Of a DNA stretch of 64,000 nucleotides, positions 1-64,000 are shown one piece after another. The notes under the pieces are model-generated. The model made no database searches and had not been told where the DNA came from. It saw only the letters and a list, made by a program, of their open reading frames with translations. The translations under genes were made by a program, and so were the position numbers. The stretch lies in the NCBI GenBank assembly GCA_021789995.1, contig JAJYIQ010000002.1, positions 62,001 to 126,000 on the forward strand. The letters are read 5' to 3'. The stretch comes from a bacterium (GTDB lineage: Bacteria; Patescibacteriota; Microgenomatia; UBA1406; GWC2-37-13). How positions within the stretch are numbered: position 1 is the first letter of the stretch; each line of letters starts with the position of its first letter.

Positions 1-1
1 A

Positions 2-94
2 CCCGAGCGGTCGGCAACGAAATCATTATTTGAACTGTGCGCGTTGATATTTCTCGAAGTCGGCGTCAGCCGGCTAAACGGTAACGGTAAATGA
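2..94 (+). CDS. possible 3' end of an upstream gene (partial, uncertain)
   Basis: An open frame enters from the left edge and stops at TGA 92-94 (30 residues, ending in VSRLNGNGK). I recognise no domain, and other frames are also open for shorter stretches. Its TGA overlaps an ATG (91-93) that opens a 21-codon frame ending at 156, which in turn overlaps the pyrF start. It may be the end of another pyrimidine gene, but that is only inference from position. Confidence 0.25.
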   Translation, partial: PERSATKSLFELCALIFLEVGVSRLNGNGK

Positions 95-145
95 AAATCA
101 AAATCGGCATTTTCGGTTTATCGTCAATAATATCCAATAACAGAT

Positions 146-946
146 ATGAGATTTAAAGACAAATTCGACAATATCGTTAAAAAAAACAATTCTCTTCTGT
201 GTATCGGTCTTGACCCGGAAATGGAAAAATTGCCCCGGTGTCTGACTGAATTAAAAAACTGCGTTTTTGATTTCAATAAGAATATTATCGATTTGACTCA
301 TGATTTGGTATGCGCTTATAAGCCCAACATCGCTTTTTATGAAGCAATGGGATTGACCGGTTTGGAACAGCTGAAAAAAACCATCGATTATTTACACGAA
401 AAATATCCGGAAATCCCGATCATCCTTGATGCCAAAAGAGGAGACATCGGTCATACGAGCGCCGCCTATGCCCGATATGTTTTCGATTACCTCAAAGCGG
501 ATGCGGTGACCCTCCATCCCTATCTGGGAAAAGACGCTTTGCAGCCGTTTCTTGACCGGAAAGACAAGGGCTGTATTATTTTATGCCGGACATCCAATCC
601 GGGAGCGGGCGAATTTCAGGATTTAAAATTCAGGAATGTACCGTTATACGAAATAATTGCCCGAAAAGTAGCCGCTAACTGGAACAAGAATAAAAACTGT
701 CTGTTGGTCGTTGGTGCGACTTACCCGCAAGAATTGGCAAAAGTCCGCCGGATTGCCGGTGACATGACTTTTTTAGTGCCCGGGATTGGGGCGCAGGGTG
801 GAGATATAAAAAAAACAGTGATAGCCGGTATGAATTCGAAAAAAGCCGGGATGATCATCAATTCATCACGGGCGATTATTTTTGCTGAAAATCCCCGCGA
901 GGAAACAAGAAAATTGCGGGATCAAATTAATAATTTTAGAAAATAA
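146..946 (+). CDS. pyrF: orotidine 5'-phosphate decarboxylase, type 2
   Basis: Last step of UMP synthesis: decarboxylates orotidine monophosphate in the cytoplasm. The protein is 266 aa, the usual length for the longer type-2 subfamily. The catalytic block LDAKRGDIGHT lies at residues 94-104, with D95, K97 and D100 giving the family D-x-K-x-x-D signature. CIGLDPE near the N-terminus and LVPGIGAQGG near residue 215 (phosphate-binding loop) also fit. The stop is immediately followed by pyrE, so the two last UMP-forming enzymes are cotranscribed. Confidence 0.96.
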   Translation: MRFKDKFDNIVKKNNSLLCIGLDPEMEKLPRCLTELKNCVFDFNKNIIDLTHDLVCAYKPNIAFYEAMGLTGLEQLKKTIDYLHEKYPEIPIILDAKRGDIGHTSAAYARYVFDYLKADAVTLHPYLGKDALQPFLDRKDKGCIILCRTSNPGAGEFQDLKFRNVPLYEIIARKVAANWNKNKNCLLVVGATYPQELAKVRRIAGDMTFLVPGIGAQGGDIKKTVIAGMNSKKAGMIINSSRAIIFAENPREETRKLRDQINNFRK

Positions 947-947
947 T

Positions 948-1592
948 ATGAAAAAGAAAAAAGATCCGGTGATATCGATATTAAAAAAAACCAGCGCCAT
1001 TATTACCGATGATCACATCGTGGGAACATCCGGCCGTCACATGAGTGTATATATCAATCCCGACCAGTTATTGCCGCATACAAAGGAATTGTCAAAACTG
1101 GGCAAATTATTTGCCGAAAAGTTCAAGAACAGAAAAATCGATGTTGTTGTCGGGCCGGCAATCGGCGGTATTGTTATTTCGCAATGGACCGCGCATCATT
1201 TATCCCGGATTAAGAAAAAAAACATTCTTGGTTTGTTTACCGAAAAAGATACGGATAAAAACCAAATATTCGAACGCGGCTTCGATAAATTAGTGAAAGA
1301 CAAAAATGTCCTGGTGGTCGAGGATATAACGACGACCGGCGGGTCTGTAAAAAAAGCGGCCGACAGCGTTAGAAAAGCCGGCGGTAATGTCGTCGCCGTC
1401 AGCGTCATTGTCAACCGTGACCCGAAAAAAGTCAATTCGCAAACGGTCGGTTATGATTTTTTACCGTTGACTGTTGTTGAAGCCTCATCTTATACGGAAT
1501 CGGATTGTCCGATGTGTCAAGAGAATAAACCGGTCAATCCGGATATCGGCCACGGCCGGGAATTTTTAGCGGCAAAAAAAAGGAAAAGGTAA
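948..1592 (+). CDS. pyrE: orotate phosphoribosyltransferase
   Basis: Transfers ribose-5-phosphate from PRPP to orotate, just before PyrF in the pathway. The PRPP-binding motif VLVVEDITTTGGSV is at residues 121-134, and VVVGPAIGGIV (67-77) forms the other active-site loop. I chose ATG 948, 1 nt after the pyrF stop, over an upstream in-frame ATG at 882 because the extra 22 residues overlap pyrF and match nothing in the family. The 214-aa product carries a C-terminal CPMC pair not needed for catalysis. The next gene converges from the minus strand, its stop abutting this one. Confidence 0.95.
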   Translation: MKKKKDPVISILKKTSAIITDDHIVGTSGRHMSVYINPDQLLPHTKELSKLGKLFAEKFKNRKIDVVVGPAIGGIVISQWTAHHLSRIKKKNILGLFTEKDTDKNQIFERGFDKLVKDKNVLVVEDITTTGGSVKKAADSVRKAGGNVVAVSVIVNRDPKKVNSQTVGYDFLPLTVVEASSYTESDCPMCQENKPVNPDIGHGREFLAAKKRKR

Positions 1593-3395
1593 TCATTGTA
1601 ACTCCTTGTAATCATATTTGGCAATAGATAAATAAGGGAGTAAATTCAGATAAAGATTAGGTTGAAAATAAATAAAGACCGACGGCCTGGAAGTATCGCT
1701 CCATTGGCGGGAGTTGGTCAAGCTTGTTTGGGCGATTAGATTACCATTGATCTTTAACCCCTGGTTGTTGGTACTGCCGGTATTAACCGTATCGGCAATA
1801 AAGAGACCGGTGGCATCCTGCAAGGGGACAGTATCGTCAAAGTCAATCTCGTGAGCGATAATGGCGACACTGCCGGTTGGGGCAAAATGGCCGCTGGAAT
1901 TACTGATAGTAATAACCGTTGATAACCCATCGGCGATTAAAACCACATTATGGCTGCCAAACTCCGTCCCGTCAATTGTTTTGTTACCCCCCGTCCAGAC
2001 ATAAATGCCATCAGCGGTAATTTGGGATAAGTTACTGATTGATTGATATGATTTTCGTGCTTTGACATAGCTTTCAAACTGGAGGGGGTGAAGATTGATT
2101 GCCGGTGAATAATTGTGGGAGATGTCGGCCCAGTCGTGGGGAGTGGAGTAGGGAGTGTTGATGGAGGAATTGACGTCTAATTTGAGAACGGTACCCCCTT
2201 CATTACCATTGGGAGCAGTCGAGACAATAAACGATTTTTGGGCTAAATCATCGCCGTCATACAAATTCATGCTGGCGGGAATGGTGACGGAACCGATATC
2301 GATATCGTTGTAGGAGGCGTTTCTTAACTTGATCCAATTGGGGTTAGTGAGAGATAGTGTCAGCGGTTGATTGGTGTTATTGGTTGGCGCCTGAATACCC
2401 GTAATGCCGCCGTAAACCGTTTGGGTATTATTGGGCAAAGAGCAGCTCGAGTTAGTCCACCCGACAAAAGTGTAGCCGGGGGAATTGGCGCCGGTTAGAG
2501 ACAAGGTAGTTGATGACGGCCAGCTGGTTGGTAAACAGTTGTTACTCCTAAATTGAGTGGTGCACGAATAAGTGTAGGCTTGAGAGTTATTGTTGACTCC
2601 GCAGGTGGTGGTGACGCAAGGGGGGCCGGGGTTAGCGGTAAAGGTGAAATTGGGATTGGTAAACTGGAAATAATTATTATTACTTGAGGCCTGGGTACAG
2701 CCGGTACCGGATTTTTGGTATAAAGGACCGCTAATTGTCGCTGGTGACGGATTGGTTGGTAACGGGCAGGACTGGCAGTATTCGGCCGAATAGGTGATGC
2801 CGTCAGCCGACACTTTAGCGCAGGTAGTGCGGCCGCCTGGATTATCGGGAATATTGCCGATTGTCTGCTGGGGGGAAATGGCCGGATTATATGTCTTGGT
2901 GGCATCGCTGACATCGGTTCCTTGCGTCATTTGGTTGAACTGGCCGTATTTGACGGCCAGGTAGCTGCCGCCGGCAAAAGTCCATGTCACCGGCGTATGC
3001 ATAAATGTCGGACTGCTAGGATTGCTGTCAAATGTACCGCAGACGGCGCTGGAGGGAGGTTGGGGAACCGACGTCAGGGTGTATGGCGTTTTGCACTGAT
3101 AAAAATTATCAAAATCATCATAGACATTGGCGGCAATATCGTGAGTACCGGCCGTATGGCTGGCATTACTGGTCGTCCAACTGAAATTGCCCTGCCAGTC
3201 ATTGCTATAAATATTAGTGTTCAAGCCCAAGCTTTCCCAGCTGTTATTATTATTGTTATAGGCATAAGTTTGCACGCTTTTGACAGCGATATTATCGGTG
3301 GCATGGACGGGTGATGGTGACATTGTTATTAACATTGGTGGGCGAGGCCGGACTGAAAGAAAGCGTGCAGGAGGGGTTAATCTGGTCACCAACAA
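1593..3395 (-). pseudogene. 3' part of a frameshifted large secreted protein
   Basis: Downstream portion of a gene whose 5' part is at 3292-4131. The open frame runs to 3395, but meaningful sequence starts near 3310 with VHATDNIAVKSVQ, which continues an Ig-like strand pattern begun in the other frame. The product is rich in Asn, Ser, Thr, Pro and Cys, with many short beta-prone segments and a C-terminal region that looks like a polymorphic surface or adhesin domain. I recognise no catalytic motif. Read with the upstream fragment it would be about 845 aa. It converges on pyrE with no gap. Confidence 0.6.
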
Positions 3396-4131
3396 AGAGG
3401 AGGCCGGGGGTACACATCTGACTCTGACAGGTGTAATTGTCTGACTGGTTAATCATGTATAGTTCATAACTGTAGTTGTCGTTAATCTGGCTGGGCAGCG
3501 GTTGCATGACATTCCAGCTTTGGGTACAGCTATTGGGGCTGTTGTCCGTGCAAGTATAAACGTACATATTGCCGAATCCTGTCTTACCGTTGGGCGCCGC
3601 CTCCCTAATTAATCCATAACCTGAGTTTGTTAGGGAACAGGAAATAGTGGTGCCAACAGGGCAAAAAGCAAGCGGATAATTAAATGTCCGCTCGACCAGA
3701 TTTTGGGATGAATCAACACCCACGGCCTCAACGACCGGATGGCCAAACTCGTTGCCACAGGTCCCCGGCGATATTTGAGCGTTAAAAAGCTGCCGTGTAA
3801 CATCATATTGGAAATTGGCACAGCTTAATGTCGCTGTGGTTCCCGGAACGGTGCATGGTCCGCAGCCGCCGTTACCGGACGTACAACACTGGCCTGAGGG
3901 ACAGGCTTGCTGGGCACAGTTGAAGAGGGGGGGAGGTGGATTTGTTTGTTGAGAGCAAGGATTTGTGGTGCAACCGCCGCAGGCGCCATTCTTGCAGCAA
4001 GAGCCGCAGGAGCAATCGGAATCACTAGAGCAAGTGTAGGCTGCCTGGGCCGGTCGAAAATAGGCGATCTTGAGAAAAAGAGCCAAGACAATAAAAATCC
4101 CCAAACTTAATTTTTTCGCATAATTCGCCAT
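3292..4131 (-). pseudogene. 5' part of a frameshifted Cys-rich secreted protein
   Basis: Starts with a signal peptide (Lys-rich start, hydrophobic core LGIFIVLALFL, then PAQA-AYTC at about residue 30). A Cys-rich stretch follows at about residues 32-95 (CSCGSCCKNGACGGC, CPSGQCCTSG), suggesting disulfide-rich repeats, then beta-rich sequence. The frame breaks at a GGG run at 3309-3311 (CCC on the coding strand): removing one base joins VTIT to VHATDNIAVKS. TATTAT at 4138-4143 lies 6 nt before ATG 4131, so it has its own leaderless-type promoter, although the preceding gene overlaps it by 25 nt. Confidence 0.65.
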
Positions 4132-4601
4132 AGATTAATAATACCAGAATTAGTACTGTTTTGCGACGCCAGCCATTCCAACAGATAGATGCGGCCCGGC
4201 TCCATGACATACAGCTTTTTTTCCACCGTATCAATTGGCAGGCTGCCGGGCTTTTGATTACGGGTATAGTATTGGGTACCGGTATCAGTTTTAAAATTAA
4301 GCGCGGTACCATTGGCTGTTAACGCTTTAAAGTTATTTTCATTCATAACTGTCTGGATAGCCGCCTGAACGGAAAAAATGACGCCAAAAGTATTATTGTG
4401 GCGTTGGTCAACATCGGTTTTAAGCCATGAATCATCGATCGGTTGGGTAGGAATGGCAGGAAGAGTGGGAGTGGGCAAGTTTTTTGCCGCGAGTGAAACA
4501 GCTTGTTTTTGGGTTTGCTTTGGCAATGTTAACCAAAAAGCTATTTCGCCACCAAGAATGATAAATAGCAAGATTAAAATAACCGTAAGAATTTTATTCA
4601 C
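4107..4601 (-). CDS. single-pass membrane protein, unknown
   Basis: I do not recognise this family. A hydrophobic N-terminus (NKILTVILILLFIILGG) anchors a Pro/Thr linker and an extracytoplasmic domain of about 115 residues. I place the start at GTG 4601, not TTG 4637. TTGACA (4637-4632), a 17-nt spacer and CATACT (4614-4609) form a good promoter 7 nt before that GTG, and the TTG lies inside the -35 box. The product is 164 aa. Its 3' end overlaps the start of the Cys-rich secreted protein by 25 nt, so the two probably act together at the cell surface. Confidence 0.65.
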   Translation of the reverse strand: MNKILTVILILLFIILGGEIAFWLTLPKQTQKQAVSLAAKNLPTPTLPAIPTQPIDDSWLKTDVDQRHNNTFGVIFSVQAAIQTVMNENNFKALTANGTALNFKTDTGTQYYTRNQKPGSLPIDTVEKKLYVMEPGRIYLLEWLASQNSTNSGIINLWRIMRKN

Positions 4602-4608
4602 TATTTTT

Positions 4609-4637
4609 AGTATGAGGATTGCTTGCGGTTTTGTCAA
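4609..4637 (-). promoter_or_regulatory. sigma-70 type promoter, leaderless geometry
   Basis: Coding-strand TTGACA (4637-4632), 17 nt, CATACT (4614-4609), then 7 nt to GTG 4601. This is one of few promoters in the window with a consensus -35. Confidence 0.6.
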
Positions 4638-4658
4638 GTAAGAAGGTTGGGAAAAAGA

Positions 4659-5756
4659 CTAATTCGGGAATCTCTTTCTCGCGTCGTCAATGTTTAAATC
4701 AAACCATCCTTTTAAACCAGCATATTCCGCTTCTTTTGGGTTGACATGTTGGTTTAGCCAAACCATCTTGGTTTTATAGCTTTGCTCCTCAACTTTTAAT
4801 GGTGTGGCTTTTGATCCCAAAGAACTCGTCGCTCTTGTATTATCTATTTCACCTAACAGTCTTCCTATCGCTTCAATTCTCATATCCATACCGTGATTAA
4901 ATGCTGCAGGAGTAATATCTATCGCCACGATAGCTCCATTAACAGAATGATTTGGTACCAACAATACCCCTTCCGTATAACTTCCCCAATCTGGATGCGC
5001 AGTACCAGTTATGATAGTCTTTACTTTCAGGGCCGCCATCGAATAAATACTGCCGGCGGCAGCGCTTTTGATGTAATCCGGGTCATGCTTATTGATCCAA
5101 TCAGCCGCTTGGACAAAATATTGCGGTACATCCGGCCGAAGCGCCCGTGGGCCTTTGGCGACGCAAAACATTGCCGGATTACCTTGGGCATCGGGTAAAG
5201 TGACGATCCAGCCGGATTTTTCCAACTGCTGGTAATAATCGGGAGCGTTTTTGTCAATTTGATTATCCGGGTCAATCCCCAATACCGGCGCAAATCTGAC
5301 GACAACAGTGTTAAATTCCTGTCTGGCTTGAGCGGCAGCATCCGGTGTTGCCGCTGCTTCTTTAGTAGCCGCCGCTGTCGGGTTAACCGTTTCCGTGACA
5401 GTTGCTGACGGAACGGCAAAGGGTGTTCCCGAGAGAGGTAATGGAGTGCCAACCGTCGGAGTAATAACCGGGACAGTGGTGGTAATCGTTTCCGTTGCTT
5501 TTGATGGGGGGAGAGGAGATACTTCCACGGTTATGGTAGGAGAGGCAGGAATAATTGATGGGGCATGAGCCGGAGTCATCGGGATAATGGCGGTTGCCGT
5601 ATCGGTCGCTATCGGGGTTACCCCTTCCGGTGGTTTGGCCATTGCCGGATTATTACTGCAGGCGGATAAAACACCGATAGTTAACGGGGTTAAGGCAAGA
5701 GCAGCCTTAGACAGGGGGATTCCTTTTTGTCTTTCCGGATTAATACCTGTAGGCAT
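4659..5756 (-). CDS. putative lipoprotein, unknown C-terminal domain
   Basis: The N-terminus has a basic/hydrophobic signal ending in a lipobox-like LSAC at about residues 30-33, fitting lipid attachment by the Lgt encoded at 13756. A Pro/Thr/Val-rich linker spans roughly residues 38-135 and would span the wall. A globular domain of about 220 residues follows (FAPVLGIDPDNQ, GLKGWFDLNIDDARKRF) that I cannot assign. TATAAT (5765-5770 on the complement) is 8 nt from ATG 5756. The gene is divergent from pepA. Confidence 0.7.
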   Translation of the reverse strand: MPTGINPERQKGIPLSKAALALTPLTIGVLSACSNNPAMAKPPEGVTPIATDTATAIIPMTPAHAPSIIPASPTITVEVSPLPPSKATETITTTVPVITPTVGTPLPLSGTPFAVPSATVTETVNPTAAATKEAAATPDAAAQARQEFNTVVVRFAPVLGIDPDNQIDKNAPDYYQQLEKSGWIVTLPDAQGNPAMFCVAKGPRALRPDVPQYFVQAADWINKHDPDYIKSAAAGSIYSMAALKVKTIITGTAHPDWGSYTEGVLLVPNHSVNGAIVAIDITPAAFNHGMDMRIEAIGRLLGEIDNTRATSSLGSKATPLKVEEQSYKTKMVWLNQHVNPKEAEYAGLKGWFDLNIDDARKRFPN

Positions 5757-5845
5757 ATGAGAATATTATAGGATAGGGAAACAGGGATGTCAAGGGAAAG
5801 ATGGAGTGATTTGCAATTTTTATAACCGTTTTGGGAAAAGATGTA

Positions 5846-5851
5846 TATAAT
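5846..5851 (+). promoter_or_regulatory. -10 box of pepA
   Basis: TATAAT touches ATG 5852 and lies 6 nt before ATG 5858. Transcription would start at about 5858, which favours that codon as a leaderless start. Confidence 0.55.
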
Positions 5852-5857
5852 ATGCAT

Positions 5858-7360
5858 ATGACTGGTAGAATAAACATTCAAAAACTTGGCTTTCCCGCTC
5901 GGGGAGAAACATTTATTCATATTGCTTTTGAAGGAACAGACCACGGTTTGTCACTGCCTTTCGATGAAAAAACCAATCAAAGAATTTCTGCCAAACTGAA
6001 ACAGCGGGAATTTTCCGGCAAGGAGGGGGAGCTGGTCAGCGTTGACGTCGATACTCCTTATAAAACCGCCGTTGTCGTTGGCGCCGGAAAGGAAAAAGAA
6101 TTCAATTTGATTAAATGGCGTAATCTTTTAGCCGATACCTTCCGTTACTGCCGCGCCCACAAACTGACGAGCGTTACTGTTTCTTATTTCGATATTTTGG
6201 GAAAGAATTATTTTGCCGTCGGTCAGAATTTGGCGGTTGCTTTGTATCTTGCTAATTACGACTTCGATTTTTACAAAAGCGAAGAAGCGAAAAAAAAGTC
6301 CAAAAGAATTATAAATTTGGCCTTTAGTGGTGGACCGCTTTTAACCTCGCAGGTTAAAGTGGTGCAAGAGGGGATAGAGTATGGAAAATTGTTGGCGGAG
6401 GGGATTTACCTGACTCGTGATCTCGTTAACCAACCGGCGTCGCATGTCCATCCGGATACGCTCGAAGAACAGGCCATCACAATCGCCAAGGAATCAAAAG
6501 GGAAGATTAAAGTGGAAGTCCTGGATGAAAACGAATGCCGGAAACTCGGAATGGGCGCGTATTTGGGTGTCGCCCAGGGGAGCGAACAGCCGCCGAAATT
6601 TATCGTTCTTCATTATGCAGGAGTCGGTAAAAAAATTTGCCTCATCGGCAAATCCATCACGTTTGATTCGGGAGGATTGTCGCTGAAGCCGCCCGAGCAT
6701 ATGGAAACAATGAAAATGGATATGGCAGGAGGAGCTACTGTACTCGGAATTTTTAAAATATTATCCCGTTATGACGTGCCGGCTGAGGTTTATGGCATTT
6801 TACCGGCTTGCGAGAATATGCCTTCCGGCCACGCGATGAAGCCGGGTGATATCGTCACTGCTTTAAATGGCAAATCAATCGAAGTCCTCAATACCGATGC
6901 CGAAGGCCGGCTGACGCTGGCCGATACCTTGTCTTACGCGGAGAAATATCTCAAGCCCGAGATGATGATCGACTTGGCGACATTGACCGGCGCCTGTATC
7001 GTCGCTTTGGGCAAGAATATCACCGGTATGTTTGGCAACGACCAAAAAACGCTTGATAGTTTGGAAAAAGCAGCCAATACGGAGGGGGAAGATCTCTGGC
7101 CACTGCCTTTATATAAATATTACGCCAAAAGCCTGAAAAGTCCGGTCGCCGATCTCAAAAATATCGGCGGCGGCAAATACAGCGGGGGAGCGATCACCGC
7201 CGCTTTATTCCTGTCCGATTTCGTCGACAAGACGAAATGGATCCACCTCGATATCGCCGGCCCGGCTTTTAACGAAAACGAGCCGTACGGCGTCGTTAAC
7301 CACGGTGGCACCGGATGGGGAGTATTGATGATCCTTAGTTTTTTATCGCGCCTTAAATAA
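5858..7360 (+). CDS. pepA: leucyl aminopeptidase (M17 family)
   Basis: Cytosolic metallo-exopeptidase removing N-terminal residues from peptides. The M17 signature NTDAEGRL is present, together with the metal-binding GKSITFDSGGLSLKP and MKMDMAGGA blocks and the C-terminal HLDIAGPA. At 500 aa it has the normal two-domain length. Of the three possible starts (TTG 5831, ATG 5852, ATG 5858) the last fits the promoter spacing seen across the window. The unknown gene at 7378 follows after 17 nt on the same strand. Confidence 0.95.
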   Translation: MTGRINIQKLGFPARGETFIHIAFEGTDHGLSLPFDEKTNQRISAKLKQREFSGKEGELVSVDVDTPYKTAVVVGAGKEKEFNLIKWRNLLADTFRYCRAHKLTSVTVSYFDILGKNYFAVGQNLAVALYLANYDFDFYKSEEAKKKSKRIINLAFSGGPLLTSQVKVVQEGIEYGKLLAEGIYLTRDLVNQPASHVHPDTLEEQAITIAKESKGKIKVEVLDENECRKLGMGAYLGVAQGSEQPPKFIVLHYAGVGKKICLIGKSITFDSGGLSLKPPEHMETMKMDMAGGATVLGIFKILSRYDVPAEVYGILPACENMPSGHAMKPGDIVTALNGKSIEVLNTDAEGRLTLADTLSYAEKYLKPEMMIDLATLTGACIVALGKNITGMFGNDQKTLDSLEKAANTEGEDLWPLPLYKYYAKSLKSPVADLKNIGGGKYSGGAITAALFLSDFVDKTKWIHLDIAGPAFNENEPYGVVNHGGTGWGVLMILSFLSRLK

Positions 7361-7377
7361 AAAAGTGACGATAGATT

Positions 7378-8751
7378 ATGGAGCAAAAAATATTAAAAAG
7401 CGCACGGGACAATAATAAACTGGCGATAATTCGGGTACGATTATCACGAAATACCGGGCGAATTTTTGAAGGAAGGTTGCCACAACCGGAATGGGCGGAG
7501 AAAAATTTGGGTGAAACATACGACAAGACAGTCTTAGCTTCAAAAGGAGTAGAACAACTTGGCAAGAATAAAAACTCCGTTTATACGGTACTGGGTGGAT
7601 GGTGCGCAATCAGAACAAAATGCCTTCGAGAAATCGGTGAGGGTATTTTAACCGATCCGGTAACAGGAAAGAAGAAGCAAATCAAAACAGTCAGCCAGGT
7701 TGCCCAATGGATACAAAATGCCGTATCTCTGGATCAGATAGTGGAAACGATCGGAATCTATAACGGGACAAATTATGTAGCGATTTCCGAAGAAAAATTA
7801 TGGACAAAAAAAGTAATTAATACACTGGAATTGTATTTTAACCGGGAATTGACCGATAACGAAAAACAGAATATTTTTATCGTGATAAAAACCGCCGAGG
7901 AAATCAGGTATAAAATAACAAAAAAATATATTGAATATGTATCAGGACATGGAATTTCCTTGACTAGAGTATTTGATTCCGATATATATGACGACTTAAT
8001 CCAAGGAAGAAATATTTTATTTGAAAAAGTCGGTATATCAATCAATGATCTTGTTGAACCGATGATTTTGCGGATCTTGAAGCGATCGGATTCGGAGCTG
8101 CAGGTTGGGACGAAAACCCGTAACGACTTGTTAAATTATATCGATAATTCCACATTAGTTTGGTACATGTATACCGGTGACTATTTGGAACTTCTCAAAA
8201 AGAAAAATTACGTTAATACTCCAAATGGAATTATCATCGAACCCTGGTCGCATGCAGTAAGTAATGAATCTGAAGCAAAATTCAATACTCTTATTTTTAC
8301 CGGTAAGAATAGTTATCTGCATCCCGGAGGAGTCAACGAAAATCTTGCCTATATCGCCATTGATGAAGCAAGTAACTACAACTGGAAAAGTTATAAGAGT
8401 CAGTTGTCAATTGCGGAGATACCCAATATACAAAACTACAAAATATTTTTTGAAAAAAATACCTATACAAATACTTTTAGTAATCTTGAATTGGCAAAGA
8501 ACCTGCCCTTTATGTACGGAGTCAATTTTTTACCGTATGGGAAATGCAGGAAGTTATTATTGGAAATAATCAGCGTTAACGACGAATATCGGTTGAAGCT
8601 TAAAGAAAATAAGAATAAATATAATGATTACAATAATGGCAGAAAGAATAAAATCCAGCAACTAAAAAAAACCTATTCAGCTAAAATGGTTAAGTTGTCG
8701 AAACAGATAGATTTAGAAATTCGAAAAATGATAAATTCTATTTTCAGCTAA
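7378..8751 (+). CDS. hypothetical protein (457 aa)
   Basis: Not recognised. No signal peptide or membrane segment is visible. The N-terminus (KLAIIRVRLSRNTGRIFEGRLP) and a middle part rich in I, N and K look like a soluble cytoplasmic protein. The last 60 residues are very basic and probably helical or coiled (KLKENKNKYNDYNNGRKNK). It follows pepA closely and overlaps the convergent TrmB-type regulator by 8 nt. The A/T-rich codons differ from the GC-richer pepA and suggest later acquisition, but this is a visual impression. Confidence 0.6.
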   Translation: MEQKILKSARDNNKLAIIRVRLSRNTGRIFEGRLPQPEWAEKNLGETYDKTVLASKGVEQLGKNKNSVYTVLGGWCAIRTKCLREIGEGILTDPVTGKKKQIKTVSQVAQWIQNAVSLDQIVETIGIYNGTNYVAISEEKLWTKKVINTLELYFNRELTDNEKQNIFIVIKTAEEIRYKITKKYIEYVSGHGISLTRVFDSDIYDDLIQGRNILFEKVGISINDLVEPMILRILKRSDSELQVGTKTRNDLLNYIDNSTLVWYMYTGDYLELLKKKNYVNTPNGIIIEPWSHAVSNESEAKFNTLIFTGKNSYLHPGGVNENLAYIAIDEASNYNWKSYKSQLSIAEIPNIQNYKIFFEKNTYTNTFSNLELAKNLPFMYGVNFLPYGKCRKLLLEIISVNDEYRLKLKENKNKYNDYNNGRKNKIQQLKKTYSAKMVKLSKQIDLEIRKMINSIFS

Positions 8752-9499
8752 TTAATTTCCACATTGCTTGATGCAACGACCGCATACTTAAAAACAGGAA
8801 TTGGGAAGAAATAATCAGGCCGATTGTATTATCAACCTCAAGCTGGTTAATGGCTACTTTGTTATTGTAAATTAAAATATCAAAGCCGGAAAAAAACTTG
8901 GAATTCTTGATTAATTTACAGTAATAGTGCTTATGGCCTTTGGCAATCCGGCGCGCAAGCGGTGAGTCCATGGCAATATCCCATACTCGGCGTTTAGGAT
9001 TGTTATTGAAAGCATCCCAAAACATATTTTCGGTATTAGGGAATACATCGTAGTATTTGTCCAAATTGATGAATGAATGCACCTCACTGGCTTTTACCAT
9101 TTCTTCGTAAATAGATTGGACTCCTTTTTTTCCTTCATAATATTTTATGACAACATCTTCCAGCGACTTTGAATCAGATGAATTTTGTTGAATGACCTGT
9201 AAAACATCATTGAATTTATTTTTCAGTCGGTTAACCTGCTCGACTTTTTTTTCGATTAAATATTCAAGTCTTTCGGGTGGTTCGGCGATAATTTGTCTCC
9301 GAGCACCATGAATTGTTTGGGCGACCAAACCCTTTTCGATAAGATTGTTTATGTTAAAGTGTGTAGTAATTCTTTTTATACTGGTATGTTCCGATAACTC
9401 CATTACTGTAGTTGGTCCGGTTTCCAATAAACCTTGATAGAGAACAGCCTCAATTTCCGACAATCCAAGCTCCTCCAGATAATCGGTAATTTTTTTCAT
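8744..9499 (-). CDS. TrmB-family transcriptional regulator
   Basis: DNA-binding regulator with an N-terminal winged helix (about residues 1-75: LEELGLSEIEAVLYQGLLETGPTTVMELSEHTSIKR... typical of TrmB HTH), a coiled segment at about 85-115 and a C-terminal effector domain of about 135 residues. TrmB proteins usually sense sugars, but no transporter is adjacent, so the ligand is unknown. TATAAT (9520-9525, complement) is 20 nt from ATG 9499 and the palindrome TATACAGTATA (9522-9532) overlaps it, which could be an autoregulatory operator. Confidence 0.8.
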   Translation of the reverse strand: MKKITDYLEELGLSEIEAVLYQGLLETGPTTVMELSEHTSIKRITTHFNINNLIEKGLVAQTIHGARRQIIAEPPERLEYLIEKKVEQVNRLKNKFNDVLQVIQQNSSDSKSLEDVVIKYYEGKKGVQSIYEEMVKASEVHSFINLDKYYDVFPNTENMFWDAFNNNPKRRVWDIAMDSPLARRIAKGHKHYYCKLIKNSKFFSGFDILIYNNKVAINQLEVDNTIGLIISSQFLFLSMRSLHQAMWKLIS

Positions 9500-9735
9500 A
9501 TTGACATTAATTAAAATATATTATACAGTATATGTTATCTTAATATAACTGTTAATAATATATGACATAATTTATATTTAATATAGATTTATATTATAAT
9601 ATATATAAACGATATTAATCTAATATGTTGTTGTTAATTAACATGTTGTTAAAATCAAACAACAATTCAGCTTGACATTTATTGATTGATGTTATTAAAT
9701 ATAACTTAGGTAATTGTAATTTGCCGATATTGCCT
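9500..9735. promoter_or_regulatory. very AT-rich divergent control region
   Basis: Lies between the TrmB-type gene and the CBS-domain gene. It holds the palindrome TATACAGTATA (9522-9532), a second AT-rich dyad around 9590-9608 and TTGTTAATTAAC (9630-9641). TTGACA at 9672-9677 is a possible -35 for the CBS gene. Operator function is inferred only. Confidence 0.4.
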
Positions 9736-10584
9736 ATGTCTTTGCAGGACATAATCAAAACCAACAATATCATCCGGATTCTACCTTCCGAGAATTTGTC
9801 TTCAGCTTTAAACAAGCTATCTACTTCTCATGATGCCGCTTTTGTTTTTACACCGGAAAATAAATTTTTGGGAGTAATCAATCCTTATTATTGCTTAATA
9901 AAGTCGTCATACCCGGGAAATGCCAAAGCCGAACATTGCTTATATCACGCACCCAAAGTATACGTCAATTATCCCTTAACCAAAGTTGCCGGTTTATTTA
10001 TGCAGTCGAAAATCCATTACCTGCCGGTTTTTGACGCCGAGGACAGGTTTCTGGGTATTATTTCCGCCCGGCATATTCTTTCGCAGTTCCGTTCACGACC
10101 GATATATAAAACATCTATCGCCCAGGCGCTTAAATATAAAAATCATCCAATGATGGTTGTCTATGAAGATGATACGGTGGCGGCGGCGATAAACATTTTC
10201 AAGCAAAGTAAGGTTTCCAAACTGATCGTTGTCAGCAAGGATTTCAAGCTGAGAGGGATTCTCAGCCATTACGATTTAATTGCTTATCTGGTCGCGCCCA
10301 AAAACTCGCCGGAAAAAGCCAGTTTTTACCATCAGCCGATAAAGCTTTTTGCCAAAACTTATGTTTTAACATTGTCGCCGGAGCATACTTTAGCCGACGT
10401 TGTCAGATTAATACTGGAAAAAAGGATCGGTAGCGTCGTCGTCGTTGACAAAACCCGTCATCCAATAGGCATTATTACCACCAAAGACCTGCTTCGCTTT
10501 TTTGTCAGCGAACAGCAAGAAAAAAACCGCCGCATTTTCGGCGGTTTTTTTAATGCCTTAAAGCCTTTAGGGATGTTTGCTTAA
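9736..10584 (+). CDS. CBS-domain protein (four CBS motifs)
   Basis: A 282-aa protein made of two Bateman modules. Recognisable repeats include KIHYLPVFDAEDRFLGIIS, KVSKLIVVSKDFKLRGILS and RIGSVVVVDKTRHPIGIITTKDLL. Such stand-alone proteins bind adenine nucleotides and regulate partners; the partner is unknown here. I use ATG 9736; an in-frame TTG at 9682 would add 18 residues lying in the promoter region. The last codons (after about 10518) run through the stem of a terminator that serves the convergent HAD gene, and the two genes overlap by 18 nt. Confidence 0.85.
   Translation: MSLQDIIKTNNIIRILPSENLSSALNKLSTSHDAAFVFTPENKFLGVINPYYCLIKSSYPGNAKAEHCLYHAPKVYVNYPLTKVAGLFMQSKIHYLPVFDAEDRFLGIISARHILSQFRSRPIYKTSIAQALKYKNHPMMVVYEDDTVAAAINIFKQSKVSKLIVVSKDFKLRGILSHYDLIAYLVAPKNSPEKASFYHQPIKLFAKTYVLTLSPEHTLADVVRLILEKRIGSVVVVDKTRHPIGIITTKDLLRFFVSEQQEKNRRIFGGFFNALKPLGMFA
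10520..10551 (-). terminator. intrinsic terminator of the HAD gene, inside the CBS gene
   Basis: CCGCCG-CATTTT-CGGCGG stem flanked by A6 and T7 tracts, so it could act in either direction. It lies just after the stop of the minus-strand HAD gene (10567), the normal place for a terminator, but upstream of the stop of the plus-strand CBS gene (10584). Confidence 0.8.
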
Positions 10585-11142
10585 ATAAAGAATAGCTTCT
10601 TCCAGGCTGCTAAACTTGTAATGATAAGGGATATGCCAATCAAGTGAATTGGATATCCAGAAAATTTTTGTTTTCGGTACGGAATTATTCAGCCGTTGGA
10701 TGACCCCCCAATTATCTTCCACAAAAACGTCCAGTTTCAATTCACTAATCATTTTTTCCTTGAAGGCATTGGGCTGAATGTCATCTTTGTTGTAATGGTA
10801 ATAACGGAAATAAGGCTGGTTATTCAGCCTTTTTATCCAATAGTAAAAATCGTCTTTCAGAAAACTATATCGGGCCGTAATAATATACGGTTCGATTACG
10901 CCCTGTTGTGCCAATGTTTTAATATCGGTCACGCCGTCGGCGACCCGGAAACTGGTTTTATGGAGCAATTTCCAGACGGATTTTTCCAGTGGACTGTTGG
11001 GAAAATAAAAAGCATTGGCTTTTTCGTGGAATAAAACCGGCTTGATAAATTTGAAAAAACTGGCGACCGGCCGGAGCGTGCGCAGGGGATTATACAGGAT
11101 GACCCCGTCGAGATCAAAACCGACCTTGAGTTTTTTAGCCAT
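10567..11142 (-). CDS. HAD-superfamily phosphatase (5'-nucleotidase C-like)
   Basis: Cytoplasmic phosphohydrolase. Motif I is FDLDGVI (residues 9-15, nucleophile and acid Asp), motif II is ITAR near residue 88, and the acidic VEDNWG near residue 141 fits motif IV. Its 191-aa length and layout resemble deoxyribonucleotidase (NT5C) type HAD enzymes; the substrate is not determined. TATTAA (11153-11158, complement) precedes ATG 11142 by 10 nt. It is divergent from the epimerase gene across only 32 bp. Confidence 0.8.
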   Translation of the reverse strand: MAKKLKVGFDLDGVILYNPLRTLRPVASFFKFIKPVLFHEKANAFYFPNSPLEKSVWKLLHKTSFRVADGVTDIKTLAQQGVIEPYIITARYSFLKDDFYYWIKRLNNQPYFRYYHYNKDDIQPNAFKEKMISELKLDVFVEDNWGVIQRLNNSVPKTKIFWISNSLDWHIPYHYKFSSLEEAILYLSKHP

Positions 11143-11174
11143 ATGGATTGTTTTAATATGTTATCATATCCCTT

Positions 11175-12224
11175 ATGGAAATTCTAATCACCGGCGGCGC
11201 CGGTTTTTTTGGACTGCACATGGCGAAGCGGTTATCCAAATCGATAAAAGGTTGCCGCATACTGCTTCTTGACGTCATTGATTCGAATAAAAAAGAATAT
11301 CCGTCCGGCTGCCGTTTTATCAGAGGCGATGTCCGCGATAAAAAACTGATGATGAAAATTACTAAGCATACCAATATTATTATCCATGCTGCTGCTGCCT
11401 TGCCTTTACGATCGAGGGAGGAAATTCTTGAGGTCAATATTAATGGCACAAGGAATTTACTTGAGGCGGCAGTAAGAAATAAAATCAGACAATTTGTTTA
11501 TATCTCTTCAACGGCAGTTTACGGCGTGCCGAAAGTCCATCCGATCGATGAAAAAGCGGCGCTTGTCGGTGTCGGTCCATATGGAGAGAGCAAAATTTAT
11601 GCGGAAAAACTGTGCGGCAAATACCGGAAAAAAGGTCTGACCGTGACTGTTATCCGGCCAAAAACTTTCGTCGGCACTCACCGTCTGGGGGTTTTCGAAA
11701 TCCTTTTCGACTGGATTAAAGACGGAAAAAAGATACCGGTGATTGGCGATGGCACAAACCGCTATCAACTTTTGGATGTTGACGACTTGACGGAAGCCAT
11801 TTATTTGATTATTTCCGCGAAAAACAAGGCGAAAGTAAATGGTATTTTTAACATTGGTGCGGAAAAATATGACACGGTCGGGAAAGATTTGCAGACGGTA
11901 TTTGATTATGCCCGCTCCGGTTCGGAAATAATGCCGACGCCGGCCTTTTTGGTAAAAAAAGCCTTATGGTTTTTCGAAAAAATGAAACTGTCGCCGTTGT
12001 ACCAATGGGTGTATGATACGGCCGACAAGGATTCGTATGTTTCCGTCAATAAGTTAATGAAAACCCTCAAGTGGCATCCCCGGTATTCCAATTCCCAGGC
12101 CTTGATCAAATCCTACCGGTGGTATCTGAATAATTATGACGAAATCAAGTCCCGGCCGGCGGGGACGACGCATACGGTAGGATGGAAACAGGGGATATTG
12201 GGGTTATTCAAGAAGTTTTTTTAA
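11175..12224 (+). CDS. NAD-dependent sugar epimerase/dehydratase (SDR)
   Basis: Extended short-chain dehydrogenase acting on nucleotide sugars. GGAGFFG (residues 7-13) binds NAD, SSTAVYG carries the catalytic Ser/Thr, and YGESK is the YxxxK motif. At 349 aa it has the usual length. The exact substrate cannot be read from sequence. TATCAT (11162-11167) lies 7 nt before ATG 11175. Its 3' end overlaps the convergent glycosyltransferase gene by 17 nt. Confidence 0.88.
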   Translation: MEILITGGAGFFGLHMAKRLSKSIKGCRILLLDVIDSNKKEYPSGCRFIRGDVRDKKLMMKITKHTNIIIHAAAALPLRSREEILEVNINGTRNLLEAAVRNKIRQFVYISSTAVYGVPKVHPIDEKAALVGVGPYGESKIYAEKLCGKYRKKGLTVTVIRPKTFVGTHRLGVFEILFDWIKDGKKIPVIGDGTNRYQLLDVDDLTEAIYLIISAKNKAKVNGIFNIGAEKYDTVGKDLQTVFDYARSGSEIMPTPAFLVKKALWFFEKMKLSPLYQWVYDTADKDSYVSVNKLMKTLKWHPRYSNSQALIKSYRWYLNNYDEIKSRPAGTTHTVGWKQGILGLFKKFF

Positions 12225-13737
12225 AGATCATCACTTTTGGGTGGTCATAGACGGTAAACGATTCATCGGCCGATTGATCATTGATGATTGGTTCATCGGT
12301 AAACTCTGCCACTTTTTTAAATCCCAGCTTGCCATTAAATAGTTGTTTATAATATTGGTTGGTTTTGGGAAAACATTCCTTGAATCGTGAACAATCGGCC
12401 AGTTTTTGCAACGGGACATAAACTCGATTGGAAGCAATGATGATATAATCGGCCCGACGGATTTTGTCGTTCAATACCGACCATTTATATTGGTTATCGG
12501 GTTGTCCATAAAGGTCGATGGGGATAATGTTGTAGTTTTGCCCGCCAGACAGGGGTAACTGGTCGTCCCAATATTCGACAAGAATCGTTTTTTCAGCAGG
12601 AATGTTTTTCAGAATCCAGTCAGTGGCGGTTACCCGGGTATTTGGCTGGGTATATATTTTCATGAACATAAGAGTCCACAGAAAAGGTAAAAGTAAAAAA
12701 GTAAAAGTCAAGATTCGTTGTTTTCGCATTTGGTACAATCCATACCCCGCCATTATTGTCAAAAACGGATATATCGGCAGCATATAACGCATAAATTTTA
12801 CGGCTGAGTGGCCGATGATTATGAAATAAAATAAATTAAACGCAAGTAAGATTGCTAAATTGCTGTGTTGTCGTATCGTTTCATGTTTCTTGCGTATAAC
12901 AATATAGCAATTTAGCAATACAGCCATTAATCCGGTAAAGCTCAATATAGAAATTATTGGTCCTAACCCCCATAAAAATATATTTTTCAAATAATACCAA
13001 TAGGGGAGAGTGCCGACGTATTGCAGGGTATAGGGAAAGACGTAAGGGTCGCCATTCATTTTTATTTGCTGCAGAGTCTGACTTAAAAATTCCCGGTTAT
13101 CGATAAAAGCATAAGGCATGAAAAAGAAGAAAAATAGCACGGAAGAAAGTATGAAGTATAGAGTATCGAGTATGGATCGTTTGCGGAAAAATAAAACCAG
13201 CACAACCACCGGAAGAAAAATAATGGCGGTGATTTTGGTCGCGAGCATGGCCGCAAAAATTATTCCGACGATAAATGGAGAACGTGGTTTGAGTAAGGCA
13301 TATATAAGAACGGTTGTCAGGCAGGTTAAGATTATATCGACCGTAAAAAAATGAGAGTTTTGGATGGAAAAAAACGTCAGACAGTACAAAAAAGCGGCGG
13401 CCAGGGAGATATTTTTATTCCTGAAAAGAAGAGTGGTGATTTTATAAATGAAAATTACTGTCAGCAGATCGAAAAGGACCGACAGTCTTCTTCCGGTCAA
13501 AAGCATATTGTCATAACCGGTACTGCCAATTAGTTGCGAAACCCCCTTTAATATATAAATTGGAAGTGAACCGTAATTGAAAAAATGGGGATTCAACTGG
13601 CTGGGAAAACGGATGTTGTCGGCGACCATGATCAGCATCCGTTCATCAGGATGAAGATGGAAACCCTGGTCCCAATTTATACCATATATCCGGAGGATTA
13701 AGGCTAAAACAATAATGGCTATTATTTTTTTTGGCAT
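12208..13737 (-). CDS. GT-C membrane glycosyltransferase (GT39/ArnT-like)
   Basis: Polytopic membrane enzyme using a lipid-linked sugar donor. The first outer loop has HPDER with the catalytic acidic pair, followed by FNYGSLPIY; many hydrophobic segments follow and a soluble C-terminus of about 110 residues. It is 509 aa. Two odd in-frame repeats lie within it: an inverted repeat at 12851-12919 and a heptamer AGTATNG run at 13148-13175. TATTAT (13743-13748, complement) is 5 nt from ATG 13737. It is divergent from lgt. Confidence 0.85.
   Translation of the reverse strand: MPKKIIAIIVLALILRIYGINWDQGFHLHPDERMLIMVADNIRFPSQLNPHFFNYGSLPIYILKGVSQLIGSTGYDNMLLTGRRLSVLFDLLTVIFIYKITTLLFRNKNISLAAAFLYCLTFFSIQNSHFFTVDIILTCLTTVLIYALLKPRSPFIVGIIFAAMLATKITAIIFLPVVVLVLFFRKRSILDTLYFILSSVLFFFFFMPYAFIDNREFLSQTLQQIKMNGDPYVFPYTLQYVGTLPYWYYLKNIFLWGLGPIISILSFTGLMAVLLNCYIVIRKKHETIRQHSNLAILLAFNLFYFIIIGHSAVKFMRYMLPIYPFLTIMAGYGLYQMRKQRILTFTFLLLPFLWTLMFMKIYTQPNTRVTATDWILKNIPAEKTILVEYWDDQLPLSGGQNYNIIPIDLYGQPDNQYKWSVLNDKIRRADYIIIASNRVYVPLQKLADCSRFKECFPKTNQYYKQLFNGKLGFKKVAEFTDEPIINDQSADESFTVYDHPKVMIFKKTS
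12851..12919. repeat. inverted repeat inside the GT-C gene
   Basis: Arms 12851-12870 and 12900-12919 are complementary at 18 of 20 positions (core ATTGCTAAATTGCT), with a 29-nt loop. The reading frame stays open through it. Confidence 0.75.
13148..13175. repeat. four tandem heptamers AGTATNN
   Basis: AGTATGA, AGTATAG, AGTATCG and AGTATGG in series inside the GT-C coding sequence; in the gene frame they encode part of a membrane segment (SILDTLYFI). Confidence 0.8.
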
Positions 13738-13755
13738 TCTATATAATAATATAAT
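13738..13755. promoter_or_regulatory. 18-bp divergent promoter of GT-C gene and lgt
   Basis: The whole gap between ATG 13737 (minus) and ATG 13756 (plus) is 18 bp. It contains TATTAT for the minus gene (13743-13748) and TATAAT for the plus gene (13742-13747, and again 13750-13755). Any -35 elements must lie inside the opposite gene. Confidence 0.6.
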
Positions 13756-14595
13756 ATGCTACCGGTTTTATTGGATTTAAAGGTCGTCAAAATCTATACC
13801 TTCGGTATATTTCTGGTGCTGGCTTTTTTCTGGAGCTCATACCTGTTATGGCGTAACATCCGATTGACCGCATATAAAGAAGAAGATATTTTTGACGGTC
13901 TGTTTACCGCTTTGGCCGGTAGCTTATTTATGGGCCGGCTCGTCTACGTTATCCTGAATTTCAACGATTTCGGATTCGATCTACTGAAATTTGCCCTAAT
14001 CAACGGTTATCCGGGAATATCCCTTTTCGGAGCCTTGCTTGGTGGTTTTATTACTCTTTATCTTTTTTTTGCCGTCAAAAAAATCAAATTCAGTGAAGCG
14101 GTCGATTATTTTGTCAGTCCGCTTTTTTTGGCCATCGCTTTTGGTAAACTGGGGGATTTTTTTGCCGGTGGGGAAGGGGGAGGGCGGTTTTCCAGTTGGC
14201 TGCATGCGACATCTCTGTATGAATCGGTACTTTTTTTCCTGGCATCCTTCCTTGCCAATAAGCTGCTTTTCCAAATCCGGCGGGAAAAACACTCGCCGGG
14301 AATACTGTTTTATTTCTTTTGGTGGTACACGGGGGCCGTTTATTTTATATTTGACAAATTGAAACTTAATCATCTATACTTTCTTGGTCAAAGTTTCAAC
14401 GGCAGGATTGCTTTACTGATACTGTTGACAACGACGGTTTATTTTCTGTATTATTTTAAAAGTCCGATCGGCAAGAAGCTGATTTTCGTTACTAATTTTT
14501 TTAAACACAATGGACAAAAAGCTTTCCAAAAAATTCGTTTCCGAACTAAAAGGCCGGCTAGAGACCGAAAGAAGACAGATACTCAGCCAGATTGA
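13756..14595 (+). CDS. lgt: prolipoprotein diacylglyceryl transferase
   Basis: Membrane enzyme that attaches diacylglycerol to the lipobox Cys of lipoproteins. Lgt features are YTFGIFLVLAF near the N-terminus, GISLFGALLGG, a variant of the signature loop (GKLGDFFAGGEGG) and HATSLYES in place of the usual HPxQLYE. About seven membrane segments fit. At 279 aa it has normal length, but the last 28 residues are a basic tail read from DNA that also encodes the start of the DksA-type gene (86-nt overlap). The lipoprotein at 4659 is a likely substrate. Confidence 0.85.
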   Translation: MLPVLLDLKVVKIYTFGIFLVLAFFWSSYLLWRNIRLTAYKEEDIFDGLFTALAGSLFMGRLVYVILNFNDFGFDLLKFALINGYPGISLFGALLGGFITLYLFFAVKKIKFSEAVDYFVSPLFLAIAFGKLGDFFAGGEGGGRFSSWLHATSLYESVLFFLASFLANKLLFQIRREKHSPGILFYFFWWYTGAVYFIFDKLKLNHLYFLGQSFNGRIALLILLTTTVYFLYYFKSPIGKKLIFVTNFFKHNGQKAFQKIRFRTKRPARDRKKTDTQPD

Positions 14596-14875
14596 TGAAT
14601 TGAAAAAAAGTGACCCTTTCGCCGATCCCGACCACGCCTCCGATAATGCCGCCGTCGACACCGATGTTCGGGAGCAAGTCGGGCATGATACGATCGAAGC
14701 GGAGATAAAAGACCTGGAAAAACGATTAAATGATATTGATATTGCCCTGAAAAAAATCTATAAAAATACTTACGGTCATTGCGAACGCTGTCAGTCCAAC
14801 ATTGCCCAGGCCCGGCTGGAGCTGATTCCCGAAGCGCGTTTCTGTGTCGAATGCGAGAAAAAACTGCGGAAATGA
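14510..14875 (+). CDS. DksA/TraR-type zinc-finger protein
   Basis: A 121-aa protein with an N-terminal helical hairpin (residues about 5-85, containing FADPDHASDNAAVDTD) and a C4 zinc finger formed by CERC and CVEC near residues 90-115. DksA-like proteins bind RNA polymerase through the secondary channel; the role in this organism is inferred. It starts 86 nt inside lgt in another frame, so translation is probably coupled or starts internally. The next gene follows after 12 nt with its own -10 box. Confidence 0.85.
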   Translation: MDKKLSKKFVSELKGRLETERRQILSQIDELKKSDPFADPDHASDNAAVDTDVREQVGHDTIEAEIKDLEKRLNDIDIALKKIYKNTYGHCERCQSNIAQARLELIPEARFCVECEKKLRK

Positions 14876-14887
14876 TATACTGATTTT

Positions 14888-16618
14888 ATGGCCGATATTC
14901 CCGCACCGCAAGTATTCAGCTTTTTTTTATTTCTGCTTTGTCCGTTTGCCTTTGCCCTCATCGCCAAGCGGCTGAAGATTTCGCCGATTGTCGGCTATAT
15001 TATCGGCGGTTTAGTGCTCGGCAACCTGTTTGGTCAATTCATTAATTTGAATGCAATCCAAAGCTTTGCCTATTTCGGTATTATCATGCTTCTTTTTACC
15101 GTCGGTTTGGAAGCCAATTTTAGCCGAATTATGATGGCGAAAAAAATCATCATCGTTGGTGGTTTATTGCAATTAATATTTTCGATAGTACTGGTCGGAA
15201 TCACCAGTCTGTTCTTCGGTTTTTCACTGTTACAATCTTTTCTGATCGGGATCGCGATCTCTTCTTCCTCGACGACATTAATTGCTAAAATCATCCAGGA
15301 TCGGGGAGAGGAGAATTCATTTATTGGTGAGATTGCCATGGGGATTTTAATTTTCCAGGACATTGCCTTTATCCCGTTTCTGATTATTTTTACCTCGATT
15401 ACCAGCGCTACCGTTTCCTTATGGATTCCGTTGTTAGGGGGAATAGTGGTTGGAATAGTGAAATCGACAGTAATAATTGGTTCATTATTCTATCTGGGGA
15501 AGCGGACCATTCCCCGTGTTTTTAACCGGATCGCCCGCAGTTCACGGGAGCTTTTTAACCTGTTTATTATCCTGTTTATTTTCCTGGTGACGGCCCTGTG
15601 TCTTTTTTTGCAAGTGCCCATATTGATCGGTGTTTTTGTCGCCGGCGTCCTGGTCGGACAGACGGTCGAGCATTATCATATTTTTTCCGAAGTCCGGCCA
15701 CTTCGTGATCTTCTGGCGGTCATTTTTTTTGTTTATATCGGCACCAATATCAAACTGGGATTTATTACTAATCTTATTCCCCAGATTCTTCTTTTTACGG
15801 CGATCGTCATTTTCATTAAAGCAGTGGTTTTGCTTTGCATCTTCCTTTTCATGAAGTTTCATTCGCGGACATCATTTGATTTATCAATGTATCTTTTCCA
15901 GATCGACGAAGACGCTTTTATTCTCATGTCGGCAGCCCTGGCTAATGCCGTTTTTTCTTTCAGCGAATATCTTTTTGTCATTAGCAGCGTTCTTATCACT
16001 TTGCTGCTGACGCCGATAATGATCAAATATAAAGACTGGTTTTATCTGAAAATTAAATCGGGCATAAAAAGATTTTTGCCTTTTGTCGGCAATTTTATTA
16101 CCCACCGGATCGACCGGGATATGTCGCCAATTGACGTTTTGCAAATTAAAAACCACGTTGTAATCTGCGGTTACGGCCGGATTGGCAGTTATATCGGCCG
16201 ATCCATGCTAATGGCTAATATTCCTTTTGTGGCCATTGATTATAATTTTCGTACGGTAGAGGCGGCTCGGAGAGAAGGAATTAACATCATTTATGGCGAT
16301 CCATGCGATATTGACATTCTCGATTATGCTCAGGTGGAGGAGGCAGCAATACTGATTTTGGCTTTGCCGGAAAAATACGCCCAGGAAACAATAATTATGA
16401 ATGCAAAAAAACTGAACCCTAATATCTATATCATCGGCCGCGTCCACCGGGAAATTGACCAGCGGCGGTTAAAGGATCTGGGTGTCCATCTGATCGTCCA
16501 GCCGGAATTTGAGGCTTCATTATCCATTATTAAAAAGATCTATCTCTGGCGGAATTTATCCCGGGAGGATGTCATTAATAAAATCCGGCGGTTGAAGTTG
16601 GAACACGGGCTATCATGA
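14888..16618 (+). CDS. CPA2 cation:proton antiporter with TrkA-N domain (KefB-like)
   Basis: Inner-membrane K+/H+ (or Na+/H+) antiporter. About twelve membrane segments cover residues 1-390, with the conserved GYIIGGLVLG and FTVGLEANF blocks. A cytoplasmic Rossmann domain follows (VVICGYGRIGSYIG near residue 417), the TrkA-N/RCK module that senses nucleotide. At 576 aa it has the normal length. TATACT (14876-14881) lies 6 nt before ATG 14888. The next gene overlaps by ATGA. Confidence 0.92.
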   Translation: MADIPAPQVFSFFLFLLCPFAFALIAKRLKISPIVGYIIGGLVLGNLFGQFINLNAIQSFAYFGIIMLLFTVGLEANFSRIMMAKKIIIVGGLLQLIFSIVLVGITSLFFGFSLLQSFLIGIAISSSSTTLIAKIIQDRGEENSFIGEIAMGILIFQDIAFIPFLIIFTSITSATVSLWIPLLGGIVVGIVKSTVIIGSLFYLGKRTIPRVFNRIARSSRELFNLFIILFIFLVTALCLFLQVPILIGVFVAGVLVGQTVEHYHIFSEVRPLRDLLAVIFFVYIGTNIKLGFITNLIPQILLFTAIVIFIKAVVLLCIFLFMKFHSRTSFDLSMYLFQIDEDAFILMSAALANAVFSFSEYLFVISSVLITLLLTPIMIKYKDWFYLKIKSGIKRFLPFVGNFITHRIDRDMSPIDVLQIKNHVVICGYGRIGSYIGRSMLMANIPFVAIDYNFRTVEAARREGINIIYGDPCDIDILDYAQVEEAAILILALPEKYAQETIIMNAKKLNPNIYIIGRVHREIDQRRLKDLGVHLIVQPEFEASLSIIKKIYLWRNLSREDVINKIRRLKLEHGLS

Positions 16619-17514
16619 CAAGTTCAAAGTCCAAAATTAAAAGTTCAGAGTTGTTGCTGGTTTTTATTATTTTATTGCTTCTTTATGTTGTTTATCGGAA
16701 TATTACGTCTTCAGTTGTTTTAACCAAAAAAGACAGATTGAATATCGTTTTTTATTCGGCGAAGACGGTATATTATTCATTGGGTAAAAATGACGTCAGC
16801 TATGCCATTCCGTTTCCTGCCAATATGGAGATCGCGGTCCCCGGCGGTTATGGCAACTACCGTGTAGGGGCGATCGGAAAACTGGCATCTTTAGAAAAAA
16901 AACCCGATATTTTCCGAAAGGCGTTTTCGGCGGCAACCGGTTCATTTGTCGACCTGTACTTCTATCCCCGGCAGATAAATATATATTACAGCGATCAAAG
17001 TCCGCCGGCGGTCCTGCCCGGCTGGTCGGATATTTTTTTGAACAGTTCGAACGCCAATTTTGTCGATCGGTTGCTTACCTTCTGGCAAATTATCCATGCC
17101 GATACCAACGATCTCCAACAAATAACCGATTTACCGACAAAATCGGCCGGGCAGGAAACGGTTTTCGATCAGGATACGTTCTATAAAAAATACCAGGGTT
17201 TCTTCTATAAAAAGACCTATAGGAATTTAAAAGATAATGTCCAAATTTTGTATACAAAAAGTTACCGGACGGCGTTATTATTAAGTAATATCATAGAAGG
17301 GGAGGGGATTAGGGTAGTGGATATCAGTCAAGTTCCAAGTACAATCCGCCAGCCGGCGGACAAAGTTCAAAGTTGTTTGATCACTTATAATAAAAATGCA
17401 TTGTCGGTAGCGGATGATCTCCAGAAATTTTTCGGATGTAAGAAAAAAGAAGGAAAGCCGGATACATCTGATATAATCATTAAATTAGGTATTTTGGAAA
17501 ACGAATGGCAATAA
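16615..17514 (+). CDS. membrane-anchored protein with LytR_C-like C-terminus
   Basis: One N-terminal membrane helix (LLLVFIILLLLYVVY) anchors a large extracytoplasmic part. The last 90 residues (VQILYTKSYRTALLLSNIIEGEGIRVVDIS ... DIIIKLG) resemble the LytR_C domain found with LCP wall-attachment enzymes; no LCP catalytic domain is present. It is coupled to the antiporter gene by an ATGA overlap. The first codons and the stretch at 17330-17375 (with hairpin TCCGCC-AGCC-GGCGGA at 17345-17360) look like dispersed repeat DNA read in frame. Confidence 0.6.
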   Translation: MTSSKSKIKSSELLLVFIILLLLYVVYRNITSSVVLTKKDRLNIVFYSAKTVYYSLGKNDVSYAIPFPANMEIAVPGGYGNYRVGAIGKLASLEKKPDIFRKAFSAATGSFVDLYFYPRQINIYYSDQSPPAVLPGWSDIFLNSSNANFVDRLLTFWQIIHADTNDLQQITDLPTKSAGQETVFDQDTFYKKYQGFFYKKTYRNLKDNVQILYTKSYRTALLLSNIIEGEGIRVVDISQVPSTIRQPADKVQSCLITYNKNALSVADDLQKFFGCKKKEGKPDTSDIIIKLGILENEWQ

Positions 17515-17666
17515 CTCTGATCATAATATTGTTAATTTCTTTTTTTCTGGCCTTGCGGTCAATGAAAGATTTACAGGTACCTTCCCAAATCAAGCACTTA
17601 TTGGCGGCCAATAAAATCAAGGGGACAATCGTTTTCCTGAAGGACAAAATTGTTCATTATCATTGA
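17505..17666 (+). CDS. small membrane protein (53 aa)
   Basis: ATG 17505 overlaps the stop of the preceding gene by 10 nt (ATGGCAATAA) and the frame ends at TGA 17664-17666. The product has one hydrophobic segment (ITLIIILLISFFLALRS) followed by a short basic domain (IKGTIVFLKDKIVHYH). Its tight overlap and coherent membrane-plus-tail design support a real coupled gene. Function unknown. A convergent TPR gene ends 1 nt further on. Confidence 0.55.
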   Translation: MAITLIIILLISFFLALRSMKDLQVPSQIKHLLAANKIKGTIVFLKDKIVHYH

Positions 17667-17667
17667 T

Positions 17668-18459
17668 TTATTCTTCCGGTTCCTCATCCTGTTCTTCCGG
17701 CTCATAGGGGAGATAATCCTTGTCTTCGGTTGTCAGAATTTCCGCCAGGCGGTCGAGGTCGCTATCTGACAGTTCTTCCGTTTCTTCTTCATGGCCTTCT
17801 TCTTCCTGCGATATTTCGCCCAAACGGGCCTGGATATTGGCTGGGAAAGAGGTATATCTCTGGACTTTTTTGCCTTTTTTTTCCTCCTTGATAAAGATAA
17901 TGACGTTATTGAGATTGGCTGATTTGATATGGGTTGAGAAGACGCTGCCGGCTTTCATGAGGATCGTCAGCCGTTTGGAAATATCGTCGGGCAGCGAGCC
18001 GACATATTCCTTATCTTTTGTCCTAATCTCGATTTTCCGTTTCTTCGGCAAAAGCAATATTTCCTGACCGATTGTCAGTTGCGCCAAAACGTTTTTCTGG
18101 CCAAGATTGACGAGGGAAATAGTTTTAGTTTTGCCGGGCGTCTCCAGAAATAAATACGGATCCAAACTGACGGTTTTGCCGGCAGTAGTGGTTGGTTTTC
18201 CCGTTTCCAGAATCTGTATCCTTTCCAGATTTTCCTTGATGATATAATTGCTTGGTTGAAGCTTCTGGGCTTTTTTATACCATTTTTTAGCATCGGCAAT
18301 ATTGCCAAGCTGCATCTGGGCAAACCCCAGGCGAAGATAGGCGTCGACGATGTTTTTATCCTGTTTGATAATCTGTTCGTTCAGTCTTACTGCTTCCTGC
18401 CAGTTGTTTTTAATTGCGGCATTTATGGCTTGTTGCTCGAGTATTTGCAAATTGTCCAT
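17668..18459 (-). CDS. TPR-repeat protein with acidic C-terminus
   Basis: Two to three tetratricopeptide helices lie at residues 5-75 (NWQEAVRLNEQIIKQDKNIVDAYLRLG, GNIADAKKWYKKAQKLQPSN), so it is probably a protein-protein scaffold. A beta-rich middle domain (about 95-200) contains LLLPKKRKIEIRTKDKEYVG. The last 45 residues are almost all acidic (EEEGHEEETEELSDSDLDRL). There is no signal peptide, so it is cytoplasmic. Divergent from yebC. Confidence 0.75.
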   Translation of the reverse strand: MDNLQILEQQAINAAIKNNWQEAVRLNEQIIKQDKNIVDAYLRLGFAQMQLGNIADAKKWYKKAQKLQPSNYIIKENLERIQILETGKPTTTAGKTVSLDPYLFLETPGKTKTISLVNLGQKNVLAQLTIGQEILLLPKKRKIEIRTKDKEYVGSLPDDISKRLTILMKAGSVFSTHIKSANLNNVIIFIKEEKKGKKVQRYTSFPANIQARLGEISQEEEGHEEETEELSDSDLDRLAEILTTEDKDYLPYEPEEQDEEPEE

Positions 18460-18507
18460 AGTTTTATATTTACGTATCAGTATATTTTAATTTCGCAATT
18501 TGTCAAG

Positions 18508-18513
18508 TATAAT
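18508..18513 (+). promoter_or_regulatory. -10 box of yebC
   Basis: TATAAT, then 6 nt (AACAAC), then ATG 18520. Confidence 0.6.
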
Positions 18514-18519
18514 AACAAC

Positions 18520-19206
18520 ATGTCAGGACATTCGAAATGGGCAAACATTAAAAGGCAAAAAGAAGTCAATGACAAGGCCCGCGGTAACGTTTTCGCCAAA
18601 CTGTCCCGGATAATAACCTTGGCAGTTCTTGAAGGCGGCGGGATTACCAATCCGGACAACAATGTCAAACTCCGCTTGGCGATAGAAAAAGCCCACCAGG
18701 CCAATATGCCTAAAGACAATATCAAACGGGCAATCGAAAAGGGGGTCGGCCCGGACAAGGCGATTTTGAAAGAAGCAATTGTCGAAGGTTTTGCTCCCGG
18801 TGGAGTTGCCATGATAATACTGGCAACGACAGATAATCTGAACCGGACGATATCGGAAATCCGCAATGTCCTGGAGCGGCATCAAGGCAAAATGGCCGGC
18901 GGGGCGTCTGTTTCTTACTTATTCCAGAAATGCGCTTCCATATCGTTTAATAAAACCGAAAAAACGGAAGATCAGGTTTTTGAACTGGCCGAGCAGCTGA
19001 ACGCTTTTGATATAATTTCCGACGATACCCATTTTACCGTTTACTTTCCGTATGAAAATTTGGGCCGAGTCAAAGGGGCGGAAGTGGATTACCGGCCGTT
19101 TACGCCTGTGATCTTAAATGATGTCGATATGAGGAAATTGTCCCTTCTTGTTGATGATTTGGAAAATTTAGACGATGTCCACAAAGTGTTTGTTAACTTA
19201 CAATGA
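18520..19206 (+). CDS. yebC: YebC/PmpR family protein (TACO1-like)
   Basis: The start MSGHSKWANIKRQK is the family hallmark and fixes ATG 18520, although the frame stays open far upstream. The 228-aa length and blocks such as NMPKDNIKRAIEKG, EGFAPGGVA and ISDDTHFTVYF are typical. Members act as DNA-binding regulators and, in the YebC/TACO1 branch, help ribosomes through difficult stretches; which role applies here is unknown. The next gene overlaps by ATGA. Confidence 0.95.
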   Translation: MSGHSKWANIKRQKEVNDKARGNVFAKLSRIITLAVLEGGGITNPDNNVKLRLAIEKAHQANMPKDNIKRAIEKGVGPDKAILKEAIVEGFAPGGVAMIILATTDNLNRTISEIRNVLERHQGKMAGGASVSYLFQKCASISFNKTEKTEDQVFELAEQLNAFDIISDDTHFTVYFPYENLGRVKGAEVDYRPFTPVILNDVDMRKLSLLVDDLENLDDVHKVFVNLQ

Positions 19207-20018
19207 TAAATATCCGCGACATCAGTAATCAAATCGAAAAGAAAATTCGCCGGGTAGAGAAGAGATTCAGACTCATCATAAGCGTCCTTATTTTGGGGGC
19301 GGTCATGTTTGCGTCGACATTTTACTTTTTCGACAAAGCGATCATTTTTATTCCCTTGCTTTTTATCTTGAGTTACATTCTCACGTATTTTGCCCTGCTG
19401 CCCGGAATTGAAAAAGTCGGTTGGTTCACGCTTTTTTTCATGCCGGTGATTATTACACTGTCTTTTTACCTGTTTTATTTCCTTTTCCCCTCCCGCTGGA
19501 TAACGAGAATGCCGTTTATCATCATTTACGGCATTTCGATGTATGCCGTCCTGCTTTGTTCCAATATTTTTAACGTCGGGGTAGAAAAGAACCTGCAGCT
19601 TTACCGGGCGGCTTTTTCCATCAATTTCTTTTACCAGGCAGTGATCCTTTTTATGATTTATAATCTTTTGTTTTCCGCCAAACAAGGTTTTTTGATCAAT
19701 ATGGTTGTTGGGGGAGGAATCGGTTTTATCGCCGCTATCAATTTGTTTTGGACAATCAGATTGAAAAAACAGATTGAACGGGAAACGGTGGTTTTCGGGC
19801 TGCTAGTCGGTTTGGTAGTCGCCGAGTTAGCGCTGTTAGTGTCATTTGTTCCCTTAAAAGAAGCGATAATCTCTCTTTTTCTGACTGCTTCCTATTACAG
19901 TCTTGGCGGATTAATCTATAATTTTATCGATCAGCGGCTTTTTAAGGAAACGATCAGGGAGTATATTATTGTTTGGGTGTTTGTCCTGGGGATTACGCTA
20001 TTGTCGATAAGCTGGTAA
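19203..20018 (+). CDS. polytopic membrane protein, unknown (DUF5656-like)
   Basis: A 271-aa protein with about seven to eight hydrophobic segments after a short charged N-terminus (DISNQIEKKIRRVEKRFRL). It resembles membrane proteins commonly found next to yebC in Microgenomates-type genomes, but I can name no activity. Translation is coupled to yebC by an ATGA overlap (ATG 19203, TGA 19204-19206). The long gene-free block starts right after its stop. Confidence 0.7.
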   Translation: MINIRDISNQIEKKIRRVEKRFRLIISVLILGAVMFASTFYFFDKAIIFIPLLFILSYILTYFALLPGIEKVGWFTLFFMPVIITLSFYLFYFLFPSRWITRMPFIIIYGISMYAVLLCSNIFNVGVEKNLQLYRAAFSINFFYQAVILFMIYNLLFSAKQGFLINMVVGGGIGFIAAINLFWTIRLKKQIERETVVFGLLVGLVVAELALLVSFVPLKEAIISLFLTASYYSLGGLIYNFIDQRLFKETIREYIIVWVFVLGITLLSISW

Positions 20019-20286
20019 CTCTCTTTACAAACAGTTTGAAGACTGGTAATAGATAATTAATTAAAAATCATAAATTAAAAACTGAAAATTTGTCGGGGGC
20101 CAAGGTAGAGGAGAGGGTAGTGGTGTTTTTTGGAATGTGTACGGACGTGAAGGATATATCCTATAGTATTTTTATCCTATAGTTTTTTTATATTTTAGGC
20201 TATATTTATAACATTAGAAAGCTATAACAATCCAAATATCATTATCACTCCGTGTGGATAACTGCTATAGTTTGAAGCTAATTTAA

Positions 20287-20318
20287 TTGATTTAGCATGT
20301 AGTGACGTGCTAAATTAA
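20287..20318 (+). ncRNA. strong hairpin in the gene-free block
   Basis: Stem of about 14 bp with two G-U pairs closing an AGTG tetraloop; ATTTAGC and its complement recur three more times nearby. RNA expression is unproven. Confidence 0.35.
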
Positions 20319-20695
20319 AACACACTAAAGCGGTTCACGGAGAATGGAGACAGCCTCAAAAACGATTAATTGGCATGATATTACGCTCTAAACCACATTT
20401 ATTCCCGCAACCGCCGGTACACCAATCCCATATATTTAGCCTCAAAAGCGCTAAATTAGAGCGATAATACAAGCTAAATAAATAATTCCGGATTTTGCCA
20501 AAGGAGAAGAGTTTCTTACCTTATTATTCGTCGAATAAAGCATATCGATTACTATACAAGAAAGGAAATAAAGTTGCCGATAATGCTGACGATACATGAA
20601 AGGGGTACGGGTCAGTATTCCCTCCGACATATTTATTATAAAAATGACCGCCCGGCCGCCGCCGGATAATTGGCGGTAAAGGAACCGGGAGAAGA

Positions 20696-20734
20696 AAGAT
20701 ATAAAACGTCGTAAATTATATCTTTTACGACGTT
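20696..20734. repeat. interleaved inverted repeats (bistable hairpin)
   Basis: P1 AAGATATAA (20696-20704), P2 AACGTCGTAAA (20705-20715), P1' TTATATCTT (20716-20724), P2' TTTACGACGTT (20724-20734). The four segments abut, so P1-P1' and P2-P2' exclude each other. Confidence 0.8.
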
Positions 20735-20994
20735 AAGTAAGGCTGATACCGGAGAAGACCTTATGTATAGTGATAATTAATCCGTAATTAATTAACGAAT
20801 AATTATTTCTTAATTCGCCTATCGTTATTTAATCCTGTTTTTATTCCTCCGGTTTGTCTCGGTCCAAAAAAGCGTTTTTGTCCGTTTCTTTCATGCCTGA
20901 TTGGAGAGTTTAGACTGTCTATATAATCTGTACTCCCCTCTTCTCCTTTTTTTTCACTGGCGGGGAGACTGTCAGTTTGGTAAAATTAGAAGTT

Positions 20995-21891
20995 ATGGCA
21001 CATTTTTTAAAAAAGAAAAACCGTTACCTGTTGACCGGTTTCACCATTGGCAGTATAATCGTCAGCATCGTCTGGCTGATTGTCGGATTTTCACTCCTCA
21101 TTCGACCGAAAGTAAAAGTAGCCAACAATAATATTATCGCTCCTTATTACGATCCGAAAGTTTTTCAGCCGCCAAAGCTAAGACCGGTCAGAGAAGCCAG
21201 CACCTCGGCTAAAATCCCGATCATCATGTATCACTACGTGGAATATGTTCAGGACGTCAATGATCTTATTCGTAAGCGGTTGGATATTACACCCAATATA
21301 TTTTCCGCGGAATTAAAGGCGCTCCATGATAATAATTTTGACACTTATTTCGTCCGCGACATTCCGGATATTCTTGGTGGCCGGATAGATTATAATGCTA
21401 GCCGCAGCGCCGTATTGACGTTTGATGATGGTTATGAAGATTTTTATTATGACGTTTTTCCGATCCTTAAAAAATACCAGATGAAAGCAACGATTTTCGT
21501 TATTTATGATTACGTCGGCCGACGCGGCTTTATGAACGAGAAGGAAATCCGGGAAGTTCTTGACAGCGGACTGGTAGAATTGGGGTCACATACTTTCGAT
21601 CATTATTACTTGAAGAAAGCGCCGCTGGCCGCCGCACGCCATCAGATAATAGATAGTAAAAAAGCATTCGAGGACCGTTTCGGCGTCAAAATAAAAACAT
21701 TTGCCTACCCGTATGGAGCATTTGATCAGTCGGTCATCGACACGGTCAAGGAAGCGACATACAGCGCGGCTGTCTCGGTCATTCCCGGCACCATACAGTC
21801 CGACACCAATCTGTTCTATCTTTACCGCATTCGGCCGGGTAATTTTACGCCGGCAACGATTGTCAGCTTCCTGGAGAACTACAATAAATAA
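20995..21891 (+). CDS. polysaccharide deacetylase (NodB domain)
   Basis: Membrane-anchored carbohydrate esterase of family CE4, removing acetyl groups from peptidoglycan or surface glycan. One N-terminal helix (TIGSIIVSIVWLIVGFSLLI) precedes the catalytic domain; TFDDGYED carries the Asp-Asp pair and SHTFDHYYL the metal-binding HxxxH. At 298 aa it has typical length. ATG 20995 is preferred over the in-frame TTG 20977 because TAAAAT (20981-20986) sits 8 nt before it. Confidence 0.9.
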   Translation: MAHFLKKKNRYLLTGFTIGSIIVSIVWLIVGFSLLIRPKVKVANNNIIAPYYDPKVFQPPKLRPVREASTSAKIPIIMYHYVEYVQDVNDLIRKRLDITPNIFSAELKALHDNNFDTYFVRDIPDILGGRIDYNASRSAVLTFDDGYEDFYYDVFPILKKYQMKATIFVIYDYVGRRGFMNEKEIREVLDSGLVELGSHTFDHYYLKKAPLAAARHQIIDSKKAFEDRFGVKIKTFAYPYGAFDQSVIDTVKEATYSAAVSVIPGTIQSDTNLFYLYRIRPGNFTPATIVSFLENYNK

Positions 21892-21903
21892 AGACAGGTA
21901 TTG

Positions 21904-21909
21904 TATAAT
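21904..21909 (+). promoter_or_regulatory. -10 box of the ABC exporter genes
   Basis: TATAAT, 6 nt, ATG 21916. Confidence 0.6.
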
Positions 21910-21915
21910 CGCATT

Positions 21916-22860
21916 ATGAATATCCTTTCTGTCAGTCATCTGACGAAAAAATTCAATCTGCCGACCGGCGGATTTACTGCCGTCAATAACATTTCCTTCG
22001 AATTAAAGGAGGGGGAAATATTGGGGCTTTTGGGGCCAAACGGCGCCGGTAAAACGACGACGATCCAGATGCTTTTGGGAATCATTATCCCGACGGCCGG
22101 TTCTATCCATTATTTTGCCAAGGATTTTTTCCGGCACCGTCAATATTGTTTGGGAAAAATCAATTATGCTTCGGCATTCAATACTTTGCAGGGTCGGACA
22201 ACGGTAATGGAAAATCTGCTGGTTTTTTCCGAATTATACGCCGTCGCCGATCCAAAAAAGAAAATATTGGAGCTACTGGAGTATTTTGAAATGACCGCTT
22301 TGGCTAATGAACGGTATTGGGATTTGTCGTCGGGAGAACGGACCCGAATAAATCTGATAAAATCACTTCTTAACGATCCACAATTAATATTAATGGATGA
22401 GCCGACCGCTTCACTGGATCCGGATATCGCCGATAAAACCATGAGTTTAATCGAAAAATTAAAAAAAGATAAAAGGATGTCAATTTTGTTTACCAGCCAC
22501 AATATGGCAGAGGTGACCCGTATCTGCGACCGGGTGATATTTTTGGATCGGGGCGATATTGTAGCCCAAGATACCCCTCTGGGGCTGACTAAAAGTATAA
22601 AAAAGACTGAACTGCAGCTCACATTCGACACCGGAAAAGACTTGATTCAGCAATATGTCACGGAACACAGCCTTAAACACAATTTTATTAACGGTCATGT
22701 CGTCGTTATCCAGACGGCCGAAAAACAAATCCCGAAAGTTATTTTCGGCATCAGCAAAAAAGGCGTCTGGATGACCGATATTGAAGTCCGCAAGCCGACG
22801 CTGGAAGACGTTTTTTTACAAATTGCTCGGGGCAAACCGCATGAATTTACGAAGGATTAA
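21916..22860 (+). CDS. ABC transporter ATP-binding subunit
   Basis: Powers the permease encoded next. Walker A is GPNGAGKTT, the signature is a variant LSSGERTR, and Walker B is LILMDEPTASLDP with the switch His in FTSHNMAEV. A C-terminal domain of about 80 residues resembles DrrA/NatA-type exporters. The start at ATG 21916 is 6 nt after TATAAT; upstream in-frame codons lie in the promoter. The permease gene starts 20 nt before this stop. Confidence 0.93.
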   Translation: MNILSVSHLTKKFNLPTGGFTAVNNISFELKEGEILGLLGPNGAGKTTTIQMLLGIIIPTAGSIHYFAKDFFRHRQYCLGKINYASAFNTLQGRTTVMENLLVFSELYAVADPKKKILELLEYFEMTALANERYWDLSSGERTRINLIKSLLNDPQLILMDEPTASLDPDIADKTMSLIEKLKKDKRMSILFTSHNMAEVTRICDRVIFLDRGDIVAQDTPLGLTKSIKKTELQLTFDTGKDLIQQYVTEHSLKHNFINGHVVVIQTAEKQIPKVIFGISKKGVWMTDIEVRKPTLEDVFLQIARGKPHEFTKD

Positions 22861-23629
22861 AGCCATTTTGATGCACGAAGCGTTCATCACCCGCCATTCG
22901 TATGAGGTGATAAACGACATCGTCATTTATCCATTGTGGTCGATTATCGTTTTTGGTTTTTTGACGATCTATCTAGCCGGGGTAGCCGGGGCGGCCGTCG
23001 CCCACTATGTCCTTATCGGAATGATTTTGTGGCAAATCATCAACATTACCCAGTATTCGATTGCCGTCGGTTGCCTGTGGGATGTCTGGGCCAGGAACCT
23101 GACCAATATCTTCATCACCCCGATTTCGATCGGCGAGTATTTGATAGCCTATACGATATCGGGCGCGGTCAAGGCACTGGTCGTCATTATTTTGGGTGGC
23201 ATTTTATCGTTTTTGGTTTTCCGTTTCAACATCCTGCAAGTTGGATTGGTTAATTTCTGGCTGTATTTTATCAATCTGGTGTTGTTCGCATTTACTTTCG
23301 GTATCATTATTTTATCGCTGGTTTTTCGTTTCGGTACCCGGATTCAGGCGTTTGCCTGGGGTTTAATCACCTTTTTTCAGCCACTCATGGCTGTCATCTA
23401 CCCGGTTTCCATCCTGCCGGAGCCGTTAAAGACGATCGCGTATATTTTTCCGCCGACTTATGTTTTCGAAGCGGCCAGAACAAGTTTGGGTACGCCGCAA
23501 ATCCAGTGGTTGCCCAGCCTGATGGCTCTTTTTCTCAATATGGTCTGGTTTTTATTAGCGGTTGTCTTTTTTAATTTAATGTTTCGTCAGTCCCGGGAAA
23601 TCGGCCAATTCGCCAAACTGGAAGGCTGA
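22841..23629 (+). CDS. ABC-2 type transporter permease
   Basis: A 262-aa polytopic membrane protein with about six segments, the permease half of an ABC-2 exporter. The conserved end block (FQPLMAVIYPVSILPEPLKTIAYIFPPTYVFE) fits ABC-2 permeases for lipids, drugs or polysaccharides. ATG 22841 lies inside the ATPase gene, so the pair is translationally coupled. The substrate is unknown; the surface-glycan context makes a polymer or lipid plausible. Confidence 0.88.
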   Translation: MNLRRIKAILMHEAFITRHSYEVINDIVIYPLWSIIVFGFLTIYLAGVAGAAVAHYVLIGMILWQIINITQYSIAVGCLWDVWARNLTNIFITPISIGEYLIAYTISGAVKALVVIILGGILSFLVFRFNILQVGLVNFWLYFINLVLFAFTFGIIILSLVFRFGTRIQAFAWGLITFFQPLMAVIYPVSILPEPLKTIAYIFPPTYVFEAARTSLGTPQIQWLPSLMALFLNMVWFLLAVVFFNLMFRQSREIGQFAKLEG

Positions 23630-23630
23630 A

Positions 23631-24635
23631 TCAGACTCCCCGGCGCCAAGCAAGATATTTTTCGTAGCAATAAGTAAGGTAATATTTTGGCGACAAGATA
23701 TAATCCTGCGTTGGAATGTATCGCGCTTCTGAGCCGCCGAAGCCGGTTTTAAAAAGAGTTAATCCATTCCAGTTCTTAGGCGTCCGGCCGGGAATTTTTA
23801 TCCCCCAGAAATTATAAAAGCGACAGCCTCGTTTTTTTGCTTCTCTGATAGCTTCCCATTGCAAAAGGTACGGTGCCGGGATTTTGCTGTGGATGGAGGC
23901 GCCTTGGTGGTAAAAAGCAGTCGAGTCGCTAAATAAAATTATGGCTGAAGCAAGGATTTCATTGTTATATCTGGCGGTAAATATTGATACATTACCGACG
24001 TCGTTAAATGTTTTAAATTCGTCCCGGATATATTGATCGGAGAAAGCGACAAAATCTTCCCGTTCGACTGTTTCCTTATAAACCTTCAGGAAACCGGCGA
24101 TATCTTTTTCGTCATCCGATCGGGTGACCACTACCCTATCGCGGGCCGCCTTACGGATCAGATAGCGAGTAGTTTTTCTCATATCGACTAATAACTCGTC
24201 CTCGGATTTATCAAGCGGCAGGATCCACGAATCCTCGGCATTCATATAAATTGGGGCAATTTTAAATTTAATCTTCCGGAATAATTGCCGGTGACTGTCA
24301 TTATCTTCCAATAACGGCGAAATCCGGATAAACGAATAGTTTTCATTTTTACTCAAAGCAATCAGGTATTTAAGTAATTGGGTAATTAATGGTTTGGTAA
24401 TCTTGCCGATTGGTCCATGAGGAACAAATAGGAATTTTCCCCGTCTGGAATCGATCCTGATGACAAGAGCAATCGCAGCCAATTTATTTCCGTCATAAAC
24501 GCCCAGCCGGATAATATCGTAATGCAGTTTTTTTTGGAATTCACCCCATTCCCATGATTGGAGGAAAGACGGTGAGTTGTTATCATCAAAAAACTTTTGC
24601 CATATTGACCGTTGGTTGATGTTTTTGATTTTCAT
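23631..24635 (-). CDS. FemAB-family aminoacyltransferase (GNAT fold)
   Basis: Probably adds amino acids from aminoacyl-tRNA to lipid II or another envelope acceptor. FLQSWEWGEFQKKLHYDIIRLGV near the N-terminus and the C-terminal GCRFYNFWGI, with the tandem GNAT layout, are typical of FemAB/FemX. The conserved R-x-x-A-R-D-x-V block is near residue 165. I use ATG 24635 (334 aa); TTG 24650 would add five residues. It follows the aminotransferase after about 19 nt in the same operon. Confidence 0.85.
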   Translation of the reverse strand: MKIKNINQRSIWQKFFDDNNSPSFLQSWEWGEFQKKLHYDIIRLGVYDGNKLAAIALVIRIDSRRGKFLFVPHGPIGKITKPLITQLLKYLIALSKNENYSFIRISPLLEDNDSHRQLFRKIKFKIAPIYMNAEDSWILPLDKSEDELLVDMRKTTRYLIRKAARDRVVVTRSDDEKDIAGFLKVYKETVEREDFVAFSDQYIRDEFKTFNDVGNVSIFTARYNNEILASAIILFSDSTAFYHQGASIHSKIPAPYLLQWEAIREAKKRGCRFYNFWGIKIPGRTPKNWNGLTLFKTGFGGSEARYIPTQDYILSPKYYLTYCYEKYLAWRRGV

Positions 24636-24654
24636 ATCAACATACTTCAATATT

Positions 24655-25875
24655 TTAAAACATTGAAGTGACGTCGTTTAATGTTTCGACTTCTCTCAGA
24701 ACTTTAGCTACTTTTTTAGCATCCGTTAGTGAAATATTTGTTGGTAAGTTTATTATTTGTTTGCAGGCTTTTTCCGCGGTCGGGCAACTACCTGGCTTAT
24801 ACCCTACCCGGCTTAAGTCCAGACTATTGGGGGCGACTACCTGGTCATACCACTTCCCTAAAAATATGTTACAGGCGGCAGCTGTCTCTAAAGCCTTACC
24901 GCGATTCTTTACCAATAGCGGGAATCGGATCAGAGGCTGTTTTTTCACTTCACAATTTTCAATTTTCAAATTTTTTTGATAGAAAAAGCATATTTGAGCC
25001 CTACTCTCATTGATATGTACAATATTCTTCAGTTGATAAAGCAATAGAATGGATAGCACATTGGGATAGGTTTTATCCAATAATGGATCATAGTCTCCCC
25101 CTTTTTCTTTTTTAGTGATTTCTTGGCTTAGGAGACCGGTCAAATTAAAGAGCCGGTGCAGGATCTTTCCCAGGCCGATGTCATAGGTGGATCTAATCAA
25201 CATTATCAGGGGTTTATATAAAAGAAGCTTAGTAATAAAAGAGATTGTTACATTATTACATTGCTTCATTGATAAATTGCTGGAGGAAACTATTGCTCCC
25301 CCAAATACTGAGGATATGGCTTTAGACCGTCCAAACGATAATAAAAAGTAGTGATTTGGCATTTTTGTTATGAGTTTCGACATTTCCGAACGGTGTGCTA
25401 TATCTTCAATTAGCAATAACTTTTTCTTTTTGATAATAGACAGTATTTTTTCTCTCTGGACAGGTGTCATGCCAAAAGTGTGCTGGAGGATGACTGCTTT
25501 TGTGCTATCGGACAGCTTCTTTTCCAAATCTATAGGATCCATGGAAAACGTTTGCGTTTCGATGTCAACGTAAACGGGTTTGAGCTTTAGGGCCATGACA
25601 GGCAACACGACGGCCTCACAGGTAAAGGCTTGGACGGCAATTTCCGAGCCTGATGGTAATTTGAAACTTTTGAGAAGATGATAGAGTGCTGCTCGCCCGG
25701 TGAGAAAGGTAGAAATTGAAAGCTGAGAATTGAAAATTGAAAATTCGGAAAGAATCCGCCGTTTAACTTCATCGGATTCTTTTCCGGTATACCAACGCCA
25801 GGGTTGAAACAAGAGCTTCAGCGACAACCAGGCGTCGGACCAGGATTCGTTGGGGGCAAAGTCGGTGGAAATCAT
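24655..25875 (-). CDS. DegT/DnrJ/EryC1/StrS aminotransferase
   Basis: PLP-dependent enzyme, usually forming amino sugars on nucleotide-sugar carriers. VQAFTCEAVV, LLIEDIAHRSE (PLP ring contact) and SFGRSKAISSVFGG with the Schiff-base Lys are visible. At 406 aa it has family length. Two stretches read like low-complexity repeat DNA in frame: EFSIFNSQLSIS (25703-25745) and KNLKIENCEVKK (24946-24975). The start overlaps the transglutaminase stop by ATGA. Confidence 0.85.
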   Translation of the reverse strand: MISTDFAPNESWSDAWLSLKLLFQPWRWYTGKESDEVKRRILSEFSIFNSQLSISTFLTGRAALYHLLKSFKLPSGSEIAVQAFTCEAVVLPVMALKLKPVYVDIETQTFSMDPIDLEKKLSDSTKAVILQHTFGMTPVQREKILSIIKKKKLLLIEDIAHRSEMSKLITKMPNHYFLLSFGRSKAISSVFGGAIVSSSNLSMKQCNNVTISFITKLLLYKPLIMLIRSTYDIGLGKILHRLFNLTGLLSQEITKKEKGGDYDPLLDKTYPNVLSILLLYQLKNIVHINESRAQICFFYQKNLKIENCEVKKQPLIRFPLLVKNRGKALETAAACNIFLGKWYDQVVAPNSLDLSRVGYKPGSCPTAEKACKQIINLPTNISLTDAKKVAKVLREVETLNDVTSMF

Positions 25876-26714
25876 ATAAAAATCGGTTTCTGTAACAGAT
25901 CTATTTTATATGTTTTGTTTTTCAGTTTGATGTTGAAATCATGGCCGTAAGAAACAACAAGGCGGTCGGCGGGGATAAAACCGAAGCCGCCGGCCCGCGT
26001 GGTCAATCCATGCAGCCTTCGCCATTCGACCGCCGGATCCATGGGGAACCAGGATTTATCAGGTAATTGAGCCTCAAGCCAGGCATGCATGAATAAGAGT
26101 TCAAAGTTCCAGGTTCCAAGTTCAAAGCCGGACAGCAACTTTGTATATAAGTTATCTTTAATAATAAATCCGGAAACGAGACGGGTGGGAATGCCGGCGG
26201 ATTGGAGAAGCGACATGAGAAAAGTGGAATATCCGCCGCAGTCGGTGATCCTCTCCTCCATTGCCTGTTTGAAGGTGTATAAACCGTCATTTGGTTTTCC
26301 GTACGTTAAATATTCCAAAGTGAAATCGTAAAGCGAACGAATAATTTTTTCCAGACGTTTTTGTTTACCCGCAATTTTTTGCGTCAGGGTTTTAATTTTT
26401 TTATCGCCGCCGTTTACAATGTTGTTATCACAAATAATTGGATTATTGTAATCGGAAAGAGCAAATGATGGATCGACGTGAGATTTGTAAGTATTGAGGC
26501 GGGCGGAAAATTTTATTTCGGCTTTATCAACGACGTCGTTTAAGGTAAAGACAGCAACGCGATTGCCTACAATATTTTTTATTGTTGAACTAGTGGATTG
26601 TTTTATTGCCAGGCCAGTAATTGTTTGATAGGAATTTGTTTGCGGTAGGGAGAAAATAGCGTATTCTCCCCTATCTTTGGGAATCGTCAGACAAAACCGA
26701 TATGTGTGGTTCAG
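25872..26714 (-). CDS. transglutaminase-like protein, apparent CTG start
   Basis: Papain-like transglutaminase fold with catalytic Cys in ITDCGGYSTF, His in FMHAWLEA and Asp in FPMDPAVEW. A beta-rich N-terminal domain (HTYRFCLTIPKDRGEYAIF ...) precedes it. The frame is open back to a TAA near 26738 and has no ATG, GTG or TTG before a TTG at 26318, which would cut off half the protein. CTG 26714 forms CTGA with the stop of the upstream gene, like the ATGA overlaps elsewhere. This gives 280 aa. The insert around 26096-26135 (FELGTWNFELL) looks like repeat DNA. Confidence 0.7.
   Translation of the reverse strand: MNHTYRFCLTIPKDRGEYAIFSLPQTNSYQTITGLAIKQSTSSTIKNIVGNRVAVFTLNDVVDKAEIKFSARLNTYKSHVDPSFALSDYNNPIICDNNIVNGGDKKIKTLTQKIAGKQKRLEKIIRSLYDFTLEYLTYGKPNDGLYTFKQAMEERITDCGGYSTFLMSLLQSAGIPTRLVSGFIIKDNLYTKLLSGFELGTWNFELLFMHAWLEAQLPDKSWFPMDPAVEWRRLHGLTTRAGGFGFIPADRLVVSYGHDFNIKLKNKTYKIDLLQKPIFI
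26096..26135. repeat. TTCAAAGTTCC-type repeat in the transglutaminase gene
   Basis: Short A/T-tract units alternating TTCAAAG, TTCCAGG, TTCCAAG, TTCAAAG; translated in frame as FELGTWNFELL between catalytic blocks. Confidence 0.65.
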
Positions 26715-27361
26715 AGGTTGATTAACAAACTTCTGAATTGGTTAAACGATTGGATATTGTCGAGTTTTTGGCCGTTGAGGAAAAAGGTTGGCGTTCTGTC
26801 GACGCCGGCCTCATTGCCGGAAGCGATATCGGCGTTGACTTTATCCTTGACCGCCTGGGAATTCATATCGGTCTTGAACTGGTCGATGTTGAGATTTAGC
26901 TGTTTGGCCAAGCCGATAAAATAATCGGTCGGGTTTGCTAAATTAGCCCAGTTATCCTGATTGTCAAATAGCAAATTACCCATTTCGAAAAACTTTCCCT
27001 GTTTTCCCGCGGCTTCGGCAGCATAAGCGGCGGTCATGGAGTTTGGATGAATCTGGTACAGCGGAAAATCACGCATGACAAAAGTGACCTTGTTTTTAAT
27101 TTTTATATCGGCACTGCCGGAAGCGACCATTTGGTTAATAAGCGTGTGAAAATTGCGGCAAGCCGGGCATTCGAAATCGGTATATTCGACGAGGATATTT
27201 TTTTTTGCTGTTGACCATGTAACATGATCGGCGGCACTGATTTTATTGATTTTTGGATAGGTGGCCGGCTGGGAATTGTTGGTGAGCATATAGGCTCCGA
27301 AAATGAAAACGAGTATGGCGATGACGGAGGCGATAATGGCGATGAGGGTTTTGGTGTTCAT
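26711..27361 (-). CDS. DsbA-like thioredoxin-fold protein
   Basis: Membrane-anchored disulfide oxidoreductase facing outward. An N-terminal helix (LIAIIASVIAILVFIFGAYML) is followed by a thioredoxin fold with active site ECPACRNF (CPAC) and cis-Pro loop RTPTFF near residue 190. At 216 aa it fits the DsbA/BdbD group and could serve Cys-rich secreted proteins such as the one at 1.6-4.1 kb. A -10 TATAAT lies 8 nt before ATG 27361. Confidence 0.9.
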   Translation of the reverse strand: MNTKTLIAIIASVIAILVFIFGAYMLTNNSQPATYPKINKISAADHVTWSTAKKNILVEYTDFECPACRNFHTLINQMVASGSADIKIKNKVTFVMRDFPLYQIHPNSMTAAYAAEAAGKQGKFFEMGNLLFDNQDNWANLANPTDYFIGLAKQLNLNIDQFKTDMNSQAVKDKVNADIASGNEAGVDRTPTFFLNGQKLDNIQSFNQFRSLLINL

Positions 27362-27378
27362 AAGTTAATATTATACCG

Positions 27379-27468
27379 CATCTTCAAAGCTCCTCATGCG
27401 TTTTTTATCGCCTCTCGATATGAAATGCCTTAAAGTAGACAACATGTATTTTACGAGTACAAGTGATC
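27379..27468. repeat. dispersed intergenic repeat, copy A
   Basis: About 90 bp, similar to copy B at 44018-44099. Shared blocks are TTCAAA-CTC, TGCGT-TTTTATCGCCTCTC, then ACAACA-GTA-TTTACGA and ACAAGTGATC. Here it lies upstream of the DsbA-like gene. Confidence 0.7.
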
Positions 27469-27488
27469 AGCGACAAAAATGTGCTTAT

Positions 27489-28238
27489 TTAACCAACAAT
27501 CAACAATCCCAACATTAATATAATTCCGACAACGAAGGTCGCCGTTTGCAGCAATCCCACCCGGACTTCGGATTCCTTATGAAGCTCGGGGATTAGGTCA
27601 CTGCCGGCGATATAAATCAGGTTGGCGGCGGCAAAAGGAATAAGGAAAATATTGATGTTTTTAATATAGTTGTACAGTACAAGGGCGATAATTGTGCCGG
27701 CGATCGCTGTCAGCCCGGAAAGGAAATTATAAATAAGCGCCTCTTTTTTGGTGAATCCGCCATGGACCAGGGCACCAAAATCACCGATTTCATGGGGAAT
27801 TTCGTGGAGGATGACGGCGATGGTTGTCGCCAGTCCGATCGGGAAACCGGCCAGATAACTGGCCCCAATCGCCAAGCCATCGATAAAGTTGTGGACGGCA
27901 TCGCCGAAAAGGACCATGTAGACGAAATTATGGACTTTTCTTTCGGCTGCGTGAAAATGGTTATGGTTCCAGCAGATGATTTTTTCAATGAGAAATGAAA
28001 CAATTATCCCCGACAGAAAATATATGGAGACGGAAAGTGGAAAACCGGTTTCGCGAGTGATTGCCGGCAGAAGATGAATAAAAACATCGCCAAAAAGGGC
28101 ACCGGCGGAAAAACTAACAAAATAAATGAGAATTTTTTTCAACTGGACATCTTTCAAAACCAAAGTTGCCGCTCCCAATAATGACAGCAGACTGACGATG
28201 ACGACGCTTACAAGCGAATAGATCCATACCGTTAACAT
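27489..28238 (-). CDS. ZIP-family metal transporter
   Basis: Eight-helix membrane importer for Zn2+ or related divalent metals. The metal-binding helices are visible: HNFIDGLAIG and HEIPHEIGDFG. A His-containing cytoplasmic loop (WNHNHFHAAERK) follows helix 3. It is 249 aa. TATAAT (28245-28250, complement) is 6 nt from ATG 28238, back to back with the promoter of the next plus-strand gene. Confidence 0.92.
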   Translation of the reverse strand: MLTVWIYSLVSVVIVSLLSLLGAATLVLKDVQLKKILIYFVSFSAGALFGDVFIHLLPAITRETGFPLSVSIYFLSGIIVSFLIEKIICWNHNHFHAAERKVHNFVYMVLFGDAVHNFIDGLAIGASYLAGFPIGLATTIAVILHEIPHEIGDFGALVHGGFTKKEALIYNFLSGLTAIAGTIIALVLYNYIKNINIFLIPFAAANLIYIAGSDLIPELHKESEVRVGLLQTATFVVGIILMLGLLIVG

Positions 28239-28244
28239 AAGGAG

Positions 28245-28257
28245 ATTATACTATAAT
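28245..28257. promoter_or_regulatory. back-to-back -10 boxes in a 25-bp divergent gap
   Basis: ATTATA-C-TATAAT: the left half is the -10 of the ZIP gene (6 nt from ATG 28238) and the right half that of the gene at 28264 (6 nt from its ATG). The two promoters cannot be opened together. Confidence 0.65.
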
Positions 28258-28263
28258 AAATAT

Positions 28264-28635
28264 ATGTTTTATCGTTGGATTGTGATTGAAAATTCGCTGA
28301 AAGATAAAAGCATTTTAAATAAATATAAAGTTTTATCGGAAACAAAGTTTGCGGCCGGTACGCCGCGGGAATCGCGGATGCTGAAAATCCAGGTTCCCGA
28401 AAAAGAAATCGATCGATTGACCAATCGATTAATCGATTGGATTATTTATCCTTATTACACCCATTTTTACCATGAAGATCCGAAAAATAATACTTTAATT
28501 GTTGTTTTTTCCGGAAAGAAAATAGTAACGAAGAAAAATAATTATCAGGATGCCATTAGTTACGGAGTAATTCACGGTGTCAGTCGGAAAGAAATGGATA
28601 TCTATCCCCGGGATATGTCTCAAGAAGAATGGTAG
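28264..28635 (+). CDS. hypothetical protein (123 aa)
   Basis: Small soluble protein with an alternating beta/alpha pattern: FYRWIVIENSLKDKSIL, a middle segment (LTNRLIDWIIYPYYTHFYHEDPKNNTLIVVFSGK) and a C-terminal helix. I cannot assign a family. TATAAT at 28252-28257 lies 6 nt before ATG 28264, which supports expression. It shares a promoter region with the ZIP transporter, so joint regulation is possible. Confidence 0.65.
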   Translation: MFYRWIVIENSLKDKSILNKYKVLSETKFAAGTPRESRMLKIQVPEKEIDRLTNRLIDWIIYPYYTHFYHEDPKNNTLIVVFSGKKIVTKKNNYQDAISYGVIHGVSRKEMDIYPRDMSQEEW

Positions 28636-28716
28636 TATATTCCAATCCAGTCGTGTATCGATACGTTATAGCGCTTTTCGTTTTGTAATTCGGTTAAGAT
28701 GATATAATCGTAGTCC

Positions 28717-28989
28717 ATGGCAGAAAAACTGAAAGGTTTGGAGATTAAAGAATTGCTTTCGGGAGTGTGTATTCATGCCGAACAGCATTCTCCGAATGGA
28801 AAAAAATCCGGTCCGCTATGTTCGTCTATACATGCAGTTACCATATCAAAAACTCCTGAAGGAATAGTCGCCGTATGTGAAGGTTTATGCAATACCGGAT
28901 TCACGCGAATCAGTCAGAAAAAAGGTCGGCGAATTGCTAGAGGCCCGGTTTATTGTCCGATCAAACCGAATCGTTTATTTTCTCCATAA
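28717..28989 (+). CDS. hypothetical small Cys/His protein (90 aa)
   Basis: Not recognised. Cys at residues 18, 35, 54, 58 and 80 and His at 20, 24 and 39 could bind a metal, but no standard finger spacing is evident. The C-terminus is basic (SQKKGRRIARGPVYCPIK). TATAAT (28703-28708) lies 8 nt before ATG 28717, the usual geometry here. It lies directly before the riboswitch-controlled gene. Confidence 0.55.
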   Translation: MAEKLKGLEIKELLSGVCIHAEQHSPNGKKSGPLCSSIHAVTISKTPEGIVAVCEGLCNTGFTRISQKKGRRIARGPVYCPIKPNRLFSP

Positions 28990-29059
28990 AGTATTCGTCG
29001 AATTTTCCCCGCTTAATTATCAATAAAATAAACCTGGACTGTTCGCCAAATAAATCATC

Positions 29060-29088
29060 TTGCATTCGTCCCAAAAAAGTACTATTCT
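29060..29088 (+). promoter_or_regulatory. promoter of the riboswitch transcript
   Basis: TTGCAT (29060-29065), 17 nt, TATTCT (29083-29088). The expected start near 29095 leaves a leader of about 150 nt that holds the riboswitch. Confidence 0.55.
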
Positions 29089-29110
29089 TTTTACGCTTTT
29101 TAAAATTTGT

Positions 29111-29243
29111 ACTTGGGTAACGGGAACGCCGTGCGAGTCGGCGCCTGTGCCGCAACGGTAAGTTCCGCCTTCTCCCGATAAAATCGGGATTCGGCGGACA
29201 AGGCCGGAACCGTCCAAGTCGACAACCCCGCGCAGGGAATTTT
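29111..29243 (+). ncRNA. adenosylcobalamin riboswitch with translational platform
   Basis: Outer stem ACTTGG (29111-29116) pairs with CCAAGT (29214-29219), and adjacent ACGG with CCGT. Between them are the B12-box core elements: AACGGGAACGCCGTGCGAGT, then CCTGTGCCGCAACGGTAAG, and a 3' GGCCGGAACCGTCC. Loop CCTGTG (29144-29149) can form six pairs, one G-U, with CGCAGG (29231-29236) in the downstream hairpin. That hairpin overlaps AGGGA (29234-29238), a Shine-Dalgarno 5 nt before ATG 29244. The classical reading is that bound cobalamin favours the kissing loop and hides the ribosome site. Confidence 0.85.
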
Positions 29244-30350
29244 ATGCCGATACAGGAAACCCGTGCTGCCTATCGCACACAACCAAACGAAGCCTTTCCC
29301 CAAAATTATGAACGAAAAATCAATCCCCTCGCCCTCCGCGATGACGTGGAATCGTATTTGAAGGAATACCGCCTGCAAACGCAAATCAATAAATACGAAT
29401 TGAACTACTCTTTTGGAAAAGGAGAGAATCGCCATTTGCGCGATACTTATGACGGGGAAACAATGATCGAAAAAGGAAAAAAAGCGATTGAAAGAAGGAT
29501 CAGGGAAGGAAAAAGCGTCATACGGGAGGAAGCGGAACTGGAAGGACTGCAGTTATTGGAAGACCAGCTCCAGTCGGCCAGGCCGGGAGATGTGCTTGTC
29601 TGGGCTAGTCCGCCCGGATCGAAAAACGAGGGTTACGGCGATTATGGTTTTTTCTATACGGGCACATTATCTCCCGGTAAACAAGCCGGCGACGTCCGTA
29701 TGGATATGGAAGCAATCCGCGTCGACCGGCCGACGATTGATCAGTTTAATAAATCAATCCAGGCTATCGGCGGATACGATTTTCATTTTGACAAGGCGGA
29801 AGATTTTTTATCCCACCCGCTGATACTGCCGGAATTAAAAGGAGAAATATTGCCGGTACTGCATGATATTTTTGGCTTTTCACCTGATCCGTCGAAAATG
29901 GAAAGGGATCAGAGAATACTAAAAATCATGCAATCAAAAATTCAGAATTTCATCCAGGCGGTCAAAGCCGGCATGCCGAAAATCGAATTGCTGCAGCAAT
30001 TCCATATTTTGGAAAACTTGACGGACGATTTGAAAGTGAATATCGACAAGATCGATTTGACGCAGTGGTTAACCATGTCTCCGGAACAAATGATAGTCCG
30101 ATATAACTACCAGCCGGCATTCGTCGGCGGCAGCTGCGGTGGCAGTGCGCGGGGAAATTCCGATACGCCTTGGGATCACGGCAACGATCTCTTTAATTCA
30201 TTCTCGGCACTGAAAGAATTATTTGAGGACAGATATCCGGATTATCAGTGCAACAGTTGTGGTATCACGATCCATGGTGAATTAAAGAACGACCGGAGTT
30301 CCTGGACGCCAAAATGCCCGAATTGCGGCCAGGTATTTAATAAATGTTAG
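29244..30350 (+). CDS. unknown zinc-ribbon protein under cobalamin riboswitch control
   Basis: A 368-aa protein of unknown function. There is no signal peptide. The N-terminal half is charged and helical; a conserved-looking block follows near residue 115 (RPGDVLVWASPPG, EGYGDYGFFYTG). Near residue 320 is a Gly/Ser/Cys motif (VGGSCGGSARGNSD), and the C-terminus is a zinc ribbon (CNSC ... CPNC). It has a rare leader and Shine-Dalgarno, regulated by the B12 element just upstream. It matches no known B12 enzyme, transporter or isozyme that I recognise. The stop overlaps the end of a broken minus-strand gene. Confidence 0.75.
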   Translation: MPIQETRAAYRTQPNEAFPQNYERKINPLALRDDVESYLKEYRLQTQINKYELNYSFGKGENRHLRDTYDGETMIEKGKKAIERRIREGKSVIREEAELEGLQLLEDQLQSARPGDVLVWASPPGSKNEGYGDYGFFYTGTLSPGKQAGDVRMDMEAIRVDRPTIDQFNKSIQAIGGYDFHFDKAEDFLSHPLILPELKGEILPVLHDIFGFSPDPSKMERDQRILKIMQSKIQNFIQAVKAGMPKIELLQQFHILENLTDDLKVNIDKIDLTQWLTMSPEQMIVRYNYQPAFVGGSCGGSARGNSDTPWDHGNDLFNSFSALKELFEDRYPDYQCNSCGITIHGELKNDRSSWTPKCPNCGQVFNKC

Positions 30351-30560
30351 GATAAATCCGGTACTCGACATTTTTGTAAATCTATCTTTTCAAGACGGTC
30401 ATCGCTTTCAGGCCGTAATTTTTTCCCTTGGGCGTTTTTTTTCAGCCAAATGCCCAACGCCAGGATTTTTTTGTACTTATCGTCGGCGTATATTCCATCC
30501 CGATCAGCAACAGTTTTAATCTTCCCGTCACGATCCCGCTCGTAGATCCGGCCTTTTCAT
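30347..30560 (-). pseudogene. small gene broken by one base (about 70 aa)
   Basis: A perfect leaderless-type start is present: TATAAT (30567-30572, complement), 6 nt, ATG 30560. The ATG frame stops after ten codons. Removing one A from ATGAAAA opens a 70-residue frame (RIYERDRDGKIKTVADRDG ... KKILALGIWLKKN) ending at TAA 30347-30349. The length is 3n+1, as expected for a single insertion. It is either a recent pseudogene or a sequencing error. Family unknown. Confidence 0.5.
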
Positions 30561-30586
30561 GATAAAATTATAACAATATTTAGTAT

Positions 30587-30673
30587 GGAGAAGTCGCATA
30601 GTGGACGAGTGCGTACGCCTGGAAAGCGTATAAGACCGAAAGGTCTTCGCGGGTTCGAATCCCGCCTTCTCCG
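30587..30673 (+). tRNA. tRNA-Ser (GGA)
   Basis: Acceptor GGAGAAG/CTTCTCC, anticodon arm TACGC-CTGGAAA-GCGTA with GGA at 30621-30623, long variable arm (AAGACCGAAAGGTCTT) and T-arm GCGGGTTCGAATCCCGC. G discriminator; CCA is not encoded. It reads UCC/UCU. Confidence 0.95.
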
Positions 30674-30767
30674 CTTTTTAAATCACTGAAATTTCGAAAA
30701 AACTTCTTGCGTAAAAAGGTTCCTCAACGCTAATCATAACCTGTTAATTCCCGTTAAAAATAGATTT

Positions 30768-31583
30768 TTATTGACTATTATATGATTGTTCGTAGGGATT
30801 GTTACCAAGCTTGACGTAGCCGTTAAATTCGGTAGCGGGTGTAGACTGGCCCTCTATTTGGTCGCCTTTGGTAAATTGCTCTCCGTTACATTGATAGTTT
30901 TTCGCGTCTGCCTGGGTACGGCTTAAAATAAAATCACTTGGCTTAAAACCTTTGGCGGCATAAGGCGCAAAGGCTTGCGGTGTCATATAGTCAAAAATTG
31001 AAAGAAAAACTTCTTTGCCGGGAAATAACTGAGCTTCGTAAGAAACATCCATGCCGTCTTTTGGGCCAATCGTCCCGACCAACCGACCGGATTTTACTCT
31101 ACTACCGACGTGCAGGGTAGGCAAAAGGTCGATATGGAACAACCGGACAAAGTAAGCAGGATTTTTGGCTGAAGCAATATGGATCTGCCTACCAAGCTGA
31201 TGGCTTGTTTCGGGTTCATCCGCAATAATTGTGCCGTCAAAAGGAGCATAAACGTTTATGGTAGGGTGACCTGGTGAAGGTTGCGAACGAACAGGCCGGT
31301 TATTGTTATTAATTTGGCTCCAGTTGAAGTAGTGTTTCATACTCCGGCAGGTTTCGCCGTCCCAGGAATTAAACGAGTAATCATGGCCAATACCGGACCG
31401 AAATAGAGAGATGGCAAAAATCTGATCAAGCTGAACCGGGTTGGCAGTAATCGGAGGGACGCCTAAGGGGTCAAATGTAAGCAGCATGGATGGGGCGAAA
31501 ACAAAGAAACTAATGACCATGCCGGCAATTAAGACTAAAATAGCGAGGCCGATGATTTTTAAAGCTTTGTGAGTTTTCAGCAT
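30768..31583 (-). CDS. membrane-anchored M23-like (LytM-fold) protein
   Basis: An N-terminal helix (IIGLAILVLIAGMVISFFVF) anchors a beta-rich domain with GHDYS, INVYAPFDGTII and HVGSRVKSGRLVGTIG, the lipoyl-like pattern of M23 peptidases. The metal ligands are not clearly conserved (FHID in place of HxH), so it may be a binding rather than cleaving protein. I place the start at ATG 31583 because TAGAAT (31591-31596, complement) is 7 nt away; an upstream ATG would add 13 residues. 271 aa. Confidence 0.65.
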   Translation of the reverse strand: MLKTHKALKIIGLAILVLIAGMVISFFVFAPSMLLTFDPLGVPPITANPVQLDQIFAISLFRSGIGHDYSFNSWDGETCRSMKHYFNWSQINNNNRPVRSQPSPGHPTINVYAPFDGTIIADEPETSHQLGRQIHIASAKNPAYFVRLFHIDLLPTLHVGSRVKSGRLVGTIGPKDGMDVSYEAQLFPGKEVFLSIFDYMTPQAFAPYAAKGFKPSDFILSRTQADAKNYQCNGEQFTKGDQIEGQSTPATEFNGYVKLGNNPYEQSYNSQ

Positions 31584-31796
31584 TACTTTAATTCTAATAT
31601 TTTTTAGTAAAATATTACACATCTAAAAATTCTGATTTCAAGTTGGCAAAAAGTTTTCGTAAAGTTAGCCAAAGCCCGTCTTTTGTAAGATATTTTCCCA
31701 ACTGTGGAGCGATTGGATGATATTGACGCCATTTCTTAAAATATTCTGTTATAATAAATTCTCACCTTTTAATTATAAAGTTGTTACCAATCCCCA

Positions 31797-32606
31797 ATGG
31801 CATATAAGGCAGTAATCTCGGATTTTGACGGCACGCTCGTCGGCGAACAAGTCGCCGTTACAAAACATTTAAAAGAAAAAATCGTTCGCTTACGGAAAAA
31901 AGGCTTGATTTTCTCCATCGCTACCGGCCGCGGTTTGCAGGACGATATATTTACGGCTGCTACCCGTTATCTGGAATTGACCGCCCCGCAGATAATCCAC
32001 GGCGGCGCCCGGATCGTCGAACCAATTTCCAACAAAATACTCTGGCAGGAAAATATTTCTGACGACGAGGCGTTAGAACTGATAAAACTTTTAACCGATT
32101 ACTCCATTCCTTTTATTGTCAAAAAAGACGAATTTTTCTATACGCTCGACGGCCTGCGCGATTTTTCGTACGATTACACTTATGATTTCCGGAAACTGAA
32201 AATCAACGATGTCGCCGATATTCCGAAAATCGATATTAATGCCCGTTCGGCGAAACTGGACCTGCCGACAGCGATGAATCTCGGTCATTTTCTCGCCAAG
32301 CGGTTCGAAAATACGTTATTTACCATGGTTAAAGACGACAACGGTCGGTATGGATTTGACATTACCTCTAAAAAAGCATCAAAAAAAACTGCCTTTATAA
32401 AGTTTTGCGAAATGCTGGATTTATATCCGGATGAAGTCGTCGTTATCGGCGATAATTATAATGACCTGCCGATCCTGAAAGAAGCTGGATTGAAAATCGC
32501 CATGGGCAATGCGCCGGCTGAACTGAAAAAAATCGCCGATTATATCACCCATATCCAGGAAGAAAACGGCGTCGGCCACGTCCTCGATAAATTTTTCTTC
32601 ACTTAA
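31797..32606 (+). CDS. HAD-superfamily hydrolase, Cof type
   Basis: Sugar-phosphate or cofactor phosphatase. Motif I is ISDFDGTLVG, motif II ATGRG, the Lys is in KASKKTAFIKF, and motif IV is VVIGDNYNDLPIL (GDxxND). The C2 cap between residues 80 and 190 marks the Cof/IIB group. At 269 aa it has typical length. Unlike most genes here, the nearest TATAAT (31750-31755) is about 40 nt upstream, suggesting a short leader. Substrate unknown. Confidence 0.9.
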   Translation: MAYKAVISDFDGTLVGEQVAVTKHLKEKIVRLRKKGLIFSIATGRGLQDDIFTAATRYLELTAPQIIHGGARIVEPISNKILWQENISDDEALELIKLLTDYSIPFIVKKDEFFYTLDGLRDFSYDYTYDFRKLKINDVADIPKIDINARSAKLDLPTAMNLGHFLAKRFENTLFTMVKDDNGRYGFDITSKKASKKTAFIKFCEMLDLYPDEVVVIGDNYNDLPILKEAGLKIAMGNAPAELKKIADYITHIQEENGVGHVLDKFFFT

Positions 32607-32620
32607 CGTATAATAGATAA

Positions 32621-33307
32621 ATGAAATTCAAAATCCATCCGGATAATATTTCACCTCTTTACGTCGTTATTGCTGGATTATTTATTTGTTTTCTGATGCT
32701 GTCCAACATCATTGTTGGCCGCCTCGTTAGCGTCGGCGGTATCGTTATTAATGGCGATTTCTTTCTTTTCCCCATCACTTATATTTTTGGCGATATTCTG
32801 ACGGAAGTCTACGGATTCGAACGTACGCGGCTTATCATCTGGCTGGGATTTTTGGTCAACATCATTATGGCGACTTATTTTTTTATCGTCCTTCGCCTGC
32901 CCTACCCGAAAGAATTTGTTGACAATAACGCATACATGACTGTGTTGGGGTCAACACCACTAATCGTTTTTGCCTCAATCACTGCTTATTTTTCCGGCGA
33001 ATTCACCAACTCCATCACTTTATCGGTCATGAAAAAAATCACCAAGGGCCGATGGTTATGGACGCGGACAATCGGTTCGACGATTGCCGGTGAAGCGGTG
33101 GATACGACTCTGTTTATGGGAATAGTTTTTTTCCGGGCGTTACCCTTTCAGGTTTGGCTGCAGATCGCCGTCGTCCAGTATCTTTTCAAAGTAGGATACG
33201 AAGTGGTGGCGACACCCGTTACCTATCTGATAACCAACAAAATCAAAAGATACGAACGACTGAACGCCTTTGATTACGGTGTAGTTTATAATCCGTTCAA
33301 AATATGA
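32621..33307 (+). CDS. queuosine precursor transporter (YhhQ/VUT family)
   Basis: A 228-aa membrane protein with six or seven segments. FFLFPITYIFGDILTEVYGFERTR and AGEAVDTTLFMGIVFF are family blocks. Known members import queuine precursors; the organism probably salvages for tRNA modification. TATAAT (32609-32614) is 6 nt before ATG 32621. The NUDIX gene follows by ATGA overlap. Confidence 0.9.
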   Translation: MKFKIHPDNISPLYVVIAGLFICFLMLSNIIVGRLVSVGGIVINGDFFLFPITYIFGDILTEVYGFERTRLIIWLGFLVNIIMATYFFIVLRLPYPKEFVDNNAYMTVLGSTPLIVFASITAYFSGEFTNSITLSVMKKITKGRWLWTRTIGSTIAGEAVDTTLFMGIVFFRALPFQVWLQIAVVQYLFKVGYEVVATPVTYLITNKIKRYERLNAFDYGVVYNPFKI

Positions 33308-33786
33308 TTACCTGTATTTTCGAAAACGGGCCAAAGACTTCATTAAGGCATGTAACTGTCAACTCGATAATCGTTAAAGACGGTCAAGTACTTTTGGGAA
33401 AAAGAGGAACATATAAGGGAAAAAAAATTCCGGAAGCGGGAAAATGGGGGTTGATCGGTGGATTTTTCGACCGTGACGAAAATCTTATGCAGGCGGCGAA
33501 ACGGGAAGCCATGGAAGAATCCGGCTGGGAAATCGGTGATCTTCAGTTATTCCGAATCAACGATAACCCCGACCGGCCGCATGAAGATCGACAGAATGTC
33601 GATATTATTTTTATCGCCAGCGCCGTCCGGAAAGTCAAAAATACCGACGAAGAAGTGAAAGAATTGAAATGGTTTAATTTGGATAACTTGCCGTTAAAAA
33701 ATTTAATTGCCTTCGATCACACCGATGATCTGGACTTGTATAAAAAATATTTAAAGCAACATTTTCTTCTGCCTTTGCTTGGGTGA
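33304..33786 (+). CDS. NUDIX hydrolase
   Basis: Hydrolyses nucleoside diphosphate derivatives. The NUDIX box GGFFDRDENLMQAAKREAME-ESG (consensus G-x5-E-x7-REUxEExGU, with D in place of the first E) is near residues 53-76. 160 aa. ATG 33304 overlaps the transporter stop, so translation is coupled. The stop lies in the first arm of a perfect 9-bp hairpin (33783-33803). Substrate not determined. Confidence 0.9.
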   Translation: MITCIFENGPKTSLRHVTVNSIIVKDGQVLLGKRGTYKGKKIPEAGKWGLIGGFFDRDENLMQAAKREAMEESGWEIGDLQLFRINDNPDRPHEDRQNVDIIFIASAVRKVKNTDEEVKELKWFNLDNLPLKNLIAFDHTDDLDLYKKYLKQHFLLPLLG

Positions 33787-33803
33787 TACTCTTGGAGTAT
33801 CAC
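33783..33803. repeat. perfect hairpin GTGATACTC-TTG-GAGTATCAC
   Basis: Nine-bp arms overlapping the NUDIX stop codon. No T-tract follows, so it is not a standard terminator; it could be a protein-binding dyad or an RNA stabiliser. Confidence 0.7.
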
Positions 33804-33874
33804 GAATCGGATGCCGTCCCCTTGTCTCGAAAAAGATGTGAATCTTTTCCATAAATATAATGTAGGAGCTGAAA

Positions 33875-33943
33875 ATGAAGGGAAGCTGTAATTTGTGTAA
33901 GAATCCTCCCGGTCTTTCGGAAGTGAAAAACCGCTTTGATTAG
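33875..33943 (+). CDS. possible 22-aa Cys-pair peptide
   Basis: ATG 33875 has AGGAG (33864-33868) 6 nt upstream and TATAAT (33856-33861) just before that. The product MKGSCNLCKNPPGLSEVKN.. contains CxxC. Too short to judge; the -10 and AGGAG are so close that both may not function. Confidence 0.25.
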   Translation: MKGSCNLCKNPPGLSEVKNRFD

Positions 33944-33977
33944 GAATATATCAGATAAATTGTATAATCATTGGTAC

Positions 33978-34619
33978 ATGAGAAGTATTCTGTTATTAGT
34001 TGTATCGATTATAATCGGCGGGATAATTACCGTCGGCTATTTTCGTTTTGCCGTCGATAAAAATCCTGTTCTCTCCCCGATTTCGCAAAATAAAGCGGCT
34101 GAATTTTCCGTCGCTGATCCGCCGAAAGAGTCCGTTACAGGCAACATTACTGCCATGACCGGTGATGTCCTCTGGGAATCGCGGGTGGCAACAGCGCCGG
34201 CAACAATTGACCGGCCGGTACCGGTAAAACAGGGCGAAAATTTAGTGACGAAAGATAACGGCAACGCTACTGTTGTTTTTTCCGGTATCGGCTCGGTGAA
34301 ATTATCGCCGAAAACGGAAACCGATTTTATCCAGACTCTGCCAGCCGATTTTGTCGTCGACCAAAAAAAGGGAATGGCCGGCTATACCAAAAACGGTACT
34401 GTTCCTTTCTCGATCCGCAGCCTTCATCTGCTGACGGCCATTAGCGGCGAAATTTCCCTGGCGATTGATGAGGATCAACCAATTGTGACGATAACGGTGA
34501 AAAAAGGGATGGCGACCGTTGCTTATAATGATGCGCAGATGGTCAGTCAGCGGCAGACGGTCGATGAAGGACAGAAATTGATTTTCGATGATGACTCAAG
34601 AACTTTACTCATCAAATAA
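33978..34619 (+). CDS. membrane-anchored FecR-like protein
   Basis: One N-terminal helix (ILLLVVSIIIGGIITVGYF) and a beta-rich outer domain of about 150 residues. The pattern GDVLWESR ... VKQGENLVTKDNGNATVVFSGIGSVKLSPKTE is that of a FecR domain. In other bacteria FecR proteins signal to sigma factors, but none is adjacent, so a structural role is as likely. TATAAT (33963-33968) lies 9 nt before ATG 33978. 213 aa. A palindromic element begins at its stop codon. Confidence 0.65.
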   Translation: MRSILLLVVSIIIGGIITVGYFRFAVDKNPVLSPISQNKAAEFSVADPPKESVTGNITAMTGDVLWESRVATAPATIDRPVPVKQGENLVTKDNGNATVVFSGIGSVKLSPKTETDFIQTLPADFVVDQKKGMAGYTKNGTVPFSIRSLHLLTAISGEISLAIDEDQPIVTITVKKGMATVAYNDAQMVSQRQTVDEGQKLIFDDDSRTLLIK

Positions 34620-34720
34620 GAACCCTCGATATTAAATTTTATCTCGACTTAACCTCTGTATGGCGTATAATCGGGAATGACTACGAAAGTCCCGACAAAA
34701 TTTAACATCTTCGGGTTCTT
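34618..34720. repeat. 103-bp inverted-repeat element carrying a promoter
   Basis: Arms 34618-34650 and 34687-34720 are imperfect complements (AAGAACCC, TTAAATTTT and GACTT shared) around a 36-nt loop. The loop holds TATAAT (34666-34671) and, 5 nt later, ATG 34677 opening a 15-codon frame that ends at TGA 34722-34724. It looks like a small MITE-type element; no second copy is in the window. Confidence 0.6.
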
Positions 34721-34731
34721 TTGAAAAATAA

Positions 34732-35883
34732 TTAAGGATGAAGATAATTTTTCAGCGGTTGCAGGATTTTATCGTCTTCATACCCGAGCGCCCATAAGGC
34801 CATGCCCTCGATCCGGTAATCGTTTACCAGTTTGACTTTGGCGGCAGTGGCCATGACATCGGGATAGAAAATTTGGTGATAGGTGCCGGTACTTTCATCT
34901 TTATAGATTAAATAATGTTCTTGGGCATAACTGGCCAATTTGACACTACAGGTGGCGCATTTATCGATAAAATCGCTTACTCGGCGTGAGCTGGCCGTCA
35001 GGCCGGTGCCAGGAATGATGGCCGCCCGGCCGGTATCGCCGATCGTTTCCCACTCATAACCGTAAAGGGGTACGCCGAGAATAATTTTGTCCGGTGGCAT
35101 GATTTTAAGGGCCTCGGCGACAGCTGTTTGGCTGTCATACTCCGCATTGATGCCGGCGCCGCCGACCGGAGCGACCGGGCCGGTGACATACGAACCGGGA
35201 TAGTGATAATCATATGTCATCAATACAATCCGATCAGCGATTTTTCCAATATCGCTCAAATTAATTAAATAGGGTTTGATAAGGACAATCGGACTGGCAT
35301 CGACGGTCAGTGTTCCCAACCCTCTGGTTTCCAGATTTTTTTTAATTTCTTTGGCAAATGTCGTGAAATTCATTCTCGCTTCCGCTGATGCTTGCATGGT
35401 GCTTTCGATATCCAGGTTGAGATCGGTAAAGCCATACTGTTTCATTAACGGGGCAATATCGTAAATAAGATTATCGGCATGGGCGGTTGGGTCGGCAATA
35501 AGCTGGCCGATATCATCTTCATTGCTGCTGAAAACCAATAGCGACAACTGGAGGCCGTTTTTCTTCGCGTCACTAAAAAAACGATCGGCCTTGCCCGTCC
35601 GCAACGTATACCAGCCGGGATCTTCCTCCGTCGGGTTGGTCAACTTGACGATTCTGCCATCGGCTCCGACCGTCAGTCCAAAATAAGTGAGGTTGGTCAG
35701 GTATCGATCATAATTTTTGTCGGCTTTATCAAGCAGCCAGTAAGGAAGGAAACCGATGACTTCACGTCCGGTAATCCCCAAAGACGGATAAATCGGCAAA
35801 TTGGGCGCTTTTTTTACCGTGAAATAAACAGCGGAAAAGCCGATCGCCAAACCGCAAAGAATAATCAGGATGTTTTTAATCAC
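34732..35883 (-). CDS. membrane-anchored glycoside hydrolase family 18 protein
   Basis: Chitinase/YaaH-like TIM barrel acting on N-acetyl-hexosamine glycans. The catalytic motif is DLNLDIES (DxxDxDxE) near residue 155; LMTYDYH and GVPLYGYEW are other GH18 strands. An N-terminal helix anchors it. The start is GTG 35883: TATAAT (35891-35896, complement) is 7 nt away. At 383 aa it is full length. It probably remodels peptidoglycan or host glycan. Confidence 0.9.
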   Translation of the reverse strand: MIKNILIILCGLAIGFSAVYFTVKKAPNLPIYPSLGITGREVIGFLPYWLLDKADKNYDRYLTNLTYFGLTVGADGRIVKLTNPTEEDPGWYTLRTGKADRFFSDAKKNGLQLSLLVFSSNEDDIGQLIADPTAHADNLIYDIAPLMKQYGFTDLNLDIESTMQASAEARMNFTTFAKEIKKNLETRGLGTLTVDASPIVLIKPYLINLSDIGKIADRIVLMTYDYHYPGSYVTGPVAPVGGAGINAEYDSQTAVAEALKIMPPDKIILGVPLYGYEWETIGDTGRAAIIPGTGLTASSRRVSDFIDKCATCSVKLASYAQEHYLIYKDESTGTYHQIFYPDVMATAAKVKLVNDYRIEGMALWALGYEDDKILQPLKNYLHP

Positions 35884-35945
35884 ACTTTCGATTATAGCAT
35901 TATTTTCCTAACAGACTTCTTACAATCGGTGTGTATGATAAGCCC

Positions 35946-36584
35946 ATGTTTCCTATTCGTGATCTAATCCATCGCCGGCATTTCCCGGTTATTAACTGGT
36001 TGATTATTGTTGCTAATTTTATTGTTTTTTTCCATGAATTGGCGGTTCCCAACTTCAACGTTTTTGTTGATGAATATGCTTTAATTCCTGCCCATTTTCA
36101 CTGGTTGAGTCTGGATTCTTATAAATACATAATTTACTCGATGTTTATCCACGGTGGATGGTTCCATATCGGAAGCAATATGTGGTTTCTCCACGTTTTT
36201 GGCGACAGCGTTGAAGACAGGCTGGGCCATATTTTTTACCTGCTTTTTTATTTAATCGCCGGTTTTGCCGCCGCTTTTTTTCAACTGCTGTTTTCTTTGG
36301 GAAGTACGATCCCGATGATCGGCGCTTCCGGGGCCATTGCCGGAGTGCTCGGAGCCTATATTGTTCTTTTTCGCCAAAGCCGGATCCAAACACTGATTTT
36401 TTTTATCATTATTTTAGATATTATTTACCTGCCGGCATGGCTTTTCATCGGCTACTGGTTCTTGATCCAGGCTTTTTCCGGCCTGGGAACACTGGCGACT
36501 TTTGACGTTAATCAAGGCGGGGTGGCCTACTTCGCCCATATTGGCGGTTTTATCTTTGGATATCTCCTGGTAGGACGTCTTTAA
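35946..36584 (+). CDS. rhomboid-family intramembrane serine protease
   Basis: Six-helix membrane protease. The catalytic Ser is in GASGAIAGVLGAY and the His in AHIGGFIFGYL; HGGWFHIGSNMWFL is the conserved loop before helix 2. 212 aa. I use ATG 35946, 6 nt after TATGAT (35934-35939), over GTG 35931, which lies in the promoter. The tRNA-Leu/xerC unit follows. Confidence 0.92.
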   Translation: MFPIRDLIHRRHFPVINWLIIVANFIVFFHELAVPNFNVFVDEYALIPAHFHWLSLDSYKYIIYSMFIHGGWFHIGSNMWFLHVFGDSVEDRLGHIFYLLFYLIAGFAAAFFQLLFSLGSTIPMIGASGAIAGVLGAYIVLFRQSRIQTLIFFIIILDIIYLPAWLFIGYWFLIQAFSGLGTLATFDVNQGGVAYFAHIGGFIFGYLLVGRL

Positions 36585-36588
36585 ATGT

Positions 36589-36594
36589 TATAAT
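36589..36594 (+). promoter_or_regulatory. -10 box of the tRNA-Leu/xerC unit
   Basis: TATAAT, 12 nt before the broken tRNA copy (36607); it likely drives the broken and intact tRNA and xerC. Confidence 0.5.
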
Positions 36595-36606
36595 TATTAT
36601 GTCCAA

Positions 36607-36675
36607 GCCAGAGTGGTGGAATTGGCATACCTGCCTACCGGCAGGCAGGCACGCAGGATTGAACTCTATTTTACA
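36607..36675 (+). pseudogene. broken tRNA-Leu copy split by a palindrome
   Basis: GCCAGAGTGGTGGAATTGGC (36607-36626) is a tRNA-Leu acceptor and D-arm start. After CATAC a 20-nt palindromic insert (36631-36650) interrupts the D-loop; ACGCAGGATT then resumes tRNA-like sequence before it decays. No complementary acceptor end follows. Confidence 0.65.
36630..36649. repeat. 20-bp GC palindrome, copy 1
   Basis: CCTGCCTACCGGCAGGCAGG, one mismatch from the perfect palindrome at 53827-53846; inserted in the broken tRNA-Leu. Confidence 0.85.
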
Positions 36676-36680
36676 ATTTA

Positions 36681-36765
36681 GTCGGGGTGGCGGAACTGGC
36701 AGACGCGCAGGGCTTAGGACCCTGTGTCCCCAAAGGACTTGGAGGTTCAACTCCTCTCCCCGACA
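36681..36765 (+). tRNA. tRNA-Leu (TAG)
   Basis: Acceptor GTCGGGG/CCCCGAC, anticodon arm CAGGG-CTTAGGA-CCCTG (anticodon TAG), long variable arm GTCCCCAAAGGAC and T-loop TTCAACT. A discriminator; CCA not encoded. The xerC start codon is 2 nt after its last base. Confidence 0.95.
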
Positions 36766-36767
36766 CT

Positions 36768-37715
36768 ATGACCATCAAGGAAGCCGTCCTAAGGTTTTTG
36801 GAGTACTGTGAGCTGGATAAGAATCTTTCGATCAAGTCGGTGCGGATGTACGGCTACTACCTGAATTTCTTCCAGGATTACTTAAGCAAAATCCACGGTA
36901 ATACGGATATCGGCGTCGAAAAAATCAGCGAAGAAGATATCCGTAACTTCCGTCTTTTTTTATCACATCAATACAAAAATCCCCACAAAGGCAGCCTGAA
37001 GCGGCAGACGCAAAATTATTTTCTGGTAGCGTTAAGATCATTTTTCCGTTATTTGATAAGGCAGAAAATTACTGTAATTGCTCCGGAAATGATTGAATTG
37101 GGCAAGGCCCGGGACCGGAATATAAAATTTTTACAGCCGGAAGATCTGGCCAAATTATTTCAGTCGGTAGAAACAAAAGACATAATCGGTTTGCGGGATC
37201 GAGCGATTTTGGAAGTGCTTTTTTCCACCGGATTGCGGGTATCGGAACTGGTTTCCCTTAACCGCGACCAGGTCAATATGGATGCCGGTGAATTCGGTGT
37301 CATCGGCAAAGGCGGTAAGGCGCGGGTGGTTTTTTTGTCGAAACATGCCAAAGAATGGTTGACACGGTATTTCCAGCATCGTAAAGACCCCTACCGACCA
37401 TTGTTCATTCGTTATTCAGGACCTCGCCCACAGGGCGATGAACACGGATTGACTGATGAAAAACTGCGTTTATCGGCCCGTTCAGTGGAGCGTCTGATCG
37501 ACAAATACCGGAAGAAAGCCGGCATTTTATTCCGGATCGGCCCGCATGTCCTGCGCCATTCATATGCGACTGATTTATTGAGCCATGGCGCCGATTTGCG
37601 TTCAGTTCAGGAAATGCTCGGCCACAAGAATATTTCCACCACCCAAATTTATACTCATATCACCAATTTTCGTTTGCGGGAAGTGCATGAAAAATATCAT
37701 TCAGGAAATAAATAG
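36768..37715 (+). CDS. xerC: XerC/XerD-type tyrosine recombinase
   Basis: Site-specific recombinase, most likely for chromosome dimer resolution. A SAM-like N-terminal domain is followed by the catalytic domain with STGLRVSEL (first Arg), HVLRHSYATDL (HxxR), LGHKNISTTQIYTH (His and Tyr nucleophile). 315 aa. The frame continues upstream through the tRNA, but those 27 codons are tRNA sequence, so ATG 36768 is the start. The mRNA is probably released by tRNA 3' processing. Confidence 0.93.
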   Translation: MTIKEAVLRFLEYCELDKNLSIKSVRMYGYYLNFFQDYLSKIHGNTDIGVEKISEEDIRNFRLFLSHQYKNPHKGSLKRQTQNYFLVALRSFFRYLIRQKITVIAPEMIELGKARDRNIKFLQPEDLAKLFQSVETKDIIGLRDRAILEVLFSTGLRVSELVSLNRDQVNMDAGEFGVIGKGGKARVVFLSKHAKEWLTRYFQHRKDPYRPLFIRYSGPRPQGDEHGLTDEKLRLSARSVERLIDKYRKKAGILFRIGPHVLRHSYATDLLSHGADLRSVQEMLGHKNISTTQIYTHITNFRLREVHEKYHSGNK

Positions 37716-37726
37716 GTTTGTTAACA

Positions 37727-37732
37727 TATAAT
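37727..37732 (+). promoter_or_regulatory. -10 box of the GT2 gene
   Basis: TATAAT, 8 nt, ATG 37741. Confidence 0.55.
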
Positions 37733-37740
37733 TATTCTAA

Positions 37741-38634
37741 ATGATCACTGTCATTATTCCTTTTTATAACGAGGCAGAAAGCCTATTGGTGTTAATCAAC
37801 CGGCTAATTAAAACTGCCGATAAAATGGGTGAACCTTACGAAATTGTTATGGTTGACGACGGTTCGACGGACAATCCTCAAGAGCAGATAAGGCAGTTAC
37901 CGTCCAATATATATATTAAATTCGTTTGTCACCAGAGGCGGATGGGAAAAGGCAAGGCGCTGCAAACAGGTATCGGCAATGCGGCGGGCGAGATAATCGC
38001 TCTTATGGATGCCGATTTGCAGGATGATCCCGCCGACCTGCCGAAGTTTTTCCGGAAGATAAGTGACGGATATGATTTAGTTAACGGTATCCGGACGAAA
38101 CGGCAGGACAGCTGGCTTATTAAAATCTATTCCCGCACCGCTAAAAAATTTCTCCAACTTTTTCTCCACTCCCCCTTCACCGATATTAATTGCGGTTACA
38201 AGATGTTCCGGAAGAAAGTATTGGACAAGGTTCCTTTGTACGGCAACAATTTCCGCTTTTTACCGCTGGCAGCATATTATCAGGGATTTAAAGTAACGGA
38301 GATACCGATCGTTAATCACCCGCGTATCTATGGCCGGTCGAAATTCGGGCCGGGCAAGCTGGCCGGCGGCGTCTTCGATACTTTCACCGCCTATTTCATT
38401 TATAAATTTGCCGAGCAGCCACTGCACTTTTTCGGTCCGGTCGGTAGCATCTTATTTATTGCCGGTTTCTTGCTGACCGGATACCTGGCGATAGAAAGGC
38501 TTTTTTTCGGCGTCATGCTTTACCGCCGGCCAGCATTATTACTGGGAATTTTACTGATTATCGTCGGTTTGCAGGTCATTATGACGGGAGTGATCGGCGA
38601 ACTGATCGTTTATCTCAATAAAAGAGATAAATAA
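37741..38634 (+). CDS. GT2 glycosyltransferase with C-terminal membrane pair (DPM1/GtrB-like)
   Basis: Transfers a sugar from a nucleotide donor to polyprenyl phosphate on the cytoplasmic face. Donor site motifs: VMVDDGSTD and MDADLQDDP; CGYKMFRK is conserved in the group. Two C-terminal helices (about residues 230-290) fit GtrB-type polyprenyl-phosphate transferases. 297 aa. Such products feed the many GT-C enzymes of this region. Confidence 0.9.
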   Translation: MITVIIPFYNEAESLLVLINRLIKTADKMGEPYEIVMVDDGSTDNPQEQIRQLPSNIYIKFVCHQRRMGKGKALQTGIGNAAGEIIALMDADLQDDPADLPKFFRKISDGYDLVNGIRTKRQDSWLIKIYSRTAKKFLQLFLHSPFTDINCGYKMFRKKVLDKVPLYGNNFRFLPLAAYYQGFKVTEIPIVNHPRIYGRSKFGPGKLAGGVFDTFTAYFIYKFAEQPLHFFGPVGSILFIAGFLLTGYLAIERLFFGVMLYRRPALLLGILLIIVGLQVIMTGVIGELIVYLNKRDK

Positions 38635-38640
38635 AGTTTT

Positions 38641-39570
38641 ATGAATCCCATTCTTGCTTTGATAATTACCAATGTAATTTGGGGAGCAGCGTCCCCGATT
38701 TTTAAGCTGGCTCTAACCGATATTCCTCCTTTTACGCTCGCGTTCATCCGTTTCTTTTTTGCGGCACTGATTTTTATTCCGTTCATAATTCCCCGCTGGC
38801 AAAAACTGTCGGTCAAAGACTGGTTTTCGGTGATCGTTTCCGGTTTTTTCGGCATTACGATCAATATCGCCTTCTATTTCCTGGGTTTGGAGAAAACACA
38901 AAGTATCAATGCGCCGATTATCGCTTCCTCGGCGCCGGTATTTATCTATTTTACGTCAATCGTTTTCCTGAAGGAATCGGCCAGCCGGCGGATGTTTTGG
39001 GGAATGATCGTTTCTTTCATCGGCGTACTTGTAATAATACTTTCTCCGGTGATAATAAGCGGTGATTGGTTGGCGGGATCAGTCGTCGGCAACGCTTTTT
39101 TTCTGCTGGCGACTTTGGGTTATGTGGTTCAAACGGTTATGAATAAAGATTTGGTGCAACGTGTTGATATTTATCAGCTGACGGCAATTCAGTTTTTGGC
39201 GGGGGCGATCACATTTTTTCCGTTTATGCTAACAGAGATAAGTCACTGGTCGTTTTCCCAATTAAACTTGGCCGGTTGGAGCGGAATTATTTTTGGGGTG
39301 TTTTTTTCTTCGGCACTGGCTTATTTTCTTTTTAATTATTCAATGGAAAAATTACGGGCACAGGAAGCGGGTATTTTTACCTACATCGATCCGGTTGCCG
39401 CTATTATTTTAGCGGCGCCGCTCGTTGGCGAGTATCCTAACCGGTATTTTTTTCTCGGCTCCCTTCTTGTTTTCGGCGGAATATTTCTGGCCGAAAAAAG
39501 AATCCACTGGCACCCGCTTCATCGGCTAAAAATGTTGACTAATAATCCAATACTGCCAATAAATAATTAA
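38641..39570 (+). CDS. EamA-family (DMT) transporter
   Basis: Ten-helix membrane protein made of two EamA halves: IWGAASPIFKLALTDIPPFTLAFIRF in the first and FFSSALAYFLFNYSMEKL in the second. The family exports metabolites, amino acids or nucleotide sugars; the substrate is not predictable. 309 aa. It follows the GT2 gene by 6 nt, so it is in the same transcript and may serve glycan export. Confidence 0.9.
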   Translation: MNPILALIITNVIWGAASPIFKLALTDIPPFTLAFIRFFFAALIFIPFIIPRWQKLSVKDWFSVIVSGFFGITINIAFYFLGLEKTQSINAPIIASSAPVFIYFTSIVFLKESASRRMFWGMIVSFIGVLVIILSPVIISGDWLAGSVVGNAFFLLATLGYVVQTVMNKDLVQRVDIYQLTAIQFLAGAITFFPFMLTEISHWSFSQLNLAGWSGIIFGVFFSSALAYFLFNYSMEKLRAQEAGIFTYIDPVAAIILAAPLVGEYPNRYFFLGSLLVFGGIFLAEKRIHWHPLHRLKMLTNNPILPINN

Positions 39571-39605
39571 ACATATCAATGTTTTAATGCATTAAATCAT
39601 TCCGG

Positions 39606-39611
39606 TATAAT
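39606..39611 (+). promoter_or_regulatory. -10 box of galE
   Basis: TATAAT, 9 nt, ATG 39621. Confidence 0.55.
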
Positions 39612-39620
39612 ATACATATT

Positions 39621-40628
39621 ATGAAGAAAATTTTGGTGACTGGCGCTGGCGGGTATATCGGCTCGGTCGCTACATATTTATTGCTGCAAAACGGTTATCA
39701 GGTGGTGGCCGTCGACAATTTTTCCACCGGTTACCGCCAGCCCCTGGAGTTTTTGCAGGATAAATTCGGGAAAAACAAATTAATCAATTACGAATTCGAC
39801 CTGCGACACGACTTGACTCCCCTATTCGAGGAAGAAAAAAATATCGATGCCGTCTTCCATTACGCCGCTTCCTGTCTGGTCGACGAATCGATGAAAGATC
39901 CCGCCAAATATTTTTCCAATAATGTCTGCGGTTCGCAAAACTTGTTAAACACGCTGCTGAAATATGGTATCAATAAAGTCATTTTTTCTTCCACTTGTGC
40001 CGTATACGGAGAAGCGGCTTATTTCCCGATTGATGAAAAGCACCCGACCGACCCGACCGGGCCATACGGCGAATCAAAACTGATGACCGAGAAAATTATT
40101 AAATGGTACGGTAAGTTAAAAAATCTGCATTATATCGTTTTACGTTACTTCAATGTTTGCGGTGCCTCCGACGATGGTGCCATCGGCGATTCCAAAAAAC
40201 CGTCCACGCTCCTTGTCCAAAATGCCGTCCGCGGCGCTTTGGGTATTGAACCTTTTTTTCTGACCTGTCCGGAAGTGCCGACGCCGGATAAAACGCCGGT
40301 CCGAGATTATGTCAATGTTGTCGATCTTAATTTAGCTCATATTAAGGCATTGGAGTATTTGTTTAACGGTAGCCAAAGCGAGATTATTAATTTGGGAACG
40401 GGCAACGGCGATTCGGTCTTAGAAATTATTGGCAAAGTTCGGGAAGTGACCGGCGTGAAATTCGGTCTGAAAAAAACCACGCCACGTGAAGGCGACGACG
40501 CCAAAAAAATTGCCTCAATCGAAAAAGCGGAAAAAGTATTGGGCTGGCGGCCGGAAAGAACCATTAAAGATAGCATCGAATCGTTGATGAAGTGGTATAA
40601 GGGACACCCGACGGGTTGGGACAAGTAA
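39621..40628 (+). CDS. galE: UDP-glucose 4-epimerase
   Basis: Interconverts UDP-Glc and UDP-Gal (or their GlcNAc forms). GAGGYIGS binds NAD, VDNFSTGYR is typical of GalE, SSTCAVYG and YGESK carry the catalytic triad, and RYFNVCGAS follows. At 335 aa it has the classical length. It supplies donor sugar for the polysaccharide genes downstream. Confidence 0.92.
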   Translation: MKKILVTGAGGYIGSVATYLLLQNGYQVVAVDNFSTGYRQPLEFLQDKFGKNKLINYEFDLRHDLTPLFEEEKNIDAVFHYAASCLVDESMKDPAKYFSNNVCGSQNLLNTLLKYGINKVIFSSTCAVYGEAAYFPIDEKHPTDPTGPYGESKLMTEKIIKWYGKLKNLHYIVLRYFNVCGASDDGAIGDSKKPSTLLVQNAVRGALGIEPFFLTCPEVPTPDKTPVRDYVNVVDLNLAHIKALEYLFNGSQSEIINLGTGNGDSVLEIIGKVREVTGVKFGLKKTTPREGDDAKKIASIEKAEKVLGWRPERTIKDSIESLMKWYKGHPTGWDK

Positions 40629-40633
40629 ATTTT

Positions 40634-40705
40634 CAATGATCAAACGTTTGGAAACTGAAAATTGATCACTGATTTAAAATTGTAAATTAAAAACTGGAAA
40701 TCAAT
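40634..40705. repeat. AT-rich low-complexity intergenic stretch
   Basis: Alternating AAACTGAAAATTG / AAATTGTAAATTAAAAACTG units between galE and the nucleotidyltransferase gene, of the same style as tracts inside several genes and at 20040-20095. Confidence 0.55.
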
Positions 40706-40706
40706 T

Positions 40707-41462
40707 ATGATCGCAGGAATAATATTGGCTGCCGGTCGCGGAACACGGATCAAATCGACGATCAACAATAAAGTCACTATTCCCTTTTTAAATAAGCCGA
40801 TGATTTTATACGGAGTGGAGCTTCTGTCACAAGTATCCTCGCCGGTCGTCGTCGTCGTCGGTGCCTTTGCCGATAGCGTCCGGGAAGTCCTGAAAAATTA
40901 CGACGTCATTTTTGCCCATCAGATTGATCAGTTAGGGACAGCCCACGCCGTCGCTGCCGGTTTGGCGGAATTGGACGGAATCGCCAACGGCGATTCGCTG
41001 GTGTTGGTCGGTTACGGCGACCACATGATGTTTTATTCGGTAAACAATGCCAACGATTTGATTGCCTATCATAAAAAGGAAGGGGCGGTGATGACGCTCG
41101 TGACAGCCAACATGGTGGATCCTCATGCTTATGGCCGGATTATCCGCGATAAACAGGGAAGTGTCGAAGCGATCATCGAGGAAAAAGATGCCACTCTCGA
41201 GCAAAAGCAAATCAAGGAAATCAATGCTGGTCTTTATTGCTTCAATTATTCATTCCTTAAAGATAATATCAATAAAATCGGGAAATCGTCGGTAACCGGA
41301 GAATATTATCTGACCGATCTGGTGGCGCTTGCCAATAACCAGGACAAAAAAGTGGCCGGATTTGAAGTAGAATTCAAAAATGTCGGTATCGGTATCAACA
41401 AACCGGAAGAATTGGAAGAAAGCCAAAAAATCTACCTACAGACAAAAAGTAATTCTTCGTGA
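40707..41462 (+). CDS. sugar nucleotidyltransferase (GlmU N-domain-like)
   Basis: Forms NDP-sugars from NTP and sugar-1-phosphate. The signature LAAGRGTRIKS is at residues 7-17, QLGTAHAV matches the GlmU uridylyltransferase loop, and LVGYGDHMM the metal site. At 251 aa it lacks the hexapeptide acetyltransferase half of GlmU. The stop codon lies in the left direct repeat of the IS, so the extreme C-terminus (SNSS) is shared with the tRNA-Gly flank. Confidence 0.88.
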   Translation: MIAGIILAAGRGTRIKSTINNKVTIPFLNKPMILYGVELLSQVSSPVVVVVGAFADSVREVLKNYDVIFAHQIDQLGTAHAVAAGLAELDGIANGDSLVLVGYGDHMMFYSVNNANDLIAYHKKEGAVMTLVTANMVDPHAYGRIIRDKQGSVEAIIEEKDATLEQKQIKEINAGLYCFNYSFLKDNINKIGKSSVTGEYYLTDLVALANNQDKKVAGFEVEFKNVGIGINKPEELEESQKIYLQTKSNSS

Positions 41463-41466
41463 GCGG
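41453..41466. repeat. left 14-bp direct repeat of the IS
   Basis: TTCTTCGTGAGCGG, holding the stop codon of the nucleotidyltransferase gene. Confidence 0.85.
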
Positions 41467-41469
41467 TAC

Positions 41470-42604
41470 CGTCCATAAATTGGCACCTGACAACGATACT
41501 TCCACTTGTAATAATAGCATAAACTGGTAAAAGATGGGGTATATGAAAAAATATTCCTGCCCCGATTGTTTATCTACCAGTTTCGTCATTCGTAAAACTA
41601 AAAGAGGCCGCTCAATCCGTTATCTGTGCAAAACCTGCATGAAGTATTTTTCCGTAAACACCTGCTGGATTAACCGTCAGGAGATACTGTCTGACCACCT
41701 GGATGGGTTATCGTTTCGCAAGATTGCCGTGAAATACAATATTTCCAAATCTCAGGCGTGGGATATTTGCCATGAAGAACTAGTTAAGTTGCCCAACAAC
41801 AACCAGTTTACCTTTAGCTACTGCAATCGTTTTTCCCAGATATTTTTGTTTGACGGGAAGTATTTTAATGTCGCTTCGGAAAAGTATGGCTACTGTTTGC
41901 TGTGGGGAGTCGATTACCTTCGCCATGATATTCCTCTTTTTACGATCGCTCCATCGGAATCTTACCAATCGTGGAGTAAGCTGTTTTCGTATTTTCGGAT
42001 CATCGGCAGTTACCCGCAGCTTGTTGTTTGCGACGATAACGTCAACATTAAACTGGCGGCCAGGAGTCGTTTTCCCGGCGTTCGTATCCAAACCTGTTAC
42101 AACCACTTCAAAGAAAACATTAGACGCGATCTTCGCGTGCGGAGTCCTGACGGCGCTAAGTACAAACCATTCATGCGGCGAATCGAGAAAATCCTTGATT
42201 CTTCCACTAAATTATCTGACGATAATTTCAATGCCTGGCTTTGGAAACTTTACCGGGAGGTAGGTGATGACCTTTTGGCAAAAAGCATTCTTGTCAACAT
42301 TGAACGGTACAAGGAAGAACTTTTAGCTTACCGGGGAATCCCTCAAGCGCCATTAACCACCAACCTGATTGAAGGCTTAAACGGCCATCTGGAGGCAAGA
42401 TTGCAAGCGTTGAGATCATTTCAGACGGTTAATCATGCCCGGCTGTGGTTAAACGGGTATGTGCTTAAAAGAAGATTTACCAAATTTACCGATTGTCGCG
42501 GCCGGTTCCGTTTTCTTCGGGGAAAAACCGGGGTCCAGATGACAAAAAAAGACGGGGTTGATTTACCGCGTTATTTTTAACGGTCAGGTGCCGTTTTGTG
42601 GACG
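41470..42604 (+). mobile_element. insertion sequence of IS256/MULE type next to tRNA-Gly
   Basis: 1135 bp bounded by 22-bp imperfect inverted repeats (41470-41491 and 42583-42604; cores GGCACCTGAC and GTCAGGTGCC). A 14-bp direct repeat TTCTTCGTGAGCGG lies outside both ends (41453-41466 and 42606-42619), separated from the repeats by 3 and 1 nt. The right copy includes the 3' end of tRNA-Gly. The transposase gene is intact, so the insertion looks recent. Confidence 0.85.
41543..42580 (+). CDS. DDE transposase with N-terminal zinc ribbon
   Basis: Cut-and-paste or replicative transposase of the IS256/Mutator superfamily. A zinc ribbon (CPDC ... CKTC, residues 6-34) and HTH (GLSFRKIAVKYNISKSQAWDI) bind DNA. 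The catalytic residues are in LFDGKYF, VCDDNVN and TTNLIEGLNGH, and FPGVRIQTCYNHFKENI matches the CxxH block between the second Asp and the Glu. Start ATG 41543; ATG 41534 would add three residues. 345 aa, intact. Confidence 0.88.
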   Translation: MKKYSCPDCLSTSFVIRKTKRGRSIRYLCKTCMKYFSVNTCWINRQEILSDHLDGLSFRKIAVKYNISKSQAWDICHEELVKLPNNNQFTFSYCNRFSQIFLFDGKYFNVASEKYGYCLLWGVDYLRHDIPLFTIAPSESYQSWSKLFSYFRIIGSYPQLVVCDDNVNIKLAARSRFPGVRIQTCYNHFKENIRRDLRVRSPDGAKYKPFMRRIEKILDSSTKLSDDNFNAWLWKLYREVGDDLLAKSILVNIERYKEELLAYRGIPQAPLTTNLIEGLNGHLEARLQALRSFQTVNHARLWLNGYVLKRRFTKFTDCRGRFRFLRGKTGVQMTKKDGVDLPRYF

Positions 42605-42605
42605 C

Positions 42606-42619
42606 TTCTTCGTGAGCGG
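42606..42619. repeat. right 14-bp direct repeat of the IS
   Basis: TTCTTCGTGAGCGG; its last five bases are the end of the tRNA-Gly acceptor arm. Confidence 0.85.
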
Positions 42620-42685
42620 GATACGGGAATTGAACCCGTTTCTTCAGCTTGGAAAGCTGACATTGAGCCAATCAACTAATCCCGC
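42615..42685 (-). tRNA. tRNA-Gly (TCC)
   Basis: Read on the minus strand: acceptor GCGGGAT/ATCCCGC, anticodon arm TCAGC-TTTCCAA-GCTGA (anticodon TCC), T-arm ACGGG-TTCAATT-CCCGT and U discriminator. CCA not encoded. The IS lies directly downstream but leaves the tRNA complete. Confidence 0.95.
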
Positions 42686-42687
42686 GC

Positions 42688-42703
42688 TATAATATATTAT
42701 ACT
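42688..42703. promoter_or_regulatory. palindromic divergent -10 region
   Basis: TATAATATATTATA (42688-42701) is a perfect palindrome giving a -10 for tRNA-Gly (42696-42701, complement), while TATACT (42698-42703) serves the gene at 42718. Confidence 0.55.
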
Positions 42704-42717
42704 AAAATTACACGATT

Positions 42718-44016
42718 ATGAACCGAAAATTGATCATTATTTTAGTTGCTGCTTTCCTTATCCGCCTCATTGCTTTGAATCAATCGCTGTGGCTGGATGA
42801 AGGGACGACGGCAAAAGTTATTCGCGATTTCAGTTACTCAGCAATTATTACCCGCTTCTCGCCGACCGACTTCCACCCCCCGCTGTTTTATCTGACGGAA
42901 AAATTCTGGGCGTCTTTCTTCGGGACGTCGGAAATCGCACTGCGAATGCCGTCGGTTTTATACAGTTTGTTGGCCGGATGGTTGTTGTATCTAATGGGAG
43001 GAATTTGGGCCGCCGTTTTTTTCCTGTTTAACCCTCTGATTGTTTATTACTCCCAAGAAGCAAGGATGTATATGATGGTTACATTTTTGCTTACGGCAGC
43101 AGTTTATTATTTCATTAAAATATTGCGGATTAACGGATTAACGAATTTACTATTATTCACCTTATTTTCTGTTCTTTCTTTTTACATGTTTTACGGTTCC
43201 ATATTTCTGATTATTCCACTGTATGTATATTTACTTTATCGGAAAAAGCATCACGCATTCATTATTTCCGCTTCAATATTCGGTGTTTCGTTATTAATCA
43301 TTTCTCCTCTTCTCTATCGTCAGCTGATGAACTCCCGCGAAGCCTTAAAAATCGTCGCCAACTGGAAACAGGCGCTGGGAACAGCCAATTTAAAAAATCT
43401 ATTGCTCATTCCCCTGAAGTTTGCCTTCGGCCGGATCAGTTTTTATCCGAAATGGCTATACTGGGGATTAGCGGGAATTTGGACGGTTTTTATATGGTTT
43501 CTCGTTATCAAAAACGGTTTGAAACAAAAATTTTATCTTTATTTGCTCGGCGGTTCACTGGTGATCGGTTTATTATTCTCGGTCTTCTCTCCCCTGCTGC
43601 AATATTTCCGTTTTCTGTTTTTAGTCCCGCTGATGGCAATGCTTCTTGGCAATAAGAAACTTTCTCCAGTGTATTGTTACATAGTAGCAGCCGGGTTTCT
43701 GGTTTTATCATTCGCTTACTTATTAAATCCGCAGTTCCACCGGGAGGATTGGAAAAGCCTGGCGAAAAGCTTGCCGGCCAACGCGCCGATCTATGCCATA
43801 CCGTCCTCAATGGATGCCTTAACTTATTATAAAAATATTCACATCGATGATTTGAGGAAAATCAACCAAGCAGTTAACGGGAAATTAGTTGTTATTCCAT
43901 ATACGGCGGATATATATGGGTTGGATTACAAAAAAAGTTTAGTTGATGAGGGGTATAAACCGGATAAAACAGTGAATTTCCGGGGAGTGCAAATGGAAGA
44001 GTGGAGTAAGTTGTAA
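42718..44016 (+). CDS. GT-C membrane glycosyltransferase (GT39/ArnT-like)
   Basis: Polytopic transferase using polyprenyl-linked sugars on the outer face. SLWLDEGTTAKV has the Asp-Glu of the first outer loop and DFHPPLFYL is the classical ArnT/PMT second motif. About ten segments and a soluble C-terminal domain follow. 432 aa. An in-frame repeat (GGATTAACGGATTAACGAATT style, around 43128-43148) encodes LRINGLTN. Confidence 0.87.
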   Translation: MNRKLIIILVAAFLIRLIALNQSLWLDEGTTAKVIRDFSYSAIITRFSPTDFHPPLFYLTEKFWASFFGTSEIALRMPSVLYSLLAGWLLYLMGGIWAAVFFLFNPLIVYYSQEARMYMMVTFLLTAAVYYFIKILRINGLTNLLLFTLFSVLSFYMFYGSIFLIIPLYVYLLYRKKHHAFIISASIFGVSLLIISPLLYRQLMNSREALKIVANWKQALGTANLKNLLLIPLKFAFGRISFYPKWLYWGLAGIWTVFIWFLVIKNGLKQKFYLYLLGGSLVIGLLFSVFSPLLQYFRFLFLVPLMAMLLGNKKLSPVYCYIVAAGFLVLSFAYLLNPQFHREDWKSLAKSLPANAPIYAIPSSMDALTYYKNIHIDDLRKINQAVNGKLVVIPYTADIYGLDYKKSLVDEGYKPDKTVNFRGVQMEEWSKL

Positions 44017-44017
44017 T

Positions 44018-44099
44018 ATCTTCAAATCTCATCTTGCGTCTTTTTATCGCCTCTCAGTGTGAGAGGTGCACAACACGTAATTTACGAACACAAGTGATC
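44018..44099. repeat. dispersed intergenic repeat, copy B
   Basis: Partner of copy A (27379-27468). Here it includes a perfect hairpin CCTCTCA-GTG-TGAGAGG. After it, 44120-44165 has a loose TCTGTGT/TCTGTGC/TCTGCGT periodic run. Confidence 0.7.
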
Positions 44100-44170
44100 G
44101 CAATCGTATAACTGCGCTTTAATATTTAGTTTCTGTGTAATCAGCGTTATTATCTGTGCGGTCTGCGTGT

Positions 44171-45460
44171 TTAGCGGGGAAGTTTCCGGTACTCCGGAAT
44201 AGCAACAGCAATCAGGACGAGGGTGGAAATAAGGAAAGCGGCAGCGATGGCATATGGCGGCCCGAAAACTCCGAAAAGCGGAATCAGATAAAAACAGCCG
44301 ACCGTCAGGATAACAAAAAAAATTATGTTGGTAATCAAAATATATCGCGGTTTCTTGATGGTATACAAAATAAAAAGCTGCGGCAGGCTGCTTAATGTAT
44401 AAATGATAAACGGCAGACTCAATGCCCGGGTAATGGCCGGCGTCAGGGGGAATTTCCTGGTAAAAACGATAGTATAAAGTTCTTTGGGCAGGAAAAGCAG
44501 GATGATAAAGGAAGCGATCGGCAAAATCAGATACAGCAGTCCGGTTTTGAAATTGGCGATAAGTTCTTTGCGCCGCTCAATCTTGGCGAATGCCGGGGAA
44601 AGCACCTGGGTGATCGAGACGATCGTGGCAATTATTGTCAAAATGATTTTCTGGGATATAGCATAGTCGCCGACCTGAGCCTGTGGTACGACCCAGCGGT
44701 AAAAGGATAGAAGAAATAAATCCATACGCGATCCGAGGTTGAAAAACTGCGAGGCGGCAAAATAAGTCAATGTATATCCGAAACGGAATTCTTCCCGTCT
44801 GATCTCCGCCCGGATAAAATGGACCATCACGTGCTTTTTTTCCCAATAGACAAGAAGAAAAAAAATTACCGGTCCCAAGATGCCGAAATCGAAAATGACG
44901 GCACCGACGGTTATTTTATGAATAAAAAACAGAATAAACAGAACCGCCGTTTTTATCAGATTGGCGACGTTAAGATAGATATTGGTGGAAACGAATTTTT
45001 TGGCCGCATAAAGGACGTTTTGCAGGAAATTTTGCCAGATCAGAAAAAGGACTGAAATGGCGGTTAGATACAATTCCCACCAGGGGGCGTAAGTTTTAAA
45101 AAACACTTTATCCAAAAACGGGAAAAAGATAAAAAGGATTAATAAGATAATGAAGGAAAAAAAAGATTGGTAAAAAAAAGTGCTTTTGACAAAGACATAA
45201 AGGCGGTGTTGCCTTTTTTCGTACATCATCGGAAAATACGAATAGATGGTCGCCGTCGTACCGAAATCCAGGATGTTGGCCAGGACATAGGCGATCCCAA
45301 GCAAGACACCCAGGACAGCGTATTCGGAACGGCTTAAGATGCGGACAAGAATAAGGACAAAGAGGGCGGAAAAGAAAATATTGAGGTAAGTCCCCAGGGT
45401 ATTTATAAATACGTCGCGGCTGGTCGGATGCTTCAGGAAATTAAAAAAGCGGGCAAGCAT
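44171..45460 (-). CDS. polysaccharide flippase (Wzx/MATE-like)
   Basis: A 429-aa membrane protein with 12-14 hydrophobic segments that moves lipid-linked oligosaccharides across the membrane. The N-terminal LILVRILSRSEYAVLGVLLGIAYVLANILDFG is typical of the Polysacc_synt family. TACAAT lies 6 nt before ATG 45460 and the gene is divergent from gmd. It is the first of two flippases in the region; the other is at 56317. Confidence 0.88.
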   Translation of the reverse strand: MLARFFNFLKHPTSRDVFINTLGTYLNIFFSALFVLILVRILSRSEYAVLGVLLGIAYVLANILDFGTTATIYSYFPMMYEKRQHRLYVFVKSTFFYQSFFSFIILLILFIFFPFLDKVFFKTYAPWWELYLTAISVLFLIWQNFLQNVLYAAKKFVSTNIYLNVANLIKTAVLFILFFIHKITVGAVIFDFGILGPVIFFLLVYWEKKHVMVHFIRAEIRREEFRFGYTLTYFAASQFFNLGSRMDLFLLSFYRWVVPQAQVGDYAISQKIILTIIATIVSITQVLSPAFAKIERRKELIANFKTGLLYLILPIASFIILLFLPKELYTIVFTRKFPLTPAITRALSLPFIIYTLSSLPQLFILYTIKKPRYILITNIIFFVILTVGCFYLIPLFGVFGPPYAIAAAFLISTLVLIAVAIPEYRKLPR

Positions 45461-45508
45461 TCGTATATTGTATCACTTTTGGACCACCGTCTGTTATAAT
45501 TTTAGGAT

Positions 45509-46483
45509 ATGGCAAAAACAGCTCTGGTGACGGGAATCCTTGGTCAGGATGGACCTTATCTTGCCAAATTTCTGCTTGGCAAGGGATACAAGGTGTATGG
45601 GATGGTTCGGCGCTATTCCAATCCGAATTTCGATAACCTTGATTTTTTGGGTATCACCAAAAAGGTGGAATATGTCGAAGGCGATATGACCGACGAATCG
45701 TCGCTGATTACTAATATCAAAAATATCCAGCCGGATGAAGTATACAATTTGGCCGCCCAATCTTTCGTCGGCGGCAGCTGGCACCAGGCGAAGCTGACGA
45801 CGGAGATCAATGCTCTTGGCGTTTTATACCTTCTTAATGCCATCAAATTATTCAGTCCGACGACCAAATTTTATCAAGCATCGACATCAGAAATGTTCGG
45901 TTTGGGCAATACCAACGGCTATCAGGATGAAAATACCTGTTTCCATCCGCGCAGCCCTTACGGCATTTCCAAAGTTTATGCCTATTGGACGACGGTCAAT
46001 TTCCGCGAATCATACGGGCTTTTTACCTGCAATGGTATTTTATTCAACCACGAGTCCCCGATCCGCGGCATCCAGTTTGTTACCCGTAAAATAACCGACG
46101 GAGTCGCCAAAATAAAAAAAGGACTGGCTGATAAACTTTATCTTGGCAATCTGGAGGCTAAAAGGGATTGGGGGTTTGCCGGCGATTATGTCGAAGCAAT
46201 GCACCTCATGTTGCAGCAGGAAAAACCCGGCGATTATGTCGTGGGTACGGGTGAGAGCCATTCGGTGCAGGAATTTGTCGAACTGGCGTTTAAATATGTC
46301 GGTCTTGATAACTGGCGTAATTATGTGGTGACCGACCCGCGTTATAAACGGCCGGCGGAAATTCACGAACTGAAAGCAAAAACGGATAAAGTAAAAAAAA
46401 TTTTGGGTTGGCAACCGAAAATGCCGTTTGAAGAACTGGTCAAGACGATGGTCGAGGCGGATCTAAAGCGTTATGAGCATTAA
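45509..46483 (+). CDS. gmd: GDP-mannose 4,6-dehydratase
   Basis: Converts GDP-mannose to GDP-4-keto-6-deoxymannose, precursor of fucose, rhamnose or perosamine. TGILGQDGPYL is the Gmd form of the NAD motif; NLAAQSFVGGSW, STSEMFG, SPYGISKVYAYW (YxxxK) and NHESPIRG are diagnostic. 324 aa. TATAAT (45495-45500) is 8 nt before ATG 45509. No GDP-fucose synthase is in the window. Confidence 0.94.
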   Translation: MAKTALVTGILGQDGPYLAKFLLGKGYKVYGMVRRYSNPNFDNLDFLGITKKVEYVEGDMTDESSLITNIKNIQPDEVYNLAAQSFVGGSWHQAKLTTEINALGVLYLLNAIKLFSPTTKFYQASTSEMFGLGNTNGYQDENTCFHPRSPYGISKVYAYWTTVNFRESYGLFTCNGILFNHESPIRGIQFVTRKITDGVAKIKKGLADKLYLGNLEAKRDWGFAGDYVEAMHLMLQQEKPGDYVVGTGESHSVQEFVELAFKYVGLDNWRNYVVTDPRYKRPAEIHELKAKTDKVKKILGWQPKMPFEELVKTMVEADLKRYEH

Positions 46484-47009
46484 ATTACCCGGCAAATATA
46501 TCCTGATTTTTCTCCTTTTTACCCTAATGTACTTATTATCATTCCATACGCCGATTTTTCGCAGCCAAAAAGTCATTTTTTACCGGGGAATATACTTGCT
46601 CGTTACAGTGACGCTTCTTACCGCCATCCTTACGGCCGCCGTCAGGAAAAGAATCGGCCTGGGTTGGGAAACATTGATTGCCGCGATCGTGATGAGCAGC
46701 TGCATCAATTTGGCCGCCTTCATCGTTTTACCGGTGACACTCGACCGGTCGGTAACGATTTTTTTGCTCAATACTTTAGATCAACCTCCGGCCGATAACG
46801 TCTGCCAGGGATATACGGAAGCGCAATTACAGAATAAATTAATTTCCGATTATATCGAAAACGATAAAGCATTGGCCAAAAGGTTAAACGAGCAGGAAAT
46901 AATAAATTTCGTCGTTGATCATGACCGTTGCGTCAGCCTGACAAAAAAAGGGGCGGCCTTTATCCGTTTGTCAAAGATTGTCGATAAAATTTACGGTATC
47001 GATCACTGA
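46473..47009 (+). CDS. membrane protein with possible winged-helix tail
   Basis: Three or four hydrophobic segments cover residues 8-100. The last 70 residues are soluble (GYTEAQLQNKLISDYIENDKALAKRL ... CVSLTKKGAAFI) and look like a winged helix-turn-helix, with SLTKKG in the wing as in MarR/PadR folds. Function unknown; the fold call is by eye. It overlaps the gmd end by 11 nt and the next gene start by 1 nt, so it is firmly in this operon. Confidence 0.55.
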   Translation: MSIKLPGKYILIFLLFTLMYLLSFHTPIFRSQKVIFYRGIYLLVTVTLLTAILTAAVRKRIGLGWETLIAAIVMSSCINLAAFIVLPVTLDRSVTIFLLNTLDQPPADNVCQGYTEAQLQNKLISDYIENDKALAKRLNEQEIINFVVDHDRCVSLTKKGAAFIRLSKIVDKIYGIDH

Positions 47010-48238
47010 TGAAAAAAACTCCGTTTTTTCTGTTTGCTGTTATCGCCTTTTTCTATATTATTTTTTCATATCTGGCCGTCAAGGGCAATTTCCAGAAAAC
47101 CGGCACCGCTTATTATAATTACGCTATTTTGATGCTCAAGCGCGGTCGATGGGATCTAAACTCGCCGATCACCTACGATTTATCCCTTTACAAAAACAAA
47201 TGGTATATGTACTGGGGGCCGGCGCCAATTCTCTTTATTTTACCTTTTTATCTTTTCGGAAAACTGAACATCAGCGATGTTTTTTATACTCTGGCGGGAG
47301 GAATATTGAATCCGCTTATTTTTTATCTGACGATCAATGAATTAATTAAGTATTTCCGTCTCAAACTATCCGCGATTAAAATTATTCTATTGATTTCGAT
47401 GTTTGCCTTCGTTTCTCCCAATCTGGTGCTATCTCTAGCCGGTAGCATCTGGGCGACCGAGCAGATTGTGGCCATTTTTTATTTGCTGGCGGCCTTTTTT
47501 CTTTATTTTCGTTATCTCAATGAGAAAAAAATTTCCCGGCTGATTGCGTCATATGTTTTATTCATGCTAGCGGTTTTTTCCCGTTATACCTTAATTGTTC
47601 AGGGAATAATCTATTTTTTTCCCTTATGGCTAATGCTTAAAAACAATTCCTGGCGTTTATTAGTTAAAACAACTATATTATTGGCAGCCGTCACCCTTGC
47701 TTTTGCCGTCATGATCGGCGGTTATAATTATGCCCGGTTCGGAAATCCGTTGGAAGTGGGAATGAGATATCAACGCGGAGTCAAACGTTACGATGCGTAC
47801 CTGAAACAGAATAAATTGCTGTCCCTGGATTTTGTTCCCCATAATGTCGATATTTACTTTTTCCACCACCTGATTCCTCGCCTGCAACCGCCTTATGTTC
47901 CTTATGATAAGGAAGGTAATAGTATGATTTCCGTTTATCCTACTCTTATTTTATTAATTGCGCTATTCAGAAAAAAAACCTGGACGAAGAAAAGTCGTTT
48001 TTTCTTAGCCTCCAGCTTAGCGGCAATAATTATTGGTACCATAATTCTCCTTTTGAATATCGGTACCGGCTGGGTGCAATTTGGGCTGCGCTATTTATTT
48101 GATGTCATTCCGCTCGCCTATATTTTAATTACGGTGGTGTCCGGATCAGTGCCTTCGTTGGCAATATTATTATTAACGGTGTATGGCATGATGATTAATG
48201 TCATCGGCACATTAGCGTATTATCAAGTCATTAAATAG
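47009..48238 (+). CDS. membrane glycosyltransferase-like protein
   Basis: A 409-aa polytopic protein with about ten segments. The first outer loop (TGTAYYNYAILMLKRGRWDLNS, then NKWYMYWGPAPIL) resembles GT-C enzymes that lack the plain DE/DD pair. It overlaps the preceding gene (TGATG) and converges with the GT2 gene at 48231 by 8 nt. Probably a polyprenyl-sugar dependent transferase; donor unknown. Confidence 0.65.
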   Translation: MKKTPFFLFAVIAFFYIIFSYLAVKGNFQKTGTAYYNYAILMLKRGRWDLNSPITYDLSLYKNKWYMYWGPAPILFILPFYLFGKLNISDVFYTLAGGILNPLIFYLTINELIKYFRLKLSAIKIILLISMFAFVSPNLVLSLAGSIWATEQIVAIFYLLAAFFLYFRYLNEKKISRLIASYVLFMLAVFSRYTLIVQGIIYFFPLWLMLKNNSWRLLVKTTILLAAVTLAFAVMIGGYNYARFGNPLEVGMRYQRGVKRYDAYLKQNKLLSLDFVPHNVDIYFFHHLIPRLQPPYVPYDKEGNSMISVYPTLILLIALFRKKTWTKKSRFFLASSLAAIIIGTIILLLNIGTGWVQFGLRYLFDVIPLAYILITVVSGSVPSLAILLLTVYGMMINVIGTLAYYQVIK

Positions 48239-49046
48239 TTTTCCTGCCGAGGTATTTTTTATATAAGATGAATTCGTACCAGCCCCGGAGTGTACCGGCG
48301 ACGATCCCCCGGACTCCGTCGCGGTAACCGCGATGCCAGATCATCCAGCGCAAAAAAACATAGGGCGGTTGGGTAAGCATTTTAAAAACGGCGGCTGCTA
48401 AGCTGTCGTGTATATCATTGATCTGGACATCGGTATAAGAGTTGAATTTCCGAAAAACGTCGTTGAGTGTCGGGTGCGAATAGTGAAGCAGGGCGTTTTG
48501 CAGGTAACCGGTCTTTCCGTCAACCTTAAACTGCTCATGGACAGCGACGAGCGGTTCGTAACGAGCGCATTGCGGCCGGAATAATCTTACCAAACGGTCA
48601 TAGGCCCAATCCCCGCCCCGCAGAAAATCACCTAAAAAATATTGTTTACGCGGTATTCCGTACGCAACAAAAGTTTGAAAAGTTTCAACGTTTGAAGATT
48701 TCAAGGTTTGAACGTTCGAACTTTTTAAACTTTTAAACGTTAAAACCTGCTTTATTTCATCACGTAATTCTTCCGTGCAGACTTCATCCGCATCAATGCG
48801 CAATACCCAGTCGGTTTTGCAATGATCTATTGCCCAGTTGATATTTTTCTGGACGGCGATAAAATCATCCTTGGCACTTTTATTCATGGCGACCACTTCC
48901 GTCCCCAGTTTTTCGGCAATCTCCCCGGTTTTGTCATCCCCCATCCACATCACCAGCATCCGGTCGCACCAGCGGACACTTTCGAGGCAACGGGCGATAT
49001 TTTTCTCCTCGTTTTTAGCCGGAATGACGGCGGTAATAGTCTCCAT
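48231..49046 (-). CDS. GT2 glycosyltransferase (WaaE/KdtX-like)
   Basis: Cytoplasmic inverting transferase. AVIPAKNEEKNIARCLES is the N-terminal motif and RIDADE the DxD metal site. The usual VVDSxSxDxT stretch is altered to VMWMGDDKTGE. Residues about 103-122 (KSLKSSNVQTLKSSNVETF) come from AAGTTT-type repeat DNA (48670-48745) in frame. TATAAA lies 6 nt before ATG 49046. 271 aa. Confidence 0.85.
   Translation of the reverse strand: METITAVIPAKNEEKNIARCLESVRWCDRMLVMWMGDDKTGEIAEKLGTEVVAMNKSAKDDFIAVQKNINWAIDHCKTDWVLRIDADEVCTEELRDEIKQVLTFKSLKSSNVQTLKSSNVETFQTFVAYGIPRKQYFLGDFLRGGDWAYDRLVRLFRPQCARYEPLVAVHEQFKVDGKTGYLQNALLHYSHPTLNDVFRKFNSYTDVQINDIHDSLAAAVFKMLTQPPYVFLRWMIWHRGYRDGVRGIVAGTLRGWYEFILYKKYLGRKTI
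48670..48745. repeat. AAGTTT/CAAACGTTTG-type tract in a GT2 gene
   Basis: A chain of 9-11-nt units (AGTTTGAAA, AGTTTCAACG, TTTGAAGA, TTCAAGG, TTTGAACG ...) read as KSSNVQTLKSSNVETF. Same style as 56960-57027, 58766-58812 and 59170-59216. Confidence 0.75.
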
Positions 49047-49049
49047 AAT

Positions 49050-50207
49050 TTATTTATACCACTGCGGCATGATCCAAAATGCCTTTACTATTAGTAAAGA
49101 ATACACAAACAAATAGATAATCACCACAGAATAATATTTTTTAAATTTTTTCATTCCTATCACCGTAAAATAAGCAAAAGGGATGATGGCACTGGCTATA
49201 TATGACGACTTTGTCGCAAAGTAGTTTGATATTTTAAACACAAAAAAAACATAGGCGGTAAAAATTATAATCAGGTAAATCATCATAATAAAACCGGTTC
49301 GGGAAAGACGCTTGAACTTACTTACCAATCCGTAAATAAATACCAGAAATATCGGTAACGACAGAATGATCAATAAAATACCGATTTTGGAAAACGGCTG
49401 GACGGGAAACACAACATTGTTACCGTCGAAAAACCAGGAAAAATATGTCCCGGCCAAAAAGGAATAATGATGAGCGTTAAAGAGATCTAGTTTGAGAAAA
49501 CCATTGAGGTTAAAAAAATAGGCCAGCGTTCTGATCGCCGGCGAATGGGTGATGGCAAACTGCGGAAAATCAGTATTGACGACAAACGGATTCCGGTAAA
49601 GAAGGAAGTCGCGGACATAAAACCAGCCACCGACAAGGATCATCAGGAGCAAGGGAAGGAAAATTTTGCGCCGGTCGTTTTTTAACAAATCGATGAAAAT
49701 GACGATCGCCAAAGCAAAGGCGGTTAATTTTGACAAAATGCACAAACCCAAAAGAATTCCTAAAGTAATCAATTTAGTGGTGGTTAATTTCCGGTAATTT
49801 TTTACATAATAGACTAAGGTCAGGCCGACCATAGCGGCGGTAAAAAATTCATTGCCGATCGGCGGGGTCAGATAAATGCTGATCGGAAGGATGGCCACCA
49901 ACATTGCTCCGGGAAATTTGGCGAGCCAGTAGGCCGCCAGAACGATTAAGAAATAGGCAAGGATATTGATGATTCTGGCGGCCGACAATGAGGGTATAAG
50001 ACTGGCCAAAAAATAGTACAGCGGTGGCTGGTACATTTCATACCCTTGGGTAGCCTTCGGGAGCGCATGGGCGGTTTTCAAATAATTGATATAGCCCAGA
50101 TGGCCTTCGATGTCGAAGCCACGATGGACGGGAAAACTCAGGACGTTATGCACCTGCAGAATCAGCAAAAGGGTTAGTACCAATACCGGTAAAGCGTATT
50201 TAATCAT
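49050..50207 (-). CDS. GT-C membrane glycosyltransferase
   Basis: Polytopic (about ten segments), 385 aa. RGFDIEGHLGYI supplies acidic residues in the first outer loop and MYQPPLYYFLASL is the QPPLYY form of the second motif, as in GT39/GT83-type enzymes. It lacks the soluble C-terminal domain of the three paralogues next to it. Its start overlaps the end of the next upstream gene by 8 nt. Confidence 0.8.
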   Translation of the reverse strand: MIKYALPVLVLTLLLILQVHNVLSFPVHRGFDIEGHLGYINYLKTAHALPKATQGYEMYQPPLYYFLASLIPSLSAARIINILAYFLIVLAAYWLAKFPGAMLVAILPISIYLTPPIGNEFFTAAMVGLTLVYYVKNYRKLTTTKLITLGILLGLCILSKLTAFALAIVIFIDLLKNDRRKIFLPLLLMILVGGWFYVRDFLLYRNPFVVNTDFPQFAITHSPAIRTLAYFFNLNGFLKLDLFNAHHYSFLAGTYFSWFFDGNNVVFPVQPFSKIGILLIILSLPIFLVFIYGLVSKFKRLSRTGFIMMIYLIIIFTAYVFFVFKISNYFATKSSYIASAIIPFAYFTVIGMKKFKKYYSVVIIYLFVYSLLIVKAFWIMPQWYK

Positions 50208-51519
50208 TGTTGATGATGGTTGCGCGGTACTGGCCGCCGTTTTCGGAAATAATTACTTTCAGTTTCGGTTTTTTCTTGCTAATTTCTTCCGGGTAAATCC
50301 AGCCAAAGAGCTGATCGGCCTGGCTCTGGGCCGGTGTTTTGCCGTAAATCTTGAAAAGATACCGCCAACCGCCGAAATACAAATAGTTCTGGTTGGTTGA
50401 CAAATAAAAACTGTTGTTCCCGATCTGCCGGCTGGTTGTTTCGATGAATTGTTTTTTGGCGGCCAATCCCCCGTTTTCCGGCCAGCGGATTATCATAAAA
50501 AATGACGCGATCGCGTATGAAAAAATGATTAGACCTAATAAGACGTTATTTAACCTGCGAAAAAACAGACCGACAATGATGGCAAAAAACGGAAAGAAAC
50601 CAAGGTAATAATAATCAAGCATCGGGCCGGGATAGAAAAGGAATAAAAACAGGTAGAAACCGACGACGGTTTTTAATACGGTATGCTTTTTGCCTTCTTC
50701 CGATAAGAAAAACCAGACAAGGACAATGATAGCAGCAATTGTTATCCACGCCGGAAAAACTGTCAGGTGTTGAAGAATGGAAAAATGGCCGCTCCCCTTC
50801 CCGATTTGCGAGAGCATCCGGAAAGGTGTTTTTAAATTATCGAAATTATGGACCAGGTCGTAGACCAATAGAGGTGAAGTAATAATTAAATATATAATTA
50901 CCGAGGCAGCGATTGTTAATTTGTCAAACCGTTTGGTAATTATGATGTATCGATACATCATAAGAATGATAATCGGGATAAAGATGAATAAAGAGGCGTG
51001 GATGTGGAAAGCGACGGCGATAAGAAATGTTGAAAAGATAAACCAGCGGGAATTTTTTTTGGCGCGGACCAGGCTGTAAAAAAGCAAAATTGCCGTTATC
51101 GGCACAAAAGTGGAATTCCAGAAACGCCGGTCGTAATAGACGACAAACGGGGAAAAACCGGATAATATCGTCGCAATCAGGGCAGTCCGCTGATCGAAAA
51201 GTTTCCTGACGACGAAGTAAAGAATGATCAAAGTAGCAAAGCCTACCAGCGAAGCGAAATAACCGAAAATAAGCGGATCGCCGCCGGATAATTTTAATAA
51301 TAACGCATGAAGATAAACCAGTCCCGGACCGATATAGTAGCCGGTATTGGCGGCCGACAGGCCGATCCAGATTTTGTGAAAATGTTTCACCTGCTCCCAG
51401 GCGAGAAGCGTCTGGTATTCCTCATCGATGCCAAAGAAGAAAAGTTGCGGCACTTTCCAGAAACGTAAGAAAGCGGCAATGGCGAAAATAAATAAAACCA
51501 GCCAGTACGATCTTTTCAT
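50200..51519 (-). CDS. GT-C glycosyltransferase, paralogue 1 of 3
   Basis: 439-aa membrane transferase. FFGIDEEYQTLLAWEQVKHF carries the catalytic Asp-Glu-Glu. It shares with paralogues 2 (52246) and 3 (53876) the segments WEQVKH-HKIWIG, YYDRRFWN, the YGKTPAQSQADQLFGWIYPE tail and EEISKKKPKLKVIVSE. A 24-bp perfect palindrome (50940-50963) sits in the coding frame (YRYIIITK). It overlaps the downstream gene by 8 nt. Confidence 0.85.
   Translation of the reverse strand: MKRSYWLVLFIFAIAAFLRFWKVPQLFFFGIDEEYQTLLAWEQVKHFHKIWIGLSAANTGYYIGPGLVYLHALLLKLSGGDPLIFGYFASLVGFATLIILYFVVRKLFDQRTALIATILSGFSPFVVYYDRRFWNSTFVPITAILLFYSLVRAKKNSRWFIFSTFLIAVAFHIHASLFIFIPIIILMMYRYIIITKRFDKLTIAASVIIYLIITSPLLVYDLVHNFDNLKTPFRMLSQIGKGSGHFSILQHLTVFPAWITIAAIIVLVWFFLSEEGKKHTVLKTVVGFYLFLFLFYPGPMLDYYYLGFFPFFAIIVGLFFRRLNNVLLGLIIFSYAIASFFMIIRWPENGGLAAKKQFIETTSRQIGNNSFYLSTNQNYLYFGGWRYLFKIYGKTPAQSQADQLFGWIYPEEISKKKPKLKVIISENGGQYRATIINND
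50940..50963. repeat. 24-bp perfect palindrome, copy 1
   Basis: Core TGATGTATCGATACATCA extended by TTA/TAA; identical to the centre of the 28-bp palindrome at 55948-55975. Confidence 0.92.
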
Positions 51520-51520
51520 C

Positions 51521-52240
51521 TTAATTACGGAACCAATTTTTATTAACGGTATACAAAAACAAATTATAGATAATTTCTAAACCATATATTACCGAACGCC
51601 GGAAATTGATCGAAGAGCTTTCTTTGGTATAAAGACAGGGCGTAAACACTTCGCCGATCCGAAAATTTTGCGTATGGGCTGCGATTAAAATTTGCTGGTC
51701 GAAAATGAAATCATTGGAAAATTTGGGTAAATTGAGACCGGTCAAAACTTTTTTGTTAAAAGCGCGAAAACCGGTATGATATTCCGACAAGTTCAGGTCA
51801 AGTATTACGTTTTCTGCCAAAGTCAAAAACCGGTTGGCGATATATTTATATAATGGCATGCCGTTTTTCAAGGTTTCCGCGCGGGAACGGATACGCGTTC
51901 CGAGCATCAGATCGGCCGTCCCGTCGACAATTGGTGCCACCAGGTATTTCAGATATTTTGGCGGATACTGGTAATCGGGATGGATCATGACGACGATATC
52001 GGGGTCGAATTTCAACGCTTCCCAATAGCAGGTTTTTTGGTTGGCGCCATAACCGGCATTTCTGTGGTGCCGGAAATAAGTCAATTTTAATTTTTTGGCG
52101 ACCGCTGCTGTTTGATCGTTGCTGCCGTCATCAACCAAAATAATTTTAAAAACCAGTTTTTTATCGATATCGTTAACGGTTTTGACCAGAGTTTTTTCGG
52201 CGTTGTAGGCCGGCAGAACGACGATGATTTTATTATTCAT
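51521..52240 (-). CDS. GT2 glycosyltransferase (polyprenyl-phosphate type)
   Basis: 239-aa cytoplasmic transferase. VVLPAYNAEKTLVKTV, LVDDGSNDQT and MIHPDYQYPPKYL are the donor-site motifs; HTGFRAFNKKVL is the acceptor-loop motif of DPM1-like enzymes. It lacks the C-terminal membrane helices of the gene at 37741. It lies between GT-C paralogues 1 and 2, 1 nt and 5 nt away, and probably makes their lipid-linked donor. Confidence 0.88.
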   Translation of the reverse strand: MNNKIIVVLPAYNAEKTLVKTVNDIDKKLVFKIILVDDGSNDQTAAVAKKLKLTYFRHHRNAGYGANQKTCYWEALKFDPDIVVMIHPDYQYPPKYLKYLVAPIVDGTADLMLGTRIRSRAETLKNGMPLYKYIANRFLTLAENVILDLNLSEYHTGFRAFNKKVLTGLNLPKFSNDFIFDQQILIAAHTQNFRIGEVFTPCLYTKESSSINFRRSVIYGLEIIYNLFLYTVNKNWFRN

Positions 52241-52245
52241 TATGC

Positions 52246-53811
52246 TTAATTATTTTTAACGACATATCCGTAATACACTCCTTCTCTAAACTGTACAATG
52301 ACCGGTTGTTTTACCGTTGTCGGGTATTCCGATACGATGACGCGCATTTTCGGTTTCGTTTTTGATATCTCCTCCGGAAAAATCCAGCCGAAGAATTGGT
52401 CGGCATTGCTTTGGGCCGGTGTCCGGCCGTAGGCTTTGAAAATATAGCGCCATCCCCCCGCCGAATGATACGGGCGTTTATCGATTGTTACCGTTTCCAG
52501 ATAAAAGCTTTTGTTGCCGACAACCGGCATGATATCCTGCACCAGTTTTTTCCGGGTCGCCAAACCGAATTGTTCCTGTTGCAATGTTAACAGCGAGTAC
52601 ATGTTAATGGCGATAAATACGATCATGATGGAAATAGCTAACAATTTTGGGAGGCGGGAAAAAAACAATCCCGTGGCAATCGCAAATAAACCGAAAAAAC
52701 CCAGGAGAAAATAAGCCACTACCCCGCCCGGATAATACAGATAAACGGCGATAAAACTAATCATTGATAATACCAAAATCCGGTATTCCTTATGCCGGAT
52801 GGTCTGAATGATTATCCAGGCCAAAATCAGCAGCGAAAAAAGTGACAGCCAGATTATGGTCGGAGTAATATTACCGTGGACACCAAGCTGGATTTCATCC
52901 TGGACGTTGGAATATGGCCGGATAAACCACAAGCGCGAGAGCGAATTGAGAAATTGCGACCAGCCGGAGAAGAAATTACCGTCATGATGGGACGAGAAAA
53001 ATATTTTGACGTAACGGACCGGCATCAGCAGGTTGTCGAAATTGTGGACGAAATCGAATACCAGAAGCGGAAAAGTAATCAATACAAAGGAAATAACAGA
53101 TAATAGATAATAGCTAAAGGGGATGCGTTGGCGGTTGATAAATATTACCAATATGATTACCGGCCAAAAGGCTAAAAGAGACAAATGAACATGGAGCGCC
53201 ACCCCCATCAGGAAAATGATGAAGATCAACCAGCGGGTATCTTTTTTCAACTGCATTAATCCGTAAAAAAGCCAGAGGGAAATAAAAATTATCGGCGTGT
53301 CGTTCCAGAAGCGGCGGTCGAAAAAGTTCAAAAACAAGCTGCCGGTATAGAAAGCGGCGGCAAAAAGGGCGGCGTTGCGGTTGAAAACACGTTTGGTGAC
53401 GAAATAAAGGCTTAAGAGAGTGACGATACCGAAGGCGGAGCCGAAAATGCCCAGAATCACCGGGTCCTTGTCTATCCGGAAAAGTAAAGCGTTAAGATAG
53501 GTAATGCCCGGTCCGAGGTAATAGTTGACCGTCGAGGCGCTGACGCCGATCCAGATTTTGTGGAGATGCTTCACCTGCTCCCAGGCCAGCGACGCCTGGT
53601 ATTCTTCGTCGAAATTGAAAGTGAAAAACTGCGCCAGTTTGAAAAAGCGGGAAAAAACGGCGAGAGCAATTATTATAATCAAAATAAAATTGTTTATATT
53701 AAGAAAGCTTGATATCGCGTTTCTTAGCTCCGGTGGGAACCCTCCCCCGCCTTTGGCGTGGGTATCCCAAGTCGCACGAAACGGATATCTTCGCTTTTTA
53801 ACATTTTTCAT
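52246..53811 (-). CDS. GT-C glycosyltransferase, paralogue 2 of 3
   Basis: 521-aa membrane transferase with FNFDEEYQASLAWEQVKHLH in the first loop, FFDRRFWND and the shared tail GRTPAQSNADQFFGWIFPEE. The first 35 residues (YPFRATWDTHAKGGGGFPPE ...) do not belong to the family: they are the translation of a 79-bp palindromic element (53711-53789) placed in frame between the start codon and the first membrane helix. Confidence 0.85.
   Translation of the reverse strand: MKNVKKRRYPFRATWDTHAKGGGGFPPELRNAISSFLNINNFILIIIIALAVFSRFFKLAQFFTFNFDEEYQASLAWEQVKHLHKIWIGVSASTVNYYLGPGITYLNALLFRIDKDPVILGIFGSAFGIVTLLSLYFVTKRVFNRNAALFAAAFYTGSLFLNFFDRRFWNDTPIIFISLWLFYGLMQLKKDTRWLIFIIFLMGVALHVHLSLLAFWPVIILVIFINRQRIPFSYYLLSVISFVLITFPLLVFDFVHNFDNLLMPVRYVKIFFSSHHDGNFFSGWSQFLNSLSRLWFIRPYSNVQDEIQLGVHGNITPTIIWLSLFSLLILAWIIIQTIRHKEYRILVLSMISFIAVYLYYPGGVVAYFLLGFFGLFAIATGLFFSRLPKLLAISIMIVFIAINMYSLLTLQQEQFGLATRKKLVQDIMPVVGNKSFYLETVTIDKRPYHSAGGWRYIFKAYGRTPAQSNADQFFGWIFPEEISKTKPKMRVIVSEYPTTVKQPVIVQFREGVYYGYVVKNN
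53711..53789. repeat. in-frame palindromic element, copy 1
   Basis: Ends GATATCGCGTTTC and GAAACGGATATC are inverted; the interior has GTGGGAACCCTCC and GGTATCCCAAGTCG. Related to the element at 55353-55426. Confidence 0.8.
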
Positions 53812-53826
53812 TACTATTTATTTAGA

Positions 53827-53846
53827 CCTGCCTGCCGGCAGGCAGG
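53827..53846. repeat. 20-bp GC palindrome, copy 2
   Basis: CCTGCCTGCCGGCAGGCAGG, perfect; upstream of paralogue 2. The other copy lies inside a broken tRNA-Leu. Confidence 0.92.
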
Positions 53847-53875
53847 AATTAGACCAATTAGGTTAATTAGAAATT

Positions 53876-55468
53876 TTAATTTTTAAAAATATAAGCCCGA
53901 TATACTCCCGACCGGACAACGGCTAACGGATGCTGTTTGTAATGCGGCGTTATCGTGTCAACAACGATTACTTTAAGCGGCGGTTTGTCATGGCTTATTT
54001 CATCCGGGTAAATCCAGCCGAAGACGGCATCAATACTGCTTGCCGTCGGTGTCCGACCGTAGGCTTTGAAGAGGTATCGCCAGCCGGCATATGGGAAATA
54101 TTTTTTATCGGTGGCGATCGGACCATCGACATCGAGGGCAAAACTACGGTTGCCGATCGCTGCCATCGCTTCCTGCACAAGCTGTTTTCTGACCATCAAC
54201 CCGTAGCGGCCGGACGCGGTCACGACCGTCAGAAAGTTGGCGAAAATAAAAAGCGAAACGATCGTTATGGAAACAAAATTAGGCAAAGATCGCAGCCAAT
54301 AGGCAATAACGATTGTCATTAAGGCAATGAAACCCAAAAGGTAGTATTCCGGATTATAGCTAGGATAAAGAATATATGAAAGTGGAATAATGACCAGGGT
54401 GATAAAAAAAATCATATAGCCGGGCCGGCGGTTTTTGAGGAAAAACCAAAAGAGAGTGAAAAGGGACAAAAGCGATAACAGCAAATTGCCGGGCGTTTTA
54501 TTGAAATGCGATTCCAGAATTACTTCGTCGTGAAGAGTGGTATGCAATTTCAAAAACCAAATCCGGCCCAGCGTGGAAAAAGTTTCCTTGGTATGGCTGA
54601 CGGTACTGGCTAATGTGAAAGAATTCAATTCGGTGTGCTGCTTACCCAAAAGAGTCCGGACAGGCATCAGTAAATTGTCATAATTATGGACGATGTCAAA
54701 GATGATCAAGGGTGAAGTAAGAACCAGATAACTGGCAATCATGACCGCCCAAGTGGAAATTTTAATTTTCCGGATATTATGCAGAAGACTGTAGGCGGCC
54801 GGAAATAACAGTAAAAGCAGCTGCAAATGAATATGAAAAGACAGGCCGATCAATATGGCGGTCAGGATATACCAACGGGTATCTTTGTATGCTTTTATCA
54901 AACTGTAGATCATCCAGACCGTAATTATTGGCACGGGCGACGGCGTCCAGAAACGCCGGTCGTGGAAATTAATCAATGTGGAACAGCCGTAAATCGCCAT
55001 GGCGAAAATGGCGGTTTTTTTGTCGAACAAATTTTTTGTGATGTAATAAACGCTCAAAATGGTGATCATTGACAGAAGAAAACAAAAATAGCCGAGAATT
55101 ACCGGATCCTTGGTGATACGGAAAAGCAAAGCATTAAGATAGACAAAGCCGGGGCCGTAATAATATTTGACATAGGCGGCGCTCACCCCGATCCAGACTT
55201 TGTGAAGGTGTTTTACCTGTTCCCAGGACATAAAAGCCTGCATTTCCTCGGCCAGGGTGAAATTAAAAAACTGGGGAATTTTCCAGAAACGGAGGAAAGC
55301 GGCAATGGCGAAAATTACTAAAGGAATAAAATTACATATGTTTAAAATTCTCGATACCCGGTTTGCTGGCCTCCGTGGGAGCCCTCCGGCCAAGGCCGGA
55401 TTCCCAAGTCGGCGCAAACGGGTATCTTCGGATTTTTTATTTTTGGAATTTGAAAATTGAAAATTCAT
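53876..55468 (-). CDS. GT-C glycosyltransferase, paralogue 3 of 3 (altered DE motif)
   Basis: 530-aa membrane transferase sharing WEQVKHLHKVWIG, HDRRFW and GRTPTASSIDAVFGWIYPDE with paralogues 1 and 2. The first-loop DEE of the others reads AEE here (FTLAEEMQAFMSWEQ), so the presumed catalytic Asp is missing and the enzyme may be inactive or work differently. Residues about 13-40 are encoded by a palindromic element (55353-55426), and the first codons (NFQFSNS) by an AATTGAAAATTG tract. Confidence 0.83.
   Translation of the reverse strand: MNFQFSNSKNKKSEDTRLRRLGNPALAGGLPRRPANRVSRILNICNFIPLVIFAIAAFLRFWKIPQFFNFTLAEEMQAFMSWEQVKHLHKVWIGVSAAYVKYYYGPGFVYLNALLFRITKDPVILGYFCFLLSMITILSVYYITKNLFDKKTAIFAMAIYGCSTLINFHDRRFWTPSPVPIITVWMIYSLIKAYKDTRWYILTAILIGLSFHIHLQLLLLLFPAAYSLLHNIRKIKISTWAVMIASYLVLTSPLIIFDIVHNYDNLLMPVRTLLGKQHTELNSFTLASTVSHTKETFSTLGRIWFLKLHTTLHDEVILESHFNKTPGNLLLSLLSLFTLFWFFLKNRRPGYMIFFITLVIIPLSYILYPSYNPEYYLLGFIALMTIVIAYWLRSLPNFVSITIVSLFIFANFLTVVTASGRYGLMVRKQLVQEAMAAIGNRSFALDVDGPIATDKKYFPYAGWRYLFKAYGRTPTASSIDAVFGWIYPDEISHDKPPLKVIVVDTITPHYKQHPLAVVRSGVYRAYIFKN
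55353..55426. repeat. in-frame palindromic element, copy 2
   Basis: Inverted ends GATACCCGGTTTGC and GCAAACGGGTATC; the interior has GTGGGAGCCCTCC and GGATTCCCAAGTCG, matching the element at 53711-53789 in order and spacing. Confidence 0.8.
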
Positions 55469-55500
55469 TGAAAATTAGGAATTGAAAATTGAAAATTTTC
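55440..55500. repeat. AATTGAAAATTG tract spanning a gene junction
   Basis: Repeated TTTGAAAATTGAAAATT units give the first codons of paralogue 3 (NFQFSNS) and the last codons of the GT2 gene at 55475 (KFSIFNS). Confidence 0.7.
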
Positions 55501-56356
55501 CGTTGATAAATCCTTTTAGGATGTTAATGGTTTGTCCCGGTTCCCTAATTAATTGGTACGGTAATCGTCTTATCCAGAACAAGATATTTTGCCACCAGCA
55601 AAAATTTTTGGCGATGAAATAGCCGTAATTGAAATTAGTGTTTTTAATGATTTCCGCCGGCGAATAGTGGCGCGTTCCCCCACTCGGATAACGGTGATGA
55701 TAAACCAGCGCTTCCGGTTCAAAAACGATTGACCGGGGATATTTTTTGCTTATCCGGTAACCGAGATCGACTTCATTGTAGGCATAAATAGGTCCATGCA
55801 GCTTTTCGTCGAAGCCCCCGGTTTTCTGAAGAATGCTTTTCCGGAACGACATATTGCAACCGTAGGGAAAATCGATAAAAGATTTATTGGTAGAAGCAAA
55901 ATTTTTGTCAATGACGGCACCGAATGATTTTATCCGGCTGGTATCCCGATTATGATGTATCGATACATCATAATCATCATTGTTGTTTATCACCCGGCCG
56001 GCAACGCCCAATATTTGCGGATTCCGATAAGCGTTTAAATGGCTGTCGATTGTCGATTTCGTCAATTCGACATCGTCATCAAGATAAAGGACGATCGGCG
56101 AGGCCGCTTTTTGCCAGCCGAGATTGAGATAGTGGCAAGTATTCGGCTCATTCAGATGAATTAGCTTGCCCTGAGCGGAGTCGAAGGGTTGAAATTCGTG
56201 TTTAAGAAGCCGGTAATTTTTGCTGTCGGATTGGTCGAAGACGAGGATTTCCCAATTGGTGGAGCGCGGATCGGCCGCTATTTGTTTCAGCAGCTTGGCG
56301 GCGACAGCCGGCCGGTTCAGCGTGCCGATAACAATCGTGATTTCTCTTTTTGCCAT
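55475..56356 (-). CDS. GT2 glycosyltransferase (rhamnosyltransferase-like)
   Basis: 293-aa transferase. VIGTLNRPA begins the domain; YLDDDVEL is the DxD site; DFPYGCNMSFRKSIL and the later EVDLGYR carry acceptor and catalytic residues. Two foreign-looking inserts are in frame: FDSAQGK (56165-56187) and DDYDVSIHHN, encoded by the 28-bp palindrome at 55948-55975. Its start overlaps the upstream flippase gene by 40 nt. Confidence 0.85.
   Translation of the reverse strand: MAKREITIVIGTLNRPAVAAKLLKQIAADPRSTNWEILVFDQSDSKNYRLLKHEFQPFDSAQGKLIHLNEPNTCHYLNLGWQKAASPIVLYLDDDVELTKSTIDSHLNAYRNPQILGVAGRVINNNDDYDVSIHHNRDTSRIKSFGAVIDKNFASTNKSFIDFPYGCNMSFRKSILQKTGGFDEKLHGPIYAYNEVDLGYRISKKYPRSIVFEPEALVYHHRYPSGGTRHYSPAEIIKNTNFNYGYFIAKNFCWWQNILFWIRRLPYQLIREPGQTINILKGFINGKFSIFNS
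55948..55975. repeat. 28-bp perfect palindrome, copy 2
   Basis: Core TGATGTATCGATACATCA extended by GATTA/TAATC; in the GT2 coding frame. Confidence 0.92.
56165..56187. repeat. short GC-rich insert encoding FDSAQGK
   Basis: Plus strand begins CTTGCCCTGAGCGGAGTC; the insert interrupts an otherwise conserved GT2 domain in frame and resembles a short motif scattered in many metagenomic genomes. Confidence 0.5.
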
Positions 56357-57630
56357 AAAATCTCACTTCCTATTATGCCAGTAAAAAGGAGAATTATCAA
56401 CCCGACCGGGATAGCGGCCAGCGGTCCGTAATAGGCTTTAATGACTGTCGCTCCGGTCCAGGCCAATATCAGCGCGACGACGTTCAGCGTGCCGACCGCC
56501 AGTTGTTTTTTCAAGGCAATAAGCGGCTGGAGGAAAACGCTATTTACTCCCCATCCCAAAGCCGGCAGCAGAAAAATCGGAATTAGGGAATTAGTAATAT
56601 TGGCATCATGCCGGGTAAACTTTCCGCCGACAAAAAGGAGGTTGATGAAAAACGGCGCGAGCAGGTAAGCGGCGACGGTGACAGCTACCGAGAGGGCAAC
56701 GGCCGTCATTTTCGATTTGTTAACCACGGTTATCGCCTGCATATATCGTTTACCGCTGAAATACTCGACCAGATGTGGCAGCTGCAATATCTGGATGCCG
56801 ATCGTCATCATGCCGGTTGCCAGGATAAAAATTTTGGATATCAAATTAAGATAAACCAGGTAGCCGGTCGGCAGGTCGGCGCCGAATGAGCGGATAATAA
56901 GCGTATCGCTTCTTAAGGCGAGTGAGCCGATGATAAGTGGAACCCAACAAGCGATCAAGTTAAAAAAGTTTAAAAAGTTTGAAAAGTTCAAACGTTTGAA
57001 CGTTAAAACCTTAAAACTTTTAAACATTTTTAGCGGTGGAATGACAAAAAAGATCTGAAAAATTATGTTGATAATAAAGGCAAAAACAAGAGCAAAAATA
57101 CCCAGTATCGGCACCAATAAAATTATCAAAAGCAAATTTGTGACGCTGCCGATCGCTTGGGCAAAGGGAAAACGGCTGAATTGTTTATGAAGATAATAAT
57201 AGGCGCCGCAGATTGTCGCAATGACGGAAACAGGAATACTGTAAAACATATAAGTCATTTGGAAGGAAACGGCATTGATGAAATCCCCTCCCCGTCCGGC
57301 ATACAAGAAACCGCTGATCGGCCGGGCAAAAAAACCGAGGATAAAGGCGGCCAAAAAGCCGATGACCGTCAAAACGAAAAGATGGCTGACAAAATAGGCG
57401 TCGGCCTTGTCGACGTTTTTGGCTTTCTGTTCGCCGTAAAGCGGCAGGAACGCGTCGTTTAAAGTGCCGTAAATGACCGTGACAATAATCGTCGGCAAAG
57501 CGACGGCTGCGAGGAAAATATCGAGGTCCAGTTTGGCGCCGAAAAGCCGGGTGACGACGATCTGGCTGACAAGCTGGATGAAATTGGAGATAATGAAAAT
57601 GGCGGTAATGGCAATCCCCTTTTTAAACAT
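56317..57630 (-). CDS. MurJ/MviN-like lipid flippase
   Basis: 437-aa protein with about 13 membrane segments of the MOP superfamily. RLFGAKLDLDIFLAAVALPTII and the DAFLPLY block resemble MurJ, so it may flip lipid II or a glycan lipid. The loop at residues about 203-228 (KSFKVLTFKRLNFSNFLNFF) is encoded by an AAGTTT-type repeat tract (56960-57027). TATAAT lies 8 nt before ATG 57630. It is first in the minus-strand glycan operon down to 48231. Confidence 0.83.
   Translation of the reverse strand: MFKKGIAITAIFIISNFIQLVSQIVVTRLFGAKLDLDIFLAAVALPTIIVTVIYGTLNDAFLPLYGEQKAKNVDKADAYFVSHLFVLTVIGFLAAFILGFFARPISGFLYAGRGGDFINAVSFQMTYMFYSIPVSVIATICGAYYYLHKQFSRFPFAQAIGSVTNLLLIILLVPILGIFALVFAFIINIIFQIFFVIPPLKMFKSFKVLTFKRLNFSNFLNFFNLIACWVPLIIGSLALRSDTLIIRSFGADLPTGYLVYLNLISKIFILATGMMTIGIQILQLPHLVEYFSGKRYMQAITVVNKSKMTAVALSVAVTVAAYLLAPFFINLLFVGGKFTRHDANITNSLIPIFLLPALGWGVNSVFLQPLIALKKQLAVGTLNVVALILAWTGATVIKAYYGPLAAIPVGLIILLFTGIIGSEILWQKEKSRLLSAR
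56960..57027. repeat. AAGTTT-type tract in the flippase gene
   Basis: AAAGTTTAAAAAGTTTGAAA, AGTTCAAACGTTTGAACG, TTAAAACCTTAAAACTTTT in series, read as KSFKVLTFKRLNFSN. Confidence 0.78.
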
Positions 57631-57684
57631 TGATTTTAATTATACTCTAAAAGAACTATTTCCGGACCGTGTTATACTGATAAT

Positions 57685-57942
57685 ATGAAGATAATTTATA
57701 CAAAGCACGCGTTGATAAAGTTTAATGATCTGAAGCTTCTTGGAATTAAGACCACAAAGAAAACGATCAAAGAAATTATTAAAAATCCGGATAATTTAGA
57801 TGAAGATACCGATCCACCAAAGATTATCGCGTCAGGTAGTTACTCTCACAATCTCATTTTACGGATTGTTTATCGTCAGGAAGGTGATATAATAATTATT
57901 ATAACTTTTTATCCGGCAAAGAAAGGAAGATATTACATATGA
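57685..57942 (+). CDS. DUF4258 protein, putative toxin
   Basis: 85-aa protein: IIYTKHALIKF at the start, GIKTTKKTIKEIIKNPD in the middle and ILRIVYRQEGDIIIIITFYPAK at the end, the layout of DUF4258 (RelE-like fold). TATACT (57673-57678) is 6 nt before ATG 57685. Its stop overlaps the next gene by ATGA, as in toxin-antitoxin pairs. RNase activity is inferred from the fold only. Confidence 0.72.
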   Translation: MKIIYTKHALIKFNDLKLLGIKTTKKTIKEIIKNPDNLDEDTDPPKIIASGSYSHNLILRIVYRQEGDIIIIITFYPAKKGRYYI

Positions 57943-58133
57943 AAATGCGCTATGATAAAGAAGATGATGTCTTGATGGTCTGGTTTTCAAACCGGAAGGT
58001 TGATTATGCCGAACAGGAAAAAAACATTATCATTCATTTTTCCAGAGAGAATAAACCGGTCTTAATGGAAATTCTCGATGCCTCTCTCTTTATTAAGGAG
58101 ACCGAAAAATACATTCCTTGCCCAAGTTTGTAA
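57939..58133 (+). CDS. DUF2283 protein, putative antitoxin
   Basis: 64-aa protein with KMRYDKEDDVLMVWFSNRKVDYAEQ and ILDAS, typical of DUF2283, which often lies beside DUF4258 genes. Coupled to the DUF4258 gene by ATGA. It contains no obvious DNA-binding domain, so autoregulation is not evident. Confidence 0.72.
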   Translation: MKMRYDKEDDVLMVWFSNRKVDYAEQEKNIIIHFSRENKPVLMEILDASLFIKETEKYIPCPSL

Positions 58134-58143
58134 AGAAAGCCTT

Positions 58144-58755
58144 TTACTCATAGATGAAATTGGCGGATCGGGGATCTTTGGTCCAATCGGTTAAGGCAAA
58201 GCCTTTTTGGTCCTTATCACTTATCAGGTATTGGCTCGAGCCGGTTAATGATTGAAATTGTTCGCGGAGGCGGTTGTCGCAAAGCGACCAGTCGATATCA
58301 GTGGCCAACGGATAAATCCCCGCTTCGCTTTTCGGATTGTACTCGCCGGTGCAGAAATATTCGATCGTCGTTTCCGCCGGGTAAAAATTACCGTGGGCGA
58401 AACCGGGCGGGATCCAGATCCACTCGGCGTATTCGTTATCTTCCGACTGCGGCATGTCATAGGCGATGATTTTACCGAACGTCGGCGAATTTTTACGGAT
58501 ATCGAGTACCAGATCCACCATGTGCCCGTAAACGGTCCGTACCAGTTTGCCGACATACGGATCCCACTGGAAATGGAGGCCGCGGATGACGTTTTTCTGC
58601 GAGTGGCTTTCGTTGGTCTGGACAAACGGCGGGAAGCCGGCCATATCGCTTTTGCGGAAGACTTCGGTGAAGTATCCCCGCTTGTCCGGAAAACGCTTAT
58701 AACGAACAACCTTAACATCCGGTAAGGCCAAGCTTACTGTTTCAATTATCTGCAT
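58144..58755 (-). CDS. rfbC: dTDP-4-dehydrorhamnose 3,5-epimerase (RmlC family)
   Basis: Cupin epimerase of 6-deoxy sugar synthesis. RYKRFPDKRGYFTEVFR, ESHSQKNVIRGLHFQWDP (catalytic His), LVLDIRKNSPTFG and WIPPGFAHGN are diagnostic. 203 aa. TATAAT is 6 nt before ATG 58755. No rmlA, rmlB or rmlD is in the window; with rfbF at the right edge it could instead act on a CDP-sugar. Confidence 0.92.
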   Translation of the reverse strand: MQIIETVSLALPDVKVVRYKRFPDKRGYFTEVFRKSDMAGFPPFVQTNESHSQKNVIRGLHFQWDPYVGKLVRTVYGHMVDLVLDIRKNSPTFGKIIAYDMPQSEDNEYAEWIWIPPGFAHGNFYPAETTIEYFCTGEYNPKSEAGIYPLATDIDWSLCDNRLREQFQSLTGSSQYLISDKDQKGFALTDWTKDPRSANFIYE

Positions 58756-58765
58756 AGTACTATTA

Positions 58766-58812
58766 TAATCGTTAAAGTTTGAAAAGTTTTAATGTTTTAA
58801 AAGTTTTAAAGA
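58766..58812. repeat. AAGTTT-type tract, left arm around the S23-type gene
   Basis: TTAAAGTTTGAAAAGTTTTA and following units; roughly 80 percent complementary to 59170-59216. Confidence 0.7.
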
Positions 58813-59163
58813 TTTTATGAGATTCATTATCATGCCGGATATTTTTCTACACTGGTTTGATATTAATATGTAATCCGCGTTTTTAATATAATTCAACTTA
58901 TACGCAATTAATAATTGAGTTCTCAATTCTCCGCAGGAACCTTTGGCGATATATAAAAAACGAGCAAATTCCTGATTGCTTTCTCTTTCATAACCTTCAG
59001 CGATGTTGGAAGGAATAGAGATTGCCGATCTTTGTATTTGGTCCCGTAAAGCGAAATCGCGCAAAAATTTACGGTTATCGTTTATTAATTTATATACAAA
59101 CTCCAGTAATCTAATGGATTCTTGCCAAACAGTTATTTCTTCAATCGAATTGAATTTTCCCAG
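58789..59163 (-). CDS. four-helix bundle protein (S23/IVP type)
   Basis: Protein of the family found in 23S rRNA intervening sequences: VWQESIRLLEFVYKL, LRDQIQRSAISIPSNIAEGY, ARFLYIAKGSCGELRTQL and a C-terminal helix. The frame extends upstream past a TTG at 59064, which would delete the first helix, to CTG 59163, with no ATG, GTG or TTG between. I therefore give CTG 59163 as provisional start (124 aa, the family length). Flanked on both sides by inverted AT-rich tracts. Molecular role unknown. Confidence 0.72.
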   Translation of the reverse strand: MGKFNSIEEITVWQESIRLLEFVYKLINDNRKFLRDFALRDQIQRSAISIPSNIAEGYERESNQEFARFLYIAKGSCGELRTQLLIAYKLNYIKNADYILISNQCRKISGMIMNLIKSLKLLKH

Positions 59164-59169
59164 ATGTTT

Positions 59170-59216
59170 TTCAGGACTTTTAAAACTTTTTGAACTTTTT
59201 CAACTTTTAAACTTTA
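59170..59216. repeat. AAGTTT-type tract, right arm around the S23-type gene
   Basis: Inverted relative to 58766-58812: CTTTTAAAACTTTTTGAACT and following units. Confidence 0.7.
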
Positions 59217-59217
59217 T

Positions 59218-60753
59218 TTACATTCCCCATGAATATACTTCAAGCGGCCATGGATCATTTTTGGCATCGGGAAGGCTGTTCACCTTGATCTGTAGCTTCA
59301 GGCGCGATTTTACGTATTCCTTAATATCTTCGGGTAAAAAACTCTGCCAATCTTCGACGATTACGATTCCTGTCGGATATTTTGCCTGTTCTTTCAAAAA
59401 ATCCGCAAGAGTACCATAGATCATGCCGCCTTCAACCGGGTGTTTTTGCGGTTTAGTTATACCTTTCGTGAAATACGCGTCGATCTTTTTTTCCGGCATG
59501 TACCAGCGCTGTGTATCAATGACATCATTGAACACGGCAATGTGCTTGTAGTCAGGTATTTTCTTACGTATCTGTGCATACATGTCTTTGTAATCGGCAA
59601 TCTGCACATCGCCATAAAAATCGGCATTGGGCGAGTAATATGCCAGAGGTTTTCTGACAATTTTGTAACCGGAAATATACAGGATAATAATGATTGCGAT
59701 CGGTAATAACTTTAAACTTTTCACCTTAAATGTTTCACTCGCATACTCCCCTACTTTTCCCCAAAACACGCCAAACATTACAAAAATGACGCCGAATAAC
59801 GGTACAAGATAACGGAGATTATGGCTGTAATATTGAAAATTCCAGACAAATAGCAGGAGAAAAATCCAAATAGCGATACTTATTACATATGCTTTTTTAT
59901 GTTTTAAGATAAGTAATAATCCGATAATCGCAGGAATAAAATATACGCCATACTGTCTGATGAAAAGATTTTTAAGGTAAACGGAATAGTTGAAAAAAAA
60001 CAGGAACTTACCGTTGTGTGAAGTAAGAAGATAACTTAGGAAAGAAATGCCTTTGGTAAGGTACAGAGCTAGATAGACTACGGCCATAAACGCTACCATT
60101 ATAAATGGTTTATACGGTATGGATTGAATAATGTCGGAATACTGAAGTACCAAATATACGCCGCATATAAGAAGAAACGAAGCGCCGATCAAATGATACA
60201 ATGCGGCGACACAGGAAATTAAGATAGCGCCAAAAGTCAGCAATCCCGTTGTTTTCAACAACTGTTTAGATGTATGTTTTTGTTTTAATTGAGGTAGTTC
60301 CAATAATAGATACATAATTATTAACAGTAATGTTTCGAGAATCGCATATTGTTTTGCTTGGGTAGAATTAGCTAAATTAAGTTGTGAAAACGCATATAAA
60401 AAAGCAGCAAGCAATCCTCCGTTTTTATTTGACAGTTTTTTTGCAAGCAAATACACAAAAAGGATTCCGACCGTATTAAACATTACTGATGGTAAGCGGG
60501 CGGCAAAAATCGATATTCCGAATATCTTAAAGAAAACTGCGGTAATTCCAATTTGAAGAGGCTCGTATGGTATTTTTATTATTCCATTTACGAATGACGA
60601 TTTATTTAGGGCAATATCTTTAGCAAAACTTGAAATATACGCCTCATCGGACCAAAACGAGTGATTATCCACAATCCCTCTTAAGCGAAACCAGAAACCT
60701 AAACTAATAATTAAACCCAGAATGAATAAAGTAAGAATTTGTTCTCTATCCAT
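59218..60753 (-). CDS. GT-C membrane glycosyltransferase (GT39-like)
   Basis: Polytopic transferase with FWSDEAYISSFAKDIA (acidic pair of the first outer loop) and YEPLQIGITAVFF in the second-motif position. A soluble C-terminal domain of about 130 residues follows. Start ATG 60753, 9 nt after TATAAT (60763-60768, complement), instead of an ATG 39 nt upstream that would overlap the next gene. 511 aa. More A/T-rich than the GT genes at 48-56 kb. Confidence 0.83.
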   Translation of the reverse strand: MDREQILTLFILGLIISLGFWFRLRGIVDNHSFWSDEAYISSFAKDIALNKSSFVNGIIKIPYEPLQIGITAVFFKIFGISIFAARLPSVMFNTVGILFVYLLAKKLSNKNGGLLAAFLYAFSQLNLANSTQAKQYAILETLLLIIMYLLLELPQLKQKHTSKQLLKTTGLLTFGAILISCVAALYHLIGASFLLICGVYLVLQYSDIIQSIPYKPFIMVAFMAVVYLALYLTKGISFLSYLLTSHNGKFLFFFNYSVYLKNLFIRQYGVYFIPAIIGLLLILKHKKAYVISIAIWIFLLLFVWNFQYYSHNLRYLVPLFGVIFVMFGVFWGKVGEYASETFKVKSLKLLPIAIIIILYISGYKIVRKPLAYYSPNADFYGDVQIADYKDMYAQIRKKIPDYKHIAVFNDVIDTQRWYMPEKKIDAYFTKGITKPQKHPVEGGMIYGTLADFLKEQAKYPTGIVIVEDWQSFLPEDIKEYVKSRLKLQIKVNSLPDAKNDPWPLEVYSWGM

Positions 60754-60778
60754 TATTTTGATATTATAAACTTTTCGC

Positions 60779-61732
60779 TTATTTATATCCATTTATTTTC
60801 AATGTTTCTTTATTCAAATGTTTCAGTTGTTGAAAATATGCATCATCATCCGGTGTAAAGGAGTTAGTTACTGATATAAGCTTAATCTTAGCAATATTAC
60901 TTTGCACATCTATATTTTTATCATCCCAATTAAGAATAGTTTTTTCCCAAACTTCTATATTACCGGGTTTCCATTGGAGTGGGACAGTAAATATTATCTT
61001 GCTATTCGTCCATAGATCAATATTTAATTCTCCTTGCTGGGTATAAAATTTAGTAGATTGAGTAGGTACTTTCCAGCCAAAGTTTTTTCCTAAAACAACT
61101 ACTTTCGTTCCATGATATACAAGACGCGGTTCAACTGAATATATTTGTGGCATACGGGATATAAATATCTGATTATGAGTATATGTACGGATTTGTCCAT
61201 CTAGAGCTATGACGGATGCATGAATAAACAGTAGAACTATCAGGGAAAAAAATATATTTCCGATTATCATAGGTGTAAATTTTTGTTGGGGCGGAGCGAT
61301 TAAAAGTTTTAGTTTATTAAAATTTAATGAGTCTAAATACATAGTTGCTAAAGGAAGATATAGGAGGAAAAACATAAATAAGATAATTAATCCAAGATAG
61401 CTAAGTTTATTTAAAACAGAAAAAAACCGCCATAAAACGAGAGATAAGAAAAGAGAGAAGAAGGTGATTTTAATTTTTCCCTGTTTATCTAGCTGCCAAA
61501 AATAAACAATTTTTATTTTCTTTCTTAAAACACTTAGAAATACTCCAATTGCAGGAAGAATTATTGCAATAATTATTAGCGTCGGTAATTCAGGGATTTT
61601 TCTGACAAATTTCATAATAAAATCAGGCTCTGTAGATGATAGTTGCATTAAATTAAGAATGAGGAAAGGAGGCAAAGCAATAACGATATAAACCCAGATA
61701 AAAAGGATTACATTATCAATTTTTTTTACCAT
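60779..61732 (-). CDS. membrane protein with IPT/TIG-like domain
   Basis: Four or five membrane segments (residues 8-185) and an outward domain whose pattern QIYSVEPRLVYHGTKVVVLG, KNFGWKVP ... IIFTVPLQWKPGNIEVW is that of an IPT/TIG Ig-like fold. 317 aa. Function unknown; TIG domains often bind carbohydrate or protein partners. TATACT lies 7 nt before ATG 61732. Low-GC codon use suggests a different origin from the 48-56 kb genes. Confidence 0.6.
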   Translation of the reverse strand: MVKKIDNVILFIWVYIVIALPPFLILNLMQLSSTEPDFIMKFVRKIPELPTLIIIAIILPAIGVFLSVLRKKIKIVYFWQLDKQGKIKITFFSLFLSLVLWRFFSVLNKLSYLGLIILFMFFLLYLPLATMYLDSLNFNKLKLLIAPPQQKFTPMIIGNIFFSLIVLLFIHASVIALDGQIRTYTHNQIFISRMPQIYSVEPRLVYHGTKVVVLGKNFGWKVPTQSTKFYTQQGELNIDLWTNSKIIFTVPLQWKPGNIEVWEKTILNWDDKNIDVQSNIAKIKLISVTNSFTPDDDAYFQQLKHLNKETLKINGYK

Positions 61733-61939
61733 AAAATTAAGTATATAATTTTTTTATTTTTCTTTCTCAGTATTAGAATCAATTTTGCTTCATTATTCGA
61801 TTGATTAAGATCAACAGAATTTGCTTAAATATGTAAATCTCTTTCTAGAAGAGATGATTTTACTAAATTAGTGCATGTTAAAATAATAAAAGAAAGAATT
61901 AAAAAATTATTTTAATAGCTATTTTACATTTAATAAAAT
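61733..61939. other. AT-rich intergenic stretch
   Basis: Apart from the -10 of the gene at 61732, I see no frame, hairpin or repeat worth naming. Confidence 0.4.
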
Positions 61940-62425
61940 TTAGTGCACTGTTTTTTTTGCGATCAATTCTCTTAAATAATCAATAAAATCCCAGATAATC
62001 CCAATTACAAAAAAATAATACGTTAATATTGCAATACCTTCGGCAGTTTTAGTATTTCCAACTGCTGATATCATTGCGGTTATAAACAAAAGCATGAATG
62101 CTATGAAGAAACATATACGGCTGTCTGATTTAGTTAGAAGTAAAAAAATAATAAAAGAAGTGAATAATGCTCCATCGAAACCAATAAATTTTTCTAAAAT
62201 AACAAAGATAATCAAGCAGGTAGTTATAATAATATATTGATCTTTTGTGAAATTAATATCAGTTATTTTGTAGCTATTGATAGTTGTCTTTTTTGGCTGC
62301 AAGAAAAAAAGAATCGCGAAAAGAGAAAAAGCGCTTAAAATCAATGGAATGTAGATGTTATTTGTGAAAAAGAAACTGACCAAAAAAATCCCGTTAACAA
62401 TAAAAAATATTAAAAAAGAGTCCAT
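61940..62425 (-). CDS. small polytopic membrane protein, unknown
   Basis: 161 aa with five hydrophobic segments and short loops; no family motif recognised. TATAAT is 6 nt before ATG 62425. Located with two other unknown membrane proteins and GT-C genes, so a role in glycan assembly is possible but unsupported by motifs. Confidence 0.6.
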   Translation of the reverse strand: MDSFLIFFIVNGIFLVSFFFTNNIYIPLILSAFSLFAILFFLQPKKTTINSYKITDINFTKDQYIIITTCLIIFVILEKFIGFDGALFTSFIIFLLLTKSDSRICFFIAFMLLFITAMISAVGNTKTAEGIAILTYYFFVIGIIWDFIDYLRELIAKKTVH

Positions 62426-62449
62426 TTCTTCATTATATAATACATAATG

Positions 62450-63391
62450 TTATTGTTTGAATTTGGAGTATATTGTATGAATAATTCCCACAACGAGTAG
62501 TTTTGTTAATAAAATGGCCGATTTTTCTGCTACCCAAATCATGTTTGCAGATAATAAAAATGGGCAAAATATCAAAAACATCAGGGCAATAAGAAAAGAA
62601 TGTCTTGGTTCCAATTTATAAGTAATAATTCCAAAGATCCAAAAACATATCAATATAACATCAATTATGCCAGAGTACTGACGAATAATAAATACATTCA
62701 CCAACATTCCCAGAATTGCAATTATTGTTAGAGGTTTAAAAATGGGTTTAAAAAGATCTGCTAAATGGTTTTCTGTTTTTTTCGGGATAAGATGACGAAA
62801 AAAAAGCAAAAACAATATGTATCCGATTAGAGGAAGTTCGTAAACAATAAAAACTGGTAATGAGGAAAAATCTTTAATAAAATACAGCTCTTTTTTTATT
62901 ACAAAATCAATCAGGATGACTGCATTTGAAAACAACAATTTCCTGGGATAAACATATTTAGAAATCATCACCGGTTCTATGCTGTATAGACTTGGGGATT
63001 TAATTTCAAATTGATATGTTCTTCCTTTTGAGTCTGTTATAACAGGTATACCAAATTCATATTCCGATATCCCATTATATTGTAACTCCTCAATAGTAGC
63101 GGTATGATACCAATCCTGATGATTCTCTTTTATTCGAACAGTAATTTGTCCATATGACGGACTAGTATTGATAAATCGGATTACCAGTATGCCTAAATAA
63201 TTATTGGATGAGGTGAATTCTCCTGTCATAAGATTATGTTTGATACGGATGTTTCTTATTTTTTCATTACTGGATAAAATATTCAAATTAAAATCAGAAT
63301 TAAGAAAATATATTAAAGAAAGACTGATTCCCAACATAAACAAAAAAATCCCAATTAATATATGAATATAGGGTATTTTAGATATCTTCAT
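62450..63391 (-). CDS. membrane protein with outward beta domain, unknown
   Basis: 313 aa. A first helix (ILIGIFLFMLGISLSLIYFL) leads into a beta-rich outer domain of about 140 residues (GILVIRFINTSPSYGQITVRIKE ... YEFGIPVITDSKG), then four or five helices. The layout resembles membrane proteins near GT-C genes. TATAAA (63397-63402, complement) is 5 nt before ATG 63391. Divergent from rfbF across 41 bp. Confidence 0.6.
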   Translation of the reverse strand: MKISKIPYIHILIGIFLFMLGISLSLIYFLNSDFNLNILSSNEKIRNIRIKHNLMTGEFTSSNNYLGILVIRFINTSPSYGQITVRIKENHQDWYHTATIEELQYNGISEYEFGIPVITDSKGRTYQFEIKSPSLYSIEPVMISKYVYPRKLLFSNAVILIDFVIKKELYFIKDFSSLPVFIVYELPLIGYILFLLFFRHLIPKKTENHLADLFKPIFKPLTIIAILGMLVNVFIIRQYSGIIDVILICFWIFGIITYKLEPRHSFLIALMFLIFCPFLLSANMIWVAEKSAILLTKLLVVGIIHTIYSKFKQ

Positions 63392-63432
63392 GGTAGTTTA
63401 TAATGTACCATTATTTTTGTATAATTGGAACT

Positions 63433-64000
63433 ATGAAAGTGATCATTCTCTGCGGTGGCATCGGTACGCGACTAAAAGAAGAAACAGAATATAAGCCTAA
63501 ACCGATGGTTTACGTCGGCAACAAACCGATCCTTTGGCACATTATGAAAATCTACGCTTCCTACGGCTTTAACGAATTCATTCTTGCTTTAGGATATAAA
63601 GCGGATTATATCAAGGACTTTTTCCTTAATCAGAAAGCGTTTACTTCCGACTTTACTCTGCGGACGCGTGATCACCACAGCGAATTTTACTTAGAAAAGC
63701 GAATAGACATTGACGATTTCGTCATTACTTTCGTTGATACTGGTATTGATACTCAACCGGGTGAGCGAATTCTCCGCTGCCAGCAGTATATTCCCAAAAA
63801 TGATAACTATTTTATGGTGACCTACGGCGATGGGGTCACTAATTTAAATATTTACGATGTAATGAAATTCCATAAACGGCAAGATACTATCGGTACAATC
63901 ACTGGTGTTCATCCCCGATCCAAATTCGGACTAGTAAAAATTGGCGACAGACATTTAGTCTATGGTTTTACGGAAAAGCCGGTTTTATCCGATTGGGTAA
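63433..64000 (+). CDS. rfbF: glucose-1-phosphate cytidylyltransferase (partial)
   Basis: Makes CDP-glucose from CTP and Glc-1-P, first step of CDP-3,6-dideoxyhexose synthesis. VIILCGGIGTRLKEETEYKP (the nucleotidyl signature with RfbF-type EETE), KPILWHIMKIYASYGF, VTYGDGVTN (metal site) and GFTEKP are present. It runs off the right edge after 189 codons. TATAAT (63420-63425) is 7 nt before ATG 63433. Confidence 0.92.
   Translation, partial: MKVIILCGGIGTRLKEETEYKPKPMVYVGNKPILWHIMKIYASYGFNEFILALGYKADYIKDFFLNQKAFTSDFTLRTRDHHSEFYLEKRIDIDDFVITFVDTGIDTQPGERILRCQQYIPKNDNYFMVTYGDGVTNLNIYDVMKFHKRQDTIGTITGVHPRSKFGLVKIGDRHLVYGFTEKPVLSDWV

Follow-up and report, generated by a model that had tools for sequence, protein, structure and literature searches.

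Results

The locus and its cobalamin riboswitch

The window, i.e., the whole 64,000-nt stretch of DNA that was analysed, carries on its forward strand a gene for a 368-aa protein of an unnamed family (29244..30350) and, directly in front of it, a cobalamin riboswitch aptamer (29097..29232). Two small genes on the same strand (28264-28635 and 28717-28989) lie just 5′ of the riboswitch and have no Pfam or NCBIfam match. Scanning with the Rfam covariance models (cmscan) gave a full-length RF00174 match on the forward strand with a score of 34.6 bits against a gathering cut-off of 31.5 (E = 4.3e-5), and this element was the single RF00174 match in the whole 898-kb genome (4 contigs); the related model RF01482 was not the winning one. 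A cobalamin riboswitch with a closed outer stem and a complete B12-box core had been proposed in the sequence-only reading, and both structures can be seen in the sequence and align with RF00174. The promoter that was placed about 150 nt upstream in the same reading was not recovered, as a sigma-70 scan of the forward strand between 28900 and 30700 found no sigma-70-like promoter.

The aptamer core read from the sequence is CUGUGCCGCAACGGUAA. It is enclosed by the outer stem P1 (UUGU-ACUUGG / CCAAGU-CG-ACAA), in which the ACUUGG/CCAAGU helix is lengthened by UUGU/ACAA, with the 5′ arm at 29107..29116 (+) and its partner at 29214-29219 and 29222-29225. Within the element, a core hairpin, CGCCG-UGCGAGU-CGGCG (29127..29143, +), is followed by the L5 kissing-loop strand CCUGUGC (29144..29150, +), by the B12-box core GCCGCAACGGUAA (29149..29161, +), aligned with the RF00174 consensus, and by a peripheral two-stem hairpin (29164..29198, +). 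The L5 strand pairs with GCGCAGG (29230-29236) over 7 bp, one of which is G-U.

The corresponding aptamer of a sister species (L131, 86% protein identity) also scores above the RF00174 cut-off, at 33.4 bits, and differs from the window element by three double compensatory changes among 27 named pairs, two of them in the core hairpin and one in the peripheral hairpin, where one C-G to U-G change is also found. In the sister species a deletion has taken away two pairs that close the loop of the peripheral hairpin, and no other pair is lost. Both the L5-L13 pairing, whose L5 strand is identical, and the P13 hairpin described below are unchanged, so that the complementarity expected of homologs is kept. 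Plain minimum-free-energy folding of the window element was unexceptional (z = -1.1), and for this reason the case is built on the covariance model and the comparative evidence, which together confirm that 29097-29232 is a genuine cobalamin riboswitch.

Expression platform

The expression platform is the P13 hairpin CCC-CGCGCA-GGG (29226..29237, +), which includes the L13 strand (29230-29236) and whose 3′ arm, GGG, is the Shine-Dalgarno sequence 6-7 nt ahead of the ATG at 29244; the kissing loop beside the ribosome binding site of this gene, as described from the sequence, was thus found in place. Among 64 riboswitch loci with a recognisable core that were sampled for their platforms, a hairpin with a GCA-type loop was found shortly upstream of the start codon in 53, against a frequency of 0.20 in shuffled leaders, and most relatives have the hairpin together with a CGnGCA loop. 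The three stem pairs of P13 covary between C-G and T-A over 53 aligned relatives: the first is C-G in 47 and T-A in 4, the second C-G in 49 and T-A in 3, and the third C-G in 24 and T-A in 26, with at most three G-U or mismatch cells per pair, these counts being raw and inflated by the relatedness of the sequences. The fourth position showed no pairing across the same 53 relatives.

This layout has the anatomy of a putative translational OFF switch, for which we infer direction and ligand from the known riboswitch family. Upon binding of cobalamin, most likely AdoCbl, L5 would kiss L13 and the CCC-GGG hairpin would be stabilised, hiding the Shine-Dalgarno sequence; when AdoCbl is low, the kissing loop and P13 would open, leaving the ribosome binding site free and allowing translation of the gene at 29244.

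The controlled protein

The 368-aa product had been described as a zinc-ribbon protein of no recognised family, and this description holds: searches of Pfam, NCBIfam, PHROGs, PADLOC and PDB returned only weak zinc-ribbon matches, and the ribbon is C-terminal (C336, C339, C358, C361 and C368; 30249..30347, +; sequence and profile comparison). There was no reductase match (barrel or NRDD domain) in Pfam or NCBIfam, and Pfam found neither a membrane S component nor a transcobalamin-like domain, nor PF01923 or PF02572 of the PduO/BtuR adenosyltransferases, which are encoded by separate neighbouring genes. A recognised catalytic or corrinoid-binding motif is likewise absent from the protein, and no relatives were found on viral contigs.

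Close homologues, with 29-37% identity, occur in Levy- and Roizmanbacteria. Iterated HMM searches, seeded on genes that had mostly been found via the riboswitch, gathered 53 sequences; because of this seeding, both sequence and riboswitch speak for the family. The resulting family HMM had matches at E <= 0.001 in 92 of the 144 relatives, a few of them confined to the zinc ribbon. Residues E41, S122, P123, C298, C336, C339, C358 and C361 are invariant or nearly so, and C368 is present in most members.

AlphaFold2 modelling gave a mean pLDDT of 76 for the whole protein and of 88 for residues 24-215 folded alone. It predicts an N-terminal alpha/beta domain (residues 27-176; 29322..29771, +) with conserved E41, R94, S122-P123 and Y134, for which the structural matches were mostly PAS/LOV entries, the best of them (VIA Z 4.9, Foldseek E 0.15) being below significance. 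Foldseek and PDB sequence searches gave nothing significant beyond the zinc ribbon. The resemblance of the fold to PAS is therefore weak at best, and a zinc ribbon lies at the C-terminus. An NrdJ-like redox tail was also considered and rejected: the C-terminal profile matches NrdJ tails, NrdR and other zinc ribbons equally, and for this reason no such redox tail is claimed.

Pairing of switch and gene in the class Microgenomatia

RF00174 elements were found in 176 of 373 genomes of the class, usually one per genome, and at 59 of the 76 riboswitch loci examined a family member lies directly downstream or within the riboswitch operon. Viewed from the side of the protein, the orthologues keep the riboswitch: wherever upstream sequence is available for a close homologue, an RF00174 or RF01689 element precedes either the gene itself or the adjacent upstream pduO (L133, L140), some of these elements being slightly below the cut-off and one homologue (L139) having almost no upstream sequence. 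In Microgenomatia, the riboswitch mostly controls a single unnamed protein family, which is linked to class II ribonucleotide reductase. No paper that deals with cobalamin riboswitches in Patescibacteria, CPR or Saccharibacteria, and no description of this switch-family pairing, was found in the open-access PMC literature.

Other riboswitch targets include a metE-like gene (L051) and DUF4430-DUF6580 uptake genes (L080, L087). The element before the metE-like gene, judged as such by its N-terminal sequence, has the highest score in the class by a wide margin, 98.7 bits (G056:C12), and the same genome also has a family gene under its own riboswitch. At nine loci (L084, L088, L102, L105, L106, L112, L113, L118 and L121) the riboswitch slot is filled by unrelated long proteins of 546-828 aa, several of which end alike in "..IIF.." and precede the small gene and a TraD-like ATPase; hhalign comparison with the family was negative for L084, L088, L102, L105 and L106 and borderline for L113. 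Two further loci (L060, L076) have proteins of 100-108 aa right after the riboswitch, with little beyond a zinc ribbon, which are perhaps shrunken family members. PrgI was rejected as a riboswitch target, as the loci in question were not strand-oriented and the PrgI gene is divergent. AdoCbl-II riboswitches precede the adenosyltransferase gene at L138:4103-4182, L133:4124-4203 and L140:4071-4142; at L138, a second, weaker AdoCbl-II element (4785-4881) lies in tandem ahead of the family gene.

Linkage to the NrdJ/PduO module

The recurrent gene order in relatives is nrdR, nrdJ, pduO (or btuR), the riboswitch, the family gene and a small gene, beyond which there is either a TraD-like coupling ATPase or, adjacent and oppositely oriented, trxA. 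NrdJ and PduO are within 3 kb of each other in 63 of 66 cases. The family gene is no more than 1.5 kb from PduO in 31 of the 68 genomes that have both, and in 30 of these 31 it is downstream on the same strand. In eight genomes it stands immediately behind DUF6580, and at one locus (L111) a single riboswitch is followed by DUF4430, DUF6580 and the family gene; vertebrate transcobalamins have DUF4430 as their C-terminal domain (PMC4350170). Among good-quality genomes, a family member was found in 62 of 91 with NrdJ, leaving 29 in which none was detected, and in 2 of 10 without NrdJ, both being weak partial matches (Fisher p = 0.004, a value inflated by the relatedness of the genomes).

The statement that B12 genes are missing was correct for the window and not for the genome: the B12-dependent ribonucleotide reductase NrdJ (C2:69423-71150) and the cobalamin adenosyltransferase PduO (C2:71767-72249) are encoded on another contig, which is why the window has none. 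At this locus (L159), nrdR-nrdJ-pduO and the small gene are kept and the family gene is missing from the slot between, while in the window the family gene and its riboswitch stand alone, away from the nrdJ module. A VOC-family-like gene on the minus strand (L159:10336-10740, G000:C2) lies between pduO and the small gene instead. Neither the class III reductase NrdD nor a DUF6580 match was found in the source genome, which encodes one B12-binding-domain protein elsewhere (C3:155615).

Comparable riboswitch targets beyond the class

A search of 362 genomes of the phylum with the family profile gave weak matches outside the class. Of 12 such loci fetched, two encode plausible long relatives (L175, L181), and only these two have a cobalamin-clan riboswitch directly upstream, each a little below the cut-off; the ten others, judged from their sequences (ProS, DnaJ, GlyRS-like and radical-SAM-like proteins among them), are zinc-ribbon coincidences without a riboswitch. 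The L181 protein comes from a second class, in which 30 of 295 genomes have relatives of it, and a cobalamin-clan match lies upstream of 15 of the 16 homologues scanned there, several of these matches being below the cut-offs. The second-class leaders (upstream regions of L188-L206) have a terminator-like hairpin and a T-run in place of the Shine-Dalgarno hairpin, so the platform before this comparable zinc-ribbon protein is probably transcriptional; the next gene is nadD-like. Comparison of the second-class proteins with the window family by hhalign gave 96.6% over 39 zinc-ribbon columns only and was negative for the N-domain, although the motif order looks similar. Since homology is significant over the zinc ribbon alone, parallel use is claimed here rather than proven common descent.

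Discussion

Proposed role of the riboswitch-controlled family

The sequence-only reading suggested a new cobalamin-linked function in salvage, sensing or replacement. Because the genome has NrdJ and PduO and, in relatives, the gene usually stands right behind nrdJ-pduO, this range can be narrowed to the salvage of B12 or its sparing use on behalf of the reductase that depends on it. The protein probably helps these minimal cells to deal with a shortage of B12. Directly observed are the aptamer and its platform, their covariation, the conservation of the switch-gene pair and the genomic linkage, and on this basis we consider it somewhat better than an even bet that the translational OFF switch makes a protein for times of AdoCbl scarcity that serves an NrdJ/B12-salvage module, with ligand, direction and role of the protein supplied by analogy and context. 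The protein would then be a member of a divergent Patescibacteria family attached to the AdoCbl-dependent ribonucleotide reductase module, comprising nrdR, nrdJ and the cobalamin adenosyltransferase gene, joined by predicted uptake genes in some genomes. The preferred role is that of a cytosolic B12-salvage or handling factor in a cell that would depend on outside B12; that it restores the AdoCbl supply to NrdJ, or spares AdoCbl, is suggested by genomic linkage and seems slightly more plausible than its opposite. Counting against this role are the 29 good-quality NrdJ genomes in which no member was detected, the lineages in which an unrelated long protein takes the slot, the absence of a recognised catalytic or corrinoid-binding motif, and one family (f5) in which the gene adjoins type IV secretion genes and not nrdJ.

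This last arrangement, with PrgI/VirB4-like and pilin-like genes (named from sequence) flanking the family gene, is among the points in favour of the strongest competing explanation, in which the protein would be an effector or adaptor linked to type IV secretion and B12 scarcity would turn on a host-directed system supplying corrinoids or nucleotides to the episymbiont. A TrwB/TraD-like coupling ATPase follows the family gene and the small gene in one run at L117, L137, L138, L140, L141 and L142, a signal peptide is not evident in the protein sequence, and there is a precedent in Cutibacterium acnes, where adhesin-like genes have cobalamin riboswitches upstream (PMC9600381). However, TraD is within the downstream run at only 12 of 85 loci, the next gene in the second class is nadD-like, and type IV secretion genes are common in the class, so that their proximity may be inherited gene order. 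We regard this explanation as unlikely, though it deserves to be kept in mind.

Alternatively, the protein could act directly on NrdJ as a brake or partner, for instance one that slows the reductase down or re-activates it under AdoCbl scarcity. The tight linkage to nrdR-nrdJ, the near absence of the family where NrdJ is missing, the predicted PAS-like, sensor-type topology and a C-terminal cysteine pattern (CxxCG..C) resembling the NrdJ tail would all fit such a role; NrdJ tails, however, do not outscore other zinc ribbons with the C-terminal profile, the PAS similarity is under significance, and this explanation appears less probable still. A B12-independent replacement for NrdJ, as in the metE and class I nrd isozyme regulons, would follow the classical logic of cobalamin riboswitches, to which the riboswitch before the metE-like gene of L051 conforms, but is very improbable, because no library searched gave a ribonucleotide reductase domain, the proteins are of 300-480 aa with a predicted fold unlike the reductase barrel, and the source genome lacks NrdD. 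The score of just 3 bits over the cut-off and the unexceptional folding energy might suggest a riboswitch that arose by chance or has decayed and no longer regulates anything, but this is scarcely credible in view of the compensatory changes, the intact kissing loop and P13, and the conservation across genera and in the second class.

A wider proposal, which we put forward tentatively and consider on the whole doubtful, is that a new riboswitch-controlled zinc-ribbon family, present in two or more classes of Patescibacteria, may be host-directed or reductase-directed, so that B12 scarcity sensed by RNA would trigger exploitation of the host or a checkpoint on DNA precursors in near-minimal episymbionts.

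Significance and comparison with known systems

Patescibacteria have tiny genomes with few recognised regulators and mostly unknown proteins. Against this background, a conserved RNA switch whose principal target across much of one class is an unnamed protein provides this protein with a testable physiological trigger, AdoCbl scarcity, and with class II ribonucleotide reductase and its adenosyltransferase as partner module, and points to B12 supply as a checkpoint of DNA synthesis in these organisms. Moreover, a native AdoCbl-responsive element might serve where there are few inducible tools to choose from.

With PAS-domain sensors, the N-terminal domain shares the predicted strand-strand-helix-helix-three-strand order, and most of its structural matches are PAS/LOV; it differs in that Z values do not exceed 4.9, there is no sequence match, and, apart from the zinc ribbon, an output domain is absent. 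With B12 uptake operons, in which DUF4430 is transcobalamin-like and DUF6580 is an ECF-type S component, the family gene shares the riboswitch operon of L111 and the position directly behind them in the eight genomes mentioned above, whereas the family protein is neither a membrane nor a binding-domain protein and occurs in genomes without a DUF6580 match, the source genome included. Cobalamin riboswitches also control isozymes, namely metE and class I/III nrd. The link to ribonucleotide reduction and, presumably, the on state at low AdoCbl are common to that mode of control and to the present one, but here the only reductase found is AdoCbl-dependent, and what the switch controls is a protein of another kind. 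Finally, with the RF00174 class itself (clan CL00101, which also includes RF01689, AdoCbl-II, and RF01482, AdoCbl), the window element shares the core, P1, the kissing loop and a translational platform that sequesters the Shine-Dalgarno sequence, and it differs from this class in its small peripheral domain and in its target, which is an unnamed protein family in place of the usual transport, synthesis or known isozyme genes; the unusual feature is thus the regulon and not the riboswitch itself.
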